Below, one piece after another: positions 1 to 40,119 of a DNA stretch of 40,119 nucleotides. The stretch is from Tannerellaceae bacterium (GTDB lineage Bacteria > Bacteroidota > Bacteroidia > Bacteroidales > Tannerellaceae), in the NCBI GenBank assembly GCA_021201565.1, contig JAJQES010000108.1, positions 1-40,119 on the forward strand, in the 5' to 3' direction. The notes beneath the pieces are model-generated. The model saw nothing but the letters and a program-made list of their open reading frames with translations. It ran no database searches and was not told where the DNA came from. How positions within the stretch are numbered: position 1 is the first letter of the stretch; each line of letters starts with the position of its first letter. Both the position numbers and the translations under genes were made by a program.

Positions 1-36
1 TACACTACTTTTATAGCCAAAATTATTACAAACAAA

Positions 37-1458
37 ATGATAAATAGTTATTTGAGCGATCAGATTTTACGAAATTTTCCCTATAAACCGTCCGAAGATC
101 AGTTAAAAGGTATTTATACACTTGCAGATTTTCTCTTAAAAACAGACCAGGATTCTGTCCTCCTGATAAGAGGATATGCCGGAACCGGGAAAACATCATT
201 GATCGGAGCACTTGTAAAAACGATAAAAGAGTTTAACCAGAAAAGTATATTGATGGCTCCTACCGGGAGAGCGGCCAAAGTTTTTTCAGCCTATGCCGGC
301 CAGCATGCATTTACTATCCATAAGAAAATTTACAGGCAAAAGGCTTTTTCCAATGAATATACCGGTTTTTTGCCTGCTGATAATCTGTATAAAGATACCC
401 TGTTTATTGTGGATGAAGCCTCGATGATCACAAATGAAAGCCTGGATTCCTATAGTTTCGGGTCCGGCCGTCTGTTGGATGATTTGATACAATATGTGTA
501 TAGTGGGGAAAATTGCCGGTTGATCCTGATGGGCGATGAAGCACAGTTACCTCCGGTGGGGCAGGTGGAGAGCCCCGCGCTCAGGCAGTCTGTCCTCGAA
601 GGGTATAATCTGACGGTGGATGGATTTCAGCTTACCCAGGTGATCCGGCAGGATGAAGGTTCCGGTATACTGGTCAATGCGACTATGCTGCGGCAGGCTT
701 TAAAAGAAGGAATTGTGTCCCGGTTCCCCCAATTGGAGGTGAAGCCCTTTCCGGATGTCATCCGGCTGAATGGCGAGGAACTGATTGAAGAAATTTCTTC
801 CTGTTATAACCGGCAGGGAATAGAAGATACGATCATTATTACCCGTTCTAATAAACGGGCCAATGTCTATAATAACGGAGTGCGTAACCGGATCCTTTAC
901 CGGGAGGAAGAATTATCCTCGGGTGACCGGTTAATGGTTGCCCGGAACAATTATTACTGGACCAGCCAATGTAAAGAGATGGAGTTCATCGCCAACGGAG
1001 AGATTGTGGAGGTGGAGAGGGTCCGGAAACGGTATGATATGTATGGCTTTCACTTTGCCGATGTGAGTGTGCGGTTTGAAGATTATGACCTGGAGGTCGA
1101 TCTGAAAATCCTGTTGGATACGCTTCAATCCGAATCACCTTCTTTGTCCAAAGAGCAGAACGATAAACTCTTTTATACGGTTCTGGAAGATTACGAGGAT
1201 GTGCCGACTAAAGCCGGTAAATACAGAAAAATGAAGGAGGATCCCCACTATAATGTTGTACAGGTGAAATACGCTTATGCGATTACCTGTCATAAAGCCC
1301 AGGGAGGACAATGGAAAAATGTCTTTCTGGATTTTGGGTATCTGACGGAAGAGATGATGGGAGAGGACTTTTACCGGTGGTTATATACCGCGGTCACCCG
1401 TGCGACCGAACGGTTGTATCTGGTAAATGTTCCTGATGAGTTTATAATTGACAATTGA
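37..1458 (+). CDS. RecD-like / Pif1-like ATP-dependent DNA helicase (superfamily 1)
   Basis: Walker A GYAGTGKTS, Walker B FIVDEASMI, UvrD-like C-terminal motif YAITCHKAQGGQW, TAVTRATERLYLV. Confidence 0.9.
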   Translation: MINSYLSDQILRNFPYKPSEDQLKGIYTLADFLLKTDQDSVLLIRGYAGTGKTSLIGALVKTIKEFNQKSILMAPTGRAAKVFSAYAGQHAFTIHKKIYRQKAFSNEYTGFLPADNLYKDTLFIVDEASMITNESLDSYSFGSGRLLDDLIQYVYSGENCRLILMGDEAQLPPVGQVESPALRQSVLEGYNLTVDGFQLTQVIRQDEGSGILVNATMLRQALKEGIVSRFPQLEVKPFPDVIRLNGEELIEEISSCYNRQGIEDTIIITRSNKRANVYNNGVRNRILYREEELSSGDRLMVARNNYYWTSQCKEMEFIANGEIVEVERVRKRYDMYGFHFADVSVRFEDYDLEVDLKILLDTLQSESPSLSKEQNDKLFYTVLEDYEDVPTKAGKYRKMKEDPHYNVVQVKYAYAITCHKAQGGQWKNVFLDFGYLTEEMMGEDFYRWLYTAVTRATERLYLVNVPDEFIIDN

Positions 1459-1525
1459 CAATGCACAATTGACAATTGGAGCGTGGTCTTTTAAACTGTC
1501 AATTATCCATTGTCAATTGTCAATT
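1446..1525. repeat. Long inverted repeat (29-nt arms, 27/29 match) built from gacaatt units; ends in a T-run
   Basis: Left arm 1446-1474 aattgacaattgacaatgcacaattgaca; right arm 1497-1525 tgtcaattatccattgtcaattgtcaatt. Confidence 0.85.
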
Positions 1526-1533
1526 TTTTTATG

Positions 1534-1541
1534 TAAGTTTG
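1534..1541 (+). promoter_or_regulatory. Candidate Bacteroidetes -7 box (TAAGTTTG) upstream of the 1564 ORF
   Basis: Matches TAnnTTTG, 22 nt upstream of the start codon. Confidence 0.4.
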
Positions 1542-1563
1542 TTGTACTTTAATCGGAAAAGGA

Positions 1564-2406
1564 ATGTCAAACAAAGAAACGATACATCATTTACTGGCAG
1601 AGGTAAAAAGGTTGGAGAGCCTTCTGTCTGGTATTCAGGATACTGAGATCTACCCGGTATCTTTTTTTAATCAATCATTTGATCTGACACGTGAGATCCT
1701 GAAGGAACTGTATCAGTTGGAAGCCGATCAGGTTGAAGCCTTCAAAAAACAGTTGGAAGCCCGTCAGAACCTCCTGCGGGAAAGTTTGTTACAGACTTCG
1801 GTGGAACAGCTTGATGAACCGTCTGTATTACCGGTAGAAGAACCGGAAGAGAGGGTGACTCCTGTTGTGGAAGCAGAGGAAAGTGTCCCGGAAGAACAAC
1901 CTGCTGATGAGGAACCTCTGGAACCGGTCACAGAAGAGACAGAAGAAGTCCTTCCTGAACCGGAGGTAGTGGAAAACCCGGTAGGAAAAACAGAGAAAAC
2001 AATTGAAGAACTTCTGCGGGAATATGCTCCTTCTCCCCCTGGAATGCCGGAAAAGACGATCAACCCGGTTAAGGAGGAAGAGGAGAACTTACCGGAAGAA
2101 CCCGTAAAAGAAGAGGGGCCTTCCCGGTCATTCATTCCGGAAAAGAATCCGGCTTGTTTAGGGGATCTGATTGAAAAGAAAAATCTGGCCGATTTTACCA
2201 GGGCATTTAGTCTGAATGACCGTTTTTATTTTCTCCGGGAACTATTCGACGGAGATATGAACCGGATGAATGAGGTAATTGCAGATTTGAATGAAATAGA
2301 ATCCCTGGAGGAGTCTATGGATTATTTGAATACTAAAATGAGATGGAATCCGGAAGAAGCTCCGGTTGCTGATTTTATCCGTTTGTTGGAAAAACGTTTC
2401 TTATAA
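1564..2406 (+). CDS. Hypothetical protein with Glu/Pro-rich acidic central region and conserved-looking C-terminal helical segment
   Basis: Long ORF; VEEPEE/EEPLEPVTEETEE low-complexity; C-terminal NDRFYFLRELFDGDMNRMNEVIADL. Confidence 0.7.
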   Translation: MSNKETIHHLLAEVKRLESLLSGIQDTEIYPVSFFNQSFDLTREILKELYQLEADQVEAFKKQLEARQNLLRESLLQTSVEQLDEPSVLPVEEPEERVTPVVEAEESVPEEQPADEEPLEPVTEETEEVLPEPEVVENPVGKTEKTIEELLREYAPSPPGMPEKTINPVKEEEENLPEEPVKEEGPSRSFIPEKNPACLGDLIEKKNLADFTRAFSLNDRFYFLRELFDGDMNRMNEVIADLNEIESLEESMDYLNTKMRWNPEEAPVADFIRLLEKRFL

Positions 2407-2416
2407 CGGAAAGGGT

Positions 2417-3109
2417 ATGTCAAAACTGTATATAGTACCTACACCTGTCGGGAATCTGGAGGATATGACATTCCGGGCTATCCGGATATTGCAGGAAGTG
2501 GATGTGATCCTGGCGGAAGATACCCGGACAACCGGTATGTTACTGAAACATTATGAGATCCGGACCCGTATGCAATCCCATCATAAGTTCAATGAACATA
2601 AAACGGTGGAAGTGGTGGCGGAACGCATTCTGGCCGGCGAAACAATCGCTTTGGTTTCAGACGCGGGAACGCCTGCTATTTCGGACCCTGGTTTCCTGCT
2701 GGTCCGGGAGTGTGTCAGGAAAGGGGTAGAGGTGGAATGTCTGCCCGGAGCGACCGCCTTTGTACCTGCGCTTGTCGTATCCGGATTGCCGAATGATAAA
2801 TTTTGTTTTGAAGGGTTCCTGCCCCAAAAGAAAGGGCGGCAGACCCGTTTGAAAGAAATAGCCCTGGAGGAGCGTACTATAATTCTATACGAATCCCCTT
2901 ACCGGATCGTAAAAACATTAACTCAGCTGATGGAAGTATGTGGAACAGAACGTATGGTTTCTGTTTCCCGGGAGATCTCCAAGCTGTATGAGCAAACAAT
3001 CCGGGGTACATTGGCAGAAGTGTGTTCCTGGTTTCAGGCACACGAGCCGAAAGGCGAGTTTGTGATTGTTCTCGGGGGAAACACCGGGGAAGAGAAAAAA
3101 GAAATATAA
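2417..3109 (+). CDS. rsmI: 16S rRNA (cytidine(1402)-2'-O)-methyltransferase RsmI
   Basis: MSKLYIVPTPVGNLEDMTFRAIRIL, AEDTRTTGMLLKHY, SDAGTPAISDPG; start moved to the MSKLYIV Met (ORF track starts at 2366). Confidence 0.93.
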   Translation: MSKLYIVPTPVGNLEDMTFRAIRILQEVDVILAEDTRTTGMLLKHYEIRTRMQSHHKFNEHKTVEVVAERILAGETIALVSDAGTPAISDPGFLLVRECVRKGVEVECLPGATAFVPALVVSGLPNDKFCFEGFLPQKKGRQTRLKEIALEERTIILYESPYRIVKTLTQLMEVCGTERMVSVSREISKLYEQTIRGTLAEVCSWFQAHEPKGEFVIVLGGNTGEEKKEI

Positions 3110-3128
3110 ACGTTAAAAGATTTGTCCT

Positions 3129-4001
3129 ATGAAAAAAGTAATAGCATGTATGATCTGTCTTTGCCTGTTGGCAGCGTGTGGACAACGTTCATCAGATTCA
3201 GAACGTCTCCAGGCGGAAAATGATTCCCTGAAACTGGAGAATGCCAAAAATACCACCCAGATGGATGAGATGCTTTCTCTCCTGAATGAAATTGAAGCTG
3301 ATTTCCAGACCATCCGGGATGCGGAAAACTATCTGACAATTCATCAGAATGATATTGAATTGAAAGAGTCTACCCGGGACCAGATACGCCGGAATATGCA
3401 ATTGGTGCAGGAGACACTCAGAAAGAATAAAGACCGGATCACTGAGCTGGAAAAGAAACTGGCCGGTAGTGATAAGAAATCTGCTACTTTGCAGGCAACG
3501 GTTAACCGCTTAACGACAGAATTGGAACAACGGGCTGCTGTCATTGCGACCCTGCAGACTGAACTGGCAAAAAGAGATTCACAGATCCGTGAAATGGGAG
3601 AACAGATGTCCGGGCTGAATGAGGAAATCGAGAACCTGGCCCTTACCAATATGTCTCAATCCGATCAACTAAAGCAACAGGATCAACAACTGAATATCGG
3701 ATATTATTGTTTTGGAACTTCCCGGGAACTAAAAGATCAAAAGATCATTGATAGTGGCGGTTTGCTGGGAAAAACAAAAGTACTGCCGGATGGATTTAAC
3801 CGGGATTATTTCATTTCGGTGGATATCCGTGAACTCAGGGAGATTCCTTTGTTTGCCCGTAAAGCAAAATTATTGACTTCTCATCCGGATAACTCTTATG
3901 AACTGGTGGCCGATGAGGATAAGAATCTGACCTTGTTTATTGTGGATTATCAACAGTTCTGGAGCGTAGGAAAATATTTGGTCATTGAAGTCGGATTGTA
4001 A
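3129..4001 (+). CDS. Coiled-coil lipoprotein
   Basis: Lipobox LLAACG near the N-terminus; long heptad-like coiled coil. Confidence 0.75.
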   Translation: MKKVIACMICLCLLAACGQRSSDSERLQAENDSLKLENAKNTTQMDEMLSLLNEIEADFQTIRDAENYLTIHQNDIELKESTRDQIRRNMQLVQETLRKNKDRITELEKKLAGSDKKSATLQATVNRLTTELEQRAAVIATLQTELAKRDSQIREMGEQMSGLNEEIENLALTNMSQSDQLKQQDQQLNIGYYCFGTSRELKDQKIIDSGGLLGKTKVLPDGFNRDYFISVDIRELREIPLFARKAKLLTSHPDNSYELVADEDKNLTLFIVDYQQFWSVGKYLVIEVGL

Positions 4002-4690
4002 TGTACAAAAATCTGTTCATCGATCTGGATGATACTTTATGGGACACCTGTTCCAACAATCGTGAATGCCTCAAAGAGATCTATACCGACTATGATTTTG
4101 GCCGGTATTATGAGTCCTTTGAGGCATTTTACGATATTTATATGCCTAATAATCTGGAATTATGGGCGCGTTACCGGAGGCATGAAATACACCGGAATAC
4201 TTTGATCCTGGAACGTTTCCGGTATGTGACCCGTCCGTTAGGGATAGAGGATCCGGAGTCGGTATTGAAAATAAACACGGATTTCCTGAAACGTACTACT
4301 ACCAAGACACGCCTTATTCCCGGAGCCATTGAACTGCTGGAATATCTGCATTCCTCCTATCGTCTGTTTATCCTTTCCAATGGATTCCGGGAGGTTCAGT
4401 TCCTGAAACTCAAAAACTCCGGATTGTCTCCTTATATTGAAAAAATGATTCTTTCCGAAGATGCAGGTATTCAGAAACCCCATAAGAAGATCTTTGATTT
4501 CGCACTCAAAAATACCAATGCCCGCCGCCGTGAATCCCTGATGATCGGTGATAGCTGGGAAGCTGATATAGTGGGTGCCCATGATTCTAAAATAGATCAA
4601 CTCTGGCTGAATCCCGCCGGGTTACCTGCCAGGGACTTTGTCCCTACCTTTACCGTAAAGAGCCTGGCGGAAATAAAGAATATTTTATAA
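4001..4690 (+). CDS. YjjG-family noncanonical pyrimidine nucleotidase (HAD superfamily)
   Basis: HAD motif I FIDLDDTLWDT, motif II LFILSNGF, motif III/IV KPHKKIFDFAL...MIGDSWEADIVGA; overlaps the previous gene by 1 nt. Confidence 0.85.
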   Translation: MYKNLFIDLDDTLWDTCSNNRECLKEIYTDYDFGRYYESFEAFYDIYMPNNLELWARYRRHEIHRNTLILERFRYVTRPLGIEDPESVLKINTDFLKRTTTKTRLIPGAIELLEYLHSSYRLFILSNGFREVQFLKLKNSGLSPYIEKMILSEDAGIQKPHKKIFDFALKNTNARRRESLMIGDSWEADIVGAHDSKIDQLWLNPAGLPARDFVPTFTVKSLAEIKNIL

Positions 4691-4932
4691 GAGATTCAAC
4701 GTATATCCAGTAGGTTTATTCGTTCCCTCCAATCGTATTTTAACTCCCCTTCAGTAGCTTGTAGGGCCAAAAAGCTATTGGAGGCAGACGAAAAAACTAT
4801 TGGTCCATTGTCTGGTCAGCTCCTATAATAAATTCAGGAATGTTATTTCGTGTCCGCCCTGACAAGGGTATGATCTTAATGTGTTCAGAAGAAAATGAGT
4901 GGGTTAAAAGGGTGTTTATAAATAAGCTAAAA

Positions 4933-5019
4933 GGAACGCAGAAAGCGCAGATGTACGCAGATAAATATTAAAAATAAAAATTCTGCGTACGTCTGCGCCT
5001 TCTGTGGAATCTGCGTTCT
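4933..5019. repeat. Imperfect inverted repeat of gcagattacgcag-type units
   Basis: gaacgcag..aaagcgcagatgtacgcagat vs reverse complement of attctgcgtacgtctgcgccttctgtggaatctgcgttc. Confidence 0.7.
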
Positions 5020-5070
5020 CTATACTTTAAATACAAAAAACAGAGCTCTTAAAGCACAGATTGGGACATC

Positions 5071-6651
5071 TTAAAACTCTGAGGTAAAATGGAATTTGAT
5101 GTCCGGGAAATCCTGTTGAGCCATGGTTAGTACGTAGCCGGAATCTGCCAGATAAACGTCGCGCCCTTCTTTGTCCAGGGCCATATACTGGGATTTCCGT
5201 TTTTTGAAGTTTTCCAGCATTTCTTTGTTATCGCTTTCGATCCAACAGGCTTTGTACAGGCTGATAGGCTCCCACTTACATTGAGCGCCGTATTCATGTA
5301 ACAGGCGGTATTGGATTACTTCAAACTGCAGCTGGCCTACTGTACCGATGATCTTCCGTCCGTTAAACTGGTTGGTAAATAACTGTGCAACCCCTTCATC
5401 CATCAATTGCTCAATCCCTTTATTTAATTGTTTGGCTTTTAACGGATCAGCATTTTCAATGTACTTAAACATCTCCGGCGAGAAGCTGGGCAGACCCTTG
5501 AAGTGAAGGTTTTCACCTGACGTCAGGGTATCTCCGATTTTGAAATTGCCTGTGTCCGGCAGACCAATAATATCACCGGCAAAGGCTTCATCCACCGTCT
5601 CTTTTTTCTGTGCCATGAACGCTGTCGGACTGCTGAAACGCATCTGTTTATTGAAGCGGACATGTTTGTAGTTCGCATTCCGTTCAAAACGTCCCGAACA
5701 GATCTTCACAAAAGCGATACAGCTCCGGTGATTCGGGTCCATATTGGCGTGGATCTTGAAAACAAATCCGGTGAATGCATCCTCTTCCGGGTCCACGACC
5801 CGTTCTATTGCCTGTACAGGACGGGGAGAAGGAGCAATCCGGACAAAGCAGTCCAGAAGTTCTTTGACTCCGAAGTTGTTCAGCGCCGAACCAAAGAAAA
5901 CCGGAGCTATGTCACCATTCAGATACGTGTTCACATCAAACTCAGGATAGACTCCTTCAATCAGTTCAATATCTTCCCGTAGTTTTTGGGCCAGGGCCGG
6001 TTCAATATAATTTTCCAGTTCAGGGCTTTGGATGTCTTTGAACTCTACACTTTCTGTGACTAACTGCTTACTGGGGGTGTACAGGTCCAGTTTTTCCTCA
6101 AAGATATTGTACACTCCTTTAAACTTCTGTCCCATATCAATCGGCCAGCTGAGCGGACGGACGTTGATGTGTAATTCTTCTTCTATCTCATCCAGCAAAT
6201 CGAACGGGTCTTTTCCGTCCCGGTCCATTTTGTTGACAAAGACAATTACCGGCGTTTTGCGCATCCGGCACACCTCCATCAGTTTCCGGGTTTGTGCTTC
6301 TACCCCCTTAGCCGTATCAATCACAATGATTACACTATCAACAGCCGTCAGGGTACGGAAGGTATCTTCGGCGAAGTCCTGGTGCCCCGGGGTATCCAGG
6401 ATGTTAATCTTATAGCCGGAATAATCGAAAGCCATTACCGAAGTGGCTACCGATATACCTCTTTGTTTCTCGATCTCCATCCAGTCGGAGGTCGCCGTCT
6501 TTTTGATTTTATTTGATTTAACTGCTCCGGCGACATGGATAGCTCCCCCGAACAATAATAATTTTTCCGTTAAAGTTGTCTTTCCCGCATCCGGGTGACT
6601 TACAATGGCAAATGTTCTTCTTTTATTTATTTCCTCTGTGTATTGGCTCAT
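5071..6651 (-). CDS. prfC: Peptide chain release factor 3 (RF3)
   Basis: [64 protein letters not shown]. Confidence 0.95.
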
Positions 6652-7520
6652 GATTGTTTTGTCAGTTTATTGTAACAGATACGCAGGCTTTCTATCCAGT
6701 GAGGAATCGAAATACCATAGTCAAGTTTTATCTTTGTTTTATTTAAGACACTATAATGCGGCCGCCGGGCACGTGTAGGATATTCTTTGGTTTCTATGGG
6801 AATCACTTTACAGCAGGTCCCGGAGACTTCCATGATCTGTACCGCGAAATCGTACCAGCTGCATACGCCTTCATTTGAAAAGTGGTAAATGCCGGGGTGA
6901 AAATTCCCTTTTTCTGCTTCCCGGATGATGCTTACCAGGCTTTTTGCCAGGTCACCGGCATACGTAGGAGTGCCTGCCTGGTCAAAGATTACATTCAGTT
7001 CCGGCCGTTCTTTTCCTAACCGCAACATGGTTTTCAGGAAATTATTTCCATGTTCAGAATAGAGCCAGGACGTACGGACAACTACAGAAGCCGGACAGGT
7101 TTGCAGGAGAACCTCTTCTCCCGCTAGTTTGGTGTATCCGTAAACGGAGACCGGACAGGTTGGATCCGACTCACTGTAAGGAAGATAAGACGTGCCATCA
7201 AATACATAATCGGTTGAGACGTGTAGCACCTTCGCACCGGCCTGTGAGGCTGCTTCTGCCAGATTTTTTACGGCATCCCGGTTTATTTTCAGGGCGAGTG
7301 TCTCTTCGTCTTCCGCTTTATCAACAGCCGTATAGGCAGCACAATTAATAATGTAATCCACTTTGTGTATAGTAACAAACTTTTTCACCACCTCCTCTTT
7401 GCAAAGATCCAGCGTGTCTACATCCGTGAAAATAAATTTAAAACCAGGATAGTTTTTTTGTATATCCTGCAAACAGGTGCCTAATTGTCCGTTCCCTCCG
7501 GTGACCAGTATGGTTTTCAT
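6648..7520 (-). CDS. rfbD: dTDP-4-dehydrorhamnose reductase
   Basis: TGGNGQLG nucleotide-binding motif, [32 protein letters not shown]; 4-nt overlap with prfC. Confidence 0.92.
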
Positions 7521-7523
7521 ATT

Positions 7524-8075
7524 TTATTCGTTTTCCAGTTCGAGTTCTCCCTTCATATCCTGATGGTATTTTTCTGCCAGCAGGTTCAGGAGGAGACTTA
7601 TTTGTTTGATTGCTTCCATCGTTTCCTTACTAATCTCCCTGGCTTGCATTTTCAGCATCAGGAATCCATATAAGCCTGAAAAGCAGGTTTCCAGTTCCGG
7701 CACTTCTTTTCCTCCGGACTTAGCCCGCAGTTGCACAATGAAAGGCAGGGTCTTGTAATATAATCCGCTGTACACCATTTCCTTCGGGGATTTCAACAGG
7801 CGGAGATGCAGGTCTGTCAGCGCAATGATAATATTGTTGTTGAGCTGGATGTGTCCGGTCTCTTTTACCCCTTCCGAACGCATCATGTCAATCAGTTCCT
7901 CATACCATTGTTCAATCTCCTGCCTGGTTTCCTCCGGCTGGTCGTACTTATCTATCACCTGCCGGCGGATATTCTCCATATCGAACCGGCTGGCGCGGAT
8001 CAGATCCTCGACCTGCCACATATAGAGAAGGTATTGTACTATATTTTCTTTTCTTAATTTTCTTGCTATAATCAT
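7524..8075 (-). CDS. DUF4924-like family protein
   Basis: MIIARKLRKENIVQYLLYMWQVEDLIRA; internal start chosen because it overlaps the upstream stop by 4 nt. Confidence 0.75.
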   Translation of the reverse strand: MIIARKLRKENIVQYLLYMWQVEDLIRASRFDMENIRRQVIDKYDQPEETRQEIEQWYEELIDMMRSEGVKETGHIQLNNNIIIALTDLHLRLLKSPKEMVYSGLYYKTLPFIVQLRAKSGGKEVPELETCFSGLYGFLMLKMQAREISKETMEAIKQISLLLNLLAEKYHQDMKGELELENE

Positions 8076-8971
8076 GTTCTGAGTGTTAAACTGTACTCTG
8101 ACATCGCCTGGTAAAAGTCTTTGTCTTTTACTCCCAATTGCCTGCATACCAGACGGGCGGCGTTCAGATTCAACAGAAAATAGTTTCCGGGAATATATAC
8201 CGGAAATTCACCGTACCGGGTTGCCAGAAAATGAGTTCCCTCCCGGTCAATGATTGTTTCTCCCTCGTAAGGAATGGCTGTAATATCTTCCCGTACTTCC
8301 GATGCCAGTTCTTTTAATTTCTCATCTCCACTGAAATAGACCAGCTTGCCTTCCCGCTCTATGGAATGGATGAAGGACCGGTATATGCCGGGAGAGGTCT
8401 CCTGAACGATATTGCTGACAACCGCGATGTGAGGCCGGTAGAATTCAAGCTGAAAACGTTTTTCCAGGCTTGAGGTAACCAGCGCATCTCCTTCAATCAA
8501 TGCGATCCGTGCCTCGTAACTCATCTTAAACAGATTAGACAGCACCGGACACTCGCCGGAGAGAGCATAATCAAACACCAGATTTTGTTTGCTCAACGCA
8601 TAGGCGATCATGGTCAGAATGGATCTTTTTCCATGACTGCCGGCCACAACTACCCGGGTTTTTGCTTTGGTCCGCTGAAATATAAATTCCGGAACCGACT
8701 GGATCAGCAAACCCAGCTCACGTGCCCGGACCAATTCCGGATTATCCTTTTTAACAGAAGCCCCTAAGACTACAAAGTTTATATCTTTTGTTAGTTTCTC
8801 AGGAAACCATCCTTCCCCATAACAAGTGCATTTTGCATCATGGAGAATAACCAGTAGTGATTCTGACAGTCCTGTTCCGGATACGGTGACTTCATATCCT
8901 TTTTCACGGATAGCCAGTGCCAGGTCCAGAATAAGCGGCTCAGAAACAGAGATCAAATGTACTTTTCGCAT
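8072..8971 (-). CDS. Short Mur-ligase-like protein (Mpl/MurC-type N-terminal and ATP-binding regions)
   Basis: VVVAGSHGKRSILTMIAYAL (Mur-ligase P-loop-like), N-terminal Rossmann-like MRKVHLISVSEPL; start at MRKVHL is consistent with the -7 box at 8988-8995. Confidence 0.7.
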   Translation of the reverse strand: MRKVHLISVSEPLILDLALAIREKGYEVTVSGTGLSESLLVILHDAKCTCYGEGWFPEKLTKDINFVVLGASVKKDNPELVRARELGLLIQSVPEFIFQRTKAKTRVVVAGSHGKRSILTMIAYALSKQNLVFDYALSGECPVLSNLFKMSYEARIALIEGDALVTSSLEKRFQLEFYRPHIAVVSNIVQETSPGIYRSFIHSIEREGKLVYFSGDEKLKELASEVREDITAIPYEGETIIDREGTHFLATRYGEFPVYIPGNYFLLNLNAARLVCRQLGVKDKDFYQAMSEYSLTLRT

Positions 8972-8987
8972 CGTTAGGAATTTGGTA

Positions 8988-8995
8988 CAAAGGTA
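8988..8995 (-). promoter_or_regulatory. Candidate -7 box TACCTTTG for the 8971->5071 operon
   Basis: Reverse complement of caaaggta; matches TAnnTTTG. Confidence 0.55.
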
Positions 8996-9126
8996 CAACA
9001 AAATAATGTTTTAGTAAAGCGGCCATCCGGAAATGATATCCTTTACACATCTGTCTGAAAATAGGCATTTAAAGAAAGTTTGTGTTCTTTAACTACTTGA
9101 TTTCATGCTGTCTGGATATGATGACC

Positions 9127-9134
9127 TATTTTTG
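9127..9134 (+). promoter_or_regulatory. Candidate -7 box TATTTTTG for the M23 peptidase gene
   Basis: Matches TAnnTTTG 23 nt upstream of ATG at 9158. Confidence 0.5.
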
Positions 9135-9157
9135 TACTTTAAACAAACCAGACTTAT

Positions 9158-10459
9158 ATGAAATTAAATAGAAAAACGATTTATTCGATCGCGCTTGTTG
9201 TGGTCGTTTGTTCGGGTATGCTGATGACTGCTACCTGCCGGTACACCAGGCAGCTGGTACCGGAAATCGTACATATACAGGAAGAAGATTCAATTATAGG
9301 GACATATCAGTATGGGATTTGTATCGACTCCCTTTATCTGGCGGACCATACGATCCGGAATGGGGAAACCCTTTCCCTCATATTTTCCCGGCTGGGATTT
9401 GACGCCCGGCAGACGGAACAGATCATCCGGGCGGCAGCCGGAATCCTGGATCCGGCGCGGATACGGGCCGGCATGGGATACACGACTTTTCATGCTACAG
9501 ATAGTGTCCGGGAAATCCAATATATTGCTTTTGCGCGTTCCAAAACCAATTATGCCATTCTGGACCTGACAGCCGATACGGTCAACGCCTATGAATATAC
9601 TAAGGAGATTACTCTCAGGCGGCACTATGTCGAAGGCGTCCTCCATTCTTCTTTGTGGAATTCCCTGAGAGCCTCCGGAGCAGACCCGCTACTGGCTTTA
9701 AAACTTTCCGATGTCTTTGCCTGGCAGATTGATTTTTTTGATATCAAAGAGGGAGATGCGTTCCAGGTCTTGTATGATGTTGCTTATATTGATGACACGA
9801 CGGTGGTGAACATTGCCTCGGTTCAGGGAGCGGTCTTTACCCACAGGGGAAAGGAGTTTGTCGCTATTCCGTTTGAGCAGGATAGCATTTCCGAGTACTT
9901 TGATGAAGAGGGAAATAGCCTTCGGAAAGCCTTTCTGAAAGCTCCTCTGGATTATTACCGGATCACATCCCGCTTCAGTAACTCCCGTTTCCATCCTGTC
10001 CTGAAACGCTACCGGGCTCATCATGGAGTTGATTACGCCGCCCCGGTGGGCACACCCGTGAAAACCATCGGTGATGGTACGGTAATTGCCAAAGGGTATG
10101 AGAAAGGGGGAGGAAACTACCTGAAAGTAAAGCACAATGCTGTGTACACAACTACCTATATGCACTTGAGCAAGTTTGAGAAAGGCATTCAGGTAGGTAG
10201 CCGGGTACGCCAGGGAGATGTCATTGCATACGTGGGTTCTACCGGTCTTTCGACAGGGCCTCACCTGGATTTCCGTGTACATAAACATGGAACCCCTATT
10301 GATCCGTTACAGATGGACGCGCCTCCTTCAGAACCGGTTAAACCGGAACTACAGGATAATTTCCTGTTAGCGAAACAGCAGTTTTATGCAGAGTTAGATA
10401 GTTTCCGGGTAGAGCATATCGGACAGCGAACGGAAGCAATTGCAAGCTTACTCAATTGA
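9158..10459 (+). CDS. M23 family metallopeptidase (MepM-like murein endopeptidase)
   Basis: RFHPVLKRYRAHHGVDYAAPVGTPV ... GPHLDFRVHKHGTPIDPL (HxxxD and HxH motifs). Confidence 0.93.
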   Translation: MKLNRKTIYSIALVVVVCSGMLMTATCRYTRQLVPEIVHIQEEDSIIGTYQYGICIDSLYLADHTIRNGETLSLIFSRLGFDARQTEQIIRAAAGILDPARIRAGMGYTTFHATDSVREIQYIAFARSKTNYAILDLTADTVNAYEYTKEITLRRHYVEGVLHSSLWNSLRASGADPLLALKLSDVFAWQIDFFDIKEGDAFQVLYDVAYIDDTTVVNIASVQGAVFTHRGKEFVAIPFEQDSISEYFDEEGNSLRKAFLKAPLDYYRITSRFSNSRFHPVLKRYRAHHGVDYAAPVGTPVKTIGDGTVIAKGYEKGGGNYLKVKHNAVYTTTYMHLSKFEKGIQVGSRVRQGDVIAYVGSTGLSTGPHLDFRVHKHGTPIDPLQMDAPPSEPVKPELQDNFLLAKQQFYAELDSFRVEHIGQRTEAIASLLN

Positions 10460-10493
10460 TAATTTTAGCCAATGTAGAATTAATACTTACGAA

Positions 10494-10862
10494 ATGAAGT
10501 TTATAGGAAATATTATCTGGCTCCTGTGTGGAGGTTTTTTAGTCGCCATGGAATATCTGGTGGGTAGTCTGGTGATGATGGTTACCATCATTGGAATCCC
10601 GTTTGGACTGCAAACGTTAAAACTGGCTATGCTGGCTCTTTGGCCCTTTGGAAGTAAGGTGACAGACAATGGCGGTTCCGGTGGATGTCTTTCGGTTATT
10701 TTTAATATCATCTGGCTCTTTACAGGTGGAATGGCCATCTGTTTGACTCATCTGTTCTTTGGTCTCCTGCTTTGTATTACTATTATCGGAATCCCTTTCG
10801 GACGCCAGCATTTTAAAATGGCCGGTCTGGCTTTGACTCCTTTTGGAAAAAGCATCAGCTGA
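10494..10862 (+). CDS. YccF-domain inner-membrane protein
   Basis: Two copies of NIIWLL/NIIWLF...GIPFGxQxxKxxxLALxPFG; start taken as MKFIGNIIWLL. Confidence 0.88.
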   Translation: MKFIGNIIWLLCGGFLVAMEYLVGSLVMMVTIIGIPFGLQTLKLAMLALWPFGSKVTDNGGSGGCLSVIFNIIWLFTGGMAICLTHLFFGLLLCITIIGIPFGRQHFKMAGLALTPFGKSIS

Positions 10863-10965
10863 TATTTAAATTATCGTCATACTACTAAAAAAGGATTACT
10901 GTTGTTTCGTAATTCGATTTAATATAGTATATTGCGAACAAATCGTAATTAATAAACCTGTTTTT

Positions 10966-12177
10966 ATGACGACCTATGTAAAGTTCTTTCTATTCCCGGC
11001 AGCCCTGGCTGCTTTATTGGCCTGCAACCAGAATACACAGATGAATTACCTGGAGGATGCTCCTGTAGTTGCGGTCCGTACTCTATTGGATGGGGAAGAG
11101 TTGATTGAGATGAATCCTGCCCTGTTGAAAGATACGGTTATTTTTCCCCTGAGTTATTTGACCGAAGAATTAGAAATAATCAAACTGGACGACCGGGACG
11201 AAGCACTTACCAATGCGTACAAGGTATATATGTCGGAGAATTATTTTCTGACACAGGCATCAGGGAATGTTCCTTGTAAATTGTTTGACAAACAAGGGAA
11301 ATATATTACTGATATAGGAGCCATCGGCCAGGGGCCTGGCGAGTATCAATACTTGTATGACGGACAGATAGATGAATTGAATGGATGTATTTACCTGATG
11401 CCCTGGAGTACAGAGTCTATGTTGGTATATGACCTGCAGGGAAATGCATTACCGCCTGTCCCTTTAGCCCATAAAGCCAATAAGTCTGTTTTCGTAGTCA
11501 GAGACGATAACGTAATAATAATGGGTATGCCTCATCCGCAGATGCCGTCTTTTATCTGGATACAGGACCTGCAGGGAAATAAGCTTGATGAGCTCTCTTC
11601 TGGTATTGATTTTCCTTTTGACTTTAGTACAGAAGTACTTTCTTACAGGAATGAAGATAAGATTGATTTAAGTCATTGGACATGGAAGCCCCGGGCAGAC
11701 TCTTTATATCATCTTGATTTTGTAAAGAAAAAACTAATCCCCCGTTTTACTGCTAACTTTAAAGGGGATGCACTGAAACCGCATATATATGCCGAATGGC
11801 CAGGCTATTTCCTGGGGAATACAAGTACAATTGTGACAGTTTCCATGCCAGATGAGAACGGGGATATGCAGCTGAGGCACGAAGGTGATCCGCCAGCCTA
11901 TTACATCGTAGATAAAAAAACACTAAAAGGTGCCTATTTCGGACTTGTGAATGACTTTCTGGGAGGAGAGCGGTTCCAGTATCCTCTCATTTTTCGGGAA
12001 GGATGTTATTTGGCTTGTGTCGATCCCGGAGATTTGGAAGAACAGATTGAAAAAGCACTCATGTCTACTAAATTATCAGACAAGATGCGCCGGAAACTCC
12101 TCCGGATACAGGCGGATATGACAGAGAATGATAATAACTACCTTCTCTATGCTAAACTAAAAGGGGGCGATCAGTGA
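10966..12177 (+). CDS. 6-bladed beta-propeller-type lipoprotein
   Basis: Lipobox ALLAC; DKQGKYITDIGAIGQGPGEYQ motif typical of Bacteroidetes 6-bladed beta-propeller proteins. Confidence 0.75.
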   Translation: MTTYVKFFLFPAALAALLACNQNTQMNYLEDAPVVAVRTLLDGEELIEMNPALLKDTVIFPLSYLTEELEIIKLDDRDEALTNAYKVYMSENYFLTQASGNVPCKLFDKQGKYITDIGAIGQGPGEYQYLYDGQIDELNGCIYLMPWSTESMLVYDLQGNALPPVPLAHKANKSVFVVRDDNVIIMGMPHPQMPSFIWIQDLQGNKLDELSSGIDFPFDFSTEVLSYRNEDKIDLSHWTWKPRADSLYHLDFVKKKLIPRFTANFKGDALKPHIYAEWPGYFLGNTSTIVTVSMPDENGDMQLRHEGDPPAYYIVDKKTLKGAYFGLVNDFLGGERFQYPLIFREGCYLACVDPGDLEEQIEKALMSTKLSDKMRRKLLRIQADMTENDNNYLLYAKLKGGDQ

Positions 12178-12180
12178 AGG

Positions 12181-12843
12181 TTAGTCTATTAACTTATACC
12201 GGGCCTGTGCTTCTGCTTTGGTACAGGCATTGAAATGCCACCATTCGTAGAGGATGGTGCGGAAGCCGGCTTGAGTCATTACGTCCCGGAGCAGGCGGCG
12301 GTTTTGGAGTTCCTGCTGAGTGATCTTCCCGGAAGCCACCAGTTCCTCCTCTTTATTGATGTGGGCTTCTGTTCCGAAATAATCAAAATCACTGCCCATC
12401 GGTAAAGCGATCCCGTGTTCATCCACAATAGAGACATCCACGGCCATTCCATAGTTGTGGAGACCTCCTCCTTTGGCCGGGTTACTTACATAATTGGTTT
12501 TGTTTGTCCCTTTTACCAGATCCCACATTTTACGCTGTACAGACATCGGACGGGCGGCGTCGTAGACGATGATCGCATATCCGGGATACTGTTCCCGGAG
12601 GTATCGCTGAGCCAGTACCAGTTTATCCGCCGCTTCCTGTTGGAGCCATATTCCCCATATTCCTTCATACACCTTTTCTCCTAAGAAGTTATCCGTCGAG
12701 GCATATTTCAGGTCCATACGGATCGAAGGATCTATTTCCCTTACATTTACTAATCCCTGTGATTGCAGGGAGTTATTCAGTTCTCCGCCCGTTGTTGGGA
12801 AGAAGCTGAACAGAGACAGGATGGACAGGAGGAAAGGATACAT
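12181..12843 (-). CDS. D-alanyl-D-alanine dipeptidase (VanX/DdpX family)
   Basis: IRMDLKYASTDNFLGEKVY, YDAARPMSVQRKMW, GGLHNYGMAVDVSIVD, YEWWHFN. Confidence 0.92.
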   Translation of the reverse strand: MYPFLLSILSLFSFFPTTGGELNNSLQSQGLVNVREIDPSIRMDLKYASTDNFLGEKVYEGIWGIWLQQEAADKLVLAQRYLREQYPGYAIIVYDAARPMSVQRKMWDLVKGTNKTNYVSNPAKGGGLHNYGMAVDVSIVDEHGIALPMGSDFDYFGTEAHINKEEELVASGKITQQELQNRRLLRDVMTQAGFRTILYEWWHFNACTKAEAQARYKLID

Positions 12844-12845
12844 AC

Positions 12846-13679
12846 TTATTCAATTGTTATTTTATCAGCTTTAACAGACTGGCTCAGGAAGAGTCCGGCG
12901 GCTTCTGTGAATTTCTTTGCATACTCGGTAGTATGGAATGTACAGCTACCTCCCCGGGTAATCTTTTGTTCCATTTCCGGGTGGCGTTCCAGGTATTCTT
13001 TCAGGCTTTCTGCGATGCGCTGTCCCTGGGAGAATATCCGGACTCTTTCAGGCAAAAACCTGCGGATCTTCTCCAGGAGGAGTGGATAATGGGTACATCC
13101 CAGGATAAGAGTATCAATCAGCGGATCCTGCTCCATGAGATGCCGTAGGTGTTTCTCCACAAAGTAGTCTGCCCCGGGGGAATGGAATTCGTTGTTTTCG
13201 ACCAGGGGCACCCACATCGGGCAGGCTTCGCCGGTGACATGGATATGTGGGAAAAATTTGTTGATCTCAATCGTATAAGAGTGCGAAGCGATGGTTCCGG
13301 CTGTTCCCACTACGCCCACATGTTTCGTCCGGGTTAACCGGTCAATGACCTCTACCGTAGGGCGGATCACTCCCAATACCCTGCGATGCGGGTCCAGGGT
13401 AGACAAATCGCATTGCTGGATACTGCGCAGGGCTTTTGCAGAGGCCGTGTTACACGCCAGGATCACCAGGTGGCATCCCTCTTCAAACAGTCTTACGACC
13501 GCCTGCCGTGTGAACTGGTAGACCACATCAAAGGACCGGGAGCCATAAGGAGCACGCGCATTATCCCCCAGGTAGATATAGTCATACTCCGGCAGTACCT
13601 CCCGGATCTTCTCCAGAATCGTGAGGCCGCCATAGCCTGAGTCAAATATCCCAATGGGACCGGGTGCCTGTGAATACAT
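12846..13679 (-). CDS. murI: Glutamate racemase
   Basis: GIFDSGYGGLTIL, YLGDNARAPYG, LVILACNTASAKALR, LILGCTHYPLL. Confidence 0.95.
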   Translation of the reverse strand: MYSQAPGPIGIFDSGYGGLTILEKIREVLPEYDYIYLGDNARAPYGSRSFDVVYQFTRQAVVRLFEEGCHLVILACNTASAKALRSIQQCDLSTLDPHRRVLGVIRPTVEVIDRLTRTKHVGVVGTAGTIASHSYTIEINKFFPHIHVTGEACPMWVPLVENNEFHSPGADYFVEKHLRHLMEQDPLIDTLILGCTHYPLLLEKIRRFLPERVRIFSQGQRIAESLKEYLERHPEMEQKITRGGSCTFHTTEYAKKFTEAAGLFLSQSVKADKITIE

Positions 13680-13702
13680 GGGTGCTGTTTTTATAAAATA
13701 AC

Positions 13703-13740
13703 AAAAGGATGCCTATCGAAGTTGAAAGGCACCCTTTTAT
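13703..13740 (-). terminator. Intrinsic terminator between ompH and murI (hairpin may act on both strands)
   Basis: aaaaggatgcc / ggcaccctttt stem with T-rich flank. Confidence 0.65.
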
Positions 13741-13755
13741 TTTATAGGGAGTTGA

Positions 13756-14250
13756 TTATAAACCTAATTTTCTTCTTACCTGTTCAGTAGCGTCGATTGC
13801 ATTATTTCCTACATAGTAGAACATTTGAGTGTCTCCTACATAGGAATATTTGTTTTCTTCCGCTACCTGCTGGATGGCTTTGGACACTTTTTCCTGCATC
13901 GGTTGCAGCAGTTCCTGTTGTTTTTGTTGCAAATCCTGAGTGGCCACGTTTACCACGTTTTCCATGCGCTCCTGCAGGTCCTGGATTTCCTGCATTCTTC
14001 TCAGTCTGATATTCTCAGTCAGCTCATCCTGTTGACGTACAAAATCTTCATATTTCTTTGTATGTTCATCCTGCATGACTTTCAGTTCCTTGTCATACAT
14101 CTCTCTCAGGTCCGCCATTGATTTTTCGAAATTGGCCATTTCCGGTAAAGCACTGAGGAGGCTATTGAAATTCACATGCGCGATCTTCATCTCCTGAGCA
14201 ACAACTCCTAATGGCAACAACACCATCAATAAAATAATAAGTTTCTTCAT
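13756..14250 (-). CDS. OmpH/Skp family periplasmic chaperone (copy 1)
   Basis: Signal peptide, AHVNFNSLLSALPEMANFEK, long coiled coil, YVGDTQMFYYVGNNAIDATEQVRRKLG. Confidence 0.88.
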   Translation of the reverse strand: MKKLIILLMVLLPLGVVAQEMKIAHVNFNSLLSALPEMANFEKSMADLREMYDKELKVMQDEHTKKYEDFVRQQDELTENIRLRRMQEIQDLQERMENVVNVATQDLQQKQQELLQPMQEKVSKAIQQVAEENKYSYVGDTQMFYYVGNNAIDATEQVRRKLGL

Positions 14251-14300
14251 CTTCTATGTTCTAATTTGTTATTAATCTTGTTTCTGTATTCTAAAGCGCA

Positions 14301-14308
14301 CAAATTTA
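14301..14308 (-). promoter_or_regulatory. Candidate -7 box TAAATTTG between the two ompH genes
   Basis: Reverse complement of caaattta; matches TAnnTTTG. Confidence 0.45.
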
Positions 14309-14313
14309 AGGAA

Positions 14314-14829
14314 TTATTTTGAATATCCTAATGTTGCCAGTACATCATTGCTGATGTCTATGGAAGGAGATGCAAAAATAATACTCATCGCCGACGCGCG
14401 ATCCACCACCATCTGGTAGCCTTTGGCTTCAGCAATCTGTTTCACTGCATTGTAAATCTGGTCCTGGATAGGACGCAATGCGTTTTCCCTGCGCTTAAAC
14501 AGTTCGCCGTCCGAACCGAAATACTGCCGTCTGACTTCCTGCGCTTCCTGTTCTTTCAACACAATCGCTTCTTCCCGTTGGGATCTGACTTCAGGAGAGA
14601 GGAAGGCCAGTTCGCTTTGGTAAGCCTTGTACATATTCTGGGCTTCGTCCAGCAAGAGTTCCACCTCGTTCTGCCATTGTTCGGACAATTGGGCCAGCTG
14701 CTGGTTTGTAGATTCGTAGGCAGGAATGTTGGTCAATATATATTCCATATCTATCAGTGCATAGTTTTGTGCCTTTCCTGCCATGGAACAAAACAATATC
14801 ACACTCAATAGGGCAATAACTTTCTTCAT
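14314..14829 (-). CDS. OmpH/Skp family periplasmic chaperone (copy 2)
   Basis: YALIDMEYILTNIPAYESTNQQL, coiled coil, MVVDRASAMSIIFASPSIDISNDVLATLGY. Confidence 0.88.
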   Translation of the reverse strand: MKKVIALLSVILFCSMAGKAQNYALIDMEYILTNIPAYESTNQQLAQLSEQWQNEVELLLDEAQNMYKAYQSELAFLSPEVRSQREEAIVLKEQEAQEVRRQYFGSDGELFKRRENALRPIQDQIYNAVKQIAEAKGYQMVVDRASAMSIIFASPSIDISNDVLATLGYSK

Positions 14830-14862
14830 ACTCATTCAAATTTTAGTTCCTTCTTATGACTA

Positions 14863-14870
14863 CAAATATA
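14863..14870 (-). promoter_or_regulatory. Candidate -7 box TATATTTG upstream of ompH copy 2
   Basis: Reverse complement of caaatata. Confidence 0.5.
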
Positions 14871-14907
14871 GCAGAGGGTTTAGAATAAACAACCTAAATA
14901 AAGTTAA

Positions 14908-17562
14908 TTAAAATTCCTGTCCCAGAATGAAGTGCAGGTTGCTGCCGCCACGTTGCTTAGAGCCACCGTCCACACGGTCAAATCCGTATGCCCAGTCGAT
15001 ACCCATCAGCCCGATCATCGGCAGGAAGATACGGACACCGACACCGGCCGAACGTTTCAGACCAAACGGATTAAAGCTTTTCAGCTCTGACCAGGAGTTA
15101 CCCGCTTCGACAAAAGCAACCCCGTAGATCGTGGAAGAGGGTTCCAGCAGGAACGGATAGCGTAACTCCATGCCTAAGCGTGAATAGGCGTATCCGTACC
15201 GTCCGTCATTCCCGATAATCGATCCGTTTTCGTAACCGCGCAGGGCGATTGTTTCGGTTGCATACGTATAAGAGTATCCGCTCATACCATCACCCCCCAT
15301 GTAGAAGGTTTCAAAAGGCGATTTCTTATGCTTGTTATAAGAACCGAGGAATCCGTACTCTACGCGGGTCATTAACACAGGCGTGCGTTTAACGGCGATA
15401 GAGGTGAGCGGAGAGAATATCTTGGCTTTGAATTTCCATTTGTGGTACTCAATCCATTTGTATTTTTCTTCTCCCATCGTTGAATAATCTTTGTTGTCAA
15501 ACAGGGAGTAAGGAGGAGTCGCGGCTACCGAGAAGGCAAACTGGGATCCGCGGCGGGTGTATAAGGGATTGTCAATCGAACTACGTTGCAGCAACAGTTC
15601 AAGGTTGATATTGTGGCTGGTACCGTTCTGAATCAGGAAGTAACGCCAGTCTTTCATGATGTACACCTGGTAGTTCAGGGAGGCCATAAACTGGAAGTAG
15701 TCATCCGGCCAGTTCAGACGTTTACCATATCCCACGGTAGCACCCACCATCTGGATAGATTTATCCGGGTCATACGCCAGGTCATAATTCCCATAGTTAT
15801 AATAGTTGTTTCCGTATCCTCCGTATCCGTAGTAGTTCGGATAATACATCGAACTATACATGTTACTGTACATATTGCTATAATACCGGTCGCTGATGTC
15901 TGTCTGTTTGGAGTAATATGCACTTACAGAGAGAGTATTCGGCCGTTTCCCCCCAAACCACGGATCCAGGAAAGAAATACTATAGGCCTGATAGTAGCGT
16001 CCGTTGGTCTGGGCACTTACTGTTAATGTCTGTCCTTCACCCTGCGGCAGGATGCCTTTATAGGTTTTCGGATTCAGGAAGTTCTTCATCGAGAAGTTGG
16101 TGAATTTGAAACTCAGCCGTCCGATCACCCCGGTCTGTCCCCATCCGGCGGAGAACTCTACCTGGTCATTGGCTTTGGACACCAGGTTGTATTCAATATC
16201 TACCGTACCGCTTTCAATATCAGGGATTGGATTGGGTTGCATATTTTCCGGGTCAAAGTGCCCCATCTGGGCCAGCTCACGGATAGAACGCACCAGCTCT
16301 TCACGACTGAATAACATACCCGGTTTGGTACGTAACTCCCGGCGGACGATGTCTTCATATAACCGGTCGTTACCATTGATGATGACCCGGTTGATCGTTG
16401 CCTGAGGACCTTCCATGATACGGATTTCCAGAGAAATTGAATCGTTAGCCACATCTACTTCTACCGGGTCTGCGTTGAAGAACAGGTAACCATTGTTGTA
16501 ATAAAGGTTGGATACCGCATCATCATCCATAGAGAGACGGTTGTTCAGCTTTTTCTGGTTATAGACCTCCCCCGGTTTCATATTCAGGAGGTACTCTAAC
16601 TGGTCTGTCCCATACTTTGTATTCCCTACGAACTGGATATCTTTCAGGTAATATTGCTGTCCTTCATCAATAGTCAGGTAGATGTCTACTGTCTTTTCGT
16701 TATGGTTGATCACACTGTCAGCAATCAGGACCGCATCCCGGTAACCATACTCATTATATTTTTCAATGATATTGTTTTTATCATTTTCATACTCTTCAGT
16801 CGTGAATTTCTTCGTGCTGAACATTTCACGGATACTGGCTTTGAACCGTTTCTGAAGAGAAAATTTCTCATTGGTTTTCTTCATGGCTTTTCTCAGGTCA
16901 TTATCCGAGAGCGCCTGGTTTCCGATGAAAGTGATCTGGTTGATCTTGGTTTTTTCGTTTTTATCAATGTTAATGTCCACGATCACTTCTCCGTCCAGGG
17001 CGGGATCTTCCCGTTGAACGATATTTACATCGACATTTTTAAACCCTTTTCCGTCAAAGTATTTTTCGATCATTGTTTTCGCCCGGTCCATCAGGTTGGG
17101 TGTGATCTGGAACCCTTTGCGTAATCCCAGACGCGCGTCCAGGTCTTCCCGTTCGCCTTTTTTGATCCCATGATAGTTCACATCTGCGATACGGGGACGT
17201 TGTCTTAACTGGATTTCCAGCCATATTTGGTCATCTTCTACTTTTGTGGCCAGGATTTTTACATCGGAGAAGAGGCCATGACGCCAGAAGCGTTTCACAG
17301 CTGCTGTTACTTCATCGCCCGGAACCGTGATCACGTCTCCCACGGATAAACCGGAGAAACCTATCAGCACAAAATCATCATAATTCTTTATTCCTGTCAC
17401 CTGGATATCTGCGATCGTATATTTTTTTGGAGTCAGGGAATAAGAAATCGTCGGTATTTCTACCGGCGTTGTTATCTCAACATGTGTAGTATCAGCTTCC
17501 TGGGCAAATATACCCGTTGAAAAACCAAAAATAATAAAGAACAGCACTATTTTTTTGCACAT
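14908..17562 (-). CDS. bamA: Outer membrane protein assembly factor BamA
   Basis: POTRA repeats and C-terminal beta-barrel (GLKRSAGVGVRIFLPMIGLMGIDWAYGFD...FILGQEF). Confidence 0.94.
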   Translation of the reverse strand: MCKKIVLFFIIFGFSTGIFAQEADTTHVEITTPVEIPTISYSLTPKKYTIADIQVTGIKNYDDFVLIGFSGLSVGDVITVPGDEVTAAVKRFWRHGLFSDVKILATKVEDDQIWLEIQLRQRPRIADVNYHGIKKGEREDLDARLGLRKGFQITPNLMDRAKTMIEKYFDGKGFKNVDVNIVQREDPALDGEVIVDINIDKNEKTKINQITFIGNQALSDNDLRKAMKKTNEKFSLQKRFKASIREMFSTKKFTTEEYENDKNNIIEKYNEYGYRDAVLIADSVINHNEKTVDIYLTIDEGQQYYLKDIQFVGNTKYGTDQLEYLLNMKPGEVYNQKKLNNRLSMDDDAVSNLYYNNGYLFFNADPVEVDVANDSISLEIRIMEGPQATINRVIINGNDRLYEDIVRRELRTKPGMLFSREELVRSIRELAQMGHFDPENMQPNPIPDIESGTVDIEYNLVSKANDQVEFSAGWGQTGVIGRLSFKFTNFSMKNFLNPKTYKGILPQGEGQTLTVSAQTNGRYYQAYSISFLDPWFGGKRPNTLSVSAYYSKQTDISDRYYSNMYSNMYSSMYYPNYYGYGGYGNNYYNYGNYDLAYDPDKSIQMVGATVGYGKRLNWPDDYFQFMASLNYQVYIMKDWRYFLIQNGTSHNINLELLLQRSSIDNPLYTRRGSQFAFSVAATPPYSLFDNKDYSTMGEEKYKWIEYHKWKFKAKIFSPLTSIAVKRTPVLMTRVEYGFLGSYNKHKKSPFETFYMGGDGMSGYSYTYATETIALRGYENGSIIGNDGRYGYAYSRLGMELRYPFLLEPSSTIYGVAFVEAGNSWSELKSFNPFGLKRSAGVGVRIFLPMIGLMGIDWAYGFDRVDGGSKQRGGSNLHFILGQEF

Positions 17563-17576
17563 AAAACTGCGAATAT

Positions 17577-18320
17577 TTATCGTTTTAATTGCTCACTTGT
17601 TTTACCGAAGCGGCGTTCCCGCTGCTGGTAATACAATATTGCTTCATATAACTCATTTTCTCTAAAATCAGGCCAGAACGTATCTGTAAAGTAAAATTCC
17701 GCGTATGACAGTTGCCATAGCAGAAAATTACTGATCCGTTGTTCACCTCCTGTCCGTATCAACAGATCCGGGTCAGGTAATCCTTTTGTTGTCATGTGGT
17801 CTGAGACCATCGTCTCAGTTATATCGTTGGGGATTATTTTCCCTTCCTGCACTTCCGTAGCCAACTGCTTTACCGCTTCAGTGATCTCCCACCGCGCGGA
17901 ATAACTCAGGGCCAGCACCAGGGTCGTCCCTGTATTCCCGGAAGTTTTCTCTATACATTCCAACAGCGTTTTATGTGCTGTTTCCGGTAACTGTTCCAGA
18001 TTACCGATCGCCATCAGGCGAATGTTGTTTTTCATCAGGTCCGGCGTTTCTCTGTGAATCGCCGAAACTAATAACTCCATCAATGCACGCACCTCTTCCA
18101 CAGGCCGTTGCCAGTTCTCTGTTGAAAAAGTATAGACAGTCAGAAAGCGCAGGCCAATGGCCGAAGCTGCTTCCAGGACTTTACGGACGGACGTAACACC
18201 TTCCTGATGTCCAAAGCTGCGGTCTTTTCCCCTGGCTTTAGCCCACCGGCCGTTTCCATCCATAATAATTGCCACATGTCCGGGCAATTTATTCTTATCT
18301 ATTTCTTCAATCAAAGACAT
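17577..18320 (-). CDS. uppS: Isoprenyl transferase (undecaprenyl diphosphate synthase)
   Basis: [58 protein letters not shown]. Confidence 0.95.
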
Positions 18321-18362
18321 ATTTTTGTAAAGGCTTTTTATATGGACAGCCTTTGACCGGTA

Positions 18363-19040
18363 TTATCTGCAATATGTTTTCCGGATACCCAGGTCATAGG
18401 TGACGGAGATCAGGCATACCACATACCAGTCTTTGTTTTTTACAATCCAACTATTTATTTCATACGGATTTTCCAGCCGGCTGTTTTCTTCTCCCGTTAC
18501 ATCCAGTGCGTCTGTAAACAGTTTACGAAAAGAAAGTTCAGCAACCAGATTGATCCGGTTCTTTATTTTATATTTTATTCCGGCTCCCAGCGGTAGGTTG
18601 GGAGTGGCTAATTTCCTCCGGCTCCAGAGGTCGAAAGTCCATCCGGCACCGGCCAGGACGAAAGGAGTCAGTCTGCAGGTGTTTTTATAGATGAACCGGT
18701 CACTATAAGGGCAGAAGTTAAATTCAGCCTGTATACCTGTTTCCATCCATGTCCGTTCAAACTGTACCGGTTCCTCTCCCGGCTGATACCTGCCGGCGAG
18801 TGTTCCCATTAACCAGTTGGCTTTGACAGCCCACCGGCCGTTCAGATTATACCGGAACTGGCATCCGCCTGCCGGGCGGGAGTGCCTGAATAACCTGTGC
18901 GGATTTGCATCTCCCAGATAAAACGCGATACCTGTTGCTATTCCTGCTTCATACTTATATTCCTGTGCCCGGACGGGACATATACAGAGCAGTACCCACA
19001 GAATAAACAAACTTCCTTTCCCTCGTTTTAAAGCATCCAT
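18363..19040 (-). CDS. DUF6089-like outer-membrane beta-barrel protein
   Basis: YEAGIATGIAFYLGDANPHRLFRHSRPAGGCQFRYNLN; position next to uppS/bamA. Confidence 0.75.
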   Translation of the reverse strand: MDALKRGKGSLFILWVLLCICPVRAQEYKYEAGIATGIAFYLGDANPHRLFRHSRPAGGCQFRYNLNGRWAVKANWLMGTLAGRYQPGEEPVQFERTWMETGIQAEFNFCPYSDRFIYKNTCRLTPFVLAGAGWTFDLWSRRKLATPNLPLGAGIKYKIKNRINLVAELSFRKLFTDALDVTGEENSRLENPYEINSWIVKNKDWYVVCLISVTYDLGIRKTYCR

Positions 19041-19107
19041 CTTTTACAAAGTTGTTCTGCTTTAATAAGAACGGGAAAAAGGGCAACATATTGCCCTGGC
19101 AGCGCGA

Positions 19108-20511
19108 TTAGTCTTTAAATCCTAACCGGTTGATCCGGCCCCGCCAGATTTCCGGAATTACATTTCCTCCTGTTTGTTCTTTTCCGCCGAAAATGAACAT
19201 ATAATTTTCCTCATCCACAATCAGGGACCCGTATCCACGTTTTTTGTAATCTTCCACCGGAGGCATTACAATGGTCGTATCAGCCGGTAACCAGTTGATT
19301 CCGTGATCCCGTGAGTAGTAAATATCGTTGGTTCCTTTTCCACTTTCGTCAAGACCGCCCAGCAGGTAAAACTGATTATCATACGGGGCTATCATGACTC
19401 CCTGGCGTGGATCAAAATCATCCTTTGTCGTTTGCCGGCTCCAGGATGTTCCATTGATGGACATCCATGAATTATTCAGCAGGCTACCTTCTTTGTCCAC
19501 TCCTCCTACTACATACAACCTTGCATAATAGGCTGTGCTATAAGAGATATGGCCGGATCCGTTAAGCGGGAATCCGGAAGGTACTTCCTCCCCGGTTTCA
19601 GGGGTAGTAAAGTTGGTGGTGATTGCCGCAAAGTAATAGGTGTCATCCTGGAATACGATACAGGCTAAAGCGGGGTCATTCTGGTCTTTATCATGTGCTC
19701 CGTCCTGCGGTTGGATCGCTCCTAAGACGCTTACCACCCCATTGTCATAGAAGTTCCAGTCTATCCCGTTTAATGATACATACAGCCCTCCGGCTTCTGC
19801 CGGAACGCATATATAATCTGTCGTGTTAACCGTGTACCGGACCATTTGGTCCAGATTGGCTTTCCCGTTTGGAAAAACAATCTGATCGGAAAGCGTGCTC
19901 CAGTCCGGCTCCTTTTTATCTTCCATGTAGGTATATTGCAATTTATATCTGCCATCCATCGTATAAAGGAAATAAGCCTCTTTCCCCTGGTAAGGGAACC
20001 GGATGGTTTTCAGCGAAGTTAATCCTGCCGGAATGGCCTGCTGAGGCAATAAGTCCCAGACCATGGTGTCGGGGAATACCTGATGCACATTGAGTTTTGC
20101 AAGGTAGCGTTTGGTAGTCAGCCCATCAATGGCCGTCACTTTTATATCCACCGGTTGCGTGAAATCAATCGAATCATTTTCACTACTTCCAAAGATAATG
20201 GTGTCTCCTGTGGCCTGCGGAACAATTTCCAGTTCCTGCACAATCCCCGCGGTAAAGGTGACGGTGGCTACGACTTTCTCGCTGATATCCGTGCCGAAGG
20301 CAAGGGAATCCCGGTTATAGATCAACCCTTCTACCTGGTCAATGACAAATTTTGTGCTACTCAGGCCCGGAATGGAATCGTGGGCCAATGAGAAGGTTGC
20401 GATCTGCGCATCTCTGATTACGATATATTCAGAATTATCATCTGAATTCAGGCACGAGGAGAAAAACAGTGATATATATCCTATTACAAATAGTACGATT
20501 TTATTCTTCAT
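19108..20511 (-). CDS. DUF6242-like lipoprotein with beta-propeller-like repeats
   Basis: Lipobox FFSSCLN; repeated YLLGGLDESGKGTNDIYYSRD / FIFGGKEQTGGNVIPEIWRG. Confidence 0.7.
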   Translation of the reverse strand: MKNKIVLFVIGYISLFFSSCLNSDDNSEYIVIRDAQIATFSLAHDSIPGLSSTKFVIDQVEGLIYNRDSLAFGTDISEKVVATVTFTAGIVQELEIVPQATGDTIIFGSSENDSIDFTQPVDIKVTAIDGLTTKRYLAKLNVHQVFPDTMVWDLLPQQAIPAGLTSLKTIRFPYQGKEAYFLYTMDGRYKLQYTYMEDKKEPDWSTLSDQIVFPNGKANLDQMVRYTVNTTDYICVPAEAGGLYVSLNGIDWNFYDNGVVSVLGAIQPQDGAHDKDQNDPALACIVFQDDTYYFAAITTNFTTPETGEEVPSGFPLNGSGHISYSTAYYARLYVVGGVDKEGSLLNNSWMSINGTSWSRQTTKDDFDPRQGVMIAPYDNQFYLLGGLDESGKGTNDIYYSRDHGINWLPADTTIVMPPVEDYKKRGYGSLIVDEENYMFIFGGKEQTGGNVIPEIWRGRINRLGFKD

Positions 20512-20545
20512 CTACGATATTAACATTTGTATCTTATACAAGCTA

Positions 20546-20553
20546 CAAAAGTA
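20546..20553 (-). promoter_or_regulatory. Candidate -7 box TACTTTTG for the 20511 gene
   Basis: Reverse complement of caaaagta. Confidence 0.5.
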
Positions 20554-20620
20554 GAAACATTTTTTGCTTTCTCCTCTATTGAAAAGAATATTTATAAAAT
20601 TTTAGTGACAAATTGAGGTT

Positions 20621-21736
20621 TTATAAGCTATTTAAACGTCTGTAACTGGTGATGTAAGTCTCCCATCCGGACAGGGGAGAACCCGGGTTTTCCCACAAAT
20701 AAGGATAGGTTGTGTTCTTTTCCAGGATGGCATTCTCCGGCAGCGTAGGGGCTTTGATCCCGTGGTGAAGCAGGATAGGAGCGGTTTCGACCTGGATTTC
20801 GTCCCAGATGCCTGCTGCCAGGAAATGGGATAACAGGCAACTTCCCCCCTCAACCATGACCGAAGTGATATTCCGTTTACCCAATTCTTTCAGGATGCCG
20901 GGGAGGGCATCCGATTCATTTTCCATAGAGATATATTCTATATTTTTTTGATTTTTTCGGTCTGAATTGGTAAAAATTAAGGACCTGGTAGTACCATCCA
21001 GCAGGGCAGCTTCGTCTGGAAGGAGGCCCCGTTTGTCGATCGCCAGCCGCAGAGGGGACTGGCCACACCAGCTCCGGACGGTCAGGGAGGGATTATCCAG
21101 GAGGGCTGTCCGGGTTCCTACCAGGATAGCCTGCATTTCCGACCGCCGTTTGTGTACAATTTGTGAAGTAGCGGGCGTCGAAAAAACGGTTGCCTGTTGG
21201 GAGGCATCTGTCCGGTGCCTGTCCAGAAACCCATCCCTGCTTTGGGCCCATTTCAACAGGATATACGGACGCTGCAAAGTATGGGTGGTGATGAACACCC
21301 GGTTTACCTCCCGGGCTTCCTGTTCCAGGCATCCGGTAACCACTTCTATCCCGGCTTCCTGTAACATCCGGACTCCCCGGCCGGACACCGGAGGAAAAGG
21401 ATCCACACAACCAATCACTACTCTGGGAATCCCTGTCCGGATGATCAGTTCCGCGCAGGGCGGTGTTTTTCCGTGATGGGAGCAGGGCTCCAGGTTGACA
21501 TAGATCGTGGCTGTGGAGAGGAATTCTTTTTTCTTTACCGACCGGATGGCGTTCACCTCCGCATGCGCTTCGCCCCATTTCCGGTGGAAACCTTCCCCGA
21601 TGATTTCCCCGTTTGCCACCACGACCGCACCGACCAGCGGGTTCGAGCCGGTACGTCCCAACCCGCCGCGCGCCAGTTGCAGGCAGCGGTACATGTATAT
21701 TTCATCCTCTTTCGTGTACTCTTTTCTTTGGTTCAT
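20621..21736 (-). CDS. ribD: Bifunctional riboflavin deaminase/reductase RibD
   Basis: HAEVNAIRSV...TIYVNLEPCSHHGKTPPCAELII; C-terminal reductase VMVEGGSCLLSHFL. Confidence 0.95.
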   Translation of the reverse strand: MNQRKEYTKEDEIYMYRCLQLARGGLGRTGSNPLVGAVVVANGEIIGEGFHRKWGEAHAEVNAIRSVKKKEFLSTATIYVNLEPCSHHGKTPPCAELIIRTGIPRVVIGCVDPFPPVSGRGVRMLQEAGIEVVTGCLEQEAREVNRVFITTHTLQRPYILLKWAQSRDGFLDRHRTDASQQATVFSTPATSQIVHKRRSEMQAILVGTRTALLDNPSLTVRSWCGQSPLRLAIDKRGLLPDEAALLDGTTRSLIFTNSDRKNQKNIEYISMENESDALPGILKELGKRNITSVMVEGGSCLLSHFLAAGIWDEIQVETAPILLHHGIKAPTLPENAILEKNTTYPYLWENPGSPLSGWETYITSYRRLNSL

Positions 21737-21773
21737 CGATCTTTTTGATGTAAATTTGTAAAAAATATGGTAT

Positions 21774-22619
21774 ATGACTGAAACCCTATCTTTTATCCGT
21801 CAATCCTTATCCGCCTGGTATCCTGCGGAAGAGCTTACCAGCCTCTCCCGGATGGTGCTGTCGCATGTGACCGGCCTCTCTTCCTACCAGTTATTAAGTG
21901 ACAAAGATAAGGAATTATCCCTCACAGAGAAAGCCCGTCTGGCAGAGATCCTCGAACGGCTGAAAAACTATGAGCCGGTTCAGTATATCCTGGGGAGCTG
22001 TGAGTTCTACGGACTTCCTTTCCGGGTGACTCCGGCCACGCTGATCCCCCGTCCGGAGACGGAGGAACTGGTGGAGTGGATCTTACAGGAACAGACAGGG
22101 GCTTCGCCCCGTATACTGGATATCGGAACGGGGAGCGGATGCATTGCGGTTGCCCTGGCCAGCCAGTTGAAGACCGCTGCTGTATATGCTCTGGATATTT
22201 CCGAGGAGGCTTTACAGGTGGCTATGGAAAATGCCACGGTAAACGAGGTGGAAATCCTGTTTTTGCAGGGGAGTATCCTGGACGGGGAGGAGTGTAAATG
22301 GCTTCCGGGCAGGTATGAGATCATCGTGAGTAACCCTCCGTACGTGACAGAACAGGAAAAGGGGGAGATGGAGGCAAATGTCCTCAGGTATGAACCCCAT
22401 ACAGCGTTGTTTGTTAAGGATGAAGACCCGCTCCTGTTTTACCGGGCAATTGCCCGTGTAGGGCGAACCCGGCTGGTTCCCGGCGGCCGTCTCTATGTAG
22501 AGATTAACCGCCGCTTTGGACAGGAGGTGACGGAGATGCTGCGGGAAGAGGGCTATAAAGAGGTAGTCGTGAAAAAGGATTTGTTTGGGAATGACCGTAT
22601 GGTAAAAGCAAGTATATGA
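21774..22619 (+). CDS. prmC: Peptide chain release factor N(5)-glutamine methyltransferase
   Basis: TLIPRPETEELVEWIL, ILDIGTGSGCIAVALAS, IIVSNPPYV. Confidence 0.95.
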   Translation: MTETLSFIRQSLSAWYPAEELTSLSRMVLSHVTGLSSYQLLSDKDKELSLTEKARLAEILERLKNYEPVQYILGSCEFYGLPFRVTPATLIPRPETEELVEWILQEQTGASPRILDIGTGSGCIAVALASQLKTAAVYALDISEEALQVAMENATVNEVEILFLQGSILDGEECKWLPGRYEIIVSNPPYVTEQEKGEMEANVLRYEPHTALFVKDEDPLLFYRAIARVGRTRLVPGGRLYVEINRRFGQEVTEMLREEGYKEVVVKKDLFGNDRMVKASI

Positions 22620-23107
22620 AACCAGTAAGTGAAAGTGAAATGTTGCACCGGATGGCTGCCTATTGTTCAGCCTCGGAGCGCTGTGTGGATGATGTAAAAA
22701 AGAAAATGGTAAGTGCCGGCCTGCCTGCGGACGCTCAGGAACGGATCATACAGAAGCTCGTGAGTGAGCGGTATATAGACGAAGCACGGTATGCCCGTTT
22801 TTTCGCCAATGATAAATTACGGTTCAATAAGTGGGGGCGTATCCGTATCCGGCTGGAACTGCAACGCAAACGGATTCCGGAACAGATACGGGAAGAGGTG
22901 ACTGGTGAGCTGGACGAACAGCTGTACCGTTCTATCTTAACGGACCTGTTGAAAGGGAAAAAGAAATCAGTGAAAGGAAAGGATGAGCGGGAGATCGGGT
23001 ATAAATTATTCAGGTTTGCCGTGGGCAGGGGATTTGAGAGTGATGTGATCCGGGAATGCCTGAAAACAATGGGAAGCGATGGAGAGTATGAGGCCTATCC
23101 TGACTGA
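22616..23107 (+). CDS. recX: Regulatory protein RecX
   Basis: AAYCSASERCVDDVKKKM, LVSERYIDEARYARFFANDKLRFNKWGRIRIRLELQRK; 4-nt overlap with prmC. Confidence 0.9.
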   Translation: MKPVSESEMLHRMAAYCSASERCVDDVKKKMVSAGLPADAQERIIQKLVSERYIDEARYARFFANDKLRFNKWGRIRIRLELQRKRIPEQIREEVTGELDEQLYRSILTDLLKGKKKSVKGKDEREIGYKLFRFAVGRGFESDVIRECLKTMGSDGEYEAYPD

Positions 23108-23780
23108 CCTGCTTCACCTGTTTTTTCCAAACCTTTGCCTGCTATGTAAAAAGCCTTTGGTGCGGGAAGAAGAACTCCTGTGTCTTCATTGTATGTCCGG
23201 ATTGCCCTATACTCATTCTGATAAGGAGAAAGAGAATCCGGTGTATCAGCTGTTTACAGGGAAAACCGATGTGCAGGAGGGACAGGCATTCCTGCGTTTC
23301 CAGCAGGGAAACACGACTCAATACCTGGTCCATTTATTGAAATATTATGGAAATACCGCTGTCGGCGAAGTGTTGGGGCGTCTGGCAGCGTGTGAGTGGG
23401 AAGAGAAAGGACTCTTCCGGGACGTGGATGTGATGCTTCCGGTGCCGCTTCACCGGCGGCGGAGGTGGACACGCGGATATAACCAGGCGGAATATATTGC
23501 CCGTGGCATAGCCTCCGTACGGCCTATCCCCATATTACCTTCCGGAGTTCTGACACGGGCAAATTTCTCAACATCACAGGTTCACAAACAGTTCTTTGAC
23601 AGGTGGAACAATACGGAAAACCGCTTCCGGGTCTGCCAGCCTGGCCTGGTCCGGCATAAACATATCCTGCTGGTGGACGATGTGGTCACCTCGGGTGCTA
23701 CATTGAGTGCCTGCGCGAATGCGTTATTGCCGGTTGAAGGGGTACGGGTGAGTGTGTTTGTACTCAGTGTTACCCGTTAG
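23079..23780 (+). CDS. ComF family protein (phosphoribosyltransferase domain)
   Basis: LFFPNLCLLCKKPL...LLCLHCMSGLP zinc motif; PVPLHRRRRWTRGYNQAEYIARGI; HILLVDDVVTSGATLSAC. Confidence 0.92.
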   Translation: MESMRPILTDLLHLFFPNLCLLCKKPLVREEELLCLHCMSGLPYTHSDKEKENPVYQLFTGKTDVQEGQAFLRFQQGNTTQYLVHLLKYYGNTAVGEVLGRLAACEWEEKGLFRDVDVMLPVPLHRRRRWTRGYNQAEYIARGIASVRPIPILPSGVLTRANFSTSQVHKQFFDRWNNTENRFRVCQPGLVRHKHILLVDDVVTSGATLSACANALLPVEGVRVSVFVLSVTR

Positions 23781-23786
23781 CCTGCT

Positions 23787-24212
23787 TTATTCCTGGAGTA
23801 CCAGCCGGTTCATCAGCGCCGGCAGGTAGGAATCGCTGATCGGGATCAGTTCATTACCAATGCGTATTCTTTTTCTTTCAATATAACTTATCTGGTTTAA
23901 AGCCACAATGTAAGAACGGTGTACCCGGCAGAATTCCTCCCCGGAAAGAGTGGTCTCAAACCGCCTCAGGCTGATCTGTGAGAGTAGGGGCTTCCCATTG
24001 GTACGATGTATTTTTACGTAATCCCCATACCCTTCCAGATAGAGGATGTCCTCTTTCTTCACACGGATGATTTTGCTTCCTTCTTTCACAAAGACAGGCA
24101 TTTCGGTATGCCCCTTTTGCAAATCTTCCAACGCTTTGTCCAGTTTTTCCATATATCCCATCAGGGCATTCAGGGTCAGAGCGTCTCCTTCAAATGTGAT
24201 ACATTTCAGCAT
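23787..24212 (-). CDS. Stand-alone LytTR DNA-binding domain protein without a receiver domain
   Basis: KEDILYLEGYGDYVKIHRTNGKPLLSQISLRRFE...FCRVHRSYIVALNQI. Confidence 0.85.
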   Translation of the reverse strand: MLKCITFEGDALTLNALMGYMEKLDKALEDLQKGHTEMPVFVKEGSKIIRVKKEDILYLEGYGDYVKIHRTNGKPLLSQISLRRFETTLSGEEFCRVHRSYIVALNQISYIERKRIRIGNELIPISDSYLPALMNRLVLQE

Positions 24213-24336
24213 AGGTCAATTATTCATTTTGTTAGTAACACAAAGGAAAGAAAAACAACTGTTTGCAAATGTTAATCGTCGGTAAAAGGCGTAATATAGA
24301 CGGTGAATCACCCACTCCGGCGGGTGAAACGGCTTT

Positions 24337-25095
24337 CTATTCCTCCTGTAAAATCCACTTCTTAAACAGGGGGGATTTGGTCTTACTGATGATGATCCGT
24401 TCGGGAACCGGCAGGGTGAGGTTAACCGACAGGCGGCTGCCGAACCAGAGGTCTATATCCCGGATCGCTTTGCGGGCGATGATGAACTGGCGGTTGGCGC
24501 GGAAGAAGTGGAATTCGTCCAGTTGCTCGCCCAGGGCATCCAGCGTACGTTCTACCGGATGCTTTTTGCCATCCATCGTAAAAGCAGTCACTTTTTCATT
24601 GGCGGTATAGAAATAACCAATCTCAGCTACGGGCAACGGATAGAATTTATCAGCCAGCATAATCAGCAGGCTCTTGATTTTTCCACCGCCCCGCATGATG
24701 TCTTTTGCCTGGTTGATATGTGCTTTGCGCTCTTCGGGGTCAAACAGTTTCAGTTTGTGTAAGGCCCGTTCCAGCGAAGTGAGGGTGACCGGTTTCAACA
24801 GGTAGTCAATGCTGCATACCTTAAAGGCCTCCAGGGCATATTCATCATAGGCCGTTGTGAAAATAACCGGACACTCTATTTCCACCTGTTCAAAGATTTT
24901 GAACGCATTCCCGTCCGCCAGGTGAATGTCCATAAAAATAAGATCCGGATAAGGTACGCTCCGGAAATAGGCGACACTTTCTTCGATGCTGTCCAGTTCA
25001 GCCACGATCTCTATTTCTGTTATACTGTTCTGCGCTAATACCGCTTTCAGGCTGTGTACAGCCGGGGTTTCATCTTCTATGATAATTGCTTTCAT
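24337..25095 (-). CDS. LytTR family response regulator
   Basis: MKAIIIEDETPAVHSL, DLIFMDIHLADGNAF, DYLLKPVTLTSLERAL; LytTR C-terminus. Confidence 0.93.
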   Translation of the reverse strand: MKAIIIEDETPAVHSLKAVLAQNSITEIEIVAELDSIEESVAYFRSVPYPDLIFMDIHLADGNAFKIFEQVEIECPVIFTTAYDEYALEAFKVCSIDYLLKPVTLTSLERALHKLKLFDPEERKAHINQAKDIMRGGGKIKSLLIMLADKFYPLPVAEIGYFYTANEKVTAFTMDGKKHPVERTLDALGEQLDEFHFFRANRQFIIARKAIRDIDLWFGSRLSVNLTLPVPERIIISKTKSPLFKKWILQEE

Positions 25096-26276
25096 GTTCT
25101 GGGGAGTTTATCTAACAAAGGTAAAGAAACTTTGAAGTATTCTTTCCGGTTGGAAATTACAATATCTTTTCCGGTCAGCATCCGGTAGCGTCCCCACAAG
25201 TTCTTTAACCCGATCCCGCTGCTGGGAGTGAGTTCATTTTTCAACTGGATTCTGTTGGAGACCATCAGCATGTTGCCGGACGTTGTGTAAATATCGATCT
25301 GCAACGGGTGTTGCTTACTGATTACATTGTGTTTGACCGCGTTTTCGATCAACGGCAGAATGCTTAGGATCGGCAGGTAGGAGAGCAGGGTAGGCGGATC
25401 CGCCTGGATGGAGAAAAATAGTTTTCCTTCGTAGCGGACGCTTAACAGGTAGGTATAGGCTTTTACGAACTGCAACTCTTCCGCCAGGGTGACCAATTCC
25501 TTTTTATTGCTTTGCAGGATATACCGGAACACCTGTGATAACTCATCCAGGTAGGTAAGTGTTTTCTCCTTTTCCTCTCCCCGGATCAGCGAATTTAGCC
25601 CGTTTAAAGAATTGAAAAAGAAATGGGGGTTGATCTGCCCCATCAGGGCATTGTAGGAGGTTTGTAATTTCTCCGTTTTCAACCGTTCCACTTCGAGCAT
25701 CATCTCCTGGCGGGTATTCAGCATCCGGATCAACTGGACCAGCAGGATGATAGTTGTTAATACAAAAATATGCTCCGTCACCAGCATCCGGGGAAAGGGA
25801 GAGGGACGCAGGGGTTTGAAAAAGGGCATGGGAGCATCCGGGAACGGTTCATGCGGACCTTCCGGCGGCCTTGTACCGCCACCTCCACCCCAGCCGGCCG
25901 GTCTGGGAGGCTGTATATCCAACATCTCTTCCAGGATCAACTGCTGCAGTACCGGATAAAGCTGGATCAACAGAAAAGCCAGTACCAACGTAATCCCGGT
26001 AGTAAACAGGAACGATTTGAATTCCCTTTTAATCCGCAAACGGTTTCCCATTTTGTAGACTGAGGAATGAAACAGGAAAATCACAAAGGAAAACACGAAA
26101 AACCAGCCCAGTGAGAAGTATAGAAAATAGACATTGGCAGGCCCGCCGGACGATACCTGTTCTCCCATACTGGAGTGTTCAAACCAACGCATCAGGAAAG
26201 AAAAATTAACAAAGAGGGTGAGCAGGATGGCAATCACCAATCCGGCCAGCAGGTCATTTCTTTTTGATTGGAACAT
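25092..26276 (-). CDS. LytS/YehU-type sensor histidine kinase
   Basis: TM segments, QINPHFFFNSLNGLNSLI, LPILSILPLIENAVKHN, GIGLKNLWGRYRML; start at MFQSKRNDL chosen because the -7 box is at 26300-26307. Confidence 0.93.
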   Translation of the reverse strand: MFQSKRNDLLAGLVIAILLTLFVNFSFLMRWFEHSSMGEQVSSGGPANVYFLYFSLGWFFVFSFVIFLFHSSVYKMGNRLRIKREFKSFLFTTGITLVLAFLLIQLYPVLQQLILEEMLDIQPPRPAGWGGGGGTRPPEGPHEPFPDAPMPFFKPLRPSPFPRMLVTEHIFVLTTIILLVQLIRMLNTRQEMMLEVERLKTEKLQTSYNALMGQINPHFFFNSLNGLNSLIRGEEKEKTLTYLDELSQVFRYILQSNKKELVTLAEELQFVKAYTYLLSVRYEGKLFFSIQADPPTLLSYLPILSILPLIENAVKHNVISKQHPLQIDIYTTSGNMLMVSNRIQLKNELTPSSGIGLKNLWGRYRMLTGKDIVISNRKEYFKVSLPLLDKLPRT

Positions 26277-26299
26277 ATATTTATCATCTATCAATAAAG

Positions 26300-26307
26300 C
26301 AAATATA
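26300..26307 (-). promoter_or_regulatory. Candidate -7 box TATATTTG for the LytS/LytTR operon
   Basis: Reverse complement of caaatata. Confidence 0.5.
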
Positions 26308-26488
26308 GAAAGAACCTGGGAATGTTAGCCCTTTTGAACGGTAAAACGGAAAAACCGGCGGATGAACAGCCCAATCCCTACCATTGCCCACCACCGGATC
26401 ACCCCCTTGCTGTGACATAGGGCAAGGGTAAGTCTCCGGACGAAGGGAATATGTGGTAAGTCCTGAATCGTAAATCAGCCTGCGCCAA

Positions 26489-26756
26489 AAGACGCCCTAC
26501 CTTAGCCCAGTACGCAGTGCAGGATTGTATGTTTAGGATTCTCTCTAAGTCCCGTAGGGACGCCCTATCTTAGCCCAGGACAACGTCCTGGGTAATAGAG
26601 AGTAAGAAGAAAAGGAGTGCTGTAAGCACGGCATAATAAAATAGCGACAGATGAATGGATCGTAATTTATGCCGTCCTTACAGGACTCAATACAAATAAC
26701 GGGTTCAAACCCAGGGCGTTGCCCTGGGCTGGGATAGGGCGTCCCTCCAGGACTTA
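26489..26756. repeat. Composite palindromic repeat element (nested GC-rich hairpins with outer inverted arms)
   Basis: Outer arms 26546-26579 (taagtcccgtagggacgccctatcttagcccagg) vs 26723-26755 (cctgggctgggatagggcgtccctccaggactta); inner hairpins cccaggacaacgtcctggg and cccagggcgttgccctggg; partial extra copy at 26489-26523. Confidence 0.8.
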
Positions 26757-27180
26757 AAAACACATTTTTTTTCATCCGGGGATGCGAAAATTATGCCTTT
26801 GTAGGCAGCACTAAAGTACGAACAAAATACGAACAAATCCGGAACAAAATGCGAACAGGAAATGTGTTTGGTAAGTTTTTGATTAGTTGTGTCTTATGTG
26901 TATGTCTTATTTTGAGCGCATGACAACAAAAAGACAATGAAAAGACGGCAAAAAGACAATATTAATAAAGTAAATAAAGAAAATAAATAGAGAGAGTGAA
27001 CACGCGCAAATTTTCATTCGTTCAGATCCGGAAAGGATACACCCTTTTTTTCCGGAGGATATACTCTTTTCTTCCACCGGGTACACCCTTTTACCGGTTC
27101 ATTCACATCCTTTTAATCGCGTATCTCTTAATTTGCATGCGAAACCCGTCACAAAAAGACTACGGTAAGCAGATTTTTTA

Positions 27181-27188
27181 TACTTTTG
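27181..27188 (+). promoter_or_regulatory. Candidate -7 box TACTTTTG for valS
   Basis: Matches TAnnTTTG. Confidence 0.5.
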
Positions 27189-27263
27189 CTAATGGATAGA
27201 GTGGGTGTTCCCACTTCGTTGCATAACAAACAGAGACTATAAAGAAGACAGAATAACAAAATC

Positions 27264-29930
27264 ATGGAAATTGCAAGTAAGTATAACCCTGCGGAAGTAG
27301 AAGGGAAATGGTATCAGTATTGGTTAGATAACGGGTTCTTCAGGTCAGTTCCTGATGAGCGTGAGCCTTATACAATCGTCATTCCCCCGCCTAACGTCAC
27401 CGGCGTCCTTCACATGGGGCATATGCTGAACAACACGATACAGGATATTTTGATCCGGCGGGCCCGTATGCAGGGAAAGAATGCCTGCTGGGTTCCGGGG
27501 ACGGACCACGCTTCGATTGCTACGGAAGCAAAGGTGGTGGATAAACTGGCAAAGAGCGGTATTAAAAAAAGCGACCTCACCCGTGAGGAGTTCCTGAAAC
27601 ATGCCTGGGAATGGAAAGAGGAGCATGGGGGGATCATCCTGCAACAATTGCGTAAGCTGGGGGCGTCCTGTGACTGGGACCGGACGGCTTTCACCATGGA
27701 TGAGATCCGTTCAAAAAGTGTACTCAAAGTGTTTGTGGATTTGTATCAGAAGGGGAAAATCTACCGGGGTGTACGGATGGTGAACTGGGATCCGCAGGCA
27801 TTAACCGCTTTGTCGGATGAAGAGGTGATTTACAAAGAAGAGCATAGTAAATTATATTATCTGAAATATTATATAAGTCCGCTGGACCCCTCTGAAGGAG
27901 AAGCTTCTTTGATCTCCTCCCCTTCGGGAGAGGCTTCTTATATCGTGATCGCTACGACCCGTCCGGAGACGATTCTGGGGGATACGGCTGTGTGTGTGAA
28001 TCCCAATGATCTGCGCTACTCCTTCCTGAAAGGGAAACAGGTGATTGTGCCACTGGTAAACCGGGCTATCCCTGTGATCATGGATGAGTATGTAGATATG
28101 GAATTTGGTACCGGTTGCCTGAAGGTGACTCCGGCCCACGATGTGAATGACTATATGCTGGGCGAAAAATATAATCTCCCTACCATTGATATTTTCAACG
28201 ATAACGGAACGATCAGTGAGGCAGGAGAGCTGTATGTAGGAATGGACCGGTTTGATGTGCGGAAGCAGATCGCGGTGGATCTGGAACAGGCTGGTTTGAT
28301 GGAGAAGGTGGAGGACTACGACAATAAGGTGGGCTATTCGGAACGGACGCACGTGCCGATTGAACCGAAATTGTCTATGCAGTGGTTCCTGCAGATGCCG
28401 GAACTGGCGAAGCCTGCCCTGGATGCGGTGATGGATGATGATATCCGTTTCTACCCTCAGAAACTCAAAAATACGTACCGGCACTGGATGGAGAACATCA
28501 AGGACTGGTGTATCTCACGCCAATTGTGGTGGGGACACCGGATCCCGGCTTATTACCTGCCCGGAGGTGGCTTTGTGGTGGCCGAAACTCCGGAACAGGC
28601 GGTGGAACTGGCCCGGGAAAAGAGCGGCAACCAGGCCCTGGAACTGAGTGACCTGCGCCAGGATGAAGATTGCCTGGATACCTGGTTCTCCTCCTGGTTA
28701 TGGCCCATTTCCCTGTTTGATGGAATCAATCATCCGGGCAATGAGGAGATCAACTATTATTATCCGACCAGTGATTTAGTGACTGCTCCGGATATTATTT
28801 TCTTCTGGGTAGCCCGTATGATCATGGCCGGCTATGAATATGAGCATGAAAAGCCGTTTAAAAATGTCTATTTCACAGGATTAGTGCGTGATAACCAGGG
28901 ACGTAAGATGTCGAAGTCATTAGGGAACTCCCCGGATCCGTTGCAACTGATTGACCGCTTTGGCGCGGACGGTGTGCGGATGGGCCTGATGCTGGCGGCT
29001 CCTGCCGGGAATGATATTCCGTTTGATGAAGCCCTTTGTGAGCAGGGACGTAATTTTAATAACAAAATATGGAACGCGTTCCGCCTGGTGAAAGGATGGA
29101 AAGTGGATGAAACCATAGAGCAGCCGGAAGCGTCGGCAATTGCTGTTAAGTGGTTTCAAATGCAGTTGGACCGTACGATTGCGGAGATGGATGACCAGTT
29201 TGGCAAATACCGCCTGAATGAGGCGATGATGTCAGTCTATAAACTATTCTGGGATGAATTTTCATCCTGGTTCCTGGAAATTATTAAACCGGGGTACGAG
29301 CAGCCTATTGATAAAACAACCTATGACGCGGCCCTGAATTTCTTTGATTCATTGTTGCGCCTGCTTCATCCGTTTATGCCGTTCATTACAGAAGAATTGT
29401 GGCAGGCATTGGCTCCCCGCCGGGAAGGTGAGAGCATTATGGTGTCGCTGTTGCCACAAACCGGAACAGCGGAAGCCGGCTTCCTGGAGGCGTTTGATGT
29501 GGTGAAAGAGATTATCAGCGGTGTACGTACAATCCGGTTACAGAAGAATATCCCGAATAAGGAGGCACTTGAGCTGGAAGTGCTGGGAGAACACAATGCT
29601 GTCTTCAATCCGGTGATCAGTAAGATGTGTAACTTGTCCTCTATCCGGCAGGCAACAGAGAAGCCGGCCGGCGCGGCTTCGTTCTTAGTACGCACTACGG
29701 AGTATGCGGTGCCGCTCGGAACGATGATCAATGTGGAAGAGGAGTTAGCTAAGTTGCAGGAAGAGCTGGCTTACCAGCGGGGATTCCTGGCATCGGTGAT
29801 GAAAAAACTGGGGAATGAAAGTTTTGTCAGCAAAGCACCGGCGAAGGTCATTGAAATGGAACGTAAAAAACAGGCAGATGCGGAAAGTAAAATCCGTAGT
29901 CTCGAAGAGAGCATGGCTGCCCTGCAATAA
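27264..29930 (+). CDS. valS: Valine--tRNA ligase
   Basis: [72 protein letters not shown]-terminal coiled coil. Confidence 0.97.
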
Positions 29931-29960
29931 TAATCTAATCTTAGTAACATTAAACGTATC

Positions 29961-30812
29961 ATGAAACAGACACGTAGATCTTTTTTTAAAAAGAGTATGG
30001 CGGGGGCCCTTATGTTGGGAGTGGCTTCCGGGGCAAACGGCTTGTTTGCGCAAACAATTAAACCGAAAGCGCCGAAGTCGGTGAATCCGTTCCAGTTAGG
30101 AATGGCCGGATGGACATTTGTAAATTTTGATCTGGAGACTACACTTAAGACTATGAAGAGACTGGATGTTCATTATCTGTGTATTAAGGATTTTCATTTG
30201 CCTTATGACAGCACGGATGAACAGATCGCGGCTTTTCATGCTAAATGTGCCGAGTACGATGTGACCGGTTACGCAGTAGGACCTATCTATATGCGTAGTG
30301 AAGAGGAGATTGACAAGGCGTTTGAGTATACGAAGCGGGTAGGGGTAAAACTGATTGTGGGTGTTCCTAATTATGAGTTGCTGCCCTATCTGGATAAAAA
30401 AGTGAAGGAATACGATTACCATTACGCGATCCATTTACATGGCCCGGATATTAAACTGTACCCGGATGCGACAGATGTATGGGAACATACAAAAGACCTG
30501 GATCCACGGATCGGGATGTGTCTGGACATAGGCCATGATTTGCGGAACGGATGTGACCCGGTGGCTGACCTGAAAAAGTATCATACCCGTGTGTTTGATA
30601 TGCACATCAAGGATGTGACGGATTCCACCAAAGCGGGTGTCAGCATTGAAATGGGCCGGGGGCTGATTGATTTCCCCGCACTGATCAAAGCGATGCGCGA
30701 GGTCAACTATACCGGAAAATGTAGCCTGGAATACGAAAAAGATATGAAGGATCCTTTCCTGGGCATCGCTGAGTCGATCGGATACTTTAAAGCAGTTTGT
30801 GACATCGTTTAA
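29961..30812 (+). CDS. Secreted sugar phosphate isomerase/epimerase (AP-endonuclease-like TIM barrel) with Tat-like signal
   Basis: TRRSFFKKSMAGALMLGVASGANG signal; CLDIGHDLRNGCDPV, DMHIKDVTDSTKAG, CSLEYEKD. Confidence 0.88.
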   Translation: MKQTRRSFFKKSMAGALMLGVASGANGLFAQTIKPKAPKSVNPFQLGMAGWTFVNFDLETTLKTMKRLDVHYLCIKDFHLPYDSTDEQIAAFHAKCAEYDVTGYAVGPIYMRSEEEIDKAFEYTKRVGVKLIVGVPNYELLPYLDKKVKEYDYHYAIHLHGPDIKLYPDATDVWEHTKDLDPRIGMCLDIGHDLRNGCDPVADLKKYHTRVFDMHIKDVTDSTKAGVSIEMGRGLIDFPALIKAMREVNYTGKCSLEYEKDMKDPFLGIAESIGYFKAVCDIV

Positions 30813-30821
30813 AAACATGTG

Positions 30822-31880
30822 ATGAGAAGTACATTTTTAGCAATTCTCCTTTCTCTGTTCCTGTCCGCCTGCAATACGCTCACCTATATGAGCATTGAGG
30901 CGTACAATCCGGCGGAGATTACTTTTCCGGACCCGGTGAAAACTGTATTGATCGTGAATAATGCAGTGCCGCAACCTCCGGAATTTGGGTATGAATATAG
31001 CTTCAAAGGGGTGGCGCAGGATACCTGTAAAGCTTCGGCGGATAGTGCCTTGTTTGCTGCCTGCCGTTCGTTGGGAAAGGCCATCGCGGAAAAGGATTAT
31101 TTTGAAGATGTACTTCTCTATCATGATCCGGTTCGTACGGACGATGTCTATTATTCGGATAAGCGGCTGACCCAGGCACAGGTAAGGGCTTTGTGCCGGG
31201 AGAATGAAGCGGACGTGATTATTTCTCTGGACCTGTTGCTCTTCAATATGAAGAAGGATGTGGTTTTATTGGGGGATGGGTATGCCCTGGGGAATATTGA
31301 TGTGGTGATGAAAGGAGTAGTCAGAACCTATCTCCCGGATCGTGAGAACCCGTTGGCCACGGTCCTTGTCAATGATAGTATTTTCTGGGCGGAAACGGGC
31401 GATTTACATACGTTGCAGAATAGATTGTTACCTACTCCTGAGGAGGCCCTGATAGGGGGTGGGGAATACATCGGTGAGAAGATCCTCCCGAACTTTGTTC
31501 CTCACTGGCGGACAGATGTCCGGTGGTATTTCAATGGAGGCAGTACGATCTGGAAAGAGGCTTCGGCATTTGCTGCCGGTGATAAGTGGGACCGGGCGTT
31601 TGAACGGTGGAACACGATTCACCAGCGTTCCCGTGGCTGGAAGGACAAAGCGAAGACGGCTTCCAATATTGCTCTGTATTATGAAGTACAGGAGAATTTG
31701 CAGGAGGCGTACGAGTGGTCGCAACAGTCGTATGAACTGTTTCTCAAACACCAGGGTGAGGAGGATACCCAGACGAAACGGCAAAAGGCTTATATGGATG
31801 CGTTACAGAGCCGGTTGCTGGCAGATGCGAAACTGGAACACCAGTTAAGCCCCCTCAACTCCCCCGGAGGAGCTTTTTGA
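30822..31880 (+). CDS. DUF6340-like lipoprotein
   Basis: Lipobox LSACN; SIEAYNPAEITFPDPVKTVLIVNNAVPQP; TPR-like C-terminal half. Confidence 0.75.
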   Translation: MRSTFLAILLSLFLSACNTLTYMSIEAYNPAEITFPDPVKTVLIVNNAVPQPPEFGYEYSFKGVAQDTCKASADSALFAACRSLGKAIAEKDYFEDVLLYHDPVRTDDVYYSDKRLTQAQVRALCRENEADVIISLDLLLFNMKKDVVLLGDGYALGNIDVVMKGVVRTYLPDRENPLATVLVNDSIFWAETGDLHTLQNRLLPTPEEALIGGGEYIGEKILPNFVPHWRTDVRWYFNGGSTIWKEASAFAAGDKWDRAFERWNTIHQRSRGWKDKAKTASNIALYYEVQENLQEAYEWSQQSYELFLKHQGEEDTQTKRQKAYMDALQSRLLADAKLEHQLSPLNSPGGAF

Positions 31881-31964
31881 GAAGATATTGAGTGAAATAG
31901 AATAAATAGTACATAACAAATGCCTCTTTTTGTTCTCCCCCTGGGAGAGGTTGGGAGAGGTTCC
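31849..31964. repeat. Inverted pair of C-rich/G-rich palindromic modules (ccccctcaactcccccggaggagc ... ctccccctgggagaggttgggagagg)
   Basis: Second half reverse complements to ccaacctctcccagggggag, similar to the first half. Confidence 0.65.
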
Positions 31965-31971
31965 ATGAAGT

Positions 31972-32412
31972 ATGAAAGTAAGAACTGTGGTGGAGAATGC
32001 ACTCTCTAAAGCATTGAAAGAATATTGTTCGGATACGTCTATGCATCTGACCAGTGATCTTTTTGTACAGGTAGACAACAAGACTGGTGAATTGCAGCTT
32101 TTTGATGAATCGGAAGCTCTTCTGCTCAAAGAGGTAGTCTTTGACTGGGTGGATTCACCGGAAGAGACTTTTTACCGGGATATCACTCCGTTGCTGAAAG
32201 AGGTATTTGCTTCTATTGCCTCAACGGACCTGTTTGAACATAGTAGCTTTATCAAACCTTTTTCTGTTAGCCTGACGGATGAAGAGTTCCAGGTGGTGGA
32301 GGAATTGTTTTTCCTGGATGACGATATGTTCCGCCTGGATGATCCGTTGCTGAAAGGGTTGGATGAGGAATTAAATAAATTTCTGGAAGATCTGCTTTCA
32401 GATGTGAAATAA
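31972..32412 (+). CDS. Conserved-looking acidic hypothetical protein (146 aa)
   Basis: Intact ORF with acidic composition just before a tRNA gene. Confidence 0.65.
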   Translation: MKVRTVVENALSKALKEYCSDTSMHLTSDLFVQVDNKTGELQLFDESEALLLKEVVFDWVDSPEETFYRDITPLLKEVFASIASTDLFEHSSFIKPFSVSLTDEEFQVVEELFFLDDDMFRLDDPLLKGLDEELNKFLEDLLSDVK

Positions 32413-32439
32413 ACTTTTTAATTTCGCACCCCGTAAGTT

Positions 32440-32512
32440 GCCGACATAGCTCAGTTGGTAGAGCAACTCATTCGTAATGAGTAGGTCGCCGGTTCGAGTC
32501 CGGCTTTCGGCT
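32440..32512 (+). tRNA. tRNA-Thr (anticodon CGT)
   Basis: Cloverleaf: acceptor GCCGACA/TTTCGGC (one C-T mismatch), D arm GCTC/GAGC, anticodon arm ACTCA-TTCGTAA-TGAGT, T arm GCCGG-TTCGAGT-CCGGC. Confidence 0.92.
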
Positions 32513-32884
32513 CGTTTTGATACAAGGACACGGATACAGAGATCCGCGCCAGCGACATTTAAAGTAAAGGGAACGCGGATTACGCAGATAGCGCAGAGTT
32601 TCGCAGATTTTAATTATAGTTTATTCTGAAGCGGGGAACCTGAACGGCCTTCCTACTTTCCAATCTCTTTCCTGTCAGACTAAGAGCTTCGTGCCGGCGA
32701 GAAGTTAGAAGTGTGTCAGATCCGGTCTAACATTCACCTACAAACTACAATTTCATCTCCCTTTTAGTCTGAAACATAACCAACTGTGATCATATAGATT
32801 CCTGTTCTTGTTATTACATACCCCCGGCCCCTCTCCAGAGACTAAATTATAAAATCGAAAAAGTTAGGATTTGTAAGTGAAACA

Positions 32885-33092
32885 ATCCCTGCAAGGGATT
32901 AAGAAATAGCCCAGGGTCGAGCGCAGCGAACACCCTGGGTGAAGATGATAGTAGTTCCTGAACCTTGTAACGGTTCCACCGGGATAACACAATGCAGGGT
33001 GCAACCCACTTCAGGGTTGAGGTGGGTTGGTGATTCCTGACCCAGGGTAGCGCTTCGCTGAACCCCGGGCTATTGCCATATTCCCTGCAGGA
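32885..33092. repeat. Composite palindromic repeat element (nested hairpins)
   Basis: ccctgcaagggattaagaaatagcccagggtcgagcgcagcgaacaccctggg vs reverse complement of cccagggtagcgcttcgctgaaccccgggctattgccatattccctgcagg. Confidence 0.75.
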
Positions 33093-33570
33093 ATAAAAAA
33101 CAAAAATAAATCGTTCCTATCAATGGGTAAGTTCATCTCTTTTTTATCGGAGTTTTTGCACAGTCTCTCCAGAGAGGAGAATAACATCCTATTCTTCATC
33201 ATATTAAACACAAAATAAATCTTCCTGCCACGATTGATACAGAGTTCCGCGGCGGCGAGAGGTTAAACTATCTTACGGTGCCTGTTGGTTAAGGCTGATC
33301 TGCAATTGCAATCCGGAATCAAAACAATGGGTGCTGATCAACCGGAATTTTCGATTGGTAACTTACGTCTGGCTGTAAAGTGCCTGATTGCTTGTTTTTA
33401 TAGTCCCTTCGTGACTATGGAAGTTATAAACTTCCAGATGTTTCTGCTCCGGGTTAAAAACCCGAAGCAAAGGAAGCTACTCTCTACCCACATCTTTTCA
33501 CCCTCGTAGAGGGTAATATATGTTAGCCCCCGGGCCGTTGGCCCGGATAGCCCGGTGGAGATTCCTATTT

Positions 33571-33637
33571 CACGGTGTTGTTGTCCCACGGTACCATTGT
33601 CCCACGGTGCCGTTCACTTCGTTCACTCTACCGTGGG
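33571..33637. repeat. Repeated (cc)cacggtg units ending in a cccacggt...accgtggg hairpin
   Basis: cacggtgttgttgtcccacggtaccattgtcccacggtgccgttcacttcgttcactctaccgtggg. Confidence 0.7.
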
Positions 33638-33676
33638 CTGAGGTAAGCTGTTAAAAGGAAGGTTCTGTGTGGCATC

Positions 33677-35245
33677 TCAGTGGGTTTTTAGGCTGGAGGC
33701 GAACGCCATCCGGACAGCTAAAATGTGCCGGCAGGGGTCTTCCTGAAGGGGGATCTTTCGATGATGCCCGCAGTCACATTGGCCATTTTCCAGCTCCAGG
33801 TCTTTACTAAGGACAGCGAGCGCGCTATATATCCATTTCCCATCCTTCATATCTCCCTCTATGTGTATATTTTCTTTGTTTTTAGTATAGGATAACTCTA
33901 TTCCGGTATGGGATAGTTTACAGGCTTCCTTTTCTTCGGTACTGCTGAACCGGAGAGATTCCGGAGCCGGAAATCCCGGAATAAGTTCCCGGAAGGAGTA
34001 ATTTTCTGTAAGGGGATTGTAAATAACTCTTCCTTTTTGCAGGAGGGCTATCCCGGTGAGTTGTGCTTCGTCTTTTTCAATTCTTAAGCGGCTCATTGTG
34101 TCAGGAAGGGAAATCTTTCTTTTCTCTTTCAGGAGATTCAGAAAGTGTTCCTCTGTTTTCCGGGAAACAAGTGCGGGAGGGGCTAACAAGTCTGTTTGTC
34201 CGGCATGCCGCCAGTCATTGGCTTCCCATCCGTTGAATCCTGTGGTAAAAGTGATGGCGCCCATCTCTGCGATCAGGAAAAAGGGATACCCGGTGCCGTG
34301 GAGGAGGAGTTTACAGGAGTCAACCAGGGGCAGGATGCGGGTGAGCAGCTGGAGTTTTTCTCCTCCCCATACACGGATTCTTTTTTGCTGTTTGCCTGTG
34401 TACAGGGTCTGGTGGCAAACAATCTCTTTTCCGGAGTCTTCTATTTGGATCCGGACGGGTTGCCCGGGGGTGAGATAGAAGGACAACCCGTGAGCCCCGG
34501 TTTTCCGGGTAGGGATGGTGAAGGCGTGACAGATATTCAGAATATCTACCGGGCGGAGTTCAAGTAGGTCGGCCGGCATTCCGGAGGTGGCATTCATCTG
34601 GAGGAAACCGCGGAACCAGGCGGAGGTGAATGAAGGGGAGGGTTCCTGCCGGACCTGTTCCTCTTCCGGCCCGGCTGCTATTTGCAGCATTGTCTCTTTA
34701 TAGCTGCGTATTCCCCGGATCATTTCATAGAAATCAGATGCATAGTCCGGCACAGTCGTTCCGCTTTGTATATCCCGGATTGCATGAAAGGCTTCTTTCC
34801 CGCAGGTAAGTCTCCCGTAGAGGGAGGCCTCGGCGTTGAAATATTCTATGTGTATCTCTTCCGGGTGAACGGTCAGCAGGAACCGGGGGGGAGCCATACG
34901 TGGCGCCTGCTGTTGGAGATAAGCGGTGTATTTTTTCTTTGCCTGGTCAAAAGGGGCGAGGATCTGCTTTTTTTGTTCCCGGATGTATTCCAGTTCTTTC
35001 CGGATGATTTCCAGTTGCTTGTTATCCGGTTGGGCGGCCTGCAAGCTGGTGGCCAGTCTGAGTGGTTTATCGGTGGAGATGGAAGACGCAGATAGGGAGG
35101 CTGGATTCTTTTCTTTTTCCCCGGAAAGGCTGAAATCATACAGCGTGGAGAGGGCTTCCCGGAATGCGGTGCTTTCTTTCAGGATGCCCTGAAACGAGAC
35201 GGGGGTGCCGGATGGACCGGGGAAGAAGCGGAGGAGTGTTTTCAT
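33677..35245 (-). CDS. SWIM zinc-finger protein, retron-associated (WH-SWIM-like accessory gene)
   Basis: C-terminal CDCGHHRKIPLQEDPCRH (CxCxnCxH SWIM signature); 4 bp downstream of the ARM/HEAT gene on the same strand. Confidence 0.82.
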   Translation of the reverse strand: MKTLLRFFPGPSGTPVSFQGILKESTAFREALSTLYDFSLSGEKEKNPASLSASSISTDKPLRLATSLQAAQPDNKQLEIIRKELEYIREQKKQILAPFDQAKKKYTAYLQQQAPRMAPPRFLLTVHPEEIHIEYFNAEASLYGRLTCGKEAFHAIRDIQSGTTVPDYASDFYEMIRGIRSYKETMLQIAAGPEEEQVRQEPSPSFTSAWFRGFLQMNATSGMPADLLELRPVDILNICHAFTIPTRKTGAHGLSFYLTPGQPVRIQIEDSGKEIVCHQTLYTGKQQKRIRVWGGEKLQLLTRILPLVDSCKLLLHGTGYPFFLIAEMGAITFTTGFNGWEANDWRHAGQTDLLAPPALVSRKTEEHFLNLLKEKRKISLPDTMSRLRIEKDEAQLTGIALLQKGRVIYNPLTENYSFRELIPGFPAPESLRFSSTEEKEACKLSHTGIELSYTKNKENIHIEGDMKDGKWIYSALAVLSKDLELENGQCDCGHHRKIPLQEDPCRHILAVRMAFASSLKTH

Positions 35246-35249
35246 CAGA

Positions 35250-38159
35250 TTATTCTTTAATGATCAGTTGCATCTCTAAACCGGGATACCGGTTTTTTAT
35301 CTCTGTCAGTGCATAGATTGCTTTTTCTTTTTCCCGGATACCGGGCAGCAGGCTTACTTCTTCTAATAAGGGAATCAGGAGCCAGGCTATTTCCGGATCC
35401 CTGCAAGATTCGGTATGCAAAAAGGTTATGACCTGTTTTTTGGCTGTTCCCACTTTCTGCCTGCTGAACAGGATGGACCGGAAAAAAGGACGGAGGGCGG
35501 CCAGGATCTCTTTCTTCCCGGATGCCTGTGGGAGTAGTTGTTCCAACAGGGATATCCGCACGTGGAGATCGGGATGTTCGCTTTGCATCAGCAGAAAACC
35601 GGCCATCTGCGCGGGAGGCAGGTAGGCCCGGACAAGTTCCTGTCCGAACTCCCGGACATCCGTATAGGAAGATTCAAGCAGGTAGACCAGCATACCGGGT
35701 TCCCAGTCCCCGGCACTGAAATGGTTGGTGAAGAACTGGCGGGCGTACCGGCGTGTCTCTTCCTGTGAGGAAGTGGCCAGCGCGATGGCTTTTTTCTTCT
35801 CTCTACGGATATGGTTGCTGTTTTGCCGGAAGTAGTTCCGGCACCATTCCCGTGCTTCCGGAAGTGGATGTTCGCCGAATGAAATGACCTGTTCAAGCGT
35901 AAATTCCTGGTCCCGTGCAGTCAGGGCCTGGTTCCAGTAGGACTGTAACTCCCGGGTGAAGAACTCCCGCAGGATAGTATGCGCGCCTTCAAAGGCTTCC
36001 GGTTGGACCAGCCGGGTAAGAATGTTCCGGGTAAGGGCATTCCGCAGATAGGGATGGTAGCTGGCCAGTCTGCGGAGACGCTCGAGGATTTGTATAACGA
36101 CCTCTTTATTGGGATTGTCTGTTTGTTGTAACAGGAAGTCACTCTGGGCCGCCAGTACACTATCGGGGTAACGGCTTACCAGGCACAGTCCGTTGTCCCG
36201 GACAGCGGGTAAGGGACTCCGGAGTAATTTCCCGGCCAGGGCGGGCGGAACCTCGGAAGCACTGACGCGGGCAGATTTTTCAGCCGTGATCTCACTAGCG
36301 AGTAACTGGTTTGTATCCAGAGGAGAGGACAGAAGAGAGTTGATGAGTTTCCACTCCAGTTTATACAAATAAGATCCGCTGAGGTCTTTGATCCGTTTTG
36401 TGGCGGTCCGGACCGCTTCCCGGCTTTCACTGGTATCCGGTAAAGTCGTTAACCGGGTGAGGACAGCCTCCGGCAGGGTTTGCTGTTGTTCATCAGACAG
36501 CCGGAGATGGCGTAGCAAACGGTCTATCCAATCTGTCGTGTTTGTAGCAGGATATACAATTAACCAGGCCAGAAAAGAAGTATCTGCCGACAAAACGGAA
36601 AAGTGTTGTATGATTTGTTCCCGGGCCCATGTCCGGATCTCTAGGGAGTCCCGTTCCAGTAAACCACAAAGAAATCCCGGTTCAGGGGGAAGTGTCCCGG
36701 CCTGTGTTTTTAGCAAATCCAGACCGAAGGTACGGGGTATTTCGTAGGAACTGTTTAACAGCAGGATGATTTCTTCCCGGCTGACCTGCGTGCAGATCTC
36801 ATCATAGCGGCTGTGTTTCTTCAACCGGTTGTAGGCAAACTGATGGACCAGGTCCATCTTTGCCTGTTTCAATAACTCTATATAGGTTTCCGGCACTGCT
36901 TCCCAATGTTCCGGGAAGAGTTCAAACCATTTCTCTTTTTCCTGCTCTTCTTTTCTTTCCTCTACAGGTGCAGGTCCGGCCTGTGGCTTTTTTTTCTTTT
37001 TGTAAACACCGTACAAATATTTTACCAGGCCTCCCAGGAGAGAGTCCGGCTGGGTCTCTGCCGCGTATTTCTGTGGTTCATCGCCGGTTTGATATAATAC
37101 CATTTCATTGTAGTAATTGAATTTGGTATATATTTTCCTGGTAGGGGGATGGTAGGTGTATAGGAACGTGTCGGTTAGCCGGCGTTCCGGATCTTTTCCG
37201 AACAGGATGGTGGAGAGCAGAAAGGATTTATAACATTCCGGCTGGTGATTTACCAGAAAATATTTTTTCCGGGTGAGGGGATCCCGCTGTGCATACTGGG
37301 AGAGAGGAACGTCCTGCTCCGGGATATAGTCTTTGTTGTCGTATTGAAGAAGGAAAGCGAAGGCTATTTCCAGATAGGCCCGGGCATCGCCGGACTCTCC
37401 GGCTCGCTTTAATAGTTTCCAGGCCTCCTGCTGGAAATACCGTTTTGTGCGGGGGCTAAAAGCACGTACTTCGTAATAAGAGGATCTCCGGTTGAACGCG
37501 GGTTCTTTTTCGATCAGCCGTGCCAGGCAGGATAAGGTCGGATAATCTTTCCGGATTTCCGCCAGCCGATACATGGCACGGATCTGTTTGAAGAACGGGA
37601 CTTCGCACTCCCATCCCCGGAGAACTGCCTGTAAGGGTGAAAGCAGCCAAGGATGAGGCTTTGCTAACAGATATAGTTCGGTAAAGGAGCCTATATTTGC
37701 ATTGTTTGTATAGAATTCCAGGAGTTGGAGGAAGGTGGTTTCCTCTTTGTCCTGGATGGCCTGCCGGAGGATGGAGGGGAGCCGGGCGAGCAATGTGCCG
37801 GTAAAAACCTCCAGGGAGTTGTCTGTCAGAATGGTTAACAGGCCTTCTGTGGCCAGGTGGCGGATGTGTTCTTTTGGGGTGGTATCTGTAGCATATTTCC
37901 TGAACAGGGACTCTGCTTCCCTGGCTTTTAGTGTGACCAGTGCATGGAGGGCGGCATAGAGTTGTATTTCCTCTCCTTTTTCTGCTAACATACAGATCCA
38001 TGGAATGGCGGAAAGGGAATGAATTTCTGCTGCTTTGGTAATCACCCGGTGGGTACTCCAGGAGGTCCGGAAACTATTTTTCCCTTCTGCCGCATCCTGT
38101 AGGCGGCGCAGAATGGCTGCCTCCCGGAGAGCTGTTTTGTTGTGAATATGGTTGGGCAT
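35250..38159 (-). CDS. Large ARM/HEAT-like alpha-helical repeat protein, retron-associated
   Basis: 969 aa rich in repeated helical pairs (e.g. LLRSPLPAVRDNGLCLVSRYPDSVL, LLESSYTDVREFGQELVRAYL, MQSEHPDLHVRISLLEQLLPQ); starts 12 bp after the RT stop. Confidence 0.8.
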   Translation of the reverse strand: MPNHIHNKTALREAAILRRLQDAAEGKNSFRTSWSTHRVITKAAEIHSLSAIPWICMLAEKGEEIQLYAALHALVTLKAREAESLFRKYATDTTPKEHIRHLATEGLLTILTDNSLEVFTGTLLARLPSILRQAIQDKEETTFLQLLEFYTNNANIGSFTELYLLAKPHPWLLSPLQAVLRGWECEVPFFKQIRAMYRLAEIRKDYPTLSCLARLIEKEPAFNRRSSYYEVRAFSPRTKRYFQQEAWKLLKRAGESGDARAYLEIAFAFLLQYDNKDYIPEQDVPLSQYAQRDPLTRKKYFLVNHQPECYKSFLLSTILFGKDPERRLTDTFLYTYHPPTRKIYTKFNYYNEMVLYQTGDEPQKYAAETQPDSLLGGLVKYLYGVYKKKKKPQAGPAPVEERKEEQEKEKWFELFPEHWEAVPETYIELLKQAKMDLVHQFAYNRLKKHSRYDEICTQVSREEIILLLNSSYEIPRTFGLDLLKTQAGTLPPEPGFLCGLLERDSLEIRTWAREQIIQHFSVLSADTSFLAWLIVYPATNTTDWIDRLLRHLRLSDEQQQTLPEAVLTRLTTLPDTSESREAVRTATKRIKDLSGSYLYKLEWKLINSLLSSPLDTNQLLASEITAEKSARVSASEVPPALAGKLLRSPLPAVRDNGLCLVSRYPDSVLAAQSDFLLQQTDNPNKEVVIQILERLRRLASYHPYLRNALTRNILTRLVQPEAFEGAHTILREFFTRELQSYWNQALTARDQEFTLEQVISFGEHPLPEAREWCRNYFRQNSNHIRREKKKAIALATSSQEETRRYARQFFTNHFSAGDWEPGMLVYLLESSYTDVREFGQELVRAYLPPAQMAGFLLMQSEHPDLHVRISLLEQLLPQASGKKEILAALRPFFRSILFSRQKVGTAKKQVITFLHTESCRDPEIAWLLIPLLEEVSLLPGIREKEKAIYALTEIKNRYPGLEMQLIIKE

Positions 38160-38171
38160 GTCAGTAGATGT

Positions 38172-39635
38172 TTAAGTAGTAAGAGGAAGCCCCCACCAGT
38201 CTACCTCAAAAGAAGAGGTCGAAGGGGAATCCGGTTCTTTTTTTTCACCGGACTTGTCTATCCTGGTTTCCGGACTGGAGGCCGGTCCGGCCGGATAGCC
38301 ATGTTTGAATACAATTTTCATCAGTTGTTCTTCAAACTTCTTTGCTTTGTGGGGGTGAACCATCCGGATGAAGTTGATATATCCTTCTATGCTGTGGGGC
38401 AGATAGCCTGAGGGATGACCCCATTGCTGTTGCTGCCAGCCGTTTACCTCTATATGATGTAAAAGAGCTCTGAACCGGCGGAGTTGTTGCCGGTCTATAT
38501 TGGGGCGCTGGTTTACGACAATTCCGGTTACCCGTTGTTGCCGGTTCTTACGCATGATCTGTGTTTTCTCCGGATGGACGGTGAATCTTTCTTCCCGGAT
38601 GACTTTTCTTATGAAATAGAGGAGTTTGGTGATATTTCTTTCCTGCTCTTTATAGGCGGAGAAGGTCAGGTCATCTGCATACCGGGTGTAGGTGAAATTG
38701 TATTTTTTAGCTACGCCTTCAAGCCGTTTGTCCAGCGTATAAGCGATCAGGTTACTGATAGCGGGACTGGCGGGTGATCCTTGCGGGAGGGAACGCCTGT
38801 TTGTTTGTACATACCAGGTTTGCCCGTTTAGCTCTACCTGCCTGGTTTGGGCTTCTGTACAGATGAGCGCCAACAGAATACTTAGTTGCTCTGAATAGCC
38901 GAACTTCCGGAACAATCCTTTCACACGCTTGTAGGAGATGGAAGGAAAAAAGTCTTTCAGGTCCAGATTAACCACAATGTCTTTTCCCAGGTGAGGGGAG
39001 GCGTTGGTCAGGATAGAACGTTCTTTGGCGAACCCATGCACCTGGTCACAGACCGGTAGCCGGTTGAGGATGTTTTCTGTTACCCAATATTGTAGCCTCT
39101 TTAGTTTTTGTTTGGGGGCGGAGATGGTGCGCATTTCCCCTGATTTCTTCGGGAATTTGAAGGTATAATAATGGGTGGAGGAGGTGACTTTCCTGTTATA
39201 CAAAAGGTATTGCAGGGTAGGTAAGTCACAGTTCATTTGTTCTCCCAGTTCCCGGAAAGAAGTACAAACAGGCAGGTTGTATTTTTGTAACAGGGCGGTG
39301 TTGGTTTCTGTTTCCCTCAGCCCTGTTGATACTTCTTCCCCCAGATAGGGGATCGTTTCCGGCCGGGCCAGTTTCCGGCGCGCGGCCTTTTCCAGTTTCT
39401 TTTGCCTGGCCCGTTGCCGGAGCAGCATCTCCCCTTTTTCTTTGTTTTCCTTTCCGGTCTTTGCCAGCAGCTCATTCAGTTCACGGGCTAAATCATCTTC
39501 CCGCTGGTTTAACTCTTCCGGAAAAGCGGGAAGGGGCTGCTCCCAGAACCCGAGACGTTTCATCTCTTCCAGTGGTTGCTTTTCGACTGGAACAGATCTG
39601 CCAGGAGTATTTTCTCGTGTCGCTCTTTCACCCAT
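38172..39635 (-). CDS. Retron-type reverse transcriptase (487 aa, with about 110-aa charged N-terminal extension)
   Basis: NASPH (retron NAxxH motif, 38991-39005), VVNLDLKDFFPSI, LPQGSPASPAISNLI, YADD (38670-38681), RVTGIVVN (VTG motif, 38523-38531). Confidence 0.95.
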   Translation of the reverse strand: MGERATRENTPGRSVPVEKQPLEEMKRLGFWEQPLPAFPEELNQREDDLARELNELLAKTGKENKEKGEMLLRQRARQKKLEKAARRKLARPETIPYLGEEVSTGLRETETNTALLQKYNLPVCTSFRELGEQMNCDLPTLQYLLYNRKVTSSTHYYTFKFPKKSGEMRTISAPKQKLKRLQYWVTENILNRLPVCDQVHGFAKERSILTNASPHLGKDIVVNLDLKDFFPSISYKRVKGLFRKFGYSEQLSILLALICTEAQTRQVELNGQTWYVQTNRRSLPQGSPASPAISNLIAYTLDKRLEGVAKKYNFTYTRYADDLTFSAYKEQERNITKLLYFIRKVIREERFTVHPEKTQIMRKNRQQRVTGIVVNQRPNIDRQQLRRFRALLHHIEVNGWQQQQWGHPSGYLPHSIEGYINFIRMVHPHKAKKFEEQLMKIVFKHGYPAGPASSPETRIDKSGEKKEPDSPSTSSFEVDWWGLPLTT

Positions 39636-39654
39636 ACGTTGCTATCACTCTGTA

Positions 39655-39696
39655 TTAAAAAAGAAAAAGCCCCGCATCTTTAACAGGCAGGGCTTT
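39655..39696 (-). terminator. Intrinsic terminator at the 3' end of the retron ncRNA, upstream of the RT start
   Basis: Minus strand AAAGCCCtgcctgttaaagatgcGGGGCTTT followed by TTCTTTTTT; abuts a2. Confidence 0.75.
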
Positions 39697-39917
39697 GGTT
39701 TGGATCCTTCGTATTTTCCCGGGACTATCCCAATCAACTCCGGAGCACAATGGTTTCTTTAGAACGTTTGATCTCGCGGAGTAGGAACTGTATAACGTGC
39801 TAAAGAAACCATTGTGCTCCGGTCTGGTGATTGCGGGCAGGGCAGGTGATGAACTCTTAGCACAACGATGACGAAACATCATCTTTCTCTGAAAAAGAAG
39901 CAAGGTATTTCCAAACC
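39697..39917 (-). ncRNA. Predicted retron msr-msd ncRNA (a1 to a2)
   Basis: Minus strand a1 GGTTTGGA(aata)CCTT (39917-39902) complements a2 AAGG(a)TCCAAACC (39709-39697); two msr stem-loops (39882-39898, 39867-39883); long msd hairpin 39740-39822; immediately upstream of a retron RT on the same strand. Confidence 0.85.
39740..39822 (-). repeat. msd long hairpin: 29-nt arms (28/29 complementary), 25-nt loop
   Basis: + strand left arm 39740-39768 ccggagcacaatggtttctttagaacgtt; right arm 39794-39822 aacgtgctaaagaaaccattgtgctccgg. Confidence 0.95.
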
Positions 39918-39923
39918 TCCCGG

Positions 39924-39931
39924 CAAAGTTA
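39924..39931 (-). promoter_or_regulatory. Candidate -7 box TAACTTTG driving the retron ncRNA
   Basis: Reverse complement of caaagtta; matches TAnnTTTG and would start the transcript at about the first bases of a1. Confidence 0.65.
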
Positions 39932-40119
39932 AAAGAAAAATCGGTAAAACGAAGGAAAGCAGGGAAGAAGTGCAGGAGGCAACATGAAAAGGCCAAGTGA
40001 TAGTTTTAGTTTATATAAAGTTGTATGATGGTAAATATTTTTTATATTTGTGTTTTCAGATACTATTTTTGAAATCATCTAAACATAGTCTCTAATCAAC
40101 AGCTATGTTATAAAAATAA

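Follow-up and report, generated by a model that had tools for sequence, protein, structure and literature searches.

Retrons are bacterial reverse-transcriptase systems of a kind employed against viruses. The closest described systems to the locus analyzed here are the type XIII retrons, a name that follows PADLOC and what we take to be the classification of Mestre et al. In Flavobacterium, Chryseobacterium and Pedobacter, their genes are ordered as reverse transcriptase (RT), HEAT protein and SWIM protein. A literature search found no report of a mechanism for type XIII retrons and no report of their anti-phage activity. Retron-Ec86 shares the retron RT core and the msr-msd hairpin design, but is of another type, with a different effector and no HEAT or SWIM partner. 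Operons of the WGR-DUF6493-DUF7824-DUF7825 kind place the same SWIM family beside a large protein, often with a WGR domain; they differ in having no RT and no non-coding RNA (ncRNA), in a large partner of another DUF family, and in a SWIM protein of about 450 amino acids (aa) vs. about 540 aa in type XIII.

The window analyzed here, the whole 40,119-nucleotide stretch, belongs to the draft genome of a Tannerellaceae bacterium (533 contigs, of which it is number 47; 88% complete), and has the three protein families and the ncRNA architecture of type XIII in the RT-HEAT-SWIM order. On the minus strand, the ncRNA is followed by the RT, the HEAT/ARM protein and the SWIM protein, with intergenic gaps of 12 bp (RT/HEAT) and 4 bp (HEAT/SWIM) and all three open reading frames (ORFs) intact; a check of the ORFs returned the coordinates, lengths and gaps given in the first-pass annotation. 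Its assignment to type XIII was also borne out, the best PADLOC models being RT_XIII, WGR_XIII and SWIM_XIII. The window differs from other type XIII systems in the absence of WGR, a divergent SWIM protein, the absence of a YACYR-like msd core and a shorter RT extension. By most tests it is an ordinary type XIII retron, and by the loss of WGR and the co-altered partners it is a new variant.

The RT (487 aa; 38172..39635, minus strand) was best matched by the PADLOC model RT_XIII (1.1e-166, 553 bits vs. 308 bits for the next model). The retron hallmarks NASPH (39005-38991), YADD (38681-38670) and VTG (38531-38523) were all present on the minus strand, as had been reported. The nearest solved structures were retron RTs (Ec86, 5e-49), and group II intron RTs, named in the first-pass annotation as a competing affiliation, were matched only at about 1e-4. 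In a tree of type XIII RTs only, the window was nested in the RT-HEAT-SWIM loci (support 100/99) on a long branch. The N-terminal extension had diverged, and it was shorter by 15 aa than that of relatives. Sites invariant elsewhere were changed or deleted in 6 of 14 cases within the first 40 residues, and in 2 of 61 from about residue 161 to the end.

The ncRNA (msr-msd, a1 to a2; 39697..39917, minus strand, as are all its parts) begins and ends exactly with its two closing repeats, at the positions predicted earlier. The a1 repeat, GGTTTGGA-AATA-CCTT (39902..39917), pairs with the a2 repeat, AAGG-A-TCCAAACC (39697..39709); CCTT/AAGG was invariant in 24 loci. Directly upstream of the ncRNA is a -7 promoter box of the Bacteroidota type (TAnnTTTG), TAACTTTG (39924..39931), also found upstream of a1 in a same-genus copy (L055); the contig extends about 190 bp beyond the ncRNA on its upstream side. 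The candidate priming G (39901) is next after a1, and the msr stem-loop GATGATG-TTT-CGTCATC (39867..39883) has 7 pairs, with 100% of cells paired in the 24 loci. The helix closing the msd base, with a 5' strand including CAATC (39829..39841) and a 3' strand including GATTG (39724..39735, between a2 and the msd arm), showed a compensatory swap between CTATC/GATAG and CAATC/GATTG in 8 of 24 loci. The msd hairpin (39740..39822) is an inverted repeat of 29-nt arms (39822-39794 and 39768-39740; 97% complementary) around an apical loop (39769-39793). A terminator-like hairpin with a T run, AAAGCCC...GGGGCTTT (39660..39696), lies between the ncRNA and the RT; a pattern match at 39687-39671 overlaps it.

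Folding of the ncRNA region beat 100 of 100 shuffles (z = -5.2). A covariance model trained on 25 other loci, with the window and all loci of its layout left out, recovered 39930-39680 on the minus strand (E = 1.9e-7; next match in the window E = 0.97), with a score of 28 bits vs. 46-63 bits for other Bacteroidota copies. In the 24 loci of the window's layout, the 43 predicted pairs were 95.5% kept, and 107 cells of the alignment were changed on both sides, vs. 32 after shuffling and no more than 29 in slid versions. Compensatory change occurred in 19 of 43 pairs in this layout and in 39 of 65 pairs in the 25 other loci; the window kept 20 of the 21 conserved pairs checked. The window ncRNA was thereby confirmed as real, its predicted fold being backed by many compensatory changes. 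In relatives, a core such as GTACTAGTGTAC or GTACTATACGTAC recurs within the variable msd stem, and the longest internal palindrome of the stem averaged 6.3 vs. 4.3 in shuffles (maximum 4.95), these being related and not independent sequences. The YACYR-like core, present in the 23 relatives aligned, was absent from the msd stem of the window, which has TTTCT at that place.

The HEAT/ARM solenoid protein (969 aa; 35250..38159, minus strand) matched the PADLOC models WGR_XIII (1.1e-184) and HEAT-ARM_XIII (7e-21), the former only from profile position 92 onward. The N-terminal WGR domain was present in the alignment in 36 of 36 near-full-length relatives, and the window protein begins downstream of it; in HEAT proteins, WGR was above the Pfam cut-off in 5 of 6 relatives checked. 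The RT stop is followed after 12 bp by ATG, which makes this a clean deletion, and no WGR above the cut-off was found elsewhere in the draft genome. Among HEAT sites invariant in the other systems, all 22 of 22 WGR sites were gone, with few changes outside WGR. As judged from the alignment, the window alone among 37 compared systems has lost WGR, a DNA-binding domain. A second WGR-less candidate (L047) was ruled out, as its ORF runs off the contig end. The operon had been described earlier as complete; this holds for the three genes and the ncRNA and fails for WGR, a domain not known to be part of the formal definition of type XIII. The WGR of PARP2 is described as binding DNA ends (PMC8190142). 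In the usual system, WGR on the solenoid probably contacts DNA, most simply the msDNA. The HEAT protein was modelled as a long helical solenoid (pLDDT 84), in which no enzyme fold was found.

The SWIM protein (522 aa; 33677..35245, minus strand; PADLOC SWIM_XIII 7.5e-102) has a predicted clamp-like region (about 35245-34211), a predicted winged helix (about 34168-33986) and a SWIM zinc finger (about 33793-33713). The zinc ligands C490/C492/C505/H507 are invariant in the family and kept in the window. The zinc finger claimed in the first-pass annotation was supported by the PADLOC model and these ligands and not by Pfam (15.4 bits, below the 19.6-bit cut-off), so the SWIM name is taken from the former two. 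The structural model (pLDDT 75.5, pTM 0.75) gave a best Foldseek E of 4e-7 (probability 1.00), the 50 PDB matches listed being PCNA or 9-1-1 kin, and in a viral structure library it matched mostly PCNA or clamp-like proteins. The TM-scores were modest, at about 0.5-0.6 by target and 0.3 by query, and sequence profile comparison with three PCNA sequences, checked against PDB, detected no similarity; thus, the protein resembles sliding clamps in predicted monomer fold rather than by proven kinship. It differs from PCNA by an extra coiled-coil insert, the winged helix and the SWIM finger. No recognisable catalytic domain or enzyme fold was found in the model.

The window SWIM protein was 29-34% identical to any relative aligned. 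It deviated at 71 of the 159 near-invariant sites; apart from the distant L047, no other sequence did so at more than 6. Changes at invariant sites were far more numerous in residues 1-280 than in residues 281-548, and the window branch was saturated in the SWIM tree. Identities of the three genes were compared over 190 locus pairs. In pairs without the window, SWIM identity exceeded RT identity by 9.1 ± 3.7 points, whereas in window pairs it averaged 12.1 points below RT identity; the difference between HEAT and RT identity was ordinary (-18.9 vs. -16.1). By this comparison, SWIM, normally the most conserved of the three genes, is the one that changed fastest in the window lineage. The RT core, the ncRNA scaffold and the zinc ligands were kept, and WGR, the SWIM N-terminal half, the RT N-terminus and the msd-stem motif were altered. 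The apparent co-change of WGR, SWIM and the RT N-terminus represents a single lineage, whose long branches could mislead, and in the RT-less operons the presence or absence of WGR had no visible effect on SWIM conservation. A tentative and rather improbable interpretation is that WGR, the SWIM N-terminal half, the RT N-terminal extension and the palindrome-rich msd-stem core would form one recognition surface, that the PCNA-like clamp effector of type XIII would act on DNA replication without an enzyme domain, and that the window would be a natural knock-out of this surface, re-tuned and not lost.

An alternative is a decaying copy: after the loss of WGR, the effector half would have come under weaker selection, and the locus would be disappearing with its ORFs still open. 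The SWIM deviations, the long terminal branches and the low ncRNA score of the window agree with decay. Against it, there were 0 stops and 0 frameshifts across the 1978 codons of the three ORFs; in the SWIM gene, a stop would arise from about 4% of single-base changes, and a neutral SWIM gene at about 30-34% identity would carry many. All zinc ligands and RT motifs were kept, as were all but one of the RNA pairs checked, codon periodicity was normal in the retron ORFs, and their codon-position GC matched that of ValS. With ORFs, codon periodicity, zinc ligands and RNA pairs intact, decay alone is unlikely.

Genome contigs scanned with protein seeds yielded no relatives, and the DNA pattern of the ncRNA was therefore used as the seed. 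The sequence upstream of the RT in a few relatives comprised CCTTGC, a GATGATGTTTCGTCATC-type stem-loop, a long variable hairpin and GGAGTTG...ACGAAGG. The last piece, from the ncRNA only, served as the search pattern. The pattern matched 60 genome contigs, 58 of which were type XIII-like loci with an ncRNA of the window's kind, and at least one type XIII gene was on the fetched stretch in 56 of the 60. Two contigs (L083 and L090) had the full ncRNA and end just past it, and two matches (L062 and L087) were taken as chance. The loci span Bacteroidota, Cyanobacteria, Myxococcota and Pseudomonadota in three layouts, RT-HEAT-SWIM as in the window, HEAT-SWIM-ncRNA-RT, and a divergent cyanobacterial one with HEAT on the other strand; the same ncRNA was next to the RT in all three. 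Just one distant plasmid match was found in plasmid and phage collections, and no match for the ncRNA pattern or the SWIM or HEAT proteins in viral contigs. In genus, order and class samples, nothing close to the SWIM or HEAT protein of the window was found.

Several loci had particular features. In Pseudanabaena (L073, L074 and L084), the HEAT/WGR gene is on the strand opposite to ncRNA-RT. L055, from the genus of the window, is a second type XIII copy with WGR intact and frameshifts in RT and SWIM; it is not claimed to be decayed, as the frameshifts may be draft-assembly errors. L047 has a SWIM-RT pair with a gap of only about 10 bp, and no ncRNA was found there by the covariance model; its ncRNA may lie elsewhere or have diverged.

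Shorter SWIM homologues sit in the RT-less operons next to WGR-DUF6493-DUF7824-DUF7825 proteins, some of which have WGR and others not. One of these operons adjoins bpX4, bpMoxR, bpX2, bpX0/bpX1 and bpX3 genes, which belong to the beta-propeller MoxR-vWA ternary conflict system (Kaur et al. 2020; PMC7159879). From these gene neighborhoods, the SWIM family of type XIII appears to occur also in a predicted conflict system that has no RT. No bpMoxR or bpX genes were found among the neighbors of the window retron.

Those neighbors are ORF146, tRNA-Thr(CGT) (32440..32513, plus strand), which adjoins the retron, ORF353 and ValS. The order ORF353-ORF146-tRNA was common to three same-genus genomes, without a retron in the sequence available there. 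A type XIII system was carried by 2 of 5 genomes of the genus; the HEAT proteins of the two carriers were only about 40% identical, a level that suggests either independent acquisition or rapid change. The interval from tRNA-Thr to the SWIM gene (32513-33676), about 1.1 kb long, had no evident genes and held several GC-rich hairpin repeats (CCCAGGGT..ACCCTGGG and CCCACGGT..ACCGTGGG). Elsewhere in the window, two matches to the Rfam 'sRNA' Acido-Lenti-1 (26548-26592, minus strand; 26710-26754, plus strand) are the ends of one element of about 207 bp. The draft genome had 94 such matches, 59 above the cut-off, many as minus/plus pairs about 160 bp apart; from copy number and pairing this looks like a dispersed REP/MITE-type repeat and not an sRNA gene.

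That the locus is a functional type XIII retron on the chromosome, reduced in build and working as outlined below, is given about an even chance. The RT would prime at the G after a1 on the ncRNA closed by a1/a2 and copy the msd into hairpin msDNA; the anatomy of this step is that described above, and its chemistry is extrapolated from retrons in general. RT-msDNA would then keep the SWIM protein in a complex for which the HEAT solenoid serves as scaffold. A phage that interfered with replication or the msDNA would disturb the complex and free the SWIM protein, and growth would stop because this protein binds DNA or the replication machinery, and not by cutting or modifying a small molecule. 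The killing step is a guess, as the analysis turned up no catalytic domain. The defence role and the toxin/antitoxin-like reading of the first-pass annotation would follow by analogy with the family.

Roles might also be reversed, the clamp-like face of the SWIM protein sensing phage replication proteins and the HEAT or msDNA complex acting on the cell. A clamp fold in the gene normally best conserved of the three is consistent with a sensor, and phage SSB reportedly activates another retron, Eco8 (PMC13158370), but the HEAT model showed a plain solenoid and no enzyme fold, and we consider this arrangement doubtful. A main role other than phage defence, e.g., a regulatory one in which the winged helix and SWIM parts bind DNA, would suit proteins of DNA-binding or scaffold types at a locus where defence is deduced only, but is very improbable given the patchy distribution, the accessory position by a tRNA gene, the absence from three same-genus genomes and the kinship of the SWIM family to a predicted conflict system.

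With the type XIII retron of reduced build as the preferred reading, the type gains an ncRNA supported by covariation, three operon layouts and a predicted clamp-like fold for its SWIM protein. A natural deletion variant shows which type XIII parts change together, and the question of type XIII function is now reducible to concrete tests at the level of domains.

Follow-up and report, generated by a model that had tools for sequence, protein, structure and literature searches.

The ncRNA of Retron Eco1 (Ec86) is organized around a1/a2 ends, a G right after a1, msr hairpins, a long msd hairpin, and a cDNA start just before a2. In the general retron scheme, the cDNA is primed through a 2'-5' linkage from the G beside a1 (PMC8989520), and the retron restrains a toxic partner until a phage factor acting on the complex frees it, as exemplified by a phage adenine methyltransferase and GATC in the ncRNA (PMC12548924). 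Type XIII is a class from the Mestre et al. 2020 classification, as cited in PMC9252829, and PADLOC is reported to include covariance models for the msr-msd. No experimental work on type XIII retrons, and no trigger or effector chemistry for the type, was found in the open-licence literature searched.

The locus described here lies in the window, the whole stretch of 40,119 nucleotides of a Tannerellaceae contig that was analyzed, and is an added member of this already known, little-studied type. Its RNA very probably serves as msr-msd template in a type XIII retron, a system of an RT, a HEAT/WGR-type protein, and a SWIM protein, an assignment made because the RT, HEAT, and SWIM genes match PADLOC RT_XIII, WGR/HEAT_XIII, and SWIM_XIII. 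The type XIII families (RT_XIII, WGR_XIII, HEAT-ARM_XIII, and SWIM_XIII) are the best ones for all three window proteins, and the ncRNA sits upstream of the RT as in type XIII retrons, but the window HEAT protein is without the WGR domain and, unlike type XIII loci with a HEAT-SWIM-RT order, the window is RT-first. In comparison to Eco1/Ec86, the window RNA has the same a1/a2, post-a1 G, msr hairpins, long msd hairpin, and (predicted) cDNA start, whereas its msd stem is longer, near-perfect, and hypervariable in sequence, its msd loop holds a small hairpin, and the effectors differ. The methylation-triggered retrons Asa1 and Squ1 (PMC12548924) are a model for a phage protein that reads a sequence motif in the msd, though theirs is a GATC motif combined with other effectors.

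Structure and covariation of the window ncRNA

The RT scan of genome contigs yielded zero relatives with a single-sequence query and 493 with an alignment query, and the best 80 of 493 were kept. Most of the 80 fetched loci have an RT, a HEAT protein, and a SWIM protein with the ncRNA before the RT, in two gene orders. Covariance model R1, built from 24 homologs with the window left out, matched the window RNA at 39694..39917 on the minus strand (122.2 bits, E=1.6e-25), and across the 40 kb it found nothing significant besides this RNA. No family in Rfam 15 matched 39694-39917 at the gathering score. A well-supported covarying structure is now available for a type XIII retron RNA that is absent from Rfam 15, along with a predicted branch site and cDNA start. 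The sequence, the structure, its covariation, all three gene families, and the conservation of the unit are established here.

A sequence-only reading of this DNA had proposed a canonical retron architecture, which is supported by the present analysis and lies next to genes for a retron RT and for type XIII effectors. On the minus strand, the RNA begins with a1 (39902..39917; GGTTTGGA-aata-CCTT, also given as GGTTTGGAaataCCTT), followed by G39901-C, two stem-loops, and a single-stranded stretch, and its 3' part runs ...TAC|GAAGG and then a2 AAGGaTCCAAACC (39697..39709; AAGG-a-TCCAAACC). Both a1 and a2 lie exactly where that reading had placed them (39917-39902 and 39709-39697), as do msr stem-loop 1 (39882..39898) and stem-loop 2 (39867..39883; GATGATG-TTT-CGTCATC). 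Because the two stem-loops share two bases and the lower half of stem-loop 2 covaries, stem-loop 2 is best read as full-length. The 29-bp msd hairpin was also correctly described, with near-perfect arms at 39822-39794 (5' arm, 39794..39822, covarying helices 5 and 6) and 39768-39740 (3' arm, 39740..39768) that are paired at 28/29 positions around a 25-nt loop (39769..39793), itself containing a small CTCC-GC-GAG hairpin (covarying helix 7). The outer CAATCA/TGATTG stem does exist, but one side had been set one base off, and the true pairing is 39833-39828 with 39736-39731 (5' side 39828..39833, 3' side 39731..39736).

The window RNA has an MFE of -85.6 kcal/mol (z = -5.95), and 0/200 shuffles were as low. 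The msd hairpin is the window's longest short-loop inverted repeat, with a 23-bp exact run, and in five shuffled windows no such repeat reached 14 bp. An 18-bp exact inverted repeat at positions 1446 and 1525 ranks second in length within the window.

Compensatory changes in a1/a2 and in the hairpin among homologs were the test that the sequence-only reading had set for its fold, and the structure passed it. In a 25-row alignment compared with shuffles and slid controls, the structure was paired in 87.7% of cells (73.2% in shuffles and 36-47% in slid controls), double changes occurred in 35/50 pairs, double-changed cells numbered 202 against 72.2 in shuffles, and the covariation score was 0.414 against 0.158 in shuffles, with every slid control far lower. 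Most helices are backed by compensatory changes. Stem-loop 2 was paired in 97.5% of cells, with 4/8 pairs double-changed, and the outer msd stem (helix 4) in 99.2%, with an AU to UA swap in 11/25 rows. The length of stem-loop 1 varies, so its support comes from the recurrence of equivalent hairpins in homologs and not from pair counts.

The outer a1/a2 (helix 1) was paired in only 50% of cells in the register of the window, as the a1/a2 register shifts among homologs. The outer sequence of a1/a2 differs by locus and is mostly complementary within a locus (mean -7.9 kcal/mol with its own partner and -4.0 with the partners of others), and the duplex in the window reaches -15.3 kcal/mol, compared with a mean of -8.6 when its a1 is combined with the a2 of other loci (0/26 as strong). 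The CCTT/AAGG core is invariant among aligned homologs, and the G just 3' of a1 (alignment G17) is invariant in 24/24 and is found in the window as well. From the position of the branch site in known retrons, G39901 (minus strand), within a CCTTGC that is invariant among 24 aligned homologs, is the predicted branching guanosine, and the earlier choice of this candidate is well placed. The invariant C|GAAGG immediately before a2 suggests that the cDNA starts at plus-strand G39711, and not at 39705-39710 as had been proposed, and its 3' end is placed approximately at 39840-39866. The expected cDNA, judged from this junction and the msr boundary, would therefore occupy approximately 39711..39855 on the plus strand.

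The consensus of the Bacteroidota -7 type promoter is TAnnTTTG. A promoter-like element of this type, TAACTTTG (39924..39931, minus strand), ends 6 nt upstream of a1, and TAnnTTTG occurs close to a1 in 24/84 homologous ncRNAs compared with 1.7 expected. Right after a2, a terminator-like hairpin, AAAGCCC...GGGCTTTTT (39661..39696, minus strand; terminator scan), ends in a run of T's. Similar hairpins are present in most RT-first homologs, and many RT-last loci have a longer a1/a2 stem that is itself followed by T's. With the element before a1 and the hairpin and T's after a2, the window ncRNA is probably its own short transcript, from a promoter at a1 to a terminator after a2, with read-through from the ncRNA into the RT. 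The presence of a terminator-like hairpin between a2 and the RT could invite the interpretation that the msd hairpin is an attenuator, a terminator, or an inverted repeat that arose by chance and has nothing to do with the RT. This is hardly credible, as a conserved covarying architecture precedes type XIII RTs across phyla and in both gene orders, and the covariance-model search and the covariation refute it.

Variable msd stems and tandem arrays

The msd arms were less conserved than their flanks in 249/256 related RNA pairs, which are not mutually independent, with conservation across the 256 pairs of 0.67-0.68 in the arms, 0.83 in the msr, and 0.87 in the 3' flank. A 5' arm paired with its own 3' arm at -40.5 kcal/mol and with that of a relative at -19.7 kcal/mol, and the own pairing was stronger in 251/256 pairs. 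Between the window and a locus of the same genus (L010), the msd arms are 52% and 42% identical and the flanks 80% and 85%. Such a stem, apparently rewritten very fast with both arms changing together while the msr and 3' flank are conserved, looks new, though selection on pairing alone, and not on sequence, could produce this pattern in the arms.

Palindromic or GTAC/CTAG motifs as building blocks of msd stems were considered and dropped, because palindromic 6-mers were not enriched, the GTAC and [CT]ACTA signals faded once related stems were removed, and the window stem has no palindromic, GTAC/CTAG, or [CT]ACTA motif. Enrichment had occurred in a loosely filtered set. Palindromic 6-mers in msd stems numbered 17 against 16.9 expected, and counts of GTAC and [CT]ACTA as high as those observed were reached in 37/1000 and 30/1000 shuffles for 24 stems and in 178/1000 and 86/1000 for 14 stems.

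Seven loci contain 2-4 tandem msr-msd units, with differing msd stems and mostly private a1/a2, before one type XIII RT. Two units each are present at L061:5510-6202, L063:6293-6819, L078:6384-6843, and L080:6203-6771, three units and one cut by the contig end at L085:142-903, and four units each at L086:5345-6665 and L087:5102-6367. Whole-genome searches of the array genomes found no further copies elsewhere, the sole exception being a copy in the L085 genome that sits where a contig ends. Between the two copies of L080, identity is 93% across the 5' flank and 100% across the loop but falls to 44% for the inner stem. Own a1/a2 pairing surpassed that with all other copies in 17/19 units (mean -14.6 versus -6.3), indicating that most array units can close and prime alone. 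The weak fourth unit of L086 (6448) and two units of L087 without a good a1/a2 may be decayed. Array loci belong to at least two lineages in the RT tree. No paper on tandem msr-msd arrays was found in the open-licence literature searched, and these arrays look new.

Reverse transcriptase, effector proteins, and a predicted mechanism

The RT, HEAT, and SWIM genes lie on the same strand directly downstream of the ncRNA. The RT (38172..39635, minus strand; 487 aa) has NAxxH, YADD, and VTG motifs and scores 553.5 bits with PADLOC RT_XIII and 308.5 with the next family. In the RT alignment, the motifs NASPH and VTG are recognizable, with N211, A212, H215, V369, T370, and G371 invariant. As the msDNA is known here as a prediction from sequence, the RNA might be imagined to template another kind of DNA synthesis, as in DRT systems, and not a 2'-5' branched msDNA. 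This is very improbable, as the RT scores far higher with retron families than with DRT families, and a1/a2, the conserved post-a1 G, and the msd hairpin are features of retrons, with helices that covary.

The RT-HEAT-SWIM order is shared by the window, L010, L011, L013, and loci from Flavobacterium, Chryseobacterium, Pedobacter, and Bacteroides, and the HEAT-SWIM-RT order by Chitinophaga, Saprospiraceae, Variovorax, Methylobacterium, and others. In the RT tree, a branch with support 99 separates the sampled RT-first set from the rest, and the window falls inside this set next to L010. Six RTs of the type XIII clade (L054, L060, L067, L081, and L094, cyanobacterial, and L037) had no nearby HEAT or SWIM gene and no detectable type XIII ncRNA. 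The RT of L010 (L010:6374-7990) has two frameshifts in its N-terminal half, maybe an error of the low-coverage assembly, and the ncRNA structure of L010 is kept despite the frameshifted RT. Given these frameshifts, the retron system may be undergoing decay within the genus, although the three genes of the window are themselves intact.

The HEAT-repeat effector subunit (35250..38159, minus strand; 969 aa) matches WGR_XIII with 614.6 bits, only from profile position 92, as well as HEAT-ARM_XIII, and its model (pLDDT 84) is a generic solenoid that matches only generic HEAT/ARM proteins. The protein has no Pfam WGR match and begins at residues just past the WGR domain of its relatives, and upstream of the start its reading frame stays open for only some four codons, so the WGR is truly absent from the window gene. 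An N-terminal WGR (PF05406) was present in 6/6 homologs scanned, including L010, with two below the Pfam cut-off; it is a usual feature of the type XIII HEAT protein, not a strict requirement. The absence implies that the window copy could be altered in function. Combined with the frameshifted RT of L010, it also favors a type XIII retron ncRNA within an impaired or repurposed system, in which a WGR-less HEAT protein underperforms and only the RT/ncRNA part works. This is considered unlikely, as the three ORFs of the window are intact and the ncRNA has its full structure and promoter- and terminator-like signals.

The SWIM zinc-finger effector subunit (33677..35245, minus strand; 522 aa) matches SWIM_XIII with 339.5 bits over profile positions 20-504 of 509. 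PCNA and other sliding clamps make up 50/50 of the PDB matches listed for its AlphaFold model (pLDDT 79), and among these the best has E=2.2e-8, target TM-scores are mostly 0.5-0.68, rmsd is mostly 5-9 A, and identity is 7-14%. The model also resembles many viral and phage clamps. A sequence-profile search of the PDB with the SWIM protein found no clamp, so the resemblance is carried entirely by the predicted structure. A sliding-clamp (PCNA/beta-clamp) like fold is a good lead that looks new, and, if true, a clamp-like protein would introduce a new effector concept to retrons.

For the window as a functional type XIII retron, we infer msDNA synthesis, its exact ends, restraint and triggering of the effectors, and their toxicity as follows. 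The RT would bind the RNA at its msr stem-loops and at a1/a2 in their closed form, and cDNA would be primed from the 2'-OH of G39901 opposite C39711. The RT would then copy the msd and halt near the msr, and the product would be a DNA hairpin linked to RNA, its stem about 29 bp long. If studied retrons are a guide, the RT and msDNA would restrain the HEAT and SWIM proteins until the msDNA hairpin is modified, bound, or cut by a phage protein, whereupon they would be freed and cell growth would stop.

More broadly, and tentatively enough that we would hold it somewhat short of an even chance, type XIII retrons may be sensors with an interchangeable msd detector, rewritten on both arms, and fixed RT-binding parts, in which the arrays of some hosts, made of 2-4 different units that each have their own a1/a2, share one RT and effector pair to watch several phage proteins and the clamp-like SWIM protein links the response to replication. 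Should the hypervariable stem and the arrays be functional, it would become directly testable whether phage recognition in a retron falls to the msDNA hairpin.

A tRNA gene (32440-32512, plus strand), about 1.2 kb past the point where the retron operon ends on its 3' side, is a possible island border. Further along, the Acido-Lenti-1 RNA (Rfam RF01687) is matched twice on opposite strands, at 26548-26592 (minus) and 26710-26754 (plus), about 118 bases apart.
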